From the NCBI GenBank assembly GCA_016906335.1, contig JADEYG010000007.1, forward strand, positions 372,001 to 436,000: DNA of 64,000 nucleotides. Direction: 5' to 3'. The notes beneath the pieces are model-generated. The model made no database searches and was not told the origin of the DNA. It saw nothing but the letters and a program-made list of their open reading frames with translations. Of this stretch, positions 1 to 64,000 are shown one piece after another. This DNA comes from Novakomyces olei (taxonomy: Eukaryota > Ascomycota > Novakomycetes > Novakomycetales > Novakomycetaceae). How positions within the stretch are numbered: the first letter of the stretch is position 1; the number at the start of each line of letters is the position of its first letter. The translations under genes and the position numbers were made by a program.

Positions 1-936
1 GCGGTCAGTCCTTCAGAGGTGGGCCCAACGCTTCGATTAGGGTCACGTTCAAGCTTGTTGGACACTACCGACTCAGGAGCCAGTGTTATCATGGCAACTT
101 TAACACAGCAGCAGCAACAACAGTCGCAACCACAATCGCAAGGCAATTCGGCCAGCCAAAGTTTGATCTATTTTATTGAAGAGCTATACGGTTCACTGAA
201 CGCAGTATTTGTAGATAATGCAGTGGCAGAGTTTACGTTTCTCACCACAATGTTTGACCTTCACCACCACGATGAAATGCTGTCCGTGTTTGACAGCATT
301 TTCCGGTCGAGTATTACTGGCGCACAGCAATTTGTACATGACCATTTAGCCAATGGAGCGATGGGCAGTGGCGGGCCTGGGCCCGGAACCGGGTCTGGGA
401 ATGGGCCCGGTAACACGCACGGCCCTGCTAATGGTGGTAATGGAGCAATGGTAGATTCAATCGGACTCCTTCTTTGTATACGTATGACACAAGAATTGGC
501 ACTGGAGTTGCAACGTAACCTTGTACCCGTACTCGAGTCCCATGTGAACGGGATGCTGATTACACTGTGGCCTCGGTTTCAAGCGAGTGTCGATGCCCAA
601 GCCGCGAGTTTGAGACGTGTGAAAAGTGGGTCTGAAGAAGCTCTGCAGGGGGTCGCACGTCGAATGGCCAGTTTTCTTTATGGCATTTCTAAACTGTGTG
701 CGGAAGCGCGCGAAGAAGAGCCCGTGGGAAAGAGTATGGCGAGACTGAGGAACGAGTTTGAGGCGTCCTTGACTCGAGCAAGTCAGACTATCAGTCAAAA
801 CACAGGGGCACGTGAACGTTTCTTGTATAACCAGTATGCCCTAGTGCTCGATGCTCTTGCCGATGTTCCCGGCCCGTTTGCGGAGGAGCAGCGTCATCAT
901 TTCAGATCGCTCTTGCGTGCTTACAGCTCGCTGTAA
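1..936 (+). CDS. VPS52: Vps52, GARP/EARP tethering subunit (C-terminal part)
   Basis: The reading frame is open from base 1, so the 5' end lies outside the window; 311 residues and the stop are visible. The part after about residue 170 matches the Vps52 C-terminal region: an LWPRF block, then a long helix ending in ARERFLYNQYALVLDAL, which corresponds to the RKEQLVFLINNYD region of animal VPS52. Vps52 is a core subunit of the GARP complex, which tethers endosome-derived vesicles at the trans-Golgi. Odd features are a Gln run near the visible N terminus and a Gly/Pro/Asn-rich insert around residues 120-147. It is convergent with the SAP-domain gene. The assignment rests on remembered family pattern; another CATCHR-type subunit is the alternative. 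Confidence 0.75.
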   Translation, partial: AVSPSEVGPTLRLGSRSSLLDTTDSGASVIMATLTQQQQQQSQPQSQGNSASQSLIYFIEELYGSLNAVFVDNAVAEFTFLTTMFDLHHHDEMLSVFDSIFRSSITGAQQFVHDHLANGAMGSGGPGPGTGSGNGPGNTHGPANGGNGAMVDSIGLLLCIRMTQELALELQRNLVPVLESHVNGMLITLWPRFQASVDAQAASLRRVKSGSEEALQGVARRMASFLYGISKLCAEAREEEPVGKSMARLRNEFEASLTRASQTISQNTGARERFLYNQYALVLDALADVPGPFAEEQRHHFRSLLRAYSSL

Positions 937-1591
937 GGTGAGAAAGAAAGATGGTTGTTTATATAATACGGAGGCAGTACAGCATCCTATAAAATCTTGG
1001 CGAAACGTGTCGCTTACACAGACATTTACGCTTGGGCAGACATTTGGATTGCGGGGACAAGTCTAACATTGCCGTCTTTGCACAATAACGAATTTTATGG
1101 ATTAAATATTAGAAAAGATACTTTAAGCATTCTTCAAAGAAGACGCCAAAAACTAGGAAGTTCAAAGTTCGGGCGGGAGAGGCAGGTGTATGGCTATACA
1201 AGGAAGGGAAAAAAAAAGAGCCAAAACAGATAAAGCAAGGCGAAAAAAGCTTCACAATAGACAGTCAACTGTAAGAAACAATTTAAGGCATCCATTGCGT
1301 CATAACCAATACTGCTCAATTGAAAGCCGTAGTTGTCAAAAATTAGGCAGAATAACAATTAGAGGGAAAATTAAAAAATATAGAATATAAATCAAAGTAT
1401 GGTGGAACCCCAATACTAGATAATATAAAGTGGAAGGGGCTAATGCCTTCTCCGCTAGGTACAACCCCTCTTGAGAAAACGTCCACGAGCAATAAAAATT
1501 AAAAAATAAATCCCTTCAAGCTGCCAAAACTGTTCAAGACCGATTCTGGCTGTTACAGCCATCCGGACAAATCTTGTCGTTGCCCTCCACA
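937..1591. other. Convergent 3' intergenic region, no gene seen
   Basis: This AT- and purine-rich stretch lies between two convergent genes. Short overlapping frames on the plus strand have no recognisable protein character and look like chance openings. It presumably holds both 3' UTRs. Confidence 0.6.
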
Positions 1592-2582
1592 CTAGATAAG
1601 GCTATCGTAGAGGGCAAACACGAGCAGGATCAACGAATCCGCCTTGAGCAGAATGGTGCCAACAGTAGCTTCCAGAGTAACAAAAGTCTTTGCGCTGACA
1701 AAGCTGGAAAGAGCACCAAAGCTGAACACGGCCCATACGAGAGCAGTACGGGCGACTGCGAGAGTAACCGGGTCAAAAAGCGATCGAGCGTGCTTTTGCG
1801 ACGGGTTGAACAGCGTACCCGCAATCAGCGGAACAAGGAGCGTTAGAGTGATCCAAGTACCGAGCGGAGTCCAGAACGATTCCAGCTCGAGAAACTGGAC
1901 AAAGTCCGGCAGGTACATGCCGTGTGTGCTCCAGTACTTTGTGAGAAAGGCCGGCAGCTGAATGGCCTTTGTGAGCGGCACAAGGTTGGTAAGGAGAGTG
2001 TAAGCCTCTACAGCAAGCACAGCAGCCAGCAGCGAGTTAAAGTTAGACAGGGCAGCGCGTCTTGAGAGCGCAACACGCTTTGTCTTTTTCCAAGAGGGCA
2101 GTCCCTGGACGGCAAGGTTCAGTCCGGGACGCAGGGAGAGAGAGCGGGCGCCCGTCTGCTTCAGCGACGAGGACTTTGTCGCTACTGGCGAAGACAGCCG
2201 GGCCAGTCCTTTGCTGACAGACGGCAGATTGAAGCGGGGCGATACAGTCTTGATCTTATCCACTACCGATCCGGGGACCGATACGGCCGGAGTCCGAGGT
2301 GGCAATCCATCCGCAGAAGCCCGGCTGCGGCCTCGCGAAGCGGCCGGGCCGGGCGACGAGAGCATGTCGTCATAGTAAGAAGAGAACCGTTTATCGTCGC
2401 GCAGGGTGGAAGCGTTCAGCGACAAGTGCTCAGCGATACGCGCCTCGAGATCGGTTTTAAGGCCATCCTGATCAATACTCAATTGGCCCGCCAAATCTGT
2501 ATAGTCAGCATTATTAAAAGCGAAAAGGCTACGGGTCTAATGTACCTTGCAGCTGGTTCTTTTTCAGTTTTCCAAGCATCAT
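1592..2582 (-). CDS. SAP-domain membrane protein, fungal, function unknown
   Basis: Two exons: 2546-2582 and 1592-2496, joined across a 49-nt intron with GTACAT donor and GCTGACTATACAG 3' end; 313 residues. The join creates a SAP motif at residues 5-37 (LKKNQLQDLAGQLSI followed by GLKTDLEARIAEHL), which neither exon shows alone, so the splice is well supported. Residues 38-150 are Ser/Pro/Arg-rich and probably disordered. Four or five hydrophobic segments fill roughly residues 160-313. SAP domains usually bind DNA or chromatin, so a nuclear-envelope or ER protein that touches chromatin is a reasonable inference. Many fungi have proteins with this SAP plus multi-TM layout, but I do not know a characterised ortholog. 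An ATG directly follows the first ATG, so either could initiate. Confidence 0.7.
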
Positions 2583-3661
2583 TGCTACGTTGGCACAATC
2601 GGGTTGCGTGCGTCGCACGCTCCTGAAATCAAATGTAGAGGTAATTATTGTGCGATCAATTTCGCGTTCTAAACGTAAATAAACAAATGGTGTGTGCGTA
2701 TGGACGATGTAAATAATGTAGTCGCCTCGTTGCTATGCGTAATACCAAGTAAACCGGACAAGTAAACAATACATTCTAATTGGGTAATGCGGGTTTTTCT
2801 TTACTACTGGGTTTATCTCTATATATTGTGTACTGCTATGCTCATAGTGGCCCGTTCGCTATAGAGTGCGGGCAGATGGGAGCGGTAAATTAGGGCCGAA
2901 TGTTTAATGCGCCGTTGCTCAATTGCCATCGGCGTTACCACCTTGTTGGGAGCGGGTTTGTTTTCGCGACTCCGAGTCGCAGAACGTCGTTTAGCCTGTT
3001 TTTATTACCAATATTTAGAAAATTAATAGCTTTACTTGTGTGCGTGCTCAAGTCGTATAGCTGCAGGCTAAAAACATAGATACTGCGTAATTATTGTATT
3101 ACCGCGTCTGTCTTTTGTAACGCGGCCCGTGACTTTATTGACCAGACAGCACTGCATAGACGGCAAGCATTTAGGTATTTGATTATTTAAACAAATCAAA
3201 ACTAGCAAACGGGCACAGAAATAAATTACAGTTGTATTTCGCACTATTAAAAGTATGAATATTGTATATGTCTGTCATGACTGTCATGACTGTCCATGAC
3301 TTGAGGGTTATCGTTGCGACGAGGGCAACTTTTTTGTACATTAATTAATATAACTAATATTTATATAATTAATATAACTAATATTTATATAATTAATATA
3401 ATTAATATTAATACAATTAATATTATATAATTAATATTATATAATTAATATTATATAATTAATATTATATAATTAATATTATCGACAGAAATATTATCCA
3501 AAGTATTGCTTTATTATATGATCGTTCATTCAAGATATCTGGACGTGCGTGATTGAGATTTTCTGGTGACCAACTCGGCGTTGACTGTAGGAATTGCGCT
3601 CTCCTATAATCAAGTGTACCTCAGTCTGATTCTGGACGACCTTTGTACCCCTTTTTGCACG
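2583..3661. other. Divergent promoter region between SAP gene and MME1
   Basis: About 1.1 kb upstream of both genes. Besides the AT-rich repeat block at 3342-3482, it holds a short direct repeat of CTGTCATGA at about 3271-3300. No coding sequence or RNA gene was recognised. Confidence 0.5.
3342..3482. repeat. AT-rich nested tandem repeat
   Basis: About 140 bp of almost pure A/T. It starts with two copies of a roughly 25-bp unit (ATTAATATAACTAATATTTA...) and continues with about five copies of a 14-bp unit, AATTAATATTATAT. Each unit is close to self-complementary, so the block can fold into hairpins. It lies about 225 bp upstream of the MME1 start. Confidence 0.8.
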
Positions 3662-3691
3662 ATGGCTGCGCTTTTAATAAGGCATCTATAA
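3662..3691 (+). promoter_or_regulatory. Short upstream ORF before MME1
   Basis: ATGGCTGCGC opens a nine-codon frame (MAALLIRHL) ending in TAA 15 nt before the MME1 start codon. If it lies in the transcript leader it could lower or condition MME1 translation. The transcription start is unknown, so this is tentative. Confidence 0.35.
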
Positions 3692-3706
3692 CGGACAAAG
3701 CGTAAG

Positions 3707-5226
3707 ATGACAACGGCTGACGGTAGCACTGCTGCCGTCGCAGCTTACGCGGATACAGCTCCTTTATGGCAGGTGCGTTTGGCACTTTTAATTACCATTA
3801 TACTGACAATATTCAGCATATGATAGCGGGCGGATTAGGCGGCAGTGCCGGAGATTTTGCCATGCATTCAGTCGATACGGTAAAGACACGGCAGCAGGGC
3901 GCACCGGGTGTTCTTAAATACTCGGATACATGGCGGACGTATGCTACTATATTCCGGGAAGAAGGGCTGTTGCGTGGCCTTTACGGCGGAATCCAGCCGG
4001 CAATGCTGGGAAGCAGTACGGGTTTCTTTTCCTTTTTTTTAAGGCTTATAATCTAACTTTGCTAGTCCCGGGAACAATGCTGTTCTTTCTAACCTACGAG
4101 TCGACAAAGCGAGTCCTGTCTGAAAGCCATCGTGTGAATGAAACAATGGTACATCTCGCAGCTGGCTGCTTGGGCGATTTGAGTGCTTCTGTCATATATG
4201 TTCCCTCTGAAGTATTGAAAACGCGGTTGCAACTCCAGGGCCGTCACAACAATCATTTTTTCGTTTCCGGTTACAACTACAAAAATATGACTGACGCATT
4301 TTCCACGGTAAGTTTTTACAATAATTTTAAAATGGAAGCTTATCATAGATTGTGCGGACCGAGGGCTGGCGGGCCATGTTTCACGGGTACAAGGCTACGA
4401 TATTTCGGGACCTTCCATTTTCCGGCCTGCAGTTTGCTTTTTATGGTAAGATTGGAATATATAAATAAAAGTATACATCACAGATTTGGAACGCAAGTAA
4501 AGCGCTAGATTTTTGCTGAGCAGCTTCCATGTTGAACGGGCACTTTTTGCAAACCGATTTAAATATTTAAATCGGTTTAATATTAAAATCTAATTCAAAA
4601 TGTGCCTTTAATGTGTCATTTCAAGCGCCCAGTTTGCTAATGAGCCAGAAAAATTCAAGATTCTTGCGAACGAGTATTCGCACATTCTCCATTTGCATGA
4701 CGTGGAAAAAGAAGTGGCAACGGGATTTGCAGCAGGCTGGCTGGCCGGCGGGTTGACTACTCCGCTGGATGTTATTAAAACACGCGCTCAAACACAGCAA
4801 GACCATGCGGCCTCCCGGCTTGTTTCGCATTCATCTCGTACCTCGTTTTCAGGATACCCTATCCCCGACTCTTCTTCTCCGACTAAGCCTAGACCTCCGA
4901 TAGATGGTTTGCGCAGGCCACAAGAGGGCCAACGGAACTATGCTAACCACCAACAGAATCGGCACATTGGCGTAAACTCTTACCCACCGAACCCTGCGAC
5001 TCTGACCCGCTTGAAACCCGGTGCTGGTGGAGCCGCGGTGATAAACACGAGCTCAGTATGGAAAGCTCTTCGATTAATCCATGCCACTGAAGGCTATTCC
5101 GGCCTTTTTAGAGGAATACTTCCAAGGGCATCTTGGACTGGCGCTCAGAGCAGTCTCATGTTTCTGCTCTACGAGAGTATTATGCGCCTGTTTGCGTTGT
5201 ATGATCATTCTTTGCAGCATACGTGA
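3707..5226 (+). CDS. MME1: Mitochondrial carrier, Mme1-like (inner-membrane Mg2+ export)
   Basis: Five exons: 3707-3772, 3817-4021, 4066-4307, 4349-4445 and 4649-5226 (introns 44, 44, 41 and 203 nt); 395 residues. Three mitochondrial-carrier repeats are visible, with signatures [26 protein letters not shown] and [14 protein letters not shown]. The order and wording follow budding-yeast YMR166C/Mme1 closely: [14 protein letters not shown], then [43 protein letters not shown], and [15 protein letters not shown]. Mme1 is reported to export Mg2+ from mitochondria. All joins restore frame at conserved positions. The third repeat carries a Ser/Pro/Asn-rich insert of about 70 residues. The last intron is longer than its neighbours. 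The start gives a short N terminus with no presequence, as expected for carriers. Confidence 0.88.
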
Positions 5227-5475
5227 GCAGAGGCTTTGTTGCTTTATAGACGCTTGGGTTAGACACTGTATAGACGGCATCTCTCGTATATCTTGCATGT
5301 TTATTCACAATATGATTGTTTTAAACTAAACCCCAGAATCCTATTCTACAAGGGCTGTGTAGAATTTTACCAGCATATACAGGCAATTTCGGCAAATTTG
5401 CCGTTTTCTCGTTTCTAATAGTAGTCGATTATAGTCAATTATTATTCGTTTTGTTTGAATATTACGATTTTATTC

Positions 5476-8112
5476 CTATACAGTCTGTACAAGACGCAGA
5501 AACCCTGCGACACGCGCCATATCAATCTCGCCCTGATTAGCATCGCTTTCTACTGCCTGTAATAATCCCTCCAGGAGCGAGTCCACACGGCTCTTGTCCA
5601 CGCCACAGCAAACAGCCACTACTTTTCGGCACTTGTCCTCCAGCTCGGAGCTCTTGTCCTCCAGCTCGGCAGCTAGCCGGTCTAGTACGGCTCCATTGCG
5701 CCTGTAAGCCTCCACCCTTGCTCTCAGAATCGGCACAGGCGGTAAAGCAGCAGAGTAGCTACCGTGGCCTCCATCATGGTCTCCATCGGCAGAGGTATGC
5801 TTTGCCGTATGTGCATCTGCCCCGGGCACACCATTATGCTGCTGCTGCTGCTTCAAAGACGGAGGCGACGATAATTCGTGCTCTTCCAATCCCTCTTGCT
5901 TCACTATAAAAGGAGCATCGGCGTCAATTTGGCCATCAAAGATACTGCCATTAACACCCGCATGCTCAGTGCCCACATGCTCAATAAATTGGGCTTCTTC
6001 TTCGTCGATAGCCCGCTCTATATTCTGGCAACGCTGCTGCATCTCAAGTAGCCTGTCCGTCCTCGATTTGTGCTGCTCCAAGGCTTGACGCAGCTCAGCC
6101 AGCCTTCGTGTTGCATCCCTCAGCTTCAAATGCCTGTGGCTTATCAGCTTTTGCTTTTCCTTCATTTCGTCCCGGAACGTTTCATCCAGGTGCGTAATTA
6201 TCTCCCTCATTGACTGTATTATTTCTTGACTCTTTAGCTTGGCCGACGAGGATTCTACGTGACTGGCACCGGGAGACGAACCGTGGTAGCCGGGTAACGC
6301 GGCTGCCGCAATTGTACTCCGCCCGGAAGCAAATGGTAGCCGCCCAGGGCCGCCATTGTTATTGCTGCTGTTATTAGCGTTATACGGAATAATCTCTGGA
6401 GCAATCCCGAAATCAAGAGCTCGAAGACCCGCTCGATTAGCAATTGCCGTGTCCGCCCCAATCTCAATCAGCTGCTGAACAAGCGACTTGTTGCCTATGC
6501 GAGCAGCAATGTTAAGGGCAGTGTCTCCATTACGATCCTGGTGATTCACAACTTCCGCAACAAACCGGGCCAGGCCAATACTGGCTGCGTGCTCACTGCC
6601 AGCATCACGCACAATCCATTCAAGTAGGGTTTCCAGGTAGTAACGGGCGGCAGAGCTACGACCTTTGATACCTGCCGTCAGCATTATATGGTGCAGTACA
6701 GTGCGGCCAAAACTGTCTACTGCCGGAATGGAAGGGTACAGGTCGTCCAGCAGTTCACTTAAAGTGCTCTGCTCTAGATGATTAGTTACAGTAACGGCAC
6801 GCATCAGTGAAGTCTCGCCACGGTTATTGCCACGTAGAGGGTTCGCTCCCTTGGAGATTAGCATTTTTACCAAAGGCATTCGTGCGAGTACGGAGGCCCA
6901 GTGCAGTGCAGTACAGCCCACATCATCAATAGGCACATCTACCTCAATATCCTCATCAAACTCGGGCGACTCAAATACTGACGGCACCGCTGTGGATATC
7001 GAGCTATCCAGCCAAATACTGGTCAGCACGTCTTTGGACCTGTGGTAGTTTTGCGCTGTTTCCACCGTGACGGGAGGCAAGACCTGTGGCCTTTTAAACT
7101 CGCTGTGTATAGACTTCGCTACCGCTGGAGCTGGCGGCGGTAATGTGGCGAGCTCGGTGACTTGAACAGGCTCTTCTTGTTCGTCGTGGTCGTCCAAAGG
7201 CTGCTCAATCGTGTCGGTTCGCTGCCTTTTATGTACTTGCTCCTTTTCATCGTTATGGCTTTCATGACTTTCGTTACCGGTGTTGTACCGGGGTAAAGGG
7301 GCAGGGATTGTAAACGATCCTCCTCCGCCGCTGTCTGCTGTCGCACCGGAATTGTTATGTCTGTAAAGATCTCCATTAGACAGAGGCAAATTTGCTGATT
7401 GCATATTAAGGCTCAGCGGTTCTGCAAAGTTACGTAACCGCATCTCCTTTGAAGGTGTGGACAAATCGTACTGATAATCCTCCATTTCCGCATCAAACAA
7501 TGGCTTTAGCACTTCATAGACTCCGTAATGCTGAGCAAAAAGAGCGGCTCTCTCAAAAGATATCCAGGTTCCTTGGTACTTGCCGTACCCGCCTTGCACT
7601 TTTTCATGATCACCGGGAAGGATTTCGCGTTCAAGTATTTTCGTACGCCGTCCCTTGTCGATCCCAGCAACTTTGAGTATTTGTGTCGCATTCAAGTAAG
7701 AGTCACGACGTCTCCGCATTACGGCCACGTTCCTCGTCACCATCTCCAGCACTTGTACTCCCGAGTAGGTGGCCTTGTGCCATTAGAAATGTTCCCATTG
7801 CAAAAGGTGGAAAAAAAAAAGAGCAATGATTAAGCCCATATTGAAGGAAGCAGAGTCTGGTAAGCAAAGGGTCCGTCAGACCAAAACCAGATCCAGATCA
7901 TCAATCAAATCAAACGAACTGAACGAAAACTAAAGAGGAAAAGAGGAAAAGAGGCAAAAAGGAAAAGATGCAAATAGGCAATTCGCTAAAGAAATTTCAC
8001 ATACAACATATATCTGTGAAGATACGATTCCCGAGAGGGGTACTTGCGATACGGGCGGAGGCGTAGCATTGCGACTTGGCGTACTTGTTCGCGAAGGCGA
8101 TTGTGCCGACAT
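5476..8112 (-). CDS. MBP1: MBF/SBF-type APSES transcription factor with ankyrin repeats
   Basis: Two exons: 8005-8112 and 5476-7773, with a 231-nt intron (GTATGTG donor, CTAATGGCACAAG 3' end); 801 residues. The join completes the start of the DNA-binding domain, IYVATYSGVQVLEM. The APSES/KilA-N domain covers about residues 34-135 (RRRRDSYLNATQILK, DKGRRTKILERE, GTWISFERA). Ankyrin repeats span about 320-490 (GCTALHWASVLARMPLVKML, DTALNIAARIGN). A long coiled coil lies around 555-640 and a C-terminal heterodimerisation-type region follows. This is the layout of Mbp1/Swi4 and fission-yeast Res1/Res2, which drive G1/S genes by binding ACGCGT. I cannot decide between these paralogues from sequence alone, so the symbol is a family label. 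Ser/Gly, His/Asp and Gln runs interrupt the linkers. Confidence 0.88.
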
Positions 8113-8180
8113 TATAGAGTCAGCTCTGCAGATTTGGCTGCTAAATCAGAGTGATCGACACGCATTAACGTGTGAGACGG

Positions 8181-8186
8181 ACGCGT
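8181..8186. promoter_or_regulatory. MCB element (ACGCGT) upstream of the MBF subunit gene
   Basis: ACGCGT, the core MBF site in yeasts, lies 69 bp upstream of the start codon of the APSES gene, which reads away from it. This is consistent with autoregulation but is a six-base match only. Confidence 0.4.
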
Positions 8187-8433
8187 AGAAGCTTTTGTTG
8201 CAATTTCGAACAATATAAAACTAAAATAAAACCGCGCCGATTAGTGCCACACGGCCAACGAATGAAATGCCGATCAGCGCCTCTTATATGAAAAGGCGAT
8301 TTTTTAATTGATCGGCTTCTTTCAATGTACAAATAGTAGGCTTTGATCCCGTCGCGTGTGCGCTCGCGGTCTACGCCCGCGGCATCCGCGTGCTGGATGT
8401 GGAAGTAAGCTTGCGTGCGAAAAGTCCATCTGC

Positions 8434-8685
8434 CATATTATATTATATTATATTATATGATATTATATTATATTATATTATATTATATTATATTATATTA
8501 TATTATATTATATTATATTATATTATATTATATTATATTATATTATATTATATTATATTATATTATATTATATTATATTATATTATATTATATTATATTA
8601 TATTATATTATATTATATTATATTATATTATATTATATTATATTATATTATATTATATTATATTATATTATATTATATTATATTA
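8434..8685. repeat. TATTA pentanucleotide microsatellite, about 50 copies
   Basis: About 250 bp of TATTA repeats with one early interruption (TATGATATTA at about 8455-8465). The period of five makes two frames appear open as Tyr-Ile-Ile-Leu-Tyr repeats; these are not genes. Confidence 0.97.
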
Positions 8686-9049
8686 AAGAGGCAGTTTCAG
8701 TGGGCCATAGATTAAGGTTGAATGCAAAAGGTTGAGCTCGTGTCGTTGAACGGCCGAAGCGGCCGATGTTCTTAGCTTGCTTAAACCGAAATAAATGTTT
8801 GATTACGATCAACAACATAAAATGCTCAACCTTGCCAATTTTGTTATGTTTTTATTTGGGTCAATGTCACGTAATTACATCTAAAGAACACAATCCCAAA
8901 TGGAATAGTTTCTATACTACAATCAATACACACAAATAGAGTTCAAAACATTACAAATGAAGGCGGAAGAACGCAATGTAGAAAATGCGCATTTCACACC
9001 AGCATAATATTATTTAAAAGCTTAAGCATGCGAAGAGACGCCGAGAGAC

Positions 9050-9828
9050 TCATAGACCTTTATCGAAGCCGTTCTTCTTGTAGTAATCCTGCATGTGGGC
9101 CACGATTTCCTGCAGCGAGCCAAGCCAGCGCTGCAACTCTTCAACCACAACAGTCTGGTCCGATCCTAATTTAGCGTAGAAATCTTTACGGTAAGGACAG
9201 GCCTTCATTGCCAGCTGACTCTGTCAGAAATACATGATGTAGATAAGCACGAAAAAACTTACCGCAAATACTGGCCGTACGACAAAACTATGAAACTTAC
9301 GCAGAGTAGCTTCGTAAGCTTTAGTGAAGCTCACAGACAGTTCCTCCGCTGGATTCTGTAACGAGCGCTGCAGAGCTGCTGCTGTGAATTCAAGACCCCT
9401 GGACCCGTAAGCGAAGATATTTATTGCAACAAATACCTTAGTAACCACAGCAGACCTTCCGTTGCCGTCTTTTTCTTTTCTGCAATCTCATTTTTGACCA
9501 AATCTTCCAAAGTTCCGGAGGCTAGAGGAGCAGCCAGCTGCCGATCACGTACTTTCTGTACCTTTCAGTTTCAGGGGCGAATTGGCCACGACCATACCTT
9601 GATATTCCCACTCATATCCTTTTGGACTACGGTAAATGCAGAGGATCCCAAAAGATCTTGAAAGAATTAGACTTTGTGCAGACGATTGATCAATTTTGTG
9701 AGCTGCATACCAAACAAGTCGACCACTGTGGCAGTTGCCTCCAGAAACTCGGACGTGTTAACGCCAGGCTCACGGCTGACATCGGCGTAAGACCGTGTTG
9801 CCTGTTCGAGAAACGTGCCTGACGACAT
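9050..9828 (-). CDS. Glycolipid transfer protein (GLTP/HET-C2 family)
   Basis: Five exons: 9711-9828, 9598-9656, 9437-9555, 9263-9398 and 9050-9220 (introns 54, 42, 38 and 42 nt); 200 residues, the usual GLTP length. The spliced protein reads through the GLTP fold: FLEATATVVDLFDLLGSSAF, then QKDMSGNIKKV (the Asp and Asn of the DxxxN headgroup motif are present), EGLLWLLRGLEF with its Trp, HSFVVRPVFA with its His, and ACPYRKDFYAKLG. These proteins move glycosphingolipids between membranes in the cytosol; HET-C2 is the filamentous-fungal member. Every intron has a canonical donor, and the frame is restored at each join. It had no long open frame because its exons are short. Confidence 0.9.
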
Positions 9829-10482
9829 TTGCGGGAAATTGCTTTCTCAAATTTTGGTAGACTCAAATTCAGGTGAATGACAGAGGAGCCAATGGCCGTA
9901 CGTTGTCGCGATAATTATGGACAACGCGTTTACCCGTGCGTGAAATCACTGATTGAATTTACTATACATTATTGAATTTACTATACATTATTGAATTTAC
10001 TATACATAAATCAATATAAGCCCGTACAAGATTGGGTAGCATCCTTGCGCGATATAGATATAACGCAAATGTTATAGGATACGTGATCTACCCACGCTCA
10101 GCCAACGCTTATCCCTGCTCTAGATTTCGATAGACCCACACTGCGATAACATAAGCTACCCTTTATTGAGCGCCTTCATGAGCTGTCGGCTGTGTACGCG
10201 AGTTAAACAGCGCCGTAGCGCAATAGCGCCTGCGCTATGATCATTTGTGCCTCTCGCATTTCGTTGATTTAACTGTACGGCAATTCTGTGCCCAAAACCT
10301 GCGGTTCGTTTCTCTTTTCTGCGTATCGGCAGTTCAACAAATCAGCACGTGCGCCCGACAAGGAAAGCGCCAGGTTTGTTGTTTCGTTACTCGTTTTTGA
10401 TTTCCACTCGGCCTTTTCACCCGTATTTTCTCAAGGCCATATAAGTGGCCGTAGCGGCCACTAACGAATTAAAGCGTCAATA
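9829..10482. other. Divergent promoter region between GLTP gene and SPO71-like gene
   Basis: It includes an ACGCGT at 9924-9929, 96 bp upstream of the GLTP start, and three tandem copies of a 19-bp unit, ATTGAATTTACTATACATT, at about 9952-10010. The rest shows no coding pattern. Confidence 0.55.
9952..10010. repeat. 19-bp tandem repeat, three copies
   Basis: The unit ATTGAATTTACTATACATT occurs three times head to tail, nearly perfectly, in the promoter between two divergent genes. No known site was recognised in it. Confidence 0.9.
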
Positions 10483-13400
10483 ATGCCTCTTGACGCTGAT
10501 GACGAGCGGCTTGTTAATTGTCCTTATACTCGATGCAAACTCCGTGATGCTTTACCGGAACACATGCATCTTACAAGTCGGCGGCTATTTATCGGACCCA
10601 AACCGGCAAACTGGCAGACTCCGCTCAGCTCGGGTCATAATGCGTGGCTTCGGAAATGGCAGAGCAGGCGTAAAGGCGCTAATAAACAGTTTGAGTTCCA
10701 GGCAGTCGCTGATACCGGCAACGTATATATTGATTCTATGAATGGATCAAGTTCGTCACAGATCTCCAACGGCTCTACTCTGCGGACATTGAGTGGGCCT
10801 TCTTCGCCGCATTCAGACTCGGATAGCTTTTCATTTCACAGCCATGACGAAGGTCAGTCAAGCGACTATAGCAATCCGAGTCTTTCCGATCAGTCAGTAA
10901 TGTCGGAAGACTTACGGGAGCTCGATCCTGAGACAGGGCTGCCGGTAGACCCGCCGGCTCCGTCAGTGTCTTCCTCCTCGTATTTAAATAGGACGGCTGA
11001 GGTGATAGACGGTAGGGGGACACTAAACAGTGCTGGCGATAGTGTGGATGATTTGCAGGCAGATGACAAGAGCTTTACCCTGTCCGATGGGCTTAATAGC
11101 AGAATAATGGACACGGCGACCGATACTTCCACAACGTCTTTTGAGACTGCACGCAATACAATCGACGGGGAATCCTCTGCGTCGCTGGACGATACAGAAT
11201 CCCCTGACGGGTCTGCTAGCGGGTTTGATACAGTATCCCAAAATTCGCAGGCGACTGCTACTTTTGTGGACTTGGCATTGAATAAAAAAGATGGACTATC
11301 AAACGATGACATTCAGGGCCCACAGCTTTCAGAGACGGTTTCCTTACAAGGCAAGATGGCAGAGCCCTTGCCTGCCCCCAACGGCCCAATGCAGGTGCCA
11401 CAAAACAGTTTGCCTATGAATAACCTATGGGCAAAAACATCAACTGTGTCCGATCGCTCCAAAGCTAAAACGTTGAGCAAATCGGAATCGAAGCCCGGCA
11501 AGTATTCGCCTGCAAGCAAAGCTGAAGGAGGAACGATTTTGCGTCAGAGATCTCGAACTGTCAGGTTCCATGACGGATCCAAATCACGGAAATCCCTGAG
11601 GGATGAAGGTCTTCGGCGGGTCCACTTACCGCATCTTCGAGTACTCGCCAGACGTGCACAAAAGCACCCAGGCCGTATTGTGTATGCGCAACGTATGCTG
11701 GCCCGGTTTGAGGCCACAAAGTCGCCGGATATGCCTAAAAATTTTGATGAGACTAACGCTTACTGGGTAAAACGTAACGTTATGCAGGACTGGAGGGAGT
11801 ATGTTGTAGTGGCACGACTGGGCCATACGACTACGGAGCCGCTGGTGCTTTATTTTCATCGTAATAGGCGCATCGGACGAACAGACACGCACCCCAAGAG
11901 TCGGCATTATGCCTCCAAGTTTGTCTTGAGTGTTACAAACTGTGATGTAAACCTGTTCTCCACGCTTGACAAGACGATTGCTCTGTGGAAGCGGACTGCT
12001 AAAGGTCACAATATCATTATTCTGCGGCCCAAAGGTACGGCTAAATCCGTGAGATGGTTTGGCATGCTACAGAAAGCATTGGGACGCAAAGAGCCGAGGA
12101 ATCTAGTTATCACTGTACCGGATCTCGATGTTGTAGTGCAGCTTACATTTAACCACGGGCAGTCGTCGTCGACGGACGAGCACGACAACAAGGAAGAGGA
12201 CTTTGAGCTGACAGATTCCGGTGTTGTCAAGTTAAAAGGCCATGCAATCACGGAAAAGTATATAATAAACGCCTGCATGCTGGCACTTGGCGGAGTAGCC
12301 GAATGGAATGACGTCCTTTTACGCTGGCGGACAGGTCGTCTAGGGCTTTGCTGGCGTAAATTTGACCGGCTAGAATGGATCTACGATGACCAGAGCGAGC
12401 GGCTAGTTGCGCAATGGACTCTAGTGAAAACTCATTACCTTGAACTCAGGCCAAAAGTGCATTACCCGGACAAAATTAATAACCCTTTACCGGCAGCTGG
12501 AATTGCAACTGCCAATGCAGCTGGCCCAACTGGCCCAACTGGCCCAACTGGACCAGCAACGGGGTCCACTTTTCCGGGCCGGCAAAAAGAAGCTTTCTCG
12601 GAACCTCTACCAGTAGAAGGGTTCCTGCTCAAGCTAACGAATGGCCAGGGCGACATATACTCAATACTGGGAAAGGCGTATGTAAAACGATTGTACCTCT
12701 CAACGCACGACCACCTCCTCTTCTTCATCAAACCCAAACGCGCTCACGCTCCAGACCCGTCGAATGACGTAGTCGAGCTTTGCCATCGGATCTGGCAGCG
12801 TAACGAGCTGTCGCGTGCAGCGACAAGCGAGACACAGTCGACGGCAGCGCCGGCCACTGTGGATTTCGAGGCAATTGCTGACAGAATGTCTAATGAGCGC
12901 GTATTGCCCACAATTTTCCCTATTGAACCGTACAAACTAACGGCGGACGGACAAGAGTTTGAGTGGTTATCAGCGTCAGCGTTTACCTCGCAATCGTGTT
13001 CACAGTCCATAAGGTCCCTGCACGACAGTTTTGCCGAGGCTGAGAGCGAAAGGAAGCTGGCCCAGATATCTGGATCAGAAGGTTTCATCGATCTTACACA
13101 GGTCGTGTCTGTTCAGCCGCTGGACGCACGAGAGGAAAGGGCCGATAGCGAATCGGTAGCAATGTCGTTTAACTCGTCTACTGCTGCCAGCAATAATAAT
13201 GGCAGCAGCAATATCAATAGCGCTGGCCAGTGCCAAAGGCACTTGTTTGTCCTGCACCTTGACAATGGCCGAAGGGTTATTCTCGGAGCCCACAACTCGA
13301 GGACTCTGCGTGAGTGGGTGCAGCGGCTGTCCGACCTGGTCGAGTACTGGAAAGTTCGGCTCCGTCGGGACGTAGTGGAGTCTATGCAGGTCCGTGAGTA

Positions 13401-14142
13401 CAACCGGGAACGGCTGCATATTGAGAGCGACGACTGTGGTGGAGGTGGATTTGCACTTGAAGGAGGGGCGGCAGAACAGAAATGGGCCTGGAGACAGTGT
13501 ATGGCAGACACGGCACTTTACAACTGCTGCGTAATTTCACGCTGCCGGACAATAGCAATGAAGGGGTTCTTGTTTGAGAAGAAGCATCGACTGGGCACTT
13601 TTACCCTAAACTATGGAGTCCTCACGCACAAGCAGCTTGTGCTGTATGAGATTTACGATAGAAATGTGCTCGGTACTCCCCGACCAAGTCTCTACCGTCG
13701 CAGACGCCGTACCATCCAGCTGCGTGACAGCTACCTGCTCACTGGACCAGCTGTGGCTGATATGATCCATACAGGCAGGACGAATGCCTTTGACGTGGAT
13801 GCTCCAGGCCACCACTCGATTCCAAGGATCTATGCCGACGGGACTACGTCGTGGGAAGAAGATGAAACACTGGGGATCGTTATTTGGACAGGCAGACGAA
13901 AGGCAGTTCTGGCAGAGACTGATCGTGCTGCTCCTGATCCTGGTGCACACACTAGTGCGCACTCTGGCAGCGGCAAACGAGGCCGTCAGCATCTACAGTC
14001 GATGGCCAAGCTTGGTGTTGTGGGTAAAAGTACTATACTAATGGCCCGGTCTCGTCAGGAGCGGGATATGTGGGCGTTTTCTATGGGGATTTGCATTGAG
14101 CGGCTCTCTGACAACGATATGATTTCCTTCGTGGACGAGTAG
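10483..14142 (+). CDS. SPO71: Spo71/Mug56-like PH-domain protein
   Basis: A single exon of 1219 residues starting at ATG. The N-terminal block (residues 1-75) and the region at about 350-560, including RTVRFHDG, NVMQDWREYVVVARLG and WFGMLQKALGR, resemble the PH-like parts of fungal Spo71/Mug56 proteins. A further PH-type segment appears near 1040-1080 (MKGFLFEKKHRLGTFTLNYG). Spo71 helps build the prospore membrane in budding yeast, and mug56 is meiotically induced in fission yeast. A Ser/Asp-rich stretch of about 240 residues separates the first blocks, and a short Gly-Pro-Thr repeat lies near residues 680-690. I recognise the family pattern rather than exact identity. The lack of introns in the longest gene of an intron-bearing window is notable. 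Confidence 0.6.
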   Translation: MPLDADDERLVNCPYTRCKLRDALPEHMHLTSRRLFIGPKPANWQTPLSSGHNAWLRKWQSRRKGANKQFEFQAVADTGNVYIDSMNGSSSSQISNGSTLRTLSGPSSPHSDSDSFSFHSHDEGQSSDYSNPSLSDQSVMSEDLRELDPETGLPVDPPAPSVSSSSYLNRTAEVIDGRGTLNSAGDSVDDLQADDKSFTLSDGLNSRIMDTATDTSTTSFETARNTIDGESSASLDDTESPDGSASGFDTVSQNSQATATFVDLALNKKDGLSNDDIQGPQLSETVSLQGKMAEPLPAPNGPMQVPQNSLPMNNLWAKTSTVSDRSKAKTLSKSESKPGKYSPASKAEGGTILRQRSRTVRFHDGSKSRKSLRDEGLRRVHLPHLRVLARRAQKHPGRIVYAQRMLARFEATKSPDMPKNFDETNAYWVKRNVMQDWREYVVVARLGHTTTEPLVLYFHRNRRIGRTDTHPKSRHYASKFVLSVTNCDVNLFSTLDKTIALWKRTAKGHNIIILRPKGTAKSVRWFGMLQKALGRKEPRNLVITVPDLDVVVQLTFNHGQSSSTDEHDNKEEDFELTDSGVVKLKGHAITEKYIINACMLALGGVAEWNDVLLRWRTGRLGLCWRKFDRLEWIYDDQSERLVAQWTLVKTHYLELRPKVHYPDKINNPLPAAGIATANAAGPTGPTGPTGPATGSTFPGRQKEAFSEPLPVEGFLLKLTNGQGDIYSILGKAYVKRLYLSTHDHLLFFIKPKRAHAPDPSNDVVELCHRIWQRNELSRAATSETQSTAAPATVDFEAIADRMSNERVLPTIFPIEPYKLTADGQEFEWLSASAFTSQSCSQSIRSLHDSFAEAESERKLAQISGSEGFIDLTQVVSVQPLDAREERADSESVAMSFNSSTAASNNNGSSNINSAGQCQRHLFVLHLDNGRRVILGAHNSRTLREWVQRLSDLVEYWKVRLRRDVVESMQVREYNRERLHIESDDCGGGGFALEGGAAEQKWAWRQCMADTALYNCCVISRCRTIAMKGFLFEKKHRLGTFTLNYGVLTHKQLVLYEIYDRNVLGTPRPSLYRRRRRTIQLRDSYLLTGPAVADMIHTGRTNAFDVDAPGHHSIPRIYADGTTSWEEDETLGIVIWTGRRKAVLAETDRAAPDPGAHTSAHSGSGKRGRQHLQSMAKLGVVGKSTILMARSRQERDMWAFSMGICIERLSDNDMISFVDE

Positions 14143-14275
14143 ATCACGAGTGTCGGAACGCGATTATTGTCATGATAGTGGGGGGATTAATGAATAGATG
14201 GATATTAATCATTAAACGCATAAAATATTGGGTTAACTAATTAATCGCTCGGATGAATAAATTATTTAATTAATT

Positions 14276-14308
<33 letters not shown>

Positions 14309-14467
14309 TCTGATTATTCATTCATTCATTCATCCATTCATTTAGCCTTTATTATACAGAGATAGATCATTTTCTCCAAAACGAATCGATGTTTGCCTGG
14401 ATAAAACATGGACGCCTTGGCACGGTTGTCTCCAAATGCTTTTTAAAAATATTGCAGGACAAAAGTA
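14143..14467. repeat. Convergent 3' region with tetranucleotide repeats
   Basis: Between SPO71-like and IMP2, which converge. At about 14264-14340 runs of TTAA, TTTA and ATTC repeats follow one another. No gene was seen. Confidence 0.7.
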
Positions 14468-15120
14468 TCACCGGCCTTCGAGTGAATGCGATGAAACAGT
14501 AGAAAGGGCATTTCGACGAATAACCCGCGGAGGCAAAGTACCAAATCTAGAAAAAGGGTATAATATTCTCGAGACACGAGCTTCCACGAGACCAACGGAA
14601 ACAGGGCCATAGTTATTACTGTCGATCGAATGATACTGCTCGTCTCCTTCCACAAATATATGTCCGCGCGGCACAGCAACAAGCCGGTCGGGATTGGGTC
14701 GCCGTGTTCGCACTACGTCACCTTCCACGCCAATGACGCGCTTCACTACAATACTCGCCTCGTTTACCGGTGACCTGTGGTTTGGTGAGACAAAACTAAA
14801 GGCTAAATTGCTTACCGAAGCACGACAACGTCACCACGACATAAAGGCCTTGAGCGGACGCGGCGGTCTAGAAGCACTAGATCCAAACTCGCCATGTTAG
14901 TGTCCGGGTTGAGTGTTGGCTGCATAGAACGGCCTTTAATGACTCCGAGTGAAACGACTAGAATTAAACGCGGGCATTAGCTTTGAGCGGGGATGTTAAA
15001 AAAAAATAGTGAAATAAAAGCGTAGATTTTTGTACCATGAGTCTCTATAAATATGAGCGGCGGGACGAGTAGGGCAAAGCGTACCGCGCTCGCGCCAATA
15101 AAGGATAGGCGTGATCGCAT
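14468..15120 (-). CDS. IMP2: Mitochondrial inner membrane protease subunit 2
   Basis: Three exons: 15036-15120, 14816-14957 and 14468-14774 (introns 78 and 41 nt); 177 residues, the same length as yeast Imp2. One N-terminal transmembrane segment is followed by the catalytic serine in KGRSMQPTLNPD (Ser39) and the catalytic lysine in VVVKRVIG (Lys87), the Ser/Lys dyad of type I signal peptidases. The later SIDSNNYGPVSVGLVEARV block is typical of the family. Imp2 cleaves sorting signals from proteins such as cytochrome c1 on the intermembrane-space face, in a complex with Imp1. The first intron carries the branch-like GCTAATG. Joins restore both catalytic motifs in one frame. Confidence 0.93.
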
Positions 15121-15472
15121 AGTGGCCTTATTGCTCTGTGCTTTATTCCAATCGATCCGGTTATACGGAAAAAAACAACGAAAACCTGTCCGATATTTTT
15201 GTTCATTCAATACTGATTTTAAAGCTCTTTGGTGACTATACGTTCAGCCGTGGCAGCAATTCATGGTACATTGGCTGATTGCGATTGCAGAATGACGGCC
15301 CTGACGAGCTGATGATATGGACTTAACCCTAACTAACCCTATTTTGTGTCATACATTGTAATTATTGCACGTGCAAGACATGGATGGATTGGGTTAGCTT
15401 ATTCCAATAATGTGGCTCTCCAAAAAAATTATAAATTGATTTTCGCCATTTTTCGACCCGATAGTCTTGCAA
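15121..15472. other. Divergent promoter of IMP2 and ACL4
   Basis: 352 bp without a gene. The telobox pair at 15323-15341 is the clearest element. Confidence 0.55.
15323..15341. promoter_or_regulatory. Telobox pair (TTAACCCTAACTAACCCTA)
   Basis: Two AACCCTA boxes spaced ten bases apart, about 130 bp upstream of ACL4. The same 17 bases recur at 30297-30313 before the RhoGAP gene. AACCCTA boxes bind Myb/telobox factors (Tbf1, Teb1 type) in other yeasts, often at translation-related genes. Function here is inferred. Confidence 0.5.
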
Positions 15473-16674
15473 ATGGCCACAGACAGGCGGCGCGTTGAGC
15501 TATTGCAAGAGGCGCAGCAGCTTTACGATCAGGATGAGTTCAGCGAGGCATTGTCTAAAGCTCAATCGGCCCTGGAAATATCGTCTGATACCGATACAGA
15601 GGCGCTTGAATTGATTGGGCAGATACTCGTCGAGCTGGGACAAACAGAGCAGGCCCAGCTTTGTTTGTCAGAGGCAATTGCTAGGCAAAGCACAAAGGAG
15701 GATAGCAATGACGACGGGTTTGAAAAGTACCTGGTAATGGCTCAGATCAATGACGCAGGCGGCATTGAGTCTGTACAGTACTACCAACAGGCGATAGAGA
15801 TTTTATCACGACTAGCGCTCGACACTAGTATTGAAGAGCACATACGAGCTGACCATTTGCGTAAGCTCTGCGCTGCTTTTTGTAGTATTGCAGAGATATA
15901 TATGACAGATTTGTGGTATGGTTCTTTGGGCTTTTTTGTCTGCTTTATTTGCTCGTCTCTGCCTCTTTAGTTGGCCTTCCTTATTTTTTTTTTATCTGCG
16001 CATCTTTTCCAGCTTTCTCTAACACAAACAGTATGGAAGAAGATGCAGAAGCCCAGTGTGAGGCAAATGTGCAAAAAGCGCTAGAAATCTGGCCGCATAG
16101 TGCCGATGCTCTTTCTACTCTTGCGTCGATGAGAATTTCTCAGCAAAGACCCGGCGAGGCACGTGAAGCTCTTGCTCTAGCAGTGGCACCGTGGATCTCA
16201 GAATCTGACAAGTCTGTTAGCGGCAAACCCGATGTGCCCGACACGTCAGTCAAATTTGTTATTGCCAGGCTTTTGATCGAACTTGAAGAGTACGAGACGG
16301 CGACACGAGTCCTGCACGCTTTGCAGTTGGAGACGGACCAAGTACCAGATTTGTGGTACTTATTTGGCTGGTGCTATTATCTGCAAGCACGGAGAAGGGA
16401 AGAGGCAGTTGATGAAGAGAGCAGGAACGAATTACTAAGTGATGCGCGGGATTGTCTAAATTCTTGTGCTTCGCTGATGGAGCGGTTACAATGGGAAGAC
16501 GAAGGTATTCGCGAGCACATTACAGAGCTGCTCGAGCACCTGAGTCATGAGCCAGGATTAAAATCCGCAGCAGACAGTAATGCCGCAGCTGCGGCTGGGG
16601 ATGAAGATGGAGACGAGGATGATCAAACCGGATGGTCTACAACCGACGACGAACGTATGGACCAGGAGAACTGA
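15473..16674 (+). CDS. ACL4: Acl4, TPR chaperone of ribosomal protein Rpl4/uL4
   Basis: Two exons: 15473-15915 and 16032-16674 with a 116-nt intron; 361 residues. The join gives AEIYMTDLCMEEDAEAQCEANVQKAL, a hallmark block of Acl4. TPR-like helical repeats run through most of the protein, and the C terminus is acidic (GDEDGDEDDQTGWSTTDDE). Acl4 binds newly made Rpl4 and escorts it to the assembling 60S subunit. The first ATG after the upstream in-frame TTG was chosen as the start. The intron ends in CTAACACAAACAG. The telobox pair in its promoter would fit ribosome-linked regulation. Confidence 0.85.
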
Positions 16675-16857
16675 GGATGCTTTTAAATACCCAATGGAAT
16701 ACCCGTACAAAGTGTAAGGTGACAATGCGCATGGGGTTCTTTTATGAAAATGTTTTGTACATGTTGGTTGCCATGCATCATGTATGGTTTTAGATCTATA
16801 GATATATAAAGTTGAAACAGCCTGAAATGATTATCGCAATAAACTGTAGTAGTCTAG

Positions 16858-17966
16858 CTATACAATGCTATCTATACCAGCAGAGCTGCCAGCAGCTCGA
16901 GTCGGTGTAGTCGGACACGATTTTAAAATGGTGTCATCGTGCATCTCTACAAGCTTGGCGACCATTATCTTTTCGATCTCGACGCCAGCATCTATCTGCT
17001 CGGGTGTGAGACGGATTTCCTCCGTCGTTGTTTCCGTAACAAAAAGGACGACGTGCTTGCGATTTGTAAGCAAGTTAGCGATAACGAGGTCATGGCCATA
17101 GCGGTGTAAGGCTTGGCGTGCCTTGAATTCAAGGATGTCTGAATCAGTTTCGAGCTTTCGTTAGTCAAATGCTTTATAGGACAATGGAAAAAAGATCTAA
17201 CCTTGAAGGAAACAATACGAGCAAAAGGCGCCCAAGTTTCTACGAGGGGTTTCAAAAACTTTGGTACTGGCTCTAGCTCTAGTTGTAACGTACGTCCGCC
17301 CCCGAGCGACTGGATTTTATGTTCCGGCATTGAAGTATTAGGCACGTAAAAGTCAGCCACAGCCGCGGCAAGGTAAAACATTATACGCGCCTCAAGGGCA
17401 CGCATTTCCAGGGCAACGGCACGTAAATAATGCACGTAATCATTAACTGTAACAAAAGGAATAAAAAGAATAATATTTCGTTTGTGGCTCTCGATGTAGT
17501 GTTCCAAGTGTGGACGCATTTTATCGCAATAAGCGGGATCAACGGCAATACTGCCGTCTGGTCGGGGAACCAAATAGTCCAACAGACAATTTTTGCTGTG
17601 TGAGTAAAAGCGAGAGTACGGTAGTAGAGAGAACTGTCTGTGCAGAAAAACGACAGCGTACCCATGGCTTATAAAGTACTCCGCGCTTGCTGCCGCTCGT
17701 GTACCGGCAGAGAAATTGTCGATAAACCGCACCATATGTTTTTCCAGCGGAACAGTAGTACCACCTGACTAGCATTGTTAAACAGGATCGTGATTATCAG
17801 ATTCGAAAGTACTTACAGTCACAATGGCAATCTTGCGCCCGCCCGGCTGATGGAACTTTACAAAGTCACGAAGCCGTTCAGTTACCGCATCAAGATCAGC
17901 TGGACGCGGAGCCGAATGAAGCCATTGGTCTGTTTTGGATGGGACATCGTCGCTGCTGTCGCCCAT
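16858..17966 (-). CDS. CAB2: Phosphopantothenate-cysteine ligase
   Basis: Three exons: 17817-17966, 17202-17768 and 16858-17154 (introns 48 and 47 nt); 337 residues. Joins restore [20 protein letters not shown] and then [10 protein letters not shown], both signature blocks of eukaryotic [22 protein letters not shown] and [15 protein letters not shown] follow. The second join gives [13 protein letters not shown]. The enzyme couples phosphopantothenate to cysteine in coenzyme A synthesis, in the cytosol. It is convergent with ACL4, with 183 bp between the two stops, and divergent from TSR3. The acceptor of intron 1 is CTAG rather than the nearby CAG, judged from frame. Confidence 0.9.
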
Positions 17967-18324
17967 CCTCGACGTGCCCTAATGCCATACACAGTCTTTA
18001 TTATCGGCCTGTTGTGTACATCATAGTTGCGATTTGTTTCATATAATATGTGTAGTATCTCTTAGAAATCTAGTGTTTGTATTAAATGTATATTAAATAT
18101 ATATATATATATATATATATTTATTTATTTATATTTATTTTTTTTATTTTTTTTTTTTATTATATTTATGTTTTTAAATTTTTTTTTCTTTATCTTTATC
18201 TTTTTTCTTTTCTCCTTTTTGTTTTTTTCTTTTTATTTTTCTCTTTTTCTATCTATTTAATATTGCACCGGATAATATTGATAATCAAAACCCGTTCGTT
18301 ATCTAGCGTCTTCGAAACCCCACA
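17967..18324. other. Divergent promoter of CAB2 and TSR3, T-rich
   Basis: About 18095-18270 is an AT dinucleotide run followed by a T-rich plus strand with few Gs. Such poly(dA:dT) tracts commonly exclude nucleosomes. No gene was seen. Confidence 0.55.
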
Positions 18325-19170
18325 ATGGGCAAAGGCAGGGACTACAAGCACAGAGGCAAGGAAACGGAGCGCGGTGGTCAGCGTCTTCCTGTGCCTCTTG
18401 CAATGTGGGACTTTGATCACTGTGACCCGAAACGGTGCTCAGGGAAAAAGCTGGCGCGTGCAGGTAAGCTTTGTCATAAAGTTGCCCGCACTTTATTAAG
18501 CAATCAGGCATGATCCGGTCGTTGCGTATTGGGCAAAAGTTCCCCGGTATTGTGGTTACGTAAGTGATAGGTCAGGTCGCACGTCACTGAACGGATAGAC
18601 CCAACGGGAAAAGTGTGGTATCGCCTGCGGACAGAGCAATTGTAGATCAGTATGGCGCCGCGGTAGTCGAGTGCTCATGGGCGCGATTAGAAGAAGTACC
18701 CTTTTCCCGTATTGGTGGTCGGCATGAACGACTACGTAAGTGCACCATGTCTTAAAAAGACAGAGACTAACTCAATGAAAATAGTGCCTTATTTAGTAGC
18801 AACGAACCCCGTAAATTATGGGCGTCCTTGGCGGTTGAATTGCGTAGAAGCGTTGGCCGCGTGCTTCTATATTGTGGGCCTGCCCGAGTATGGGGATGCT
18901 TTATTAGCACAGTTTGGATGGGGCCATGCTTTCCGGGACGTTAATGGAGACTTATTAGAGCGGTACGCTGCGTGTGCTGATGCTGAGGCTGTGCAGGCAA
19001 CGCAGGAAGCGTACTTGGCAGAAATTGAAGCCGAATACAAGGAGCGCAAACGCAATAATACTGAATACGGAGACGATTTGCTGCAGCCGAATCTGAACCA
19101 TGCACAGAAAGTTAGTTTGTCGGATGAAAGCGGGGGTGATGCGAGTGGCAATAGCAGTGATGAAGAGTAG
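18325..19170 (+). CDS. TSR3: Tsr3, 18S rRNA aminocarboxypropyltransferase
   Basis: Four exons: 18325-18463, 18508-18559, 18599-18735 and 18785-19170 (introns 44, 39 and 49 nt); 237 residues. The protein reads [20 protein letters not shown], then [37 protein letters not shown], then [20 protein letters not shown] and [11 protein letters not shown], the full set of Tsr3 blocks. Tsr3 transfers the acp group from SAM to a modified uridine of 18S rRNA late in 40S maturation, in the cytoplasm. The second exon is only 52 nt. The C-terminal tail is acidic and Ser-rich, usual for the family. Each join restores a conserved block, so the model is strong. Confidence 0.95.
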
Positions 19171-19602
19171 TGATTGGGAAGCAGGTTTGATTGTGTATTT
19201 TATCATTGTTAGGCATAGATCAAATTTAAATCAAAGCGTCTCAAGTTTTGTCTAGTCGTCGTATTGCGGGGGAGGTCTTTAGAGTAGTAAGGCGCATTGT
19301 CTCTTGTATTTAAAAAAGGAGTAAAACGGTACAAATAAAGGCATCAAGAAGGACGTCAAATTCTAGTCAGATAGGTAATCGAGAGGTTTATATTTTGTCT
19401 AGAGATTTTTGGAACATTCCCGATATGCTTTGTTTGCAATTGTAATTTTATCGCATGTCCAATTGGTATCACGAATTATGTAGTTTAAGACGGTCGCAAA
19501 TGCTGAATGTGTCTCATGTCTAAACCGAGACGAGATCCGTTCGTTTCAACGACAGCTTTTCGCTGTATGGGAATGGTCGGCCATCAATGGTAGACTAGAT
19601 CG

Positions 19603-19710
19603 TTAGGGTTAACGATAAGGGTTAAATGTCGCAAATACAAGAATTTACTAGGGTTATGAATGGCTGAATTACTAGTAACGTTTTTATCGAGGACCCGGTT
19701 TTAGGGTTAA
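19603..19710. promoter_or_regulatory. Cluster of telobox-like TTAGGGTTA motifs
   Basis: TTAGGGTTAA (19603), AAGGGTTAAA (19617), CTAGGGTTAT (19648) and TTTTAGGGTTAA (19699) occur within 110 bp. They are scattered singly and not tandem, so a telomere remnant is unlikely and Myb-type factor sites are more likely. Confidence 0.4.
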
Positions 19711-20070
19711 GTAGGCTTTGTAATTTTATGGATGAGCTTAGCTTGGAAAGTCAATGAAGCTAGCTGAAACAACTGGCCACGTGAAAATTTGTACAATGTT
19801 TTTCTTACCAAATTCTTGTACCTTTATCTGAATGTGTCTGCTTCACTCAAAATATGATTGACCTTTCAGATTAGCTAAGGTAAATATTGGCACAGTAATT
19901 TTCGACACAGACTAAATTAATACATCTTTGCTTTGCGCTATGCAGACAAATTTGATACAACTCAAGCCATTTTTACATTCAACATGATGTCGCCTATCTA
20001 CTTTGCATGAGAATTTTACTCTCCGTACCGACCGTCTTTGCCACAGTAAGCGATATAAATCAAACCCCAT

Positions 20071-20106
20071 TATTCTGCCTGCCCCAATATTCTGTCAGGC
20101 AGAATA
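20071..20106. repeat. Perfect 11-bp inverted repeat
   Basis: TATTCTGCCTG and its exact complement CAGGCAGAATA are separated by 14 bp, about 345 bp upstream of the catalase start. It could be a dimeric factor site or a stem-loop. Confidence 0.8.
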
Positions 20107-20290
20107 GGACACGCGAAGTCACAATTATACCAATTACTCTATTGGCCAAACAAGTAAGATTATTCACGCGCGCCTATCAAGATCAGCGTGTATCGCCACT
20201 GCCGATAAGTCGTGCCCATAATATTACATAGCCATCCACAAAAGTCGTCGTCGATAAGGTACAGGCCAAAGTGCTACAGACGATGAAGGC

Positions 20291-20342
20291 AAAATACCGA
20301 AAAGTCAAACAAAATACCGAAAAGTCAAAATACCGTAAAGGC
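20291..20342. repeat. Three tandem AAAATACCG boxes
   Basis: AAAATACCGAAAAGTC twice and AAAATACCGTAAAGGC once, spaced 20 and 16 bp, about 110 bp upstream of the catalase ATG. The arrangement suggests repeated factor sites; no factor was recognised. Confidence 0.75.
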
Positions 20343-20449
20343 AAAAACCAAACTTGAGCATTGGATCTGCCGACAGGCAAAAGGTTAAATTTGGCTTAAA
20401 TAAAGCAATTTAACCAATTCGACCAACAAAACAGACGGGAAACCGCTTA

Positions 20450-21997
20450 ATGACACAGAATCGGTCTGCGCCAGAAGGCGGCGTCTATTCAACTTCTAAT
20501 GGAGTGCCGTACCCTGAGCCAATGCAGGCTCAGCGTATCGGCTCTGCCGGCCCACTGCTACTACAGGACTTCCATCTGATTGACGTGCTAAGTCATTTCG
20601 ACAGGGAGCGGATCCCTGAGCGGGTGGTACACGCTAAAGGCGCTGGAGCGTATGGAACATGGACAGCCACGGACGGACTGGAGGATATATGCAGCGCTGC
20701 CATGTTTAGACGCGGCTATTCCTGCGACCTGGTTACCCGCTTTTCTACGGTCGGCGGCGAACGGGGGACACCGGATATCGTGCGTGATGTCCGTGGCTTT
20801 TCCGTAAAATTCTACACTGAGGAGGGCAATGTAGACTGGGTTTTCAATAATACTCCCGTATTTTTCATCCGCGACCCGGCCAAGTTCCCCCTGTTTATCC
20901 ATACGCAAAAGCGGAGGGTGGACGGGTCCAATCTGTGGCACGTGCAGGACTCGACAATGTTCTGGGACTACTTGTCGCAGAACCCGGAGAGTGTCCACCA
21001 GGTTCTGTACCTGTTTGGTGACCGCGGCGTCCCCGACGGGTTCCGTAAAATGAACGGGTACTCGGGCCATACTTTTATCGTAAACCGACAGGACAATCCT
21101 GCAGAGTACCACTACATCCAGATCCACTGCATCTCAAGACAGGGCTTCCACTGGCTTCCGCAGTCAAAGTCTGTTGAACTTTCTGGAACCGAGCCAGACT
21201 ACTCCACCCGCGACCTGTACGAGGCCATTGAGCGGGGCGAATGTCCCACGTGGGACGTTTACGTGCAGGTCATGACACCCGAGCAGGCGGAAAAGTTTCG
21301 GTACAATATTCTCGATATTACTCACACATGGCCACACTCAGAGTTCCCTCTGCGTAAAGTAGGCGAGTTTACTCTCAACCGTAACGTGCTCAATTACTTT
21401 GCCGAGATTGAGCAGCTCGCCTTTGGCGTTGGCCATTTCGCACCTGGCACTTATCCCTCAGCCGACCCGGTTCTGCAGAGCCGACTGTTTTCCTACTCGG
21501 ACACACACCGGCACCGACTAGGAGTCAATTACCAGCAACTGCCAGTCAACAGGCCCAAGGGAGTGAAGCACGGAATCGCCAACTTTCAGCGCGATGGAGC
21601 TGGCACTATCGACAACCAGGGCGACAGGCCCAATTACCCTTCGTCTATACGCCCTCTGCCACGTGGACCAGCTCCTTTTACTGCTGCTGGGCAGCAAGAC
21701 GCTCTACCACACATTCAATACTTGGGCCGAGCACAGACTTTTCTGTCGCAGATTCGCGATGTTGATTTTGAGCAGCCTCGTGCGCTATGGATGCGTGTGT
21801 TTGACGACGCCGCTCGTGACCGTTTTATCGCAAATGTTTCTGGTCACATGTCTAATTGTAAGAGCCAAGAGATCAAGGCGCGTCAATGCCGTGTTTTTGC
21901 CAAAGTCCATCATAGTCTCGGCAAGCGTGTAGCCGATGCTCTTGGCCTTGACGACTGGGAAAATGCTTCTTCGTTGAACCATAGCAGCAAATTATAG
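20450..21997 (+). CDS. CTA1: Peroxisomal catalase
   Basis: A single exon of 515 residues. The catalytic His61 lies in RVVHAKGAGAYG, the catalytic Asn134 in VFNNTPVFFIRDP, and the heme-ligand Tyr349 in SRLFSYSDTHRHRLG. These are the three key residues of heme catalases, spaced as in human catalase (73 residues between His and Asn). The last three residues are SKL, a type 1 peroxisomal targeting signal. It breaks down H2O2 made by peroxisomal oxidases. The length fits small-subunit catalases. The segment before the heme tyrosine (GVGHFAPGTYPSADPVLQ) departs from the common FSPSNMVPGIEPSPD pattern. The absence of introns contrasts with its neighbours. The unusually long upstream region fits stress or carbon-source control. 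Confidence 0.96.
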   Translation: MTQNRSAPEGGVYSTSNGVPYPEPMQAQRIGSAGPLLLQDFHLIDVLSHFDRERIPERVVHAKGAGAYGTWTATDGLEDICSAAMFRRGYSCDLVTRFSTVGGERGTPDIVRDVRGFSVKFYTEEGNVDWVFNNTPVFFIRDPAKFPLFIHTQKRRVDGSNLWHVQDSTMFWDYLSQNPESVHQVLYLFGDRGVPDGFRKMNGYSGHTFIVNRQDNPAEYHYIQIHCISRQGFHWLPQSKSVELSGTEPDYSTRDLYEAIERGECPTWDVYVQVMTPEQAEKFRYNILDITHTWPHSEFPLRKVGEFTLNRNVLNYFAEIEQLAFGVGHFAPGTYPSADPVLQSRLFSYSDTHRHRLGVNYQQLPVNRPKGVKHGIANFQRDGAGTIDNQGDRPNYPSSIRPLPRGPAPFTAAGQQDALPHIQYLGRAQTFLSQIRDVDFEQPRALWMRVFDDAARDRFIANVSGHMSNCKSQEIKARQCRVFAKVHHSLGKRVADALGLDDWENASSLNHSSKL

Positions 21998-23759
21998 TTG
22001 AGTGGAATCGGCTCGTGCCATAATAACTAGTACTAGTATAATTGCACAGCGCGGTTTAGCGACTGTATTTGTCTTTGTAGCAGTCGGCTACCCATTATTA
22101 AGCAACACTAGTGGTAAATCTATTAGAACTGGTTACAAGTCTGTGCTCAGTGGATGGATCAATGAATAAACCAGAAAAGCACGACTTGGGATTAAAATTA
22201 TCAGGATCACTGGTAATTTTAAGTAAAGATGAATTAAACGGTGATCAAGGTTTAACCTCAACCTGAAGCAGACTTGAACTGTTGGCACTTTGTAGAGTTT
22301 TGTCGCCCATTTGGGGCCATCGGCCATCGGCCAACGGCCAAAGCCAGCAACAGCGCTATAACCCGGAACGATTTGCATCCAACAATCATAGACAGTCTGT
22401 TGGTAGCTTTACGCTCAGAGAGAAGATTACGCACTCATTCAAGGCAGACTAATCTCCGTGTCGTGATATTTGCATTAAACAATCTATCCTCATCATTGCG
22501 CGCCGAGTATGGCAATTAATTACAATTATTGAACATTTTTCCAGTGGTGGCCTAAACACTGATTGCTCGTGAACAAACGGATTTGCACAAGTAATGTATA
22601 GAAGAGTAAACCGTAATTTGTATAGGAAAATCAAACAAATGGACAAAGCAATGCAGTACTGCCATAATAATGCACATAATAATGCACTACTGACAAGTAA
22701 TCCATGAGAGCGAAGATTCAAAAGACAATTTAACGCAAACAACACAATCACTAAAAATACTGAAAAAATTAAAGTAATTGTAATTGTAATCGGCGTGCAG
22801 GTACGCGCACAACTTGAGTATACGGCAAAAGCGTTAAACGCGATCGGCAAGAGGGAGAAATGCCCAAGCCACTGTTTAACCTATAACCCACATTCTTTCA
22901 CGTGTCCCGTGGCCCTAATATAAAAATCGGGAATTTTTTTGCTCTTGATTATAGGCGCTGAATTAGCGCACTATCCGTGTAGGTGGCAGCCTGTCAGCCA
23001 TTTGCACACACTGATCACCCAGTGACGTGAATACATGTATACCCAGACTCTAATTTGTAAATATGAAATCCTTAATACTCTCACGCCGCGCCTTTGCAAG
23101 TCACGACCGTCAGTTCTTGACCGTTCGTTCCTTTTCTTTCCTTATATGGAGCTGGTTAAATAAGGAAGAAAGTACGATATTGGACCTACGAATCCCAAAC
23201 TTTGCACGCCATCCATCCATTGTATAGAATATGGTATTTTTAGCAGTGCGAATGTGCTTTAATCCTCTATTTCAGTGATATTTTAGGCCTTTTCACGCCA
23301 TACTGCCGCGATTAGTCCACAAAAAGGTGCCGCGAATAAGGCACAAGTAACCAACCCGCGAGCGGTCAATATTTCCGGTAAATAACTGTGTCTATTATAC
23401 TAAATCAATGTACGATATATTCCTACGCAGATCGGCATACCGGTAAGCAATCGTCGCTTGCCAGGGGCGAACAAGTAAATATGCCCACGCGTCAGCGCGT
23501 CCACGCTCGCCATTAAGCGACGCGCGTTTCGTATAAATAAGCAAAGGCATAAATAAACATGCACATCAACCCAAACACTCTCCCACGCTTCACACTCTTT
23601 ACCGTCGCTCTTTACTCACGAACAAGCTTCGTCCTTGTTCGTCCTTGTCAGTCGTTGTCTCGTGTCACAACTGCCGACTTTTATCTCTATATTGCCCAGA
23701 CTGACGCTTAAAACGATAAAGTGCAATACAATTTAAACAAACAAGCCGCACAGAAAAGA
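21998..23759. other. Long intergenic region, no gene recognised
   Basis: 1.76 kb between catalase and the SOD-like gene. Short frames on both strands lack recognisable protein features. A short GGCCATC/GGCCAAC repeat lies at about 22315-22343. Near 23480-23515 the sequence becomes GC-richer with ACGCGT (23487), then a TATA box and a CT-rich leader. Confidence 0.5.
23532..23539 (+). promoter_or_regulatory. TATA box of the SOD-like gene
   Basis: TATAAATA lies 228 bp upstream of the chosen ATG and is followed by a pyrimidine-rich tract typical of strongly expressed fungal genes. The leader would be about 190 nt. Confidence 0.45.
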
Positions 23760-24647
23760 ATGCTTTCGTCTATTGCCCTCGTCGTAGCGGCAGCGGCCGT
23801 GGCTAATGCACAAAGCACAACGCCTACAAGAACAACAGAGACCGAACTGCCTTATGCGCCGATTAATACTCAGGCTGCCTCTGCTTCGGCCTATGCTACG
23901 CTCCCCTTTGCCGGCACAGACACAGACATCAATGCCCGCTTTGATTTCCAGTCGCTTGCAAACGGCACTGTGCGCATTGGCCTTACTCTCTCTGACCTGC
24001 CGAGCAATCTCTCCTCTATCGGCTACTCTATCAACCAGCACGGAGTCCCCTCTGACGGCGACTGCTACCTGACAGGTCCCCGTCTCGATCCCGTATGGCG
24101 CGGGCAGACACCCGACTGCGATATGAGCGACCCGGGCTCTTGCCAGGTCGGAGACCTTTCTGGCAAGCACGGTAACGTGTCCGAGAGCAGTCTTACGGGC
24201 CGTAATACCTTTAGCACCGGCTATCTCGACCGCTACCTTTCCCTGAGCCGTGAATCAGCCTCGTTTATTGGCAACAGATCTATTGTCCTGTGGGAGGGCA
24301 ACAATACACGCATTGCCTGTACCAATATCACAATTGTCAGCTACGGAGAGCCGTCTAACTTTACTCTGCCGGCTTCTTCTTCCCGGCCAGCAGCTACTCA
24401 CACTGCCTCCGTAGGCGGAACTAACGGCTCTTCTTCAGGACACAATGGCACTCGTGTAACCGGCACTGGCACCAGTACTGGAACCAGTACTGGCATCAGT
24501 GCAAGCAGTACTGGAGGCAGTAGCGGAACCTCACCAGCCTCTGCGCCAGCCTCGTCTAGCAGCAGCGAAAGCGCCGCCAGTGTACTGTCTTTGTCTCTCT
24601 CATCTCTGGTCCTCGCTGTCGTTGCAGCCACTTTAGCGTTTGCTTAG
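23760..24647 (+). CDS. GPI-anchored Cu-only SOD-like cell-surface protein, probably without copper site
   Basis: 295 residues from ATG. Residues 1-18 are a signal peptide (MLSSIALVVAAAAVANAQ). The central domain matches fungal extracellular Cu-only superoxide dismutases (Candida Sod5 type): RFDFQSLANGTVRIGLTLSD, SDGDC, SCQVGDLSGKHGNV, RYLSLSRESASFIGNRSIV, NTRIACTNI. A Ser/Thr/Gly-rich linker and a C-terminal hydrophobic segment (VLAVVAATLAFA) form a GPI-anchor signal. The copper-binding histidines appear lost: YHIHVNPV of Sod5 is YSINQHGV, KAHFNP is GPRLDP, and VVHSAD is VLWEGN. The conserved Arg and cysteines remain. A structural or ligand-binding role is more likely than superoxide removal. 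The alignment is from memory. Confidence 0.75.
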   Translation: MLSSIALVVAAAAVANAQSTTPTRTTETELPYAPINTQAASASAYATLPFAGTDTDINARFDFQSLANGTVRIGLTLSDLPSNLSSIGYSINQHGVPSDGDCYLTGPRLDPVWRGQTPDCDMSDPGSCQVGDLSGKHGNVSESSLTGRNTFSTGYLDRYLSLSRESASFIGNRSIVLWEGNNTRIACTNITIVSYGEPSNFTLPASSSRPAATHTASVGGTNGSSSGHNGTRVTGTGTSTGTSTGISASSTGGSSGTSPASAPASSSSSESAASVLSLSLSSLVLAVVAATLAFA

Positions 24648-24978
24648 AATGATGGGCGGGCGTGCGTCTTGCGATACTGTGCCTTTTGTGTAATAAAGTA
24701 GTCTTTGGTTTTGAGCTGGTTGTAATTGCATTGCCGTCTATGACTGGCGAGTAGAGGGAATTGTATACTTGTTTATATATTTCTATAGTAGCAACTGTAG
24801 TACGGCATTCTGACGCGTAACCTCCGCAACCTCCGCAAACTGCAACTCCCATGTTCAATCGTTCAATCCCACTCTAAAACTTTCCACATCCCTGTTAGTC
24901 CTTTTACCAGTCAAAAGGCAATCGTAGAGTCAAACGCGACAGGGTTAAAGCCTTGTGCCATACTCTACGTCGGCGAGA
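24648..24978. other. Convergent 3' intergenic region
   Basis: 331 bp between the SOD-like gene and the TNR3 region. No gene or RNA was recognised; a short GTTCAATC direct repeat near 24853-24870 is not part of a tRNA. Confidence 0.5.
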
Positions 24979-27062
24979 TCATTTCTGCTCCAGTTCAAGC
25001 GACAAGACGAGCGGTGTATCTGTCTGCACGTCCACTTCCAAGTACCGCTGCGGTTGAGCAAACTGGTTGCACGAAGAAACGAGGCCAGTGAATGATAATT
25101 CGGAAACGTGCTCATTCAAATTCCACCGTGCTCCTCGTGTAACTGCCCTGGTCGGCCCGTAAATAGGTAACAGTCCAAAATGCCGTCCAACAGAAACGTG
25201 CTTGTTCTCAGCTGCCACAGGTAGCTGTGGCTGAGGCACATTCGCAGCGTCGACGACCGTCTTTGCTCGCCCAGGGCAGAGCAATAGAAGGTTATCCTTG
25301 TCACAGGCTATCAGCTTGTACCGCGGATGTGTCTTGTACCAGGCGTACATCTGCGCCAGGGCACCAGCAGTATGATCAAAACGGCCGCCTACTGCCCCAC
25401 AAACAAGAACTTGCCAGGGCGGCAGTTCTTTTTTATGGCCCTGCTCACGCTCACATACAATCGCGTCCAGCAAGTTTAATGCCTTTGTGAAATCAGTCGA
25501 GTACTGGTCAGTGTCGGGGACTATACGGGCGCCTTTGCCTTCGTAATACGAAACAATATTCAAACAGACAGAGTCCATGTCCCCCGTTACACCATCAGGG
25601 ATCAGTGCTGGATCCATTGCGTTCAGCCAGTTGGCTCCGCCATCTGCGCAAATGCGTATACTCGCATTCGCCCATAGATCACGTACGACATTATGAGGGA
25701 AAGGCAGCCGCTGGTTAAGGAATACAATAGCCATATTGTCTACTTTGGCCCTTGAAAATAGACGCATTGGCTCAATAAGTGGCTCCGGGGACAATGTCCG
25801 GTCTGCGCTTTGCTCCTGCCCATGTTTCTCTTGCCCATAGTTCTCTTTGACCGAAACTTTATCAGAGTCAGCTCGGCTAGTAACGGAACTGCCTATAGGA
25901 AATTCCATTTGCCGGTGGATGCGCCGACAAAGTTCAAGGTAATCGGGCTCGTTTTCCTGTGTCAAGATGCCATGACGGATGAAAAAGTCGAGTAAAACAA
26001 GTACAGTATTTGGTTTGAATTCACCGGCATGAATGTGCTCGATTACCTGTTGAACCGTCATCAACTTGAACTCGGCCACTTCTGTATCGTGCGGACGTGG
26101 CACAATACTCGTGTGAAGTGGGAGGTCATACACATATTGAATCTAAATTTAGAGGAAGAAGGAAAAAGGGAAGAAAGAAAAGAAGAGAAAAACCAAAACT
26201 AGGGAAGACGAAAAGAAATTGATCAAGACAAACCTTACGAATAAAAGTAAAGGAAAACTAATTGAACAAAAAGAATTGACTCAAAAAAAAGCCTGTGAAT
26301 GACAAATAGCAACCCAGAAGAAATTGGTGTAATTATGTGTAAAAATAAAAATGGTCCTAGTGATCATATGTAAAATAAAATAAGTAGTATAAAGACTTAC
26401 TTCCGGCTGAAGAAGACCAGACTCTCCACCACTAGCGGCTCCGCTCTCCGTATAGTAACCAACAGATCCAGTCTCTTGGACGTTTCGGGAAACGAACTCC
26501 TCTTCGAGACTCGCTTCTTCTCCGGCTTCCTTGATGATTGTGTCCCGTGGCGAAAACCCGTAGCCAATCCCGCCAGCTACGGAATTGTCGAGCATATTGG
26601 GAAACGTTTGTTTTGTTGATGATCTTCTAGGCACCCAGATTTGTAGAGGGCGGGCAGCAAAAGCCGGGACATAGGCTGTCATGTGAACTCCATAAGTCTG
26701 CACGCCAAATAACGGAGTTGCTGCCCGTTCCATATGGAAACAAATTGAAGTTTGCGAATCGTAAACGGGATACTCCTCGTCTCTCCAGCCTTTTAATATG
26801 TTAAACTGCTCATCCGCCCGCCATTTTTGCAAAACCGAAGCAATAGCTGTGCTTCGAGCCTCGCAATCGGCTGCTATTAGCTCAGGTGTGAAGGTTATTA
26901 TACGGAGCTTTGCATCAACCGACCAGACTTTGGGATGCTGCCCAATAACTTTAGAAACTTTTATAGGAATATGTCCCAATGTGCGGCCCTCAAATTGAAA
27001 ACGAAACATTTGTTTCATCATAATCCTGTAACCCCGAGTACCATGGTAGGGGACACAATCGC
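24979..27062 (-). CDS. TNR3: Tnr3-type Nudix hydrolase-thiamine pyrophosphokinase (apparently continuous with TRM11)
   Basis: Exons 26401-27062 and 24979-26142 (intron 258 nt). The first encodes a Nudix region: FRFQFEGRTLGHIPIKV, LQIWVPRRSSTKQTFPNMLD, and the Nudix-box remnant KEAGEEASL. The join gives LLQPEIQYVYDLPL. The second exon carries thiamine pyrophosphokinase: CADGGANWLNAMDP, GDMDS, TDQYSTDF, GAVGGRFDHTAGAL. Fission-yeast Tnr3 has this same fusion; the kinase makes TPP and the Nudix part removes damaged TPP derivatives. Exon 1 starts with TGC GAT split across an intron (27063-27220) whose upstream exon supplies FLDCVNL, giving FLDCVNLCDCVPY, the usual family start. That exon is the end of TRM11 in the same frame. 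An independent start at ATG 27072 (MYIGDCVPY) is possible but loses this block. Confidence 0.85.
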
Positions 27063-29067
27063 CTATATACATATTAGATATTCACCATCTTTCATCTGAT
27101 TTATCATTTGTATTATTCTACTATTGATTATTTTAAACGAGCTTGTTTTTTGTTTTTTTTTGTTGCTTTCTTTTATTTCAATGTATCTCTTTTTAAAATT
27201 AAATCGAAACGTTATCATACACAAATTAACGCAGTCGAGAAAAGAAGCTCTTTTCGGCTGGGAAGAAGAAGGAGATCCGTAAGGCTGTGCTGTGAATACT
27301 TTTTCACGGAAACGTGAAAGCGTCAGCCCGTCTGCCTGTAGAGAATGCTCAACTTTGCCTTTGTTCTCTAATGGCTCTGTAGTCTTTTCGTAAACCAATA
27401 AAATTCGCGACCCTAAATTGGAATTAGTTAAGAACACATAGAATAATAGAGAGGAACAATCGAGTTGAGTAGAATTGCGTGAAAGCTTCAAAAATCCAAA
27501 GTAAATACATTTCCCAAACTGCTGGACTCCATGGGTGACATGACGCAAACATGAGTGAGATGGAATCTCGTCCAGCTTGAAATCCTCAGTTATAAATGGC
27601 ATCCAATATACAAGACGCCCGCCACGTTTAAGTCGTTGAGCAGCAAACTCCATAAGGTCGCCTATGACATCTGGGAGCTCGTAAAACTTTGTTGGCGGAT
27701 AGTAGTCAGGAGACCTTGAAAGCAATTAGATAATGAGAAAAGATACTTATCATACTCGTGAGCAAAAGTTCCAAAGCTTTCCATAAAAACGGGCCCTCTT
27801 TTTTGTTTGCTCGGATCACGACGTCCTAGAGTCTTGGCGCCTGCTCGTACGCCATAGGGAGCTATCATGTTAGACTGGCTATACTAGACTCCTTGATGAG
27901 AAACTTACGGTCTGTTACGATTGCATCCAAGCCAAGATCCTTGCGTAAAGGGCAGTGCTTTATATCCGCGGTAAAAAGACCCACAAGTCGGTCTTGTAAG
28001 CCATACTGATCCATGTTTGTTTGGACAGAGCCCCTTGACGGCTTTCCACGGAACTGGCGGCCATCAATATCAGAACCTATGGTATTAGCTTGCATGAATA
28101 ATCACCCAGGGAAACATGGCTCGACGAGCCAATTGCGACATAAAGTTCACGAAATTCCGGCCTAGCAAAAAAGTCTTCTACAAACAAAACCGAACATTGC
28201 AAAGACAATCAAGCATCTTCAATTTGTATAATGAAAAGATTGAATAGAAGAAGAGTACCAATAACAGACGCGCCAAAATAGGCACAAGTGTACAAAAAGC
28301 TGCCGGTGCCCGTAAACGGATCATACAAAAGTTTTCCAGGCGCACTCAATGCTAGTCGCGCAGTCACTAGCGAAAGCTCGGCCTCAAACGTGGTAGTCCC
28401 CCTGTATCCGCGTTTCTTTACATCAAAAAGGTCGGCCACATGCGTTGATCCGACGCACAACTATACATGAGAATCGAACAAGAAAATGTTCCACATACTC
28501 TTCTGCCTAGATAAGCCCTTTGAAGTACGTGGCTGTCATCGTGCTCCAACATGACCGCAAAACGCTGCTCCGGGTTTTGCATAACGATAGGTCCGCTAAA
28601 GCCCATAAACGCGAGCGATTCATATAATTCGCGGCGTTCCTCTGGCGATATACTGCGTTTGAACGATTGAACATCAAGGCGGAATGAGGCTTCCGAGTAT
28701 TGTCCCTTAACTTTTTTAGCATTTTAATGGTGGATCTTCATACAAACAAAGGTTTGGAATCGCGCAAGACGCTCTCACGCAATTCCGGCAAATCGTGAGC
28801 CTGCCCCCATAGTTCGTAAACGGCAAAAGTGCTCACAGACTGTGAGCACACTTTTACGGCAGCCTCGGCGTTGGAGAATCCGACAATCCAGAACGGCGAC
28901 TTTATTTTGTTAGCTCTTATCAGCAAATTGGACGCCTAGTTATGGTATACATCGTTCCGGTACTCGTGCACATCAATGCCAACTGAGATAGTATCAGCGA
29001 TTGCCTGTAATTCAAGTGCTCGAAACTCGGGATTCCGTAACGGTTGGTGGACGAGGAATCGTTCCAT
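27063..29067 (-). CDS. TRM11: Trm11, tRNA guanosine-10 N2-methyltransferase catalytic subunit
   Basis: Eight exons: 28951-29067, 28744-28899, 28499-28705, 28259-28460, 27909-28076, 27756-27861, 27509-27714 and 27221-27412 (introns 51, 38, 38, 182, 47, 41 and 96 nt). The spliced protein follows yeast Trm11: MERFLVHQPLRNPEFRALEL, EYRNDSPFWIVGF, GFSGPIVMQNPEQRF, KKRGYRGTTTFEAELSLV, YDPFTGTGSFL, IGSDIDGRQFRG, IVTDPPYGVRAGAKTLG, GGRLVYWMPF and FGKWSRILLVYEK. It holds the SAM-binding site and DPPY catalytic motif; with Trm112 it makes m2G10 in tRNA. There is no stop after the normal C terminus (LSRFREKVF). The frame continues to 27221 and, by splicing, into the Nudix region, or, if that intron is kept, to a TAG at 27063-27065. 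The long frame upstream of 29067 lacks family similarity, so the inner ATG was chosen. Confidence 0.9.
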
Positions 29068-29141
29068 GTCTACTGGCGCATGCTGCACAACGCTACGTTC
29101 AATGTATTCAGAGTCTTGTATACGATAAGAGCCTTTGCGCA

Positions 29142-29168
29142 TAGGGTTTACATTGAGTTTAGGGTTTA
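29142..29168. promoter_or_regulatory. Telobox pair in the TRM11/V-ATPase-f divergent promoter
   Basis: TAGGGTTTA (29142-29150) and TTTAGGGTTTA (29158-29168), read on the minus strand as AAACCCTA boxes, lie 75-100 bp upstream of TRM11 and about 200 bp before the V-ATPase gene. Confidence 0.45.
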
Positions 29169-29365
29169 TTTCTGTAGTATTACGTGTGGACATTAAACCA
29201 ACACATATTGGCACGGTGCCCGTAACATTATCAGCCGTAATAACGGGACACTCTTGTCTATGTATGTCATGCTCAGGCAAATAAGTCTTCGAGTCCAGTC
29301 TATTTAGTGCAGATATCGGAGCCGACCTTTATGCGAGACCTTCTACCATCGTATAGAGCATTGCA

Positions 29366-29694
29366 ATGAAGCCGATTATTCCGCCAGGCCTGGGTGAGTC
29401 AGCTACCAGTACTTTGTACTAACAGTGGTAGCGTACTGCTGCACCGTGTTATCCGCAATTGGCATTGTATTCTTGTCTATAATGGCTCTCTTCTTCTTCA
29501 CAGGCGCAGAGTCAGTAGTGTCAGACCTTGACGGCACAGACGTCACACACGGCGAAGCGGGGTGGACTTGTATCAAGGCTGTTATCGTCTATGCTGTAAG
29601 TATATCTGCTAGACGTTGTCTCATTTTATAGGTATTCTTTGTCGTATGCGGCTTACAGAGTCTTGTGTACCGACGCGGACAAATATCCATATAG
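29366..29694 (+). CDS. V-ATPase subunit f / RNase K-like small membrane protein
   Basis: Three exons: 29366-29393, 29426-29595 and 29632-29694, with introns of only 32 and 36 nt; 86 residues. The sequence MKPIIPPGL, then AYCCTVLSAIGIVFLSIMAL, and VFFVVCGLQSLVYRRGQ matches yeast YPR170W-B (CCTVLSAFGVVILS, VFFVFCGFQ) and animal RNase K, which is a Vo-sector subunit of the vacuolar proton pump. Two transmembrane helices flank a short loop with DLDGTDVTHGEAG. Intron 1 ends in ACTAACAG and intron 2 in TTTTATAG. Joins are supported by frame and by the conserved VFF-C-Q block. It is divergent from TRM11. Confidence 0.85.
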
Positions 29695-30346
29695 GCCGAT
29701 GATTTGAAAAAAGCCTGGTATCGGCTTTTACTGTACCCGTGAACGAAGGTAATTAATACGAATCGCGGTTGGCGTGGAAAATTGGGGTTTTTTTTTGCGG
29801 ATATGAACATTGTGGCTTGATATTTCTAGAGCTGTGATTGATCTGGAAACAGGCATGATGCCGAGGACTGTCGTAAAGAATGGGTAGACAGTTGTTGGAT
29901 ATTTAAAAACGTAATTAATGAAGCATCTCTGATTGATATGGCCGTCGGATTTATAGTTATCGTGCCGCGGCTTGGTCTTATCATACAAGACCATGCTCCG
30001 TTCCTATGGGGGATATATGGCCTGCGAATGGTAAAAATGATTGAAGTGCCTTCTATACCTGTGATTAGCTTAGCCATTAGTTAAACCGTTCGCCACAAAA
30101 GTTGTCATGTAGGGATTGTATCAATCAATGTTACCTACTGCGTACTATTGTTATTGAATAAACTTGGATGGAAAGCACTCTTTCGCGCCCTCTTCAATCT
30201 AAATACAAATAAAAAAGTGCACTGGAGCTAAACAATAAAATGTGTATGATAATTTGCTAATTGCTGAACTTCATAAGCTTTTTCAATTTGATGTAAAACC
30301 CTAACTAACCCTAATATGCAGTAATTAAAGCTTTACATTATTTATT
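29695..30346. other. Intergenic region before the RhoGAP gene
   Basis: 652 bp. A small hairpin (AAAAGCC...GGCTTTT, about 29708-29729) lies just after the V-ATPase gene. Short frames on the minus strand show no family similarity. The telobox pair ends 32 bp before the next start codon. Confidence 0.5.
30295..30315. promoter_or_regulatory. Telobox pair before the RhoGAP gene
   Basis: AACCCTAACTAACCCTAA lies at 30297-30314 within a longer match. Seventeen bases are identical to the pair upstream of ACL4 (15325-15341). It lies very close to the start codon, so it would sit at or near the transcription start. Confidence 0.5.
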
Positions 30347-32543
30347 ATGTATCAAAACACCGCGTTTCACGTGATTAATATATTCGCGTCAAGGCCCGAG
30401 GCGATGCTACAAAAGGCACGACTGTGGGCCAATGTAACGGACCGAGTCCGGAAAGATTCCACCATATCTACGCCAAACCTTACCGCGTCAGATTTGGAAA
30501 GCTATCGTGCAATCGCCCTGCGCGTAAGTATTACTATTACATGTTTTAAACTAAACAACATTTAAGGTTGTTGATAGAGCGGGAAAGGATCAGAGAGGAA
30601 GGTCCCAGGTCGTTCTTAATGTTTGCTATTTTCCGGATCCACATGAATATGACTACAATGCTCTCCTTCCTCTCATTCTAGAAATTATCGATGCGAGCGT
30701 AGACGAACAGGAGTATATCGGCATAGGTAGGAATCAGCAATCTCCTTCCCAATTTACAAAGTTATAATTATATGACTCCTTTTTTTATTTTGATTGCCCT
30801 TAAAAAAAGGGCCTTTTAATCAACATTATACTTACAATAGTATTTTGTGGTGGCGGTGAATATAGGCCCAGCTGGTCATGGCTCATTCAAGCGTACAACT
30901 CTTTGGGCCGCAAGTACAGGAAGAACTTGAAAGCCCTGTACCTTGTTCATTCTACATGGTATGAAACCGATAAATATAAACTGTCTTGCTCCCGCAATTT
31001 AAGCTATTGGATGCTTATCTTTGTTTAATTCTACTTTGTTTCATTTATAATAGTTCAGCTTAGGTTGTGCGATCGTTAACAATACAGGTGGGTGCGCGTT
31101 TTATTCGAAATCATGTCAAACATAATCTCGCCAAAATTTGCGCGTAAGGTTAAACATATTGATACCCTTTCGGAGCTGGCAAAATATGTTTCTTTTCTAG
31201 ATGTCGAAGTGCCACCCAAAGTATACGAGCACAATTTACAGTACGAGCCAAGAATTGAGCTCCCCCCACAATACCTCCAGTGCCCGCTCTTTGGTGTACC
31301 CTTGCGCCAGGTTGTTCAAAAACAAGAGCAAAATTCTACAATCGCGCTTCCTCGCCGGCTAGAATCGGTTTTTTCTTACCTTCACTTTAAAGGCACAATG
31401 GAAAAAGGCTTATTTCGCCTTTCACCATCCGCAATGCTGCTTGAGCAAGCCAAGCAGGCTCTTGATCGTGGCAACAAGATAAATTTACAAGACTATGGTC
31501 CACATATTGCAGCAGGGCTTTTACGGCAGTTTCTACGCAATCTGCCGGAGCCTTTGTTCCCCGGTACTTTAGAGACGTATGAAACCTTCCGCACAAGTGC
31601 AACTGCCATGTTCAAGGCTCCACTGGAAACCAAAGAGTATGAAATTCAACACAAAATTTTGCCCATGTTGGGCCCGAATGAACGTTTGCTCTTTGGCAAA
31701 TTAGTTTTTCTACTGCACTCGATCTCACAAAGGGCAAAGTACAATCGTATGGACGCTGGTAATTTGGCTACTTGCATTGCCCCATCACTCATCTGCCACC
31801 CTACAGATCCAGTCAAGGATATTTCAACATCAAACACGATTACTGGCGGCCTTGGAGTTGCTCTGGTTGTGTGCATTGAGCATCCAGAAATTGTGGACAT
31901 AGATTTAGGAGGAAAAGATGATCAGACACCGATGACGAAACCATCTATTCTCGTATCGCCGCCAGCAGCGGAGCCAATGCTAAGAAACGCCTCTGAGCCG
32001 ATCATGGAGCAAGAAAAGGATCCGTCTAATGAAATGGAGACAGAAACGAGGACATCAAGTGATACCGACAGTTCACCAAGCGACTCGGGTCTACAAAAAG
32101 TTTCTAGTGCTAATACGATGCAGAAGACCAACCAGTCTGTGTCCGAAGACAATTTTAAAGACTTGAAACTCTCCGGACAGAAAGCGTACGCCAAACGATC
32201 AGCCTCAGTTTCTGGCGGAGAGAAAAATGTAAAGTCTTCGACATTCATGCAGAATGCTTTTAATAGCGATTTATTTACCAAACCTCCGCCCTTGCCTGCA
32301 ATAACTCCGGGTGAAATGCCGCGTCTAAGAAATGTTTCGCCAGAAAGAAAATTACAGACTCTCACACAGCCGGAGCCTTATGTACTACGACGGATAGCGC
32401 AAGAAAATGCTACAAATGACAATCGAAATGGTGTTGTAAAGGACTTACGGTCTATATTTGAAGAACGCAGCCGTGTAGCTCGAGCTGCTATTTCAAGAGA
32501 CCCTACGGCTGCTTCTTCTCGATGTTTTAGTAATGGGACTTGA
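30347..32543 (+). CDS. CRAL-TRIO (Sec14-like) plus RhoGAP protein, p50RhoGAP/Ecm25 type
   Basis: Four exons: 30347-30523, 30567-30726, 30841-30958 and 31088-32543 (introns 43, 114 and 129 nt); 636 residues. Residues about 50-185 form a CRAL-TRIO/BCH-type domain (VVDRAGKDQRGRSQVVLNVC, then LKALYLVHSTWWVRVLFEIM). Residues about 220-390 are a RhoGAP domain with the arginine finger in GLFRLSPS (Arg262) and the LLRQFLRNLPEPL and NLATCIAPSL motifs. The rest is Ser-rich and disordered. The same order occurs in animal ARHGAP1 and yeast Ecm25. It should stimulate GTP hydrolysis on a Rho/Cdc42 GTPase at membranes. All three joins fall inside the lipid-binding domain and restore its frame. Confidence 0.88.
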
Positions 32544-33078
32544 TTCGATTTTTGGGAATTTTTGATTGAAGTTTTACAGGAATGATAAATAACTAAAATA
32601 ATAATAATTTAAAATTATTGATGGCTAGTACTTTAGCATAGTTAGTTTAAAATGATTAAGATCAGTAAAATGATTGATATCAATTAGCAAAAAATTATAA
32701 TTACGATTAAAATAAGTTTATGCAAGTCTGTAATTATTTAATCATTATATTCCAAAGTATATCTAACGGAAAGTCCTAACGCTAAAATTTCAATGGATGA
32801 TGCTTTTAATGGTATAGCTTTTATAGTATTCATACATGACTAAATCCAACGGCATGTAACTCTATACAAGGATGATCGATACGTATGATTGTACGGTGAA
32901 GACCTGCCCCCCAGAAAGATGAGATTGAAAGCATAAAAAGGAAAAGAAAAAAGTGAAAAAAAAAAAAGCGAAGAGAATCAAACAAATACAATCAGGAACA
33001 ACTGGCAAACATTGAAATTACAAAAGCAACCTCCACGGTACGAGAAAGCACATGTGTATTCTTTTGCTCATCTCAACG
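32544..33078. other. Convergent AT-rich intergenic region
   Basis: 535 bp of AT-rich sequence with many ATTA words and a purine run at about 32938-32970. No gene was seen. Confidence 0.55.
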
Positions 33079-34936
33079 TCACATAATCTGCCGGGGCGAC
33101 TCGAGCTTATCAATCTCATCTATGTCATCCTCTTCATCACTAACTTTGTCGCCGTTTCCGACCTTCCCATAATTTCCACGGTTCGTATGACCCGAATGCA
33201 CCTTTTGCGAACCCTGAAGTTTTCCACTGTTATCTATATCACGAAGGCCGATAGAGTTCTCCTCGTCATCTTCATTAAAAGCGGTCATTAGGCCCATCTG
33301 CTGCCTGAAATCACGGCTGCCAGTATGCCTGTGGCCTCCATGCCCGTCACCGATACTTGGGCCATACGCAGAAAAGTTATTATGATGATGAGGGTTTGTA
33401 GGCGACGAAATAGAGCTAGAGCGTCGGACTTGCATGCTTCGACGGGTCTGAAAGGATGTAATGCCATTGTCCATCGGCATTCCTTCCACACCTTTTTGCG
33501 GCAACACAGCAGATCCATCGGGGTCCATACGGGACACGTTTAAGAGGTAGACTCCACTGAAACCTGTTAGCAAATGTGCGAATTAAAAAGAAGCGTGGTG
33601 TTAATAAATAGAAGGAAAGGAAAGGAGAGGAAAAAAAAAAGGAAGCACTGTAATCGCTCTTTAAAAAAAGCCTATAGAAAGGACAAAAAAACCGAAATCA
33701 AAATCAAGTGCGAAATAGCTCTCAAGAAAGACCGATTTACCTAAAGATAATTAAGAACCCGCAGAGGAGAGAAATAATACTAACGGCGTCTGTAGTATTG
33801 AACCCTCTGAACAAGAGAAACGAGGCTAGCAGGGTCGCAGTTGTGAACGTGACGTAGTAGATAGGGTTGACCCTATAATAGTTAGCAGCAATCGGCAGTG
33901 AGCTCTTACAAGGACGTGTCAAACTGGTCCAGGGCCTTGTTGAAATAATTCATCTGGGTCAATATGCAAACAACCACCACAATTCCGAAAACATAGGTCG
34001 ACGGATGAGAGAGCTGGTTGTTTCCAGCCAGCGTCAGTTTGAGCGCAATACCGAAGCCCTTAATAGCCATAACGGAAATTGACCCAACCGTCGAGCAAAT
34101 TGAAATGTAAACAAGCGGATTTACTTTGCCATACCGCGGAGCGACCTTGTAAATCATTACAAACGCAAACACAGTGACGACGATGCAATAAAAAAGGAAC
34201 CCTGAGCAAAATGTTAGAGACACTGTACAGCCGGGCACGGGGAGGGTCATTCTGGGGTATACATCCCATGACAAACGTATAGATGATGATAAAAATTACA
34301 GATAGCCAAACAGTAGCGCGACCGCAGTCAAGCAAAAGGAAACAAAACCGCAATGAAAAAAAATTACCTGGCTGTACGGCATAGTGCAAAATTTCGTCGA
34401 CAGTCTGAACATCTTTGTCTGGTGGTGCATGCAGCACAATCACAATAGACCCGATCAAGCATAGAGCACAGCCAATTTTGCCAATACGGCCTAACCGTTC
34501 GCGTAAAAATATGGAGGCTAAAACGGATCCAATAAGGACGGAGAGCGCTCCAAGTGGGGTAACGAGAATTGCAGGGGCAAAAGTATAGGCAGCAAAATTC
34601 GCAACTTCCCCAATGATCACTATGCTATTAGAGGCTTTGTTGGCAAAAAAGAAATTCATACTTGTTCCCATTCCTGCCCACCAGATCGGATTTCGGAGGT
34701 AAGTGTAGTCCTCGCTTGAGTAAGCATTGCTCTCACCCGCGTCCATGAGGCCCTATATCATAATTAGCATATATCGTAACTTCGCGCGCTTTGATCTCAC
34801 CTTTTTCGTGATGATAAAGCTCGTGCCTACAAAAGTTATGTTTGATAAGCCAATGTCTCGATGCAACGCGTAATTTACCAATGGCCAGCGACGAGCTGAC
34901 GGCCAGTCCAAGGCCAATATACTTGTCCTCGATCAT
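33079..34936 (-). CDS. NIPA-type magnesium transporter family protein
   Basis: Six exons: 34879-34936, 34801-34826, 34368-34752, 33910-34201, 33741-33872 and 33079-33556 (introns 52, 48, 166, 37 and 184 nt); 456 residues. It reads MIEDKYIGLGLAVSSSLAIG, then TSFIITKKGLMDAG, NPIWWAGMGTSMNFFF, GEVANFAAYTFAPAILVTPL, GALSVLIG, VNPLVYISICSTVGSISVMA, LNYF-type QMNYFNKALDQFDTSLVNPI and FSGVYLLN, covering the nine-helix NIPA/DUF803 core. Family members carry Mg2+ in animals; fungal substrates are less clear. The cytosolic tail of about 140 residues is His-, Ser- and acid-rich. Exon 2 is only 26 nt. ATG was chosen over an upstream in-frame TTG. Confidence 0.9.
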
Positions 34937-36074
<1,138 letters not shown>

Positions 36075-38468
36075 TCATAATGTCTCACCCTTGGGTCTTT
36101 TAGGTTGTGGTGTCGGCAAACTTGAGTTTCCTTCTCCACTTACGTCGAGAGAGTCTGCGCTTCGCTTCCCTTCGACCACAAGCTCACTCTTATTTTCAAA
36201 ACCTTCCTCGAGAAAATCATTAAGTTCCTTTTCGTCTGCAGAATTCAATGATTCCGCATCAGACCCGTTTTCCTCTTCCTCATATTCGCCACCAAGCGCT
36301 TCGTCGTCGCTGTAATAAGCAGTGACTTGTTCAGCACCTTGAGCTTCTGTCAGATTTTCGGATGTGCTCGTAATCTTGTTGCTTTTGTCCCAATCCATTT
36401 GAAGCTTGTCTTCTGCAAACTCTTGTGTAGCCTTGGCATTTTCATCGGCATCAAGATTATGATCAGAGTGAAATTCTTGCTCTACAGTCTCATTTCTCTG
36501 TTCACCAATATCTTCGGGCGATGCGGGCTCCTCCACGGAAGCCTTCTCATGCTTTCCGCTATCATCTGCGGAATCTTTCGTCTCTGTGTTTTCAACTGTA
36601 GCTCGATCATCAGATTCCACATTATCATCAGTCTTCAAATTATCAGTTTCTAAATTTTCACCTCGCAAAGCTGGCTCCTCAGCTACATAATCTAATTCCA
36701 CACTTGCTCTGCTTTCCGGACCATTTTGTTCATCATGCCCAATAGATGGATGATTTGATTCATTGTTAATATCTTCAGCCGAAGAAGAAGCTTGCTGGAT
36801 CTGATCTTCTTTCAAGGTATCATTGTCAAGTCCAACATTTTGACTATTGTCAAGATCTGTTTCAAGAATACTTTCTTGGGCGGTCGACTTTGGTAGTCCA
36901 TCGTACACTGGCGGGGTACCAGTAGCATTCTTATCGTCTGTTTCAGGGAGAGCACTTGCTTCAGTACTGGATTGTAGAGCAGTACTCTCTGAGCCATCTC
37001 TACCAACGTCTTGCACAGCCGGTTCTGGAGCCTTTTCTTCAGAAAGAGACTCAGCCTTGCCCAGATTCTCAACGGTACTAGAATCCTTGCTCACAGACTC
37101 CGTGGTGGAGGATTTGAGACCATTGTGAGTGGCTAGACCTGAGGCAGAAGCCGCGCCCTGATCTACTGATATATTCCCATCATCATTTTCCAAATTCTGA
37201 GCCTCTGGCTCGTTAGTCTCAAACTCCTCTTCATTCCGTTTCCCAACAAGAGCGTTGTAAGCGGTAATAAAACGCTTTTTCTGCTCTAGCCGCACCTCAA
37301 TAGCATCATGCATTTGAGAATTGCAGAGATCCAAAATATCAGACAAAGCTATGTCTCGACAATAACAGTTGTCCTCCGAAATCTCAAGGTCAAGTTCAGG
37401 AACAAGCACAACAATTTCTTGCTCCAAGGGCACATCTGCAAGCACTGTCTCCCGAAGCTGAATGAACATACTATCCAGAGATGCCGAATAAAGAGTATGT
37501 CCATCTTCCATCAATAAAGGCAATTGCTTTATAGCATCGGATACTAACAATGCCTTTTCCGGCTCTTTGCCAAAAACATTTACCTTCACCCCACGAGACT
37601 GTGCGCTGCTTAAAGTAGTTTGAGCCTCAATCTGTTCTGATTCAGGCAATTCTGTACCTGCCCGATCATTTTTATGTCCCTTTGTATCGACGTGTTCTCT
37701 GTCATCATCAATTTGCGCGGTTTCAGTCTGTAATCTACTCGAATCGACGGCAGAAACAGTTGACGAAGAATCTTGAGCTAAATTTGATATATTGCTTGTT
37801 TCATCCTCCTTTGCTTTCTCCGAGGCCGACAGTGCCGGCACAGTTGCAGACTCAATATCTGCATGCCCGGATGTCGAAAGATCCTTGGGACTTTTGGCTT
37901 TGATAGTTTTTGGCGGTGCTTGAGCTTCGTTTGATTCATCAACAATGTTGTATTCCTCAACTCTGTCTGACTCCCCAACTCTGCTTGATTCATCAATGAC
38001 ATTTGCCTCGTCAGCGTTTTTAGGTTCATCAACGTTGCTAGATCCATCAACGTTATTGGGGTCATCAGCGTTACGAGATTCATCAATATTAGCAGACCCA
38101 TCATTGTTAAACTCGTCAATATAATCAGTATCGTCAGCATTATTAGAAGCTTCGATATGCCTATCGGTGACGGGTGTTTCATTCCCATTGAGCTTTTCAA
38201 ATCCTTGCTGTGTATTTACAGCTGCATTATCATAGACAGACTCCGACTGTAGAGTATCAGGATCTTCATGCCGCTCGTTCATAGTCGTGCTATGCGCATC
38301 GGCCTCGTGAGACTCGCCGTCAGAAAACTCGACGTCCACATCCTCCACAACCTGACCATCTCCCATATTATCATCGTCTTGTTCCGCGTATGCCTGTCTT
38401 TCATACTCAGACATCTCCTGGTCTCCTTCGTCCATTTCGACTGTATTTAATGCCACAATTGACGCCAT
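36075..38468 (-). CDS. Large acidic, mostly disordered protein, function unknown
   Basis: A single exon of 797 residues starting MASIVALNTVEMDEG. Most of it is Glu/Asp/Ser/Asn-rich and of low complexity. One ordered block stands out at about 291-410: GVKVNVFGKEPEKALLV, then TLYSASLDSMFIQLRE, EIVVLVPELDLEISEDN and DIALSDILDLCNS. Fungal proteins with a similar buried block exist, but I cannot name one. Residues about 108-182 are a decayed repeat built on N-[AIV]-D-E/D-[SP]. The C terminus has a basic PKRPKG patch, a possible nuclear signal. Just before the stop, AAGG|GTGAGA resembles a splice donor, so a further 3' exon cannot be excluded. Confidence 0.65.
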   Translation of the reverse strand: MASIVALNTVEMDEGDQEMSEYERQAYAEQDDDNMGDGQVVEDVDVEFSDGESHEADAHSTTMNERHEDPDTLQSESVYDNAAVNTQQGFEKLNGNETPVTDRHIEASNNADDTDYIDEFNNDGSANIDESRNADDPNNVDGSSNVDEPKNADEANVIDESSRVGESDRVEEYNIVDESNEAQAPPKTIKAKSPKDLSTSGHADIESATVPALSASEKAKEDETSNISNLAQDSSSTVSAVDSSRLQTETAQIDDDREHVDTKGHKNDRAGTELPESEQIEAQTTLSSAQSRGVKVNVFGKEPEKALLVSDAIKQLPLLMEDGHTLYSASLDSMFIQLRETVLADVPLEQEIVVLVPELDLEISEDNCYCRDIALSDILDLCNSQMHDAIEVRLEQKKRFITAYNALVGKRNEEEFETNEPEAQNLENDDGNISVDQGAASASGLATHNGLKSSTTESVSKDSSTVENLGKAESLSEEKAPEPAVQDVGRDGSESTALQSSTEASALPETDDKNATGTPPVYDGLPKSTAQESILETDLDNSQNVGLDNDTLKEDQIQQASSSAEDINNESNHPSIGHDEQNGPESRASVELDYVAEEPALRGENLETDNLKTDDNVESDDRATVENTETKDSADDSGKHEKASVEEPASPEDIGEQRNETVEQEFHSDHNLDADENAKATQEFAEDKLQMDWDKSNKITSTSENLTEAQGAEQVTAYYSDDEALGGEYEEEENGSDAESLNSADEKELNDFLEEGFENKSELVVEGKRSADSLDVSGEGNSSLPTPQPKRPKGETL

Positions 38469-38985
38469 ACCCTCGAGTTCCTAGTCTTTCTACTATCTTT
38501 TGCAAACCAGTAAAAAGCTACAAACACTACACACGGCGCCTGCCCATTAAAGTGAAATCTGCAAACGCCAAAAGCTCGATACAGAGATAATCAAGACCGG
38601 CCTGACTCTGTCACAGCAAACAGACGTTTCCAGCCTGTCGATTCATTTGCTTATATTTACTTTGGTTCTCATATAATCATGTGCTTATAAAAAATACGTT
38701 GTAGGAAATGTAAACAGGGTTTTCCATACCTTCAGGGGATGGAATTAGGGTTTTTGCAGCCCGACATTATAACGCAGCACTAAGGATAAGAAGGCATTAT
38801 GATAAACAGAATAAAAGTACAATAGAACAGTACAGCGTGAATAAATACAACTAAAATACGAATATATACAATAATCATAATCAGAGCCGACTCGTGTACT
38901 TTGGCGGCTTACGCATCGTGTCACGGCCAATTGCTCGGGACATTTAGTAGAAAAGTCCAATTAGCAGCTCACGCACATCTCGAGC
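38469..38985. other. Divergent promoter between the acidic-protein gene and RET2
   Basis: 517 bp with no gene. One TTAGGGTTT telobox lies at 38745-38753. Confidence 0.5.
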
Positions 38986-40753
38986 ATGGCTGTTTTGGCC
39001 GCGTCAATATGCACGCGGGGCGGAAAAGGTAAATATTTGTGCAAAACATAGAACAAAACTAACGTTTCTTAGTGGTGCTTTCGCGTCAGTTTGTCGAGAT
39101 TCCAAAATCCCGTATCGAGACAATGCTGGCGTCTTTCCCGCAGATAAAGGAGAAAGGCACACAGCATACTACAGTAGAGACGGAGCACGTGCGGTACGTA
39201 TATCAGCCATTGGAAGAGCTTTATATGGTGCTCGTGACGAACCGTCAATCCAACATCTTGCAGGATATTGGAACATTGAACTTGTTTTCACAAGTCGTTG
39301 CTAATCTTTGCCGTACTGTCGATGAGAAGGAAGTTTTCCGTAACGCTTATGATGTAATTTGCGCGTTTGACGAGATCATCACTATGGGCCATAGGGATGG
39401 GGCGAGTCTTTCCCAGATCAAGATATTTCTCGAGATGGACAGCCACGAGGAGAAAATCCAAGACATTATTTCAAGGGTAAGAAGGACACAGCAAAAGACG
39501 TGCAAAGAAGTATACAAGCACGGGTTCTTGGCAGAGAGGTTTCAATTATTTCAATTATTTAATTATTCAATTATTCAGTTATTTAATTATTTTTTTTTAT
39601 TTCTGTATCATTTTATTCGCTCTCCGTCGTCCTTGTGGATTACTATCTCTAACAACACCAGAACAAAGAACTCGAGGCCAGTGAAGAGCGCAAACGCCGT
39701 GCTCGACAGCTTGAACTGCAGCGTCGTGAAATGTCTCGTCGTAATGTCTCCTCTGGCCGTCTGCCGGTAGGCGGCAGTTTCGAGCCTTCTCGCCCTGCCT
39801 ATACTCCGGCGGCAGCTCCAGTTACGACTTTTAAAGACACTGCTCAGCAGGACAGTCGTACCGCCTCGAGAACGAGTGCTCCTTCAATGCTGCGTGGCAA
39901 AGGCATGCAGCTGGGCAAGAAAAAGCCAGCTGCCTCTGCAGTCTTTGAAACCCAGGCACAAGAGACTCCACTGCTCTCATCTGACCCTGCGGATCAAGAA
40001 GCAGGGGACAATGAAGAGCCAGGCCATTCTGGTACTACGGGCGAAATCGAGCTTACATTTAACGAGGCCTCAGTGGAGAAAGTGAACCGTGATGGTCAGA
40101 CGGAAGGCTGGGAGAGTAAAGGCGATGTGTCAATATTCATCTCGGATCCGAGTATAGCGCGGGTTGCGCTGCAGTTTAAGATTGATGACAAGAACGAGGT
40201 GCAGTACAAAACCCATCCGAACGTTGACAAGGAGCGATTCAAGACCAATTGGGTCGGACTTCGGGACACTTCACGCTCTTTCCCCGTAAACCAGTCGCTC
40301 GGAATCGTTCGTTGGCGGTTCGATTCCAAGGATTACAGCTCCGGAATAGTACTGAACGCTTGGCCCTCTGCGGAATCTGGCCGCTCTGAACTGACGCTAG
40401 AGTTTGATGCTTCAAACATTACTCAGCATGAGATTACTGATTTTGCCATTCGGATTGCCACCGGAACAGCCACTGATGTAGACGTTTCCGCTATCGATTG
40501 TGGGGATTTTGAGATTGGCGATGGGTTTGTTGAGTGGACTATTCCTGATATCGGCACTGTTGCCACTACTGGGTCCCTCGCCCTGTCTGTGGACGGCGAG
40601 GACACTGAGCAATTCTTCCCTATCGCTGCTTCTTACCGCGTACAAAAGCCGTTTTGTGCTATTGAGGCATTGGATATCTCGCTCGTGGACCTGCAGGAGT
40701 CTCTGCCGTTTGCCACCAGGGTCAACGTGACGGGTACAATAAAAATGGAGTAG
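38986..40753 (+). CDS. RET2: Coatomer (COPI) delta subunit
   Basis: Three exons: 38986-39028, 39073-39476 and 39662-40753 (introns 44 and 185 nt); 512 residues, the normal delta-COP size. The join gives MAVLAASICTRGGKVVLSRQF, the family N terminus. A longin-like domain covers about residues 1-140 (RYVYQPLEELYMVLVTNRQSN, NAYDVICAFDEIITMGHRD), followed by a charged helix (SRNKELEASEERKRRARQLE) and a linker. The C-terminal mu-homology domain runs from about 265 to the end (GEIELTFNE, FPVNQSLGIVRWRF). Delta-COP is part of the COPI coat for Golgi-to-ER retrieval. Intron 2 contains a run of AATTATTC repeats. Confidence 0.93.
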
Positions 40754-41328
40754 TAAGCATAGTGAATAATTCTGCGCCAAATATGAAGCATTTATTCATA
40801 CTAAATAGCGAAATGGTGGAGGCCGAGAGTGTAGAGGCTGTAACCTGGAAAAGTAGTGCCGTATTTACGTTTATACTGTCCCGTAGTTGTATCCAACCCG
40901 CCTCGTGTTACGGCAGCTATATTTGCTCAAGCGTATAGTGGCCAACGTCATTATCTTACAAGCTCGCTCATAAAGTAATGGCTATGAAACTCCGGGCATC
41001 AAAGTGCACATTGCGACAAAATAAATGTTGAGAGAAGGCAGCATTAGCACTGGGAACAAAAAGGACAAAGAGTAAAACAGATGAACAAATGAATCGAAGC
41101 CACCTAAAAGAAAATAATAGAATTAAAAAAATTAAAGATAGATCCACACTTGTAAAAAGCCAAAAAAATCAATTTAATCGAGAGCGAGTTTACTAAAACA
41201 CAAAAAGAGAAAAAGCAAAACAGAATGTACAATACTGATATAAAATGTATGCGAACTAACGCCATCCATCCATCCTCCCTCCGCAAAAAAAAAAAAGAGC
41301 AAGCTTTCGAAATGGTTTTAAACAGGCA
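40754..41328. other. Convergent 3' intergenic region
   Basis: 575 bp, A-rich on the plus strand from 41040 on, including a run of adenines at 41285-41296. No gene was seen. Confidence 0.55.
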
Positions 41329-42505
41329 TTACATTACCTCCCGAGGAGGAGCAGATGCAACATTTGACGCATGGTCTGATGCAACACTGTCCTCTGAATC
41401 AGACGCGTAGGATGGAGGCGAAGCTCGTATAGTAGAGAGCGATATATCGGTGCGTGAACGGTGTTTAAAAGTAGGACTGCGGCCGGAAACGCCAGCAGCA
41501 GTGTGAGGCGGGGTGTACGGACCTGGAGGCCCCATATGAATAGCAGACTCGAGCAAGATCGAGCCCTGCTCAGAGCCATAAGCTGGCGGTGGGCCTAAAG
41601 TACCGATAGTAGGAGCGAGCCCCCATTTTTTCACATTGGCTTCGATGAAAACAAACCCAGACTGTCCAAAGTTAACATGGACCTGGGAAGAGCCCTTGGA
41701 GCCAATAGTGGGAAACAAATTGAAGCGCGAAGGTAAGTAAGCCTCGTCAAATTTTTTCCCATTGTGCGTGAAAAAAACATAGCCAGTGCGAGGTCGATAG
41801 CCGCAGCCTACAACGTCACCCTGCCGGTACTGGACACCGTATGGCCGTGATTTGAAAGGCGATGAGATTCGACGTGATCCGTCAGAGATAAAGGCAATAG
41901 AGTGCTTATCCCACCCCGGCATTCGGAAGAGAGGGTACGGTTTCGTAGCTAGTCCAACTGCGATTACAGTATTATCAGGCATATCGAATATTTTTGCTTC
42001 CCAATAGTATGTCTCATTCTGTTTGGGCACAGGCAAATTTGTCTGCACACAGCATTCGCTGTCGTAAAAAGAAATCTCCGTTCTTCCCTCTACAAAACAG
42101 TTTGTGGATTCTAAATCGGGCTCGAATTCCCACGCGGAAACGCCCTTTTCTTGGATTGACATAAACTGCGAAAGACTGATATCGGTATTTGTGCTCTCGG
42201 GCGGATAAGATGCTTGGAAAGCTGCCGTTAGTCACTCTGCCTGAAGCCTTTAAATTATTGTTCATACCTTGAGCTCGTAAATACGAGTTTCGGGAAACTT
42301 CATCCATTTCTTCAAGTAGCTGCTGCCTCTCTGAGGAGGGCAAGTCCTCGCCATACTCGCTCCAGGAACGATCGCCAAGGAGCATAATCCGGCCATTTTG
42401 AAAGAGCCGGAAGTAATATGCTATAAGGAAGAGCCCGACTAAAAGCGCAGCGGCTCCGACGGCCACCGTCACCAGGATGATGATCTGTGCCGCCTTGTCG
42501 GCCAT
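41329..42505 (-). CDS. SSH4: Ssh4/Ear1-like SPRY-domain ubiquitin-ligase adaptor
   Basis: Two exons: 42268-42505 and 41329-42221 (intron 46 nt); 376 residues. One transmembrane helix lies near residues 7-32. The join gives LRAQAFQASYPPESTNTDISLSQFMSIQEKG, matching Ssh4/Ear1. A SPRY domain follows at about 115-280 (ETYYWEAKIFD, VAVGLATKPYPLFRMPGWD, VGCGYRPRTGYVFFTHNGKK). The C-terminal tail has PPAY and PPSY motifs, the PY type bound by Rsp5/Nedd4 WW domains. In yeast these adaptors direct membrane cargo at endosome and vacuole to ubiquitination. The gene is divergent from the SUZ gene. Confidence 0.9.
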
Positions 42506-42649
42506 TGCTGTAGAGATTCTATCGGTTCGTAAACCCGTCAGTATGTACTAGACGGCCGCCGTCGCCGCTCAAGAGCATGTACAGATTGCGATTTAAATTG
42601 CCAGTGCGTGCAACAGGTGACTTGTATTATAAAAATTAAAATATACAAT

Positions 42650-42706
42650 AAATTATAAATTATAAATTATAAATTATAAATTATAAATTATAAATTATAA
42701 ATTGTA

Positions 42707-42754
<48 letters not shown>
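42650..42754. repeat. AAATTAT heptamer run followed by ATT array
   Basis: About eight copies of AAATTAT (42650-42703) are followed by about 16 copies of ATT (42707-42754). The array ends 12 bp before the SUZ-protein start codon, so it lies in the 5' leader or core promoter of that gene. Confidence 0.95.
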
Positions 42755-42755
<1 letters not shown>

Positions 42756-42766
42756 CGGTCTGGTCA

Positions 42767-43102
42767 ATGGACGCTTGGGACGCATGGGAGCGCAGTAGCG
42801 TTACCGAGACAAAAGCCAAGGACGCCGGCTCGGAAGCCGAGCGCAATCGTGCAACATGGAACAGTGCAAATAACACTGGACCTGCACCAATTATCGCTCC
42901 AGCGACAACCGGAGAGACGACTACAATGTACCGACCGCAGCTTAAATTATTGCGGAGACCTAAAGGCGATGACGAGGCAGATAATCGTCAAAATGGAGCG
43001 GACTCTAGTGGTCCGGGACCGGCGGCTCAGTTAAGTCCTCAGGACGCTTTGAAATTAAAGCAAAAACAGTACAACGAAGCGCGGAAACGACTCTTTGGAT
43101 GA
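42767..43102 (+). CDS. Small SUZ-domain protein
   Basis: 111 residues in a single exon. The segment YRPQLKLLRRPK, a gap of about 25 residues, and LKLKQKQYNEARKRLFG fit the SUZ domain, an RNA-binding motif usually written as an ILKRP core followed by a YxEARxRIFG end. Similar small proteins (animal SZRD1) are known. The N terminus has a WDAWE repeat. The short promoter shared with SSH4 and the microsatellite abutting the start are unusual. The role is unknown; RNA binding is inferred from the motif. Confidence 0.75.
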   Translation: MDAWDAWERSSVTETKAKDAGSEAERNRATWNSANNTGPAPIIAPATTGETTTMYRPQLKLLRRPKGDDEADNRQNGADSSGPGPAAQLSPQDALKLKQKQYNEARKRLFG

Positions 43103-43355
43103 GATAAGGGGGTTTATCAGTCTAAATACATACAACTTGTGTTCAAAATGCTTACAGTTAAATGAGATGGTATTCATTTTATTATCCGCTGCTGAATATC
43201 ATTATAAAAGTACAAATTTTCCTTCAGACAAGGGCTTGATTTTGTTTACTACATACACAGTGGAAGCTTGCGCTAGCATTCTAGTACCAAAAGTAGAAGA
43301 AAAAAAATAAAACAAGCCGTACAGAAAACAAAGGACCACAGGAAACACAGGGCGT

Positions 43356-46082
43356 TCAGTCTTCCGTCTTGAGCCTCTTTGCCGGTGGCAACAAGGTACT
43401 TGGAGTCTTCTCATGAACAAGATCTTGGTCAGTATTGGCACTCGCCCCTTCCAAGCTTTGTTTAGTCGCCTCGCCCAAGTCTGTATGGTCACCAGATTTA
43501 GTCTCGTCCAACTTGGAATCGCTATTCGCCATATCTCGTGGACTAGGCAAATTTGGGGTATCATTTTGCTGAGAAGTTTCGCCGCTATTGGCAGCGTCTT
43601 CGTTATTTACAGACTCATCGCTGTCCAATGAAACGTCACTTTCGCTGTCCTCTATATCCGACATTGGAACATCGTCATCTTCTTTTCTAGGTGACTCGCT
43701 GCTCTCCAGAGTTTGCTCTCTACGTTGCTGTCCTGTTCCAACAGGCTTTGGTTTTGCCAAAGCTTTTTCCAATTTTTTCTGCCGATTTTTATAGACCTTG
43801 TCCATGTATACGACTGCCCAATTTTTGATTTTGGCCTTTGTATCGTCAGTAAGATCTGGAGTAGTACGCTTGTTTCGTGTCTTTTCCTTTTCAACAAGAA
43901 TTCCAACAATCTGTTTAGCACGTTTACGAAATTCCTCTTTTCCCAGTCTTTCTTGGTATTTTGCAGTAGCGTTCGGGACGAAGCGAACCAGATTCATCTT
44001 GAAGCCATCGTATACCTTCTTTTGACTAGATTCTGATAATTTTGAAGAGGAGGGTTTGCTATGCGAAGACTTTGACTCGCGATTCTTATCTACATGTTGT
44101 GATGCTTCATCTGATGTCCTAAGTTTCCGCTGCTCACGTCGTTTTTTGTGTTCTTCCCGCTCTCGCTGCCGCTTTTCTTTCGATTCTTTTGCAAGTTGCT
44201 TTTTTTCCTCTACTGCTTTCCTTTCCTCCTCTTCTTTTTCTCGTAATTTTTGATTTGCTTCCTCAATGATCTTGCTCAAATCAACATTATTTGCGGGTTT
44301 TGCATTTCCTTTTGCCTCTTGCGGTGGCGCGTCACCTTCATTGGGGACTTCGTATTGAGCGTAGCCAGTTAGTTTATGCACATAAATGGGCCTGCCCATC
44401 TGGTCTCGGCTGTGCATCCAATCGTCTGGGATTTTGGGACGTGGCTTATACGGTTTGAAATTCTGCCGCTGCACAAACCGGCCATTCTTTTCATTTACGC
44501 CATTCTTTTGTTCCGATAAAGGCTTATCTGCTCGTGGAGAGCCGTCTTGACCCATTGGAGAATCTGCGTTAAACTCAACGTATTCAATAGACTTGTAATC
44601 AGCGGAATCAGACTGTAAACTTGCTTGAGGGCGCCGCGGGATACGATAGGCCATTTCAAGGCTACTCCATTCTTCCAAAAGTCCCTTTGCCAGCGATTGT
44701 ACATATTCGTTCTCACTCATGGACAAATCTCTGACCGTCGGCTCAATCTTTGCGCTGGAAATCTTGTTTCGCGTAAGCTTAGGCCATTTTTGCAACACCT
44801 CCAGTATCATTGTAGTAATTTCATCATCATCCTTCAAATCAGTTATCACAGTCCCCAAAATCTGGTAACCGTGAAGCTTCATAATCCTACGTTGAACAGC
44901 AGCATCATCACTAGCAACTAATCTCTGCACCAATTTGCGAATGACCCATCGCTCCTTGTTTTGCAATAAAACACCCATAATTTTAGTCACGCCCGCTTCA
45001 TCAACAGGGAGAGCCGGAAGACCGTAGAACACTTCAGAGTAGTCTTTGTTTTTACGAGCCATCTTTTTCAAAGCTTTGAAGGAAACATCACGACGGGCCT
45101 CCAATTCCGGAATACCAAGAGCCTCGTAAACGTTGTCAGGCATTTTGATACTCTCATCAGTCTGCGTCTTTCCACCAATGACTCCAACACAGTTCGGCTC
45201 GCCGCAATAACAGGCTTGGGGATTCGCACCGTAGCGGTCGACATTATAATCAAATGTCAGCTCTTCGCCTTTACGTATAAGTCTTTTGGCAAAGATTCCC
45301 ATTTTCAGCTTTGTGCCCACAACCCACTTATCTACATAGCAATTCGGGTTACACGAATGGTTGCAAAACCGTGCCAGGCAGCCCCGTTTTGTTGCGTCAA
45401 TAAATTCCCCCCGTTGCAGCATCATGAAATAAAAATGCTTTATTCCCTGCTTGTCGTACAGATCGAGTCTTGACCTGAATTTCGATTCATCAATCACCTC
45501 GCCAATGTATTCGTATATAAAAAGATTTTTGGGAAAGTCCTCCATTGCCCGCAGACCGTAACCCTTCATTTCTGTTAGAATTACATCAACATTGGCATAC
45601 TGCCTACGCTGAAACCGCTGATTTTGACATTTCTCGCCACAAAAACATTCACCACGCACACACTCAATAGAAGTCATTCTATTGATACAGTCGTTATCGG
45701 GACCACAGGCATGGTTAACGCCATCAACGAAATTTGGTTTACAGTCGCACGTCATAATCTCGCCCTGTGCTGCGTCCCCCAACTGCTTGTTTTGGTAGAT
45801 ACTTTTTTCAATCTCGTCAAACGAATTTAATGCATCTGCTTTGGCAGAAGGGTAATCATTATACAAAGGCGGGGATCGTGGACCCGATTTAAGCGAGGGC
45901 TTTTTTTCTTCTGCCTCATATTCTTCATCGTCTAATGGGAAAGCATCTATTTCTTCCTTCACCGATACTTGCTCTGATTTAACTTGCAAGTCACCGTTAT
46001 CTCTCCGCTTGGGCGGAGTGAGATCGTTTCCATCGCTCTCGCGAGGATCGGGTTTCTTCTCTTCCCACGCAATCTTCTCCAT
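43356..46082 (-). CDS. SET2: Histone H3 lysine-36 methyltransferase Set2
   Basis: A single exon of 908 residues. The Cys-rich AWS domain lies at about 110-160 (CDCKPNFVDG, CVRGECFCGEKCQNQRFQRR). The SET domain is at about 160-280 with GYGLRAMEDF, YEYIGEVI, ARFCNHSCNPNC and GEELTFDYN, and post-SET cysteines at about 291-298 (CYCGEPNC). A WW domain sits near 560-590 (IPDDWMHSRDQMGRPIYVH), and a charged coiled coil and an SRI domain follow (NLVRFVPNATAKYQERLG), the part that binds phosphorylated RNA polymerase II CTD. Set2 travels with elongating polymerase and marks H3K36 in gene bodies. The order is complete and canonical. Confidence 0.96.
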   Translation of the reverse strand: MEKIAWEEKKPDPRESDGNDLTPPKRRDNGDLQVKSEQVSVKEEIDAFPLDDEEYEAEEKKPSLKSGPRSPPLYNDYPSAKADALNSFDEIEKSIYQNKQLGDAAQGEIMTCDCKPNFVDGVNHACGPDNDCINRMTSIECVRGECFCGEKCQNQRFQRRQYANVDVILTEMKGYGLRAMEDFPKNLFIYEYIGEVIDESKFRSRLDLYDKQGIKHFYFMMLQRGEFIDATKRGCLARFCNHSCNPNCYVDKWVVGTKLKMGIFAKRLIRKGEELTFDYNVDRYGANPQACYCGEPNCVGVIGGKTQTDESIKMPDNVYEALGIPELEARRDVSFKALKKMARKNKDYSEVFYGLPALPVDEAGVTKIMGVLLQNKERWVIRKLVQRLVASDDAAVQRRIMKLHGYQILGTVITDLKDDDEITTMILEVLQKWPKLTRNKISSAKIEPTVRDLSMSENEYVQSLAKGLLEEWSSLEMAYRIPRRPQASLQSDSADYKSIEYVEFNADSPMGQDGSPRADKPLSEQKNGVNEKNGRFVQRQNFKPYKPRPKIPDDWMHSRDQMGRPIYVHKLTGYAQYEVPNEGDAPPQEAKGNAKPANNVDLSKIIEEANQKLREKEEEERKAVEEKKQLAKESKEKRQREREEHKKRREQRKLRTSDEASQHVDKNRESKSSHSKPSSSKLSESSQKKVYDGFKMNLVRFVPNATAKYQERLGKEEFRKRAKQIVGILVEKEKTRNKRTTPDLTDDTKAKIKNWAVVYMDKVYKNRQKKLEKALAKPKPVGTGQQRREQTLESSESPRKEDDDVPMSDIEDSESDVSLDSDESVNNEDAANSGETSQQNDTPNLPSPRDMANSDSKLDETKSGDHTDLGEATKQSLEGASANTDQDLVHEKTPSTLLPPAKRLKTED

Positions 46083-46766
46083 ACAATCTGCTCTGCAAGT
46101 TATGAAAACGGCAGACAGAATCGAACACTCCTCACTCTATGGATGTGTGATTAGTATGGCTGCTCTACTCGTACGCTTAATTGCCCATACACTCGAAGCT
46201 TTGCCAGAGGGAAGAAAAAAAACGAGTATTATATCAGCATAAATGCGTATTCAAAGATCGGTAGGGGAAGACCGGGGGCAAAAAAGTATTTGAGCAAGAC
46301 CGCGTCCTCCCTTGAGCGAGATCCGTGTACAGGACTTTAATTTATAGATTTTCAGTGCCGAACTCCGCGATTGTAATACGGTGAAATCAAGGCAAGACCG
46401 ACATTTGTTGCAGAGAGCGTTGGTTGTGTCGAAAAAGCGAGACTTTTGCGAGCGAGAATAAGGAATATATACACAAGCAGGATATAATATTAATTAATAT
46501 AATAAACCATGAAAATAAACTGGGATTATTGTCGGCAAAATTGAATAATCTAAGTAAACCAAAATTGTTAATATATATATGTTACTTACATACAAACACA
46601 TGTATATATAAATATAAATACAAGATGTACTCCTATTTTTGTTGTGCAAGTCAGCAGTAGAGCGAGAAATACAAATGAGAAAAGCGAGGACAGGTATAGT
46701 GAAATAAAAGAGTTAAAAGACGAATGCTTTCTTTGTCACTTTAAAATCTATCAACGTAATGGCTTT
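46083..46766. other. Intergenic region between SET2 and KAP104
   Basis: 684 bp; both flanking genes are on the minus strand. The part near 46480-46640 is AT-rich with TATATATA words. No gene was recognised. Confidence 0.5.
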
Positions 46767-49702
46767 TTAAACATTGTACTGGGCTAAGCAATTCCGTGAT
46801 GGCTGGTCAAGGCACTGAACTAGCCTGTCCCAGTCAGAGTACATTGGCTTGAAGCCTTGCAAAATCTGGGAAAACATGTGCGCCAGTTCATTTGAGGGCT
46901 GTCGAAATAGAGTTACAGCTCTCACAAACCCGGGAAACAATGGCCCCAACGCCTGAGGGTTCTTTGATATCATGGCACAAAGGCCACGGAAAGCAGAGTC
47001 TTTCTCTTCATTATCACGGGTCTGCTGTAAATGCTGGAGAAATTGTGGGGCAAAAGCAGGCAGTTGAGGAGCAACAAGTTCCGGGCAGACCAAGCCCAGT
47101 CTGCCAATAGTAATAGCCGCATTCTCTAGCACAGAAGGTGGGCTTTTTTGGTTACGAATCAACGGAATAAGCCGCTCCAGCAAGGGAGGAACCCAGGTGG
47201 CCATGCCTCCACCTTCTTGCAAAGCTATTTCTCCAGTACACCAAACTGCATTGTTGCACACACTACTAGCATCGCGATCAAGAGTAAGCTCAGACACAAT
47301 AAAGGGCATAAACTGTGGGAGTAAAGGCTTCAACGTATGGAAAGTGTTCAATGAGATGTCTCCAACAAGAGCATAAGCCGACTGTCTTACATCTGCAACC
47401 TCGTCCTGAACACACATGGCAACTAGCTGCGTTAGAGGCGGATTCGTGCTTGCCACAAGTCTGTCAAGCTTCGAACCCAACCCTTGCAGTAAGCCGCTAA
47501 TCAAATCCAGCGCAGTCACCAGAAAATCTTTGTCTGGGAACTCCAGTTCAGGGTTTTGAGACGCTTCATGCGCCTGCTCGAGTGTAGATGCAATAATATG
47601 AACACACCGCTCGTATACAGGAGGAGCAAATTGCTCAAATCCGTTCCCAAGCGCTACAGTCACGGAAGAAAGGCACTTAATGCAAAATGGTTAGTATAAA
47701 GAAATGATAAATGATAATAACAGTAATAATAATTATGATAAATTCTTTTTCAATATAAAAGATAAACCAATTTGATAACGCGACTCAAACATACCTCCAG
47801 AAGGGGAAACAGCCCTCTATCATCATCAGCTAGAGTCTGCCATTTGGCGATAAGTGGTGGCAGTAAAATATCAATCAATGCTGGTTGATTGAGTGCCGGT
47901 CCGACACTGTCTGCTAAAGTCTGAACAGCGTCGTATAAAATCATGAGATTTTTCCTCTGGTATTTACCGAAAGCAGAAGACAATTGATGTGAAATTGGCT
48001 CTAGGAAGGGAATCAAAAGGCTGCCAGAAACCTCTTCAAAATTAGCAAAAGCACTGCAAGCAGCCTCTTGAACGCGCTTGTTATTATCCAATACTTCGCG
48101 CAGTAATCCCTGCATCATGGGAATGAAATATTTTTGATGACCCTCAGAGTTGATGGGGAACTCTACCGCCCATGGGGAATAACGGCCAATGCACCAACAT
48201 GTTATTTGCCGCACCAAAGGCTTGCGATCAGCAAGTAGACTAAGGAGATAGGGAATAAGGTCCGGTAAATACGGGCTAATTATGACCCTGCAGCCTTCAG
48301 CGAGTGCACCAAGAGCCAGCACAGCAGCCTCACGTATCTTCCAGTCTTGACTGACAAGATTGTCTCGCAGAAAGGGAATTGATATATTTATAATTTCATT
48401 GGAAAAATGATTAGACAGCACGTCAAACGTGGCAGCAGCACATTTACGAAAGTTCCACTCTGAATACAGATCATTGGCTTCGTCATCGTCATCATCGTCA
48501 TCATCTTCATCGTCATCGTCCTCATCAGGCTGTCCACCTTCACCATGGCTGTCACCACTGTTTTCCGTGGCCCCGCGAGTCTTTGCCTTTGCATGCTGAG
48601 GAGCAATATCCTCATCTCTATCTGCAACATTGCCATCATCATCGTCATCATCATCTCCGCCCAATACGATTGCATCCAAGTCGGAGTAAGGCATTCCCTC
48701 CAGTAATCGGGGTACTAGCTTGTCAAGATGCGGTTTTAATGTAGATCGTAGCTGCTTTTCATCCGCGACTGCTAAAAAGAATTCGCAGGCTTCAAGGGCG
48801 ACTTCTTCGTCCTGGTCGCGACTAGAGTATAGCATGTAATCCACCATTTGGTTCATTAGAGGTGCAACTTTATCGGGACGAATCTCTGCCAAGCTTACAA
48901 TTGCAGTACATACGTTTTTCCTTACTGCTGCATTCGTATCTGTTGCAAGCTGAGAAATAGTTGCAAAAAACTCGTCAATGTGGGCGAAAAAAGCGGGCGA
49001 ATTACACAAGATAAACTGTGTTGTACACGCAAGTGCATCTTGCCTTACCCGTGCGTGCGGATGTACAGCAAAAGTCAGCAATTTAGGCACCAAATACGCT
49101 GATGCCGGGCCTTGTAGCTGGTGACCAGTGCCAGGAATTGCTGCAGAAGCAGCTGGGTCTGGAGGTTGATCTAAATCTTTTGCTGCGTCTTCACAAATTT
49201 TGGCTAGTGCATTGAAGGCGCCTAGGACAGCTGCCTCGTCCGCGGAATCAATCATTTGCAACAGAGCGGGCAATAGACCGTGCCATGCAAATATTCCTGA
49301 AACGCTGACAATAGTGGTGACAATTGTTGCTGAAATGTTGCGTACATAAGACTCAGAGTCCCTTAAACCTTGCAGCGAGAGGTGTTGGACATAGTCCAGG
49401 TTGGCATTACCATTCCCGTTTATTTGATTAGCACGAATCGTATTCTTCAACAGCAATCCCGCTGCCTGTCGAATAGAAGCTTGGAAATTTGTGCCCAGCA
49501 CAAGCAGATAGATTAGAAAATTGTTTACATCTGGTACTTTTTTGGCCTCCTCCAGCGCCTAAAAAAGTGTTAGAAGGGTCAAACGCAGTGAAAAACTTAC
49601 GTGAAATGCTTGGATACGCAAGTCGTCCCGGTCCGACAGCGAGTGGCCAATAAGCTCAGCCAGCTGTGCCAGCGGTCCTGGCTCAGGTTGCCACGACGCC
49701 AT
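46767..49702 (-). CDS. KAP104: Transportin (karyopherin beta-2)
   Basis: Three exons: 49601-49702, 47795-49558 and 46767-47675 (introns 42 and 119 nt); 924 residues, close to yeast Kap104 (918). HEAT repeats run throughout. Recognisable blocks include WQPEPGPLAQLAELI, FNALAKICEDAA, QDEEVALEACEFFLAVADE, the acidic loop of Asp residues near 350, KRVQEAACSAFANFEE, KNLMILYDAVQTLADSVG, FPLLECLSSV (formed by the second join), CNNAVWCTGEIALQ and RDNEEKDSAFRGLC. Transportin imports PY-NLS cargo such as mRNA-binding proteins into the nucleus with Ran. The acidic H8 loop is the cargo-release element. Confidence 0.95.
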
Positions 49703-50502
49703 AACTAGAATTTACCGGCCGGTCGAGTAAGTCGTTTACTAATCGCCGCCCGTAATGCAACTAATAACACATAAAATAAACCTGAACTGTGTGCTTGGCA
49801 CAGGATGCAGACGAATGACTTGTGGCTTTAGCTACGCAAAGTCGGCTCTTTGCGTGTCCAGATCCAAAGCACAACCTGCGTCCCCTGTGTCGACTCTCAG
49901 TAAATATCTGCAATATAGTTAATCGCGACTTTTTTCTAGTAGATTTTGATTATATGTGCACGTTTCATAGTACCATACACTCACTACCTTGCAGTATGCA
50001 TAAAAATATAGCAGATTGGGCCAGAATATTTGCATACTTAATATTTGCATACTTAATATTTGCATACTTAATATTTGCTTTAACCTCTTTTTTTTTTTTA
50101 GCGGCGACCAAAATAATTTTTATTTTTAATTTTTATTTTTTTATCAAAGATTAAAATTTCATGGCTCTTAACCAACAAGTATTAGTCGTTTATCCATAAA
50201 TGTATGATAGATATTATGGGCAGCGCTGCATTGGCGTCGCCTCACATTGGTGCCGCCTTTAGCAATAACTGCCACCTATATATGCTGTATTGAAGGCACA
50301 AATGTATGTAGTTTTAAGCAGCAGCTCAAACCTCAATATTTGATTGTCCCTATTCTCTTGTACGCCGCGCTTGCACTGTTCATATCTCAGAACCATCCAC
50401 CCTGCTCAGCAAACAAAACTTCCATAAAAATTAGATAGATTCAAGCCTGGAAAATGCATGGCAATTTACTATACACAATACTCGAAAACACTAGACATCA
50501 AA
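49703..50502. other. Intergenic region with a 15-bp tandem repeat
   Basis: 800 bp upstream of KAP104 and downstream of the next minus-strand gene. It contains the AATATTTGCATACTT repeat and a T-rich run near 50086-50140. No gene was recognised. Confidence 0.5.
50024..50079. repeat. 15-bp tandem repeat, 3.6 copies
   Basis: The unit AATATTTGCATACTT is repeated head to tail without mismatch. Each copy contains the octamer ATTTGCA(T/A)-like sequence. Confidence 0.9.
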
Positions 50503-51148
50503 CTATCTCATTGCATCCCGAGGCCGCAGCCAATCGGCATCATCCAACTCCATTGTCAAAAAAGGGTCAATCCCATGTGCGGGTTGAGAGTGTCTCGTCT
50601 TTGAAAGCTGGTGCAGCGCATGGCTCCTGTATCCCTCGGCTTGAACCGATTCTTGTGAGGAAGTAGGGTAAGCGTCCTCTCCATCGTCGCCATTGCCCAC
50701 AAGTATGTCAAAATTTGTTACCTGCTCCTCGGGAACATTCGCATCCTCTTGGTCCTCTTCATCCCTGTCGCGTGTTCGTTTTGAAGCAGTGCTTCTTTGT
50801 GCAAAAGGTGTCGGCTCCGGGGTAGGCGGTTTCTTGACCGGGAAGCCATCTTTGCCAATACCGTAGGTGGCGCCAAGAAGACTGGATCCACCGCCAGCTT
50901 TGCAATTTTGGTACCCCATTGTTACGGCTAGAGCAGTGTGTCAGTATTATAAATCTTTTAGGGGCTAGTACATTTACGGCTAAGGCTATATTAGTAGAGC
51001 TTCGATCAAACACTGTCACAACTTACATTCTCATTCCCAGGTGAAGCAGTGTCGCTTGCTCCTTGGCGTCGCCACTGCACGTTAACGCGCCAGACTCTAC
51101 GGGCCGAAATTGTAATCCTCCATAATTTCCGCGCTTCGATCCTGGCAT
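50503..51148 (-). CDS. Small fungal protein with an apparent 8-nt exon, function unknown
   Basis: Exons 51027-51148, 50978-50985 and 50503-50927 (introns 41 and 50 nt); 184 residues. The first exon encodes MPGSKRGNYGGLQFRPVESG; the last encodes VTMGYQNCKAGG, LLGATYGIGKDGFPVKKPP and a charged, disordered tail. The two large exons cannot be joined directly in frame. An 8-nt exon (CCTTAGCC) between two well-formed introns fixes it: the first ends CTACTAATATAG, the second starts GTAAATG and ends ACTGACACACTGCTCTAG. The result reads LLHLGMRILSPVTMGYQ. I do not recognise the family. Translation from the ATG at MGYQ is the simpler alternative, giving about 138 residues. An ACGCGT lies 131 bp upstream of the first ATG. 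Confidence 0.55.
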
Positions 51149-51721
51149 GCTTTGCACTTTAACGGTCCACAGCAGACCGAGTTGCTGAGGTCCGTTTCCC
51201 GCGTCCTATACCGTCTTTTGCCGTGAGCTTGAGCAGACGCCTGTTGCCGCCCGTAGTGCCAGCCCCTTTAGGCGCACTACGCGTACATCAATGTATGGCC
51301 AAGTTTTTGCTTAAACACAAAGATAATTAATATATTATACAAAAGATAACTTAAAATTTGGGTATATTATTATTATACTCACAAAACGTGGGAGCCTTCA
51401 CGCTTCTCAGCTGCTAATGTCGTACGTATAGTGTCGCATTATATGTAATAAATTTACGTATTATGTATTCAGTAGAGCTAATTTGATACATTGACTGTAC
51501 GTTTATTAAACGTGTCAACCTAAACATTTTATTTTTGTTAAACGTGTCAAAGCCAACGTGCAAAGGGCCACGACAAATCGCTAAGAAGGCCAATGTATCA
51601 GGTCTGATGAACATTAGCTGAAATCCGAGTGCAGTGTTTTGATTGTTCCTGATACATACTGTTTTTCATTCTGTGCTTTTAATTATACAGGCGACGGGTT
51701 CAAAGAGAGAGCTTTGGCATT
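51149..51721. other. Divergent promoter before LHS1
   Basis: 573 bp with ACGCGT at 51279-51284 and a GC-rich part near the minus-strand gene, AT-rich toward LHS1. AACGTGTCAA occurs twice at about 51510 and 51541. No gene was recognised. Confidence 0.5.
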
Positions 51722-54433
51722 ATGGTCATAAATGTATTTCGACATTTATTGACGTGTTTCGTAGTACTCCTTTTGGGCCAGGAGGTAGTATGCGCAGTGC
51801 TTGCTATTGATTATGGCACCGAATTTTACAAAGCGGCACTGGTTAAACCGGGAATTCCTTACGAGATTGTCCTGACAAAAGACTCTAAAAGAAAGGAAAC
51901 TTCTGCCGTTGGTTTCAAAGGCAGAGAGCGAGTCATTGGGAGCGATGCTTTAACGCTTTCAGCCAAAAATGCCCAGGATGCTTTTTTCGACTTGAAGCAG
52001 CTATTGGGTGTTGATTATGGGTCATCTGAAGCTCAAGAACAGTATAGTCTTACGTGGCCACGAACAGTGATGAGGCCAGATAGCAATTCAACGGCCATCG
52101 CCTTCCAGCTCTCAAATGGTGACACTTACTCTGTGCCAGAGCTGGTGGCTATGCAGCTGGAGGCGGCAAAAATTCAGGCGGAGCGTATGGCAGGCGAATC
52201 TGTTCGCGATACTGTTATAACTGTACCTTCTTACTTTCACGATACGCAGCGTCAAGCACTTGTAACAGCAGCAGAAATCGCGGGACTCAAGGTGCTTACT
52301 CTTGCTGATGATGGATTTAGCACCGCCATTAACTTTGCAATGTCACGGCAGTTTAGTGAAGACCCTGTTTACCATGTATTCTACGACATGGGAGCGGGCG
52401 GTACGTCAGCTACTCTTGTCCGATTTTGCACTAGTACAATCAAACAAAAATCCGTGAACTCTGTACGCGTTTTGGCATCCTCAGCCGACCCAGAATTAGG
52501 CGGAAATTTGTTAAACCGTCTTTTGCAGGCTCATATATTAGAGCAGTTCCGGGTCAAGCATAAAATTGATATTAAATCGGATGCTAGGGCACAGACAAAA
52601 GCGCTCAAGGAGGCCGCACGTATTAAACATATTCTCAGCGCTAATACGGAAGTGTTTGCGAGTATAGAAAGCTTCTATGATGACATTGATTTCAGATTGC
52701 GTGTTACCCGTCAAGAGTTTGATGCAATGATGGAGACAGTTCAAGTACAAGACAGGCTGCTCGAGCCGATTCGCGCAGTCACTGAGAAGATTACGCAAAT
52801 GGGAGGTGCTGCCGTAGAGTCTATTGTGCTGACAGGCGGCAGTATACGAGTACCTCTTGTTCAACGAATCTTGGAAGATTTTGCGGGCAGCGATAAGATC
52901 GCAAAAAGCATAAATGCGGATGAGTCTGCCGTTATGGGAGCAATCTTCCAGGGATCACGATTAAGCAATCAATTTCGAGTTCGGCCTATGGATGTGGAAG
53001 ACAGCGTTACTAATACGTACTCCGTAAATGATACTGTTGTATTTTTGCCGACCGATTCCAAAGGTTCCAGTCGAAATACTACAATTGCCGAATCAGCGGA
53101 AGCATCACTGGCTCATTTAGACTATGTAGTCTCCAAAAATGCTCTACCTATTCTGACACTGAGCTTACAGAATGTTTCAAACGTTTTGACTGATATGCGA
53201 ACAGCACACGACTGCCAGCCCTCAATAGTCGTGCAATCAAAGGTATCAGATGCTGGCCTTTTCTATATAGAAAAGGTCTTTGCCCGGTGCTATGTTGATG
53301 CGAAGCCGTCTTCGTTTGGAGATAAAGTGAAGAACCTTTTTGGCGGCGACAAAGCGGACAAAGCTGACAAAGCTGACAAAGCCGACAAAGCTGACAAAGC
53401 CGACAAAGCTGACAAAGCCGACAAAGCTGACAAAGCCGAAAAGGACGAGGCAAAGAGTCCGGCTGGTGAAGCAACTGAGACCAGTGTGTATCCCGAAACT
53501 CCTGTCACACAGTCGCCTGGCGAGCAGCCAACACCCGCGCCCAAAGCCGGCGTGAAGGAGGAGACGGTTGTCCCTATTGCCTTCAAAATTACGCGACACG
53601 ATCGCCAAGGCGAGACTAATACAGCTCTGAAAGCATCATTTAGGAAATTGCGGGAACTTCGTATTGAAGATAATAGCCGGATAGCGCGTGAGGAGGCACG
53701 AAACTCGTTAGAGTCGTACATTTACCGTGTATCGGGCTCAATTTCCGATAGCGATTTCACCACGTTTTGCACAAGAGCAGAATTAGAAAGGCTGAAACAG
53801 GCGGCCGACGACGCTAATGAATGGCTTTACGCTGAGGGCGTTACGGCTTCGTTGGCTGATATATCAAAGAAACGTGCGGAAATTTCTTTAGTGGAAAAAC
53901 CATTAAGAAGCCGTCAAATGGAACGTCGCGATGTCCCCTTTGAGGCTTTGGCACTACATACCTTTCTTGACTCTGTGCAGAATACTATTGAAGCCTACCA
54001 GTCTGGCTCACACGACCTACCTTTTGTCTACAACGTTTCAAAGTCTTTTGACCTGCAAAACATTGATCCAGACTTGCTATCTCTATTGAGCACACAGGCA
54101 AGGCAAGACCGTGAATGGTTTGAGGATATGGCGGAAAAGCATGATCGGCTCTCGTTGACCGAGGACCCAATTTTAAGGGTAAAGGATATACGGGCACGAA
54201 AGTCGGCGTTAGAAGCAATCTTTAAGAGGTTTGTTCTCTCCAAAAAGGCGCCGGCCAGCAAATCAGCATCAGCGTCAGATACTGCAAATAATGCAACGTC
54301 GACTGCTGCCACAGAGCAAACGAGAGAGTCCTCCAAGACAACAGAGCCGGTCCAATCTTCTGACCCAAGCGCGAGTGCCGAAGCCTCGGGATTACCAGAC
54401 ACGCAAGAACCATCAGGCCACGATGAGCTGTAG
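51722..54433 (+). CDS. LHS1: Lhs1, ER-lumen Hsp110/GRP170-type chaperone
   Basis: A single exon of 903 residues. It has a signal peptide (about residues 1-25) and the Hsp70 ATPase domain from residue 26 (AVLAIDYGTEFYKAALV, VITVPSYFHDTQRQALVTAA, YDMGAGGTSATLVRF, ESIVLTGGSIRVP), and it ends in HDEL, the yeast ER-retention signal. Family members are nucleotide-exchange factors for the ER Hsp70 Kar2/BiP and also bind unfolded chains. The variable loop before the alpha-helical part (about 530-620) is expanded and holds ten exact DKA tripeptides at residues 543-572. The C-terminal tail is Ser/Thr/Ala-rich. The absence of introns is notable. Confidence 0.94.
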   Translation: MVINVFRHLLTCFVVLLLGQEVVCAVLAIDYGTEFYKAALVKPGIPYEIVLTKDSKRKETSAVGFKGRERVIGSDALTLSAKNAQDAFFDLKQLLGVDYGSSEAQEQYSLTWPRTVMRPDSNSTAIAFQLSNGDTYSVPELVAMQLEAAKIQAERMAGESVRDTVITVPSYFHDTQRQALVTAAEIAGLKVLTLADDGFSTAINFAMSRQFSEDPVYHVFYDMGAGGTSATLVRFCTSTIKQKSVNSVRVLASSADPELGGNLLNRLLQAHILEQFRVKHKIDIKSDARAQTKALKEAARIKHILSANTEVFASIESFYDDIDFRLRVTRQEFDAMMETVQVQDRLLEPIRAVTEKITQMGGAAVESIVLTGGSIRVPLVQRILEDFAGSDKIAKSINADESAVMGAIFQGSRLSNQFRVRPMDVEDSVTNTYSVNDTVVFLPTDSKGSSRNTTIAESAEASLAHLDYVVSKNALPILTLSLQNVSNVLTDMRTAHDCQPSIVVQSKVSDAGLFYIEKVFARCYVDAKPSSFGDKVKNLFGGDKADKADKADKADKADKADKADKADKADKAEKDEAKSPAGEATETSVYPETPVTQSPGEQPTPAPKAGVKEETVVPIAFKITRHDRQGETNTALKASFRKLRELRIEDNSRIAREEARNSLESYIYRVSGSISDSDFTTFCTRAELERLKQAADDANEWLYAEGVTASLADISKKRAEISLVEKPLRSRQMERRDVPFEALALHTFLDSVQNTIEAYQSGSHDLPFVYNVSKSFDLQNIDPDLLSLLSTQARQDREWFEDMAEKHDRLSLTEDPILRVKDIRARKSALEAIFKRFVLSKKAPASKSASASDTANNATSTAATEQTRESSKTTEPVQSSDPSASAEASGLPDTQEPSGHDEL
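53348..53437 (+). repeat. 9-bp in-frame repeat coding for (Asp-Lys-Ala)10
   Basis: Ten copies of GACAAAGCN inside LHS1, with only the third base of the Ala codon varying (mostly T and C). Being a multiple of three, length changes keep the frame. Confidence 0.95.
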
Positions 54434-55253
54434 CTGTTGGGGGAAGCTTGTTCAGCATTTGCCAGTGGCAGCATGTTTTCACCATAGTTTTATAATAGAT
54501 ACAAATTAGACAATTTTAAAAATTTGCTATTGACGAGAACCGCTGGTGTTTATACATTTTTTGTGTGGGTTATGGGGATTTGATTTTCTTTTCATTTGCT
54601 ATATAGTAAATTTGTTATAGACGTGAAGCTGTTGCTTTAAATCTTCACAAAGTTATTTGGAATACCTTGATATGGAGAAACTAAATTTCGTGAGTTTGCA
54701 ACGGCAAAAAGAGCTGGCAGCGGACATGCAATAAAACATTGGCAAGTATACCAATTTACCGTCTGGCCAACTGGATATGCATCAATTGAACAGCCAATGG
54801 CGACAAATACTAATACAAACCCTATTAGGATTAACTCTGTAATATTATGGTTAAGCCTTAATATGGTTAACCCTCTAATATCGCTCGAGCTCTCGTAATA
54901 ATTATAGGAAAAAAAATTCACTTTCGACTACAGCAAATATATTATTGAAGCATAATCGTTGGCGAATGCGCGCCGAGTCTTGATTTAGAAAATGACTAGG
55001 TCGCTGTTCACCTCAAAAGTAAAAGCGCAGTAAAGCCTCCGTCTTGCGTCAGTCTTGGCTAAAGCGAATTCTTATATTTTCATTACCAAATATGACGACG
55101 TACACCCGACAATACAAGCTTGACGTAATTTCATGAGCAAAATATATTGTAATACAATAAATTTATGTATCTTAATTCTGCCACCACAAGCGTTTATAGT
55201 CTTCCCCACAAGCTCCTTAAAGACCAATATCCTGATGCAAATATCCCGACGCA
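54434..55253. other. Intergenic region between LHS1 and the EF-hand gene
   Basis: 820 bp, AT-rich. Near 54818-54885 there are weak AACCCT/GGTTAA words. An in-frame TGA 21 nt before the EF-hand ATG, with no AG between them, argues against an upstream exon. Confidence 0.5.
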
Positions 55254-55466
55254 ATGGACTCTGAGAATCAGGAAGAGCTCCAGGAAGCCTTTTTCCTGTT
55301 CGACAAGGAACATAAAGGCCGGATAACGATGGACGATCTGAGAAGTGTCGCCTCGATGCTAAACGAGACAGTTGACGATCAGCTGCTTCAAGATATGATT
55401 GAAATTTCGGGAGCGTCGGCTAAAGATGGGCTGGATTTTGAGAGATTCTGTGAAATAATGAAGTAA
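55254..55466 (+). CDS. Single-lobe EF-hand protein (calmodulin/centrin C-lobe-like)
   Basis: 70 residues, complete: an in-frame stop lies 21 nt upstream with no possible acceptor between. It aligns with one calmodulin-type lobe: ELQEAFFLFDKEHKGRITMDDL, then LLQDMIEISGASAKDGLDFERF and CEIM. The first loop (DKEHKGRITMDD) keeps Asp at position 1 and Gly at 6 but has Lys at 5 and Asp at 12. The second loop has lost most ligands (Gly, Ser, Lys and Arg at positions 1, 3, 5 and 12). It therefore probably binds no Ca2+ or binds it weakly, like many light chains. A myosin light chain or centrin-like partner protein is possible. No symbol can be given. Confidence 0.65.
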   Translation: MDSENQEELQEAFFLFDKEHKGRITMDDLRSVASMLNETVDDQLLQDMIEISGASAKDGLDFERFCEIMK

Positions 55467-55736
55467 GACGGCTTTATGCGTTGGCTGATTAGTTTAAGGA
55501 GCGCAAATATCGCCAAATAAGGCATTCCAGCTACATTTGCAAATGTCTGGCGAGCTGGAAAGGATAAGAGCGTGGCTGTAAATATAAATGTGTGTGTATA
55601 CTATCATTTGTCATGGCAAGCCTGTATCATTAGTGCCACGATGTTTTCACTATTTTAAGTCAACGATCGCTAGCATAAAAGCGCTGTTTGATTCTTTACA
55701 ATGTCACTAATTTTACACACCAGTCTTTTCCAAACA

Positions 55737-55816
55737 CCTAGTCTTTTCAATACCTAGTCTTTTCAATACCTAGTCTTTTCAATACCTAGTCTTTTCAATA
55801 TCTAGTCTTTTCAATT
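55737..55816. repeat. 16-bp tandem repeat, five copies
   Basis: The unit CCTAGTCTTTTCAATA is repeated about five times, the outer copies slightly changed, in the 368-bp convergent space between the EF-hand and GRF genes (55467-55834). Nothing else was recognised in that space. Confidence 0.9.
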
Positions 55817-55834
55817 TCAAGTCATTCCAAAAAT

Positions 55835-56662
55835 TCAATCAAGGTTAGTGGCCCCTCGTACCCCCTTCAAGCAAGCGGCCTCGTTCCTCAAGGCCAGAAT
55901 ACACGCTTTATCCGTCTCGTGCATAGTCTCATGCACTTGAATCTTGGCCTTAAGCCGGGCAATTTCTTCATCGCGCTCCTGTAAAACAAGACGCAGTGAC
56001 TGTTTGCCTTTTGCATTTGCCGTTTGTGCCCGTTGAGCCGTAATTAACGCTCTATCCAGCTGGACTCGGACCTCCGCACCCAATCCAAACGTATCCAAAA
56101 CCCTTTTTATTTGCTGAAAATGATCACCCGTTACCCTTTGCCGAGTGGGCGACGTGGGTGGTGAGCGGTGGTGCCTTGACACGGGTGTTGGCAGCTGCAA
56201 ACCTGTGCCAGCAGAATAGGCATAGGCATCTAGTTTTTGTTTTTTTGGTGTCACTGGTTCAGACGCGTCTGAGCTCGACCATTCAAACTCCTCACCCTTT
56301 CCTTCCTCTCTATCGTTCCCCTTCCGCAGCGTATCATCACCGCTCGGATCGATGTTTTCTTGGCGCTTTACATCACTGTCGACTAGTGCATCGCTGCCCT
56401 TTGCCCTGTTTGCGTAGAGAGCACTCTCCCGGTTTTGTAGCGCTCGAGCCTCGCTCTCCCAGAGAAACAGGCGGCATCTGTCATGAGTGTCTAGGCGTTA
56501 GAGAGCAAACCCCAAAATCACTGTACCCCGCCCTCTCTGGCACGTATAGAAATATCGGCCCTTGTTCACACTATCGGCCTTTTTCACCATCAACAACACA
56601 GCCGGAAGCCGAGGTCGGCAGTCGCAGCGCCATTCTCCTTCCTCAAAGACGCCTTTGCTCAT
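55835..56662 (-). CDS. GRF-type zinc-finger protein with C-terminal coiled coil
   Basis: Two exons: 56527-56662 and 55835-56490 (intron 36 nt, GTACAG to CTCTAACGCCTAG); 263 residues. Splicing assembles a GRF finger at about residues 13-56: CDCRPRLPAV, then NKGRYFYTCQRGRD and RCRLFLWESEARAL. It contains the CxC, GRxFYxC and C-x-F-x-W elements split between the exons, strong support for the join. The middle is acidic and Ser/Pro-rich; residues about 190-255 form a coiled coil (LRLVLQERDEEIARLKAKIQ). GRF fingers bind single-stranded nucleic acid or act in DNA repair (APE2, TOP3A, NEIL3). Similar fungal GRF-plus-coiled-coil proteins exist, but I know no characterised ortholog. Confidence 0.8.
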
Positions 56663-56956
56663 GTACGTTACTCATGTACGTACGCGTGCCACATTAGTTG
56701 CTCATCCAAGGTTTAAGCGTTATTTGTTTATTCGTATAATAAAGCAGAAAGTAAGCAAAGTATAAGCGCAAAGTATAACCACAATTGGTCGTACATAATA
56801 TAATGTGTAGTAAGCTTACACATGAACACAGTCTTGAGTATACTGTGCGTGGAGGAGACATATATATAGAATTGCCCAATATAGAGGCTAATATACGTGC
56901 AAAAGTAGAGCAAAAAGCCTGCTGGACTGCGGGTTAGAGCTGGTTCGGACGTGCAA

Positions 56957-58176
56957 ATGGGCGCGTGTGAGCCCAAAAACGACGTTCCCGGTCAGTATAA
57001 CGTGGGAATACACGTCTTTGCCGTGTTTCTTATCCTTGGAGTATCTGTTTTTGGTAAGAAACGACGAGGCCGATATTGATGCTTTTGCCTGCCTGCCTTC
57101 TGACCCCGTGTAGCCGCATGTCTCCCGATTTTCGGGAAACGAGTACGCGCCGTTAGAGTATCGCACCACGGTATATTTTACGTGAAGCATTTCGGCACTG
57201 GAGTGCTTGTCGCGACCGCCTTTGTACATGTAAGAAGCCTGAACGAACGAACAAACAAACAAACAGACGAATGATCATTTGCTTATTTACCCTTTCTAGC
57301 TCTTACCGACGGCCTTTATAAACTTGACGAATCCGTGTTTACCACACTTTTGGACTACAACTTACCCGCCAATGCCGGGACTGATTGCCATGCTCGGTGT
57401 CTTCTCCATAGCTGTCGTGGAAATGGTTTGCAATCAAGGACAGCCTCATATCCACGGGCTCGTGGAAGACAAAACCGCGCACTCCAGCTATGAGTATAGC
57501 ATTCTGGGCAATGAGAGCGATACTGCTCTGCCCGCCAATATTGCGTCTACGAGCAGAAATGGCCGGGAAGAGGAAGATGAGGCTCGACTGCAAAAGGAAA
57601 TCATTAATGTTACTCTTCTTGAGGCTGGAATCCTGTTTCATAGCGTTTTTGTCGGCATGTCTCTCTCAGTGACAACTGGACCCGCGTTCGTAACACTCTT
57701 GATTGCTTTAACTCTACATCAGTTCTTTGAAGGGCTGGGGTTGGGATCTCGAATCGGTGAGATCAGCTTTCCTCACAAGTCTTTGCGTCCTTGGATAATG
57801 TGTATCGGCTACGGTATCAGCACTCCGTTTGGGCAGGTTGTAGGATTGTTGACGCGGAGATTGTACGATCCGGGTTCCGCGTCGAGTCTTATTCTTGTTG
57901 GTAAGTACAATCCAAGGCTTTTGTTTTCTCGTTCCATCCTTGATAAATTTATCGCCCACATTTGCACTTGTGTTTGAAACCGAGTCTAATACAGCAGGTG
58001 TTATGAACGCTATCAGTGCCGGTTTACTCCTATACTCCAGTCTGGTCGAACTGTTGGCCGAAGATTTCTTGTCGCCTCATAGCTACGAAGTCCTGCAGGG
58101 GAATCTTCGATGGAAAGCTTGTGGCATGGTGGCGTTTGGCGCTTTTTCTATGGCTCTTGTTGGTGCATTTGCATAA
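56957..58176 (+). CDS. ZIP-family zinc/iron transporter (Zrt-like)
   Basis: Four exons: 56957-57053, 57114-57229, 57300-57900 and 57998-58176 (introns 60, 70 and 97 nt); 330 residues. The protein reads YNVGIHVFAVFLILGVSVF, KHFGTGVLVATAFVHLLPTA, NLTNPCLPHFW, YPPMPGLIAML, then EAGILFHSVFVGMSL, LIALTLHQFFEGLGLGSRIG and NAISAGLLLYSSLVELLAEDF. The HSxxxG and HQxxEG motifs in helices 4 and 5 are the metal-binding core of ZIP proteins. It resembles plasma-membrane Zrt1/Zrt2. The cytosolic loop carries a His motif (QPHIHG) typical of metal sensing. Joins restore the TM1-TM3 segments. Intron 2 has AACA/AACG repeats. Confidence 0.93.
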
Positions 58177-58327
58177 GGTGGGATAAATATTAATACAGTT
58201 GTGGTAGAGTCTGAGCATGCTGCTTACGACGGCACAAGGTTTGAGAAAATAATTTAATACAAAAGTAATTGAGCGGTCAAAATTAAATCGCCGATATTAC
58301 CATAAAATTGTAGACGCGCTCTATCCT

Positions 58328-59901
58328 TTATTTCTTTCCTAACTTGAACCATTTGGGTATCTTGTTCGTACCTGTAGCATTCTTCGCAGAGCTCGGAGGA
58401 GCAGCTGGTGGAGGGTACCGAGCTTCTGCGGTCTTGCCCTTTTCATCTGCCGTCTCACTGCCCCTTTGTGATTTGGCCAACTCTTTCAGGATTTCGTCTT
58501 TTAAGACTGGAGACTTTTGCAAGTGGGCTGACACAGGATCCGTGGTCCATGAGAAATTTACTACCATTCGTTGCACAAAGTTCTCGTGCTGTATTAACAA
58601 AGAATCCATGTGCGTCAAGTCCCGTGGCGGTGGTCCCACCCCTAAAATGTCAGTACCGAGATTGCAATTATCGATATCACTTACAAAGCTTAAACGGCAC
58701 GTCCGCATGGCGCAGCAAGCTCCGTACAAAATCGTACAGGTGACCGACTAGTATGTTAGCAACCATCTCCACCAACAGCCTCATACCAGAATCAGCCCGT
58801 CCAAACTCGGCAACTGCTTGTGAACCATCGGTGAAACGGAACTTGACGTGGGACTTTTCAACAGCAGCGGGTTTTCGAGTCAGAGCTTCACGCTGCTGTC
58901 GCGTCATGAATTGGCCCATCGATGGGCCTCGTGCACGCTGTGCCAGGATGGACTGGTAGTACTGAGCCTGGGCTACCGTCATTTCTCCACTCTCCACCTC
59001 TGCTCTGTCAGCCTGTATAACGAAAAGCAGGCAAAGTTACCAGTCTGCGACCCGGTCTCTAAAGGCCGCAAGTTCCGCAGTCCGCTACCCGGCTTTTGTG
59101 TAAGCGTGTCCTCGACCACGCTTTCGCTGCTCGAGGGTCCGTGGTCAGCAGTGCCTGGCAGCACTGAGTCCTTGGACGCAACAGTGCTCCCTTGAGCCTC
59201 ATTGCTGCTGGCTTTAGCGGGGGGAAGGTTTTGCAGGCGCATGGACACGTTTCCGCTCCACACACCGAGGCTGCCAAAAGTTACAGCGTCCAACTCGGCG
59301 GAAGTGCGAAGCTGTTCAGTGCCAATTAGCACAATGTGTACCTATAATGCACCATTCAATCGAAATTTACCTCCTTGTTCAAAATAACGAGCGCAACTTT
59401 TCCCTCGCTGAGCGCATCGAGCACGTGTGTTCCAGACTCTGTTTCGTACTGCGCCAGAGCACTCTTTATCGAGTCGGTGGGCCACGCGTTAACGACGTAA
59501 CGCTTTCCGCCCGCACCTACTGCCACCTTGAGCCGGGACACTGCCAGGTTAATAAATAAAAATAAAAATAAAATAAAATAAAATAAAATAAAATAAAATA
59601 AAATAAAATAAAATAAAATAAAATAAAAATTAAATAAAAATAAAATAAAAAACGTAGAGTAAAAACGAAAAGTACCTTCATTCTTGGCCTCTACTAGCTC
59701 CAGCCCGATCCCCTGCAGCTGCAGCAGAGCCAGCGGAGTGCCACCATCGACCTGTTTGCCGAGATACGTCAGAGCATGAGTGCGCCAATCGACGTTTGCC
59801 TTTCCACAGGCTGCTCGAAGCACGTCCTGAACCAGCGCCTCAGACGGGACAGGAATTGTGTACTTTTGTATCCGTTTATACACTACTCGTACCGTTGCCA
59901 T
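58328..59901 (-). CDS. UBX4: UBX-domain protein, TUG/ASPL/Ubx4 type
   Basis: Six exons: 59676-59901, 59371-59540, 59041-59311, 58787-58999, 58685-58747 and 58328-58641 (introns 135, 59, 41, 39 and 43 nt); 418 residues. The N-terminal ubiquitin-like domain (VRVVYKRIQKYTIPVP, LALLQLQGIGLELVEAKN) matches the TUG-UBL1 domain. A second region ends FGSLGVWSGNVSMRLQN. The UBX domain is formed across two joins: VKFRFTDGSQAVAEFGRADS, VGHLYDFVRSLL, PFKLWVGPPPRDL. Such proteins bind the AAA ATPase Cdc48/p97 and in yeast act in proteasomal turnover. The second intron could end at TATAG 59342 (29 nt); GAACAG at 59312 was preferred for its GCTAAT branch and length. Intron 1 contains a microsatellite. Confidence 0.85.
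59553..59655. repeat. AAAAT pentanucleotide array inside UBX4 intron 1
   Basis: About 100 bp of AAATA/AAAAT repeats, mildly imperfect at both ends, filling most of the 135-nt intron. Length change would alter intron size only. Confidence 0.95.
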
Positions 59902-60229
59902 AACACGCACAATGTGGTCAGTTTGCGTATGACAGCATTACACTCTATACAGGTCGTTGCGCCGCGTAATAGGCCATAATTTATAATATTAGAGCTGCTG
60001 ACTGCTATTAAATTGGTATTAAAACTGTAAAACTGCTATTATAACGGCTAAAACTGATATTATAATGCTAAACCTGTAACCTGCTATTATAAGTATTAGC
60101 AGTATGTAACATGATTTTCTTTTGTAACCCGATTTTCTGTAGCAACATGATTTTCTTTTATTTTGTAATAGACGACACTTTAGACTACAAACCTGCCTTT
60201 GCTACGGCGCATCTCGCACAGCACCAGGC
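59902..60229. other. Divergent promoter of UBX4 and MSS51
   Basis: 328 bp with scattered TGCTATTA/CTGATATTATAA repeats (about 59995-60100) and a repeated ACATGATTTTCTTTT (60109 and 60145). No gene was recognised. Confidence 0.5.
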
Positions 60230-61593
60230 ATGTCTTTACGGTGCGCAAGACGCGCATTTGCGTGTCCCGCTGGGCGCGACTCGGCTGCGCATCAAGTGCG
60301 AACTTTCCTCGACTTATTCCGGTGGAGCAAACGGCCGTCGAGGCGGGACACGGTACAACCTCCGCGAGATTTTGTGGAAGAGGAGGAGCCGACTGGCGAC
60401 AGCGAGTCGCTCTTCCACCCACTGAGCAAATCGCCGGACAAAGCGATGCGCTCCAAGGGAGAGCTTATTCGCCGTATTGGCCAATGCCCAATCTCTGGCA
60501 GCAGTATCAACTACGAGTGTCCCATATCAGGATTCCCTACGCACTACAGCAAACACGAGTGGGACGTTGACGTGGAACACCAACGCGAATTCGCGTGGCG
60601 ATTACGGCAGTCGAACGAAGACGAGCACGATTTACGCAGTGGCCGAGCGCTGCCTGAACTGACAATGATGCCGATGTTTCAAGATACAGAATTTGCTCTA
60701 AATTTTGCGTCATGGGACACGTTCTTCTACACCCGTGGATTTCAGTCAATTGATTCTCCACGTTCTGTAAGGCACTTGTCCAAACTGCTGTCGTACCCTA
60801 TTACCATCGCCTCTGTACTGCATCCATTGTCACCGTACCAATTGGGTACTCGGCTAACTCACGAGGGACTCGTGTCCATGACAGGTATGTGCTTTTGCTT
60901 TTGCTTTTGCTCTCTAACTCTTTTTAACATCAAGCTCTCCGCTACTCGCTCGATATCTCTCGACAAATCGAGACGGTGGAAGAAAGCGAGATGCTGTCCA
61001 AGCCGATACGTATTATCCTACTGGGCGCACGTGCGGAAAGTATGATCCCACGTGCAATTTGGCTTCAAGGTGGGCCCTATATATTCCCAAACTCGAGGTT
61101 TGAAGTTCATTTTATTGGCCCAGAGGCGATTCGGCCGTCAACGTCAACCGTTCCCTTGACTGAACCTCTTCGTGAATCTTCCGATCGCCGTATGACGTTT
61201 ACGACTTACAACGACTATTACCACAAAATTCATGATGCTGGAGACCTGTCACCTTTTGATCCTTATCAGGATATCTTTTACATCCCCTGCCCGGGTTTTG
61301 GCCATCCTGCTTCCCGCAAGGAATGGACGCCTACACTCCAACGACTGCTAGAGACGAAATGCCCTATTGTTGTAACAGGGTTTTCTCCCGAGGACTTGAA
61401 GACTGATTTTGCGGCCATGAGCGATATTTGCAAGGACGAGTACGATATTCTTATCGAGCCTGGTGAAAACAATTTCGGCAGTCGCAGGTGGGATTACTCA
61501 GAGTACTGCCCGTCGCGTACGACGATGCAATCCAATTGGGGCCTTTTTGCATTCCGTGGTAAAAGGTACGAAGTCAATGTTACGGACGCTTAG
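60230..61593 (+). CDS. MSS51: Mss51, mitochondrial COX1 translational activator
   Basis: Two exons: 60230-60884 and 60935-61593 (intron 50 nt); 437 residues, matching yeast Mss51 (436). The N terminus is Arg-rich with few acids, as for a mitochondrial presequence. The motif ECPISGFPTHYSKHEWD matches the C-P-x-SG-x-PTH block of the family, and LLSYPITIASVLHPLSPY, then IRIILLGARAESMIPRAIW and SRFEVHFIGPE, follow as in Mss51. Mss51 promotes COX1 mRNA translation and binds new Cox1, coupling synthesis to assembly. The cysteine pairs that bind heme in yeast should be compared. The join restores MTALRYSLDIS. Confidence 0.88.
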
Positions 61594-61661
61594 GTAGATT
61601 TTTTGCTTCCGATTTGGGCGCAATGATTATATCGTCACTGCAAAATAAACAAGTCAATAAG

Positions 61662-61756
<95 letters not shown>

Positions 61757-61954
61757 ATAGCCTAGATTTACTAAATAAAATACTCGTGAATAATTTGACT
61801 TGCTATAATAATATACAAAAGCACATTCAAATATAGAATTTGTTTACTAATTTTTGTCTCAAGAAATAGCCGAGCGAGCACACTGGCTTTAGTGGCTAAA
61901 GTCTTTTTTATTGATACAAGCTTGCCGGGCAAATATGCTTTCCTCCTTCACAAG
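61594..61954. repeat. Convergent 3' region with AAAT array
   Basis: 361 bp between MSS51 and PSD1. At 61662-61758 about 24 copies of TAAA occur without interruption. No gene was recognised. Confidence 0.9.
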
Positions 61955-63707
61955 CTAATGACCATTCACTGCCCCAAAGGCCTGCCCCACTTGAACACGG
62001 TCGCCTGCCCTAACAAAAAATCGAAAATCTTCCGGTGCCTCAAACACCAGGACAATCGTAGAACCGAGGTTAAACCCTCCAATTTCTTCGCCCTTTGCAA
62101 CTGGATGCCCGCGTAGAATGAATGAAGAGTCAGAATAAGTCGCCTCAGAGAATCCGCGAGAGTTTAATTTTTCCTTTTTGTTTATAGTATTTGTGCGCAA
62201 GAATTTATCGAATTTGATCCGAATGGACCCTACATTAGTAGCACCAACGGGTGTCATACTCATAAACCCCCAGCGATATTTCCCGAGCAAAGCAACACGC
62301 TCATTAAGCACAAAAAGATTGCTTATCTTTCTAGCTACATAGGGGGACACGCTGTACAAATCACCCGGAAAGTGACGTCGGGTCTCGACTACCCAACTAG
62401 CAGGCGAATGAAATCGATGATAGTCACCTGGTGCGAGGTAAATAACGGCGAAGAAAAGTTTACGCGGACCATCTTGACCTAGGATTCCAGCCCCGGCTTC
62501 TTGAACGACTTTTAATATTGACGAAGTGCTACTCTTTGCATCGTAAACGGAAGCATCTGTACCGGCCCGGCTTCCAGAGCCGATGAGATCGCCGAGAGAG
62601 TAAGCGATACCATTGACCTCCGCAAATTCTTTATCGGTTACGTGCTGCATATCGTCACGTTCAAATTTTACGGTCTCCGCATCGGTTCCAGAATCAGACG
62701 AACTTGACCCGAGCAAAGCATCCAACGAGTACGTCAGCCCTTTGACTTGTTCAATGCGATCCTCGTCCACTATTCCCAAGTGTAATACCCGCCCATCTGC
62801 TGGGGACACCTAACGAGTGTTAGATGATTTATTTGATAAAACACTGAAAATAAAATAAAATCAATAAAATGAAGGCAAGAGACTCCATACTATTGGTGCA
62901 TCTGCTATTGGCCGTTTTGACATATCAATTTCGCGATAAAAGAATTCAGCCAAGTTTCGGTATTTTTGTAGATCCTTTTCTTTGAGCTCATCAAAGTTGC
63001 AACCAAACAGCCATCCGTATAATCGATAACCAGGGCCCCTCATCCAAATCGGGAGATCAATCTCATTAAATTTGCCCCAAAGCCGTGAAATACTGTTCAG
63101 AGGTAGAGTACTCAGAACGCGTACCTAGCACAATTAGAATTGCAATGGTCAAGAACAATTGCTGATACACAGCGATCAAAAGTTTACAAATACAAAAATT
63201 AAACAGAAATGTATATAAAAAAGAACAAAATAAAAGAATGAACGTTAAAAAAAAACAGACAACAAAGAGCAGAAATAAAAATATAGGACTAAACAACGCA
63301 AATGCCATGCAAACAATGTGCCAAAAAATTCATACCTGCCATGGTCCAGTAGGTCTGACTTTCTCTTCATCCTGTGTCTGATTGTCTCCGCGAAACCGCT
63401 TGTATGCATGCAACGCAATGACTACGGCAATTCCCACGCCCACAGGCAAATTGTACCATTCAACCTTGGTCTTACTCAAAGCCGCCCGCAGCCTATGCCG
63501 AAAAGAAACAGAAGGATCTTTCCCCGAACCCTTTTTATTGTATTTAAATTGAGAATTCTCCGTCTGTTGCTGGCGCTGCAGAAAAGGCCGTCCGGTGGAG
63601 AATCGCACACGCAAACGTCCATCCCGTCGTGCGCCAGAGAATCGTGGCAGCGGCACGAATTGCAGCCCAGCTCGGCCTGTACGTAGCCCTCGCTGCCACG
63701 CTTTCAT
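61955..63707 (-). CDS. PSD1: Phosphatidylserine decarboxylase, mitochondrial type
   Basis: Three exons: 63336-63707, 62891-63124 and 61955-62809 (introns 211 and 81 nt); 486 residues. The Arg/Lys-rich N terminus is a mitochondrial presequence, followed by a transmembrane segment (LPVGVGIAVVIALHAY). The joins give WQVRVLSTLPLNSISRLWG and DAPIVSPADGRVL. The catalytic region has PGDYHRFHSPASW and the self-cleavage site in FNLGSTIVLVFEAP, where cleavage before Ser makes the pyruvoyl group. It converts phosphatidylserine to phosphatidylethanolamine at the inner membrane. An internal insert with a repeated V-x-G-[IL]-[AT]-YSL-[GD]-[AD]-L-[IL]-GS motif (two copies, at about 220-280) separates the SPADG block from the catalytic part. 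ATG 63707 was chosen over an upstream GTG. Confidence 0.94.
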
Positions 63708-64000
63708 TCTTTTCTTGTGATATTTACGTTTCACTAAACCCTCTGTGAGGTAACCGCGTGCTCTAAAGCTCTATAAACGCGTTGCCGATAGGATCCAAGC
63801 AGCTACAATCACATGAAGAATAATGAATATTGCCAGTATAGAATATTATCAAGAATATTATCAAGAATATTATATAAATAATGTATTTAAATAATGTATT
63901 TAAATAGTAAATAGTAAACATCGAATGCTGAATTAACTGGATTAATACTGAATTAATACTGAATTAAATTAATATTAATTGTAGCAAAACAATAATATTT
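63708..64000. other. Upstream region of PSD1, AT-rich repeats at the window end
   Basis: An ACGCGT lies at 63777-63782, 70 bp upstream of PSD1. From 63837 on there are direct repeats of ATATTATCAAGA and ATAATGTATTTAA. No gene was recognised before the window edge. Confidence 0.5.

Follow-up and report, generated by a model that had tools for sequence, protein, structure and literature searches.

In Schizosaccharomyces pombe, a Nudix hydrolase domain and a thiamine pyrophosphokinase (TPK) are carried by one polypeptide chain, Tnr3, and we know of no Trm11 sequence ahead of them. Trm11, the catalytic subunit of tRNA (guanine10-N2)-methyltransferase, is found in Schizosaccharomyces japonicus as a separate protein that ends five residues past its FREKYF motif. 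Such fusions can be informative, and a passage of PMC4921024 cites Tnr3/Nudix among those that have led to functional discovery. Here we describe a locus of the early-branching yeast Novakomyces olei that lies within the window, i.e. the whole stretch of 64,000 nucleotides that was analysed (contig JADEYG010000007.1). The protein predicted from this locus shares with S. pombe Tnr3 the order of DUF4743/Nudix and then TPK in one chain, but differs from it in having Trm11 in front.

According to parts of its genome description (PMC7912804), N. olei has a genome of 14.3 Mb in 15 scaffolds with 43.8% G+C that was judged haploid and was assembled from PacBio reads (86x) corrected with Illumina; the same source places the organism adjacent to Schizosaccharomyces and proposes a new class for this single species. 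The assembly used here comprises 14,339,745 bases in 15 contigs, and the window has 45.1% G+C. The class was proposed for one species and the taxonomy holds one species in the genus Novakomyces, so near relatives to compare it with may not be available. A Trm11 tree put the N. olei sequence beside S. japonicus, with weak support (90/34), on a branch of 1.66 and flagged as long branches meeting; owing to the weak join and the long branches, it was set aside as a guide to species placement.

Gene model and domain content of TRM11-TNR3

Rebuilding the minus strand from raw sequence between 29067 and 24979 gave ten exons and nine GT-AG introns, which together encode 1059 codons followed by a stop, with zero internal stops (Table 1). 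The order in the fused frame is Trm11, a 16-residue linker, the DUF4743/Nudix domain and TPK. This agrees with the earlier note, which had proposed a joined protein of about 1059 residues with three enzymes, and Pfam domains of all three were indeed recovered: UPF0020 (residues 176–293), DUF4743 (466–573), NUDIX (592–707), TPK_catalytic (826–945) and TPK_B1_binding (990–1050). All five matches exceed the curated cut-offs, with the last four standing in Tnr3-type order. Solved relatives among the PDB matches included the MutT/Nudix protein 3dup and the TPK enzymes 1ig3, 3s4y and 1ig0, among others.

Table 1 Features of the TRM11-TNR3 locus (window coordinates).
Feature	Positions	Strand	Content	Evidence
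Exon 1	28951..29067	-	Trm11 N-terminus MERFLVHQPL...	gene model
Exon 2	28744..28899	-	Trm11	gene model
Exon 3	28499..28705	-	Trm11	gene model
Exon 4	28259..28460	-	Trm11, carries DPFTGTGSF from residue 207	gene model, motif check, UPF0020 match
Exon 5	27909..28076	-	Trm11	gene model
Exon 6	27756..27861	-	Trm11; DPPYG (residue 283 on) straddles the exon 5/6 junction	gene model, motif check
Exon 7	27509..27714	-	Trm11	gene model
Exon 8	27221..27412	-	Trm11 end LSRFREKVF, 16-residue linker TAQPYGSPSSSQPKRA, SFLDCVNL (residues 444-451, first of the Nudix region); no ATG	
Linking intron	27063..27220	-	158 bases, 78% A+T, phase 1, CTAAT branch-point-like motif	
Exon 9	26401..27062	-	DUF4743 plus the bulk of the Nudix domain with core KEAGEEAS	PF15916 E 2.8e-20, PF00293 E 9.3e-7
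Exon 10	24979..26142	-	Nudix domain end and TPK to stop	PF04263 E 2.8e-25, PF04265 E 1.6e-8
TPK catalytic domain	25324..25683	-		PF04263 match in genome search
DUF4743	26698..27015	-		PF15916 match in genome search
Competing GT donor	27298..27299	-	joined to 27063, Trm11 would end after 439 residues	rank 10/225

The enzyme motifs are largely intact. Over 88–95% of its length, the Trm11 region is 41–45% identical to the best fungal Trm11 matches, and it keeps 67 of 78 near-invariant columns (at least 95% conserved across 118 Trm11 homologues). Among these are DPF and DPPYG, which we take to be the SAM motif and the catalytic motif of Trm11, respectively; the former is the same in 118/118 homologues and the latter in 102/118. 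Trm11 is full length here and equipped with both, as in the described methyltransferase subunit. The TPK part presents CADGGAN, GDxDS, TDFTKxL and GGRFDH (residues 837, 859, 888 and 924), motifs that we regard as diagnostic of this enzyme. As to the Nudix box, for which an excerpt of PMC11784022 gives the consensus G-x5-E-x7-REUxEExGU, the core KEAGEEAS is kept and the upstream Glu is replaced (GYGFSP), a position at which the homologue 3dup has Leu. An LDxVNxCDxxPY-like start of the Nudix region is present as well, with its first eight residues supplied by exon 8, the comparison here being with Nudix homologues that have no TPK part and not with a Tnr3.

What sets the N. olei protein apart from other Trm11 proteins is its continuation. 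A FREKYF-like motif was found in 84 of 118 homologues, whose chains end a median of 12 residues past it; here the chain runs on for 632 residues past FREKVF.

Genome profile and protein searches placed Trm11, DUF4743 and TPK matches at this locus only, among the matches listed, with PF04263 and PF15916 giving one each. Such searches proceed exon by exon and could miss intron-split copies, a limit that is real because the PF01170 search missed Trm11 at this very locus. The sole PF01170 match, on contig C4, was considered as a second Trm11 and rejected: it had no Trm11-protein match at E up to 1 and lies on a fragment with, by eye, a peptidase-like frame. A search of plasmid DNA returned no match, and neither did one for the 5.8S rRNA family.

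The joint between exon 8 and the Nudix exon

Exon 8 reads LSRFREKVF, TAQPYGSPSSSQPKRA and SFLDCVNL at its end, and exon 9 opens with (C)DCVPYHG. The linker is Ser/Pro-rich and spans 16 residues between FREKVF and SFLDCVNL rather than the 20 previously claimed. The proposed donor at 27220 (GTATGATAAC) and acceptor at 27063 (CTAATATGTATATAG) were both found in the raw sequence, and they join the two exons in phase. The frame remains open for 24 codons past FREKVF, and this openness and the in-phase join are each weak evidence standing alone. Indeed, of the 14 GT sites across exon 8 and the linking intron, 6 would likewise keep one long frame if joined to 27063, so the in-phase join by itself means little. 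Nor does the codon score of the linker (+6.4 over 24 codons) decide anything, since two short introns score as well, reaching +7.1 and +6.1 in one frame.

The identity of the exon-8 tail argues for genuine Nudix-enzyme coding sequence. Fungal DUF4743 proteins carry LDLVNECDNFPY or a similar segment near their start, and SFLDCVNL matches that start. A recognisable version of this N-terminal segment was present in 12 of 13 DUF4743 homologues (picked for alignment from 30 matches), and a stricter motif pattern was satisfied by just 6/27 DUF4743/Nudix homologues. We scored the nine residues before each GT, as if joined to exon 9, against 12 DUF4743 N-termini that were hand-picked from an alignment containing the query, with P0014 omitted. 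Under this scheme, SFLDCVNLC at donor 27220 came top of the 207 GT sites in 27150–31000 and, its own site counted, top of the 6931 on both strands of the window, which bears out the reading of this segment as a DUF4743 start. The Pfam DUF4743 match begins at profile position 15 (residue 466), leaving the exon-8 residues outside it.

The linking intron has good splice signals. Donor 27220 ranked 4/225 and acceptor 27063 ranked 11/234 in splice matrices built from the other eight introns, which therefore rank themselves high by construction. A CTAA motif, present before 7/8 of the other acceptors, also precedes that of the linking intron. Base composition changes at the joint, from an exon-like 55% A+T over the final 80 bases of exon 8 to 78% in the linking intron, the ranges for exons and introns being 47–55% and 62–78%.

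The three enzymes share one frame, their main motifs are kept, the exon-by-exon searches found no second copy, and the tail of exon 8 looks like DUF4743 sequence. For these reasons the earlier description of TRM11 as apparently fused in frame to a Nudix-TPK is right, and the gene fusion is real at the level of sequence, as judged from the rebuilt frame, the domains, the main motifs and the exon-8 tail. As the earlier note had also stated, the minus strand lacks an ATG throughout exon 8 (27412–27221), up to the donor. Two ordinary genes are unlikely: once the linking intron is removed, the TRM11 frame meets no stop ahead of the Nudix exon, and exon 8 offers no ATG.

We consider it rather likely that the locus is a single protein-coding gene, TRM11-TNR3, giving one 1059-residue protein, and the fusion is probably expressed as such; gene structure suggests that the fused protein may be the only or main product. 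We infer the splicing of 27220 to 27063 in cells, a single polypeptide, its enzyme activities and the route of merger. The primary transcript would start upstream of 29067, its nine introns would be spliced out and translation would run from the ATG at 29067 to the stop at 24979. In the resulting protein, the Trm11 part would form m2G10 in tRNA with Trm112 as its partner, the DUF4743 Nudix hydrolase part, by analogy, may remove damaged thiamine pyrophosphate (TPP) analogues, and the TPK part would convert thiamine to TPP. As for its origin, the gene most likely stems from a merger of neighbouring TRM11 and TNR3 genes in the same orientation: the stop of the first and the start of the second would have been lost together, e.g. 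through a small deletion, which would have left the short first coding exon of TNR3 attached to the last exon of TRM11, with the first intron of TNR3 retained in place.

Alternative products and boundaries

The linking intron and its surroundings hold further features, on which the earlier note was silent, as it was on Trm11-only isoforms: an ATG at 27072, a competing donor at 27299 and a TRM11 frame that stays open across the intron. Because of these three features, a Trm11-only isoform or, less probably, a separate start for Nudix-TPK has room.

That the locus makes a Trm11-only protein alongside the fusion, by alternative splicing, is unlikely but deserves weighing. The shorter protein could arise in two ways, either by splicing 27299 to 27063 (439 residues) or by retention of the 158-base intron, which would extend Trm11 by a basic tail as far as the TAG at 27063. 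Donor 27299 (GTATTC) ranks 10/225, and its use would bring a stop after 15 codons and hence a Trm11 of ordinary length, but several out-of-frame joins stop within some 15–25 codons and this length may thus be due to chance. With respect to retention, the TRM11 frame is uninterrupted through the linking intron until the TAG at 27065–27063, at the acceptor, and such openness over 52 codons at 78% A+T was expected with a frequency of ~0.002 under both Markov and mononucleotide shuffles (50,000 each). However, of the nine introns, three shorter ones likewise lack a stop, which makes the openness less special, and over its 53 codons the intron frame has a codon score close to zero (−0.8). An mRNA with a long stretch downstream of its stop is a likely target of decay, and retention would leave at least 1.8 kb there.

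A related and improbable idea would make the 158-base intron a switch, in which splicing from donor 27220, splicing from donor 27299 or retention would decide how much Trm11 is free and how much is tethered to the only TPP-forming enzyme. If true, one transcript would tune both m2G10 modification of tRNA and cofactor supply.

Quite unlikely, if a little less so than such a switch, is that two genes overlap or abut, with TRM11 ending unspliced at the TAG at 27063 and Nudix-TPK beginning either at ATG 27072 or in an undetected first exon. Of the five ATGs within the linking intron (27218, 27107, 27095, 27088 and 27072), the last, which overlaps the TRM11 stop, reads in phase into the Nudix exon (MYIGDCVPYHG); the separate Trm11 of S. 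japonicus, with its end five residues past FREKYF, also speaks for this reading. Yet the exon-8 tail, which outscores every other site in the window as a DUF4743 start, would then be a relic and the enzyme would lose its LDxVN-type residues, while the good splice signals of the linking intron argue against its being read through. Besides its lack of an ATG, exon 8 has no CTAA in the 26 bases preceding any of its 16 AG sites; a hidden first exon that splices into exon 8 is therefore without visible support.

Finally, an assembly or base error that erased a TRM11 stop is highly improbable: several codons past FREKVF do sit one base from a stop, but one sequencing error is insufficient, because both a stop and a start would need to be missing and a second, independent change would thus be required for the TNR3 start, and the source assembly combines PacBio reads at 86x with Illumina correction, as stated in part of PMC7912804.

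Novelty, thiamine genes and implications

The earlier note knew of no Trm11 joined to a Nudix-TPK, and neither the homologue matches nor the literature searched contained one, insensitive as these searches were. No fused relative occurred among the 12 matches obtained with the whole protein or the 30 obtained with the Nudix-TPK part (~8000 candidates scored per search), and neither list held a protein with Nudix and TPK together; the reach of these searches was short, given that they missed even ordinary Tnr3. The search with Trm11 on its own was confined to proteins shorter than a fusion. In the literature searched, we found no report of a fusion of Trm11 with thiamine pyrophosphokinase, and searches for Trm11 with Nudix, or for any two of Trm11, thiamin and fission yeast, showed no fusion among the titles listed. 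The top-ranked paper of the latter search names Trm11 a single time, as a partner of Trm112, and does not mention Tnr3. As far as searched, Trm11 with Nudix-TPK is a new combination of domains from known enzymes.

A Trm11 region inside a longer predicted protein, as seen here, also occurs in Coemansia (P0001), Jimgerdemannia (P0004) and Endogone (P0097). Those proteins, which are gene predictions, pair Trm11 with flavoprotein domains or with PF01916 (deoxyhypusine synthase) instead of thiamine enzymes. Some such Trm11 matches with unrelated domains may be merged gene models, the joining of neighbours being an easy error.

Elsewhere in the genome, the Trm11 partner Trm112 was found on contig C9 (PF03966, above the cut-off, profile positions 18–40 of 40), and THI4 is preceded by a TPP riboswitch ~250 bases upstream. 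The genome search listed three TPP riboswitches, all of them outside TRM11-TNR3 and none in 24500–30500; the other two lie near frames that by eye resemble Thi5/Nmt1 and an amino-acid-permease-type transporter. Since Trm112 and a riboswitch-preceded THI4 are present, both functions are probably in use. Judged from its genes, thiamine synthesis looks active in N. olei, and TPP formation probably depends on TRM11-TNR3.

The fusion would thus tie a tRNA-modifying enzyme to the only enzyme found for vitamin B1 activation, which is an unexpected partnership. Shared pathways can be revealed by gene fusions, and if the three-part protein, which may work as a unit, is real, it becomes testable whether tRNA modification is linked to thiamine status. 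If the merger was instead neutral, it would show how, in one lineage, an essential cofactor enzyme came to be tied to an unrelated gene.

TRM11 intron 4 and other frames in the window

The 3′ half of the fourth TRM11 intron appears coding-like in one frame (EDFFARPEFRELYVAIGSSSHVSLGDYS), yet the Trm11 residues on either side of this intron have no obvious gap between them. Among the Pfam matches of the long frame, PF23207 is the SPO71 prospore-membrane adaptor PH domain. The Ser/Thr-rich frame adjoining the end of the thiamine pyrophosphokinase (TPK) part had no Pfam match at 1e-5.

Features in the window and in the genome containing it (G000; C, contig; L, locus)
Feature	Location	Remark
TRM11 intron 4	window 28077-28258	182 bases, long
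Long frame	window 10465-14142	PF23207, PF15404
Ser/Thr-rich frame	window 23712-24647	secreted-looking
TPP riboswitch (L012)	C1:127795-127900	genome search
THI4 (L015)	C1:128146-128865	genome search
TPP riboswitch (L013)	C4:25086-25185	score over cut-off
TPP riboswitch (L014)	C12:269494-269605	score over cut-off

TPP riboswitches in the genome

THI4 carries a TPP riboswitch ~250 bases 5′ of the gene. Judged by eye, frames near the riboswitches on C4 and C12 resemble Thi5/Nmt1 and an amino-acid-permease-type transporter.

Trm11 predictions with other domains

In Coemansia, one Trm11 prediction (P0001) also contains flavoprotein domains, and predictions from two fungi, Jimgerdemannia (P0004) and Endogone (P0097), pair Trm11 with PF01916 (deoxyhypusine synthase), a combination that could represent a real fusion.
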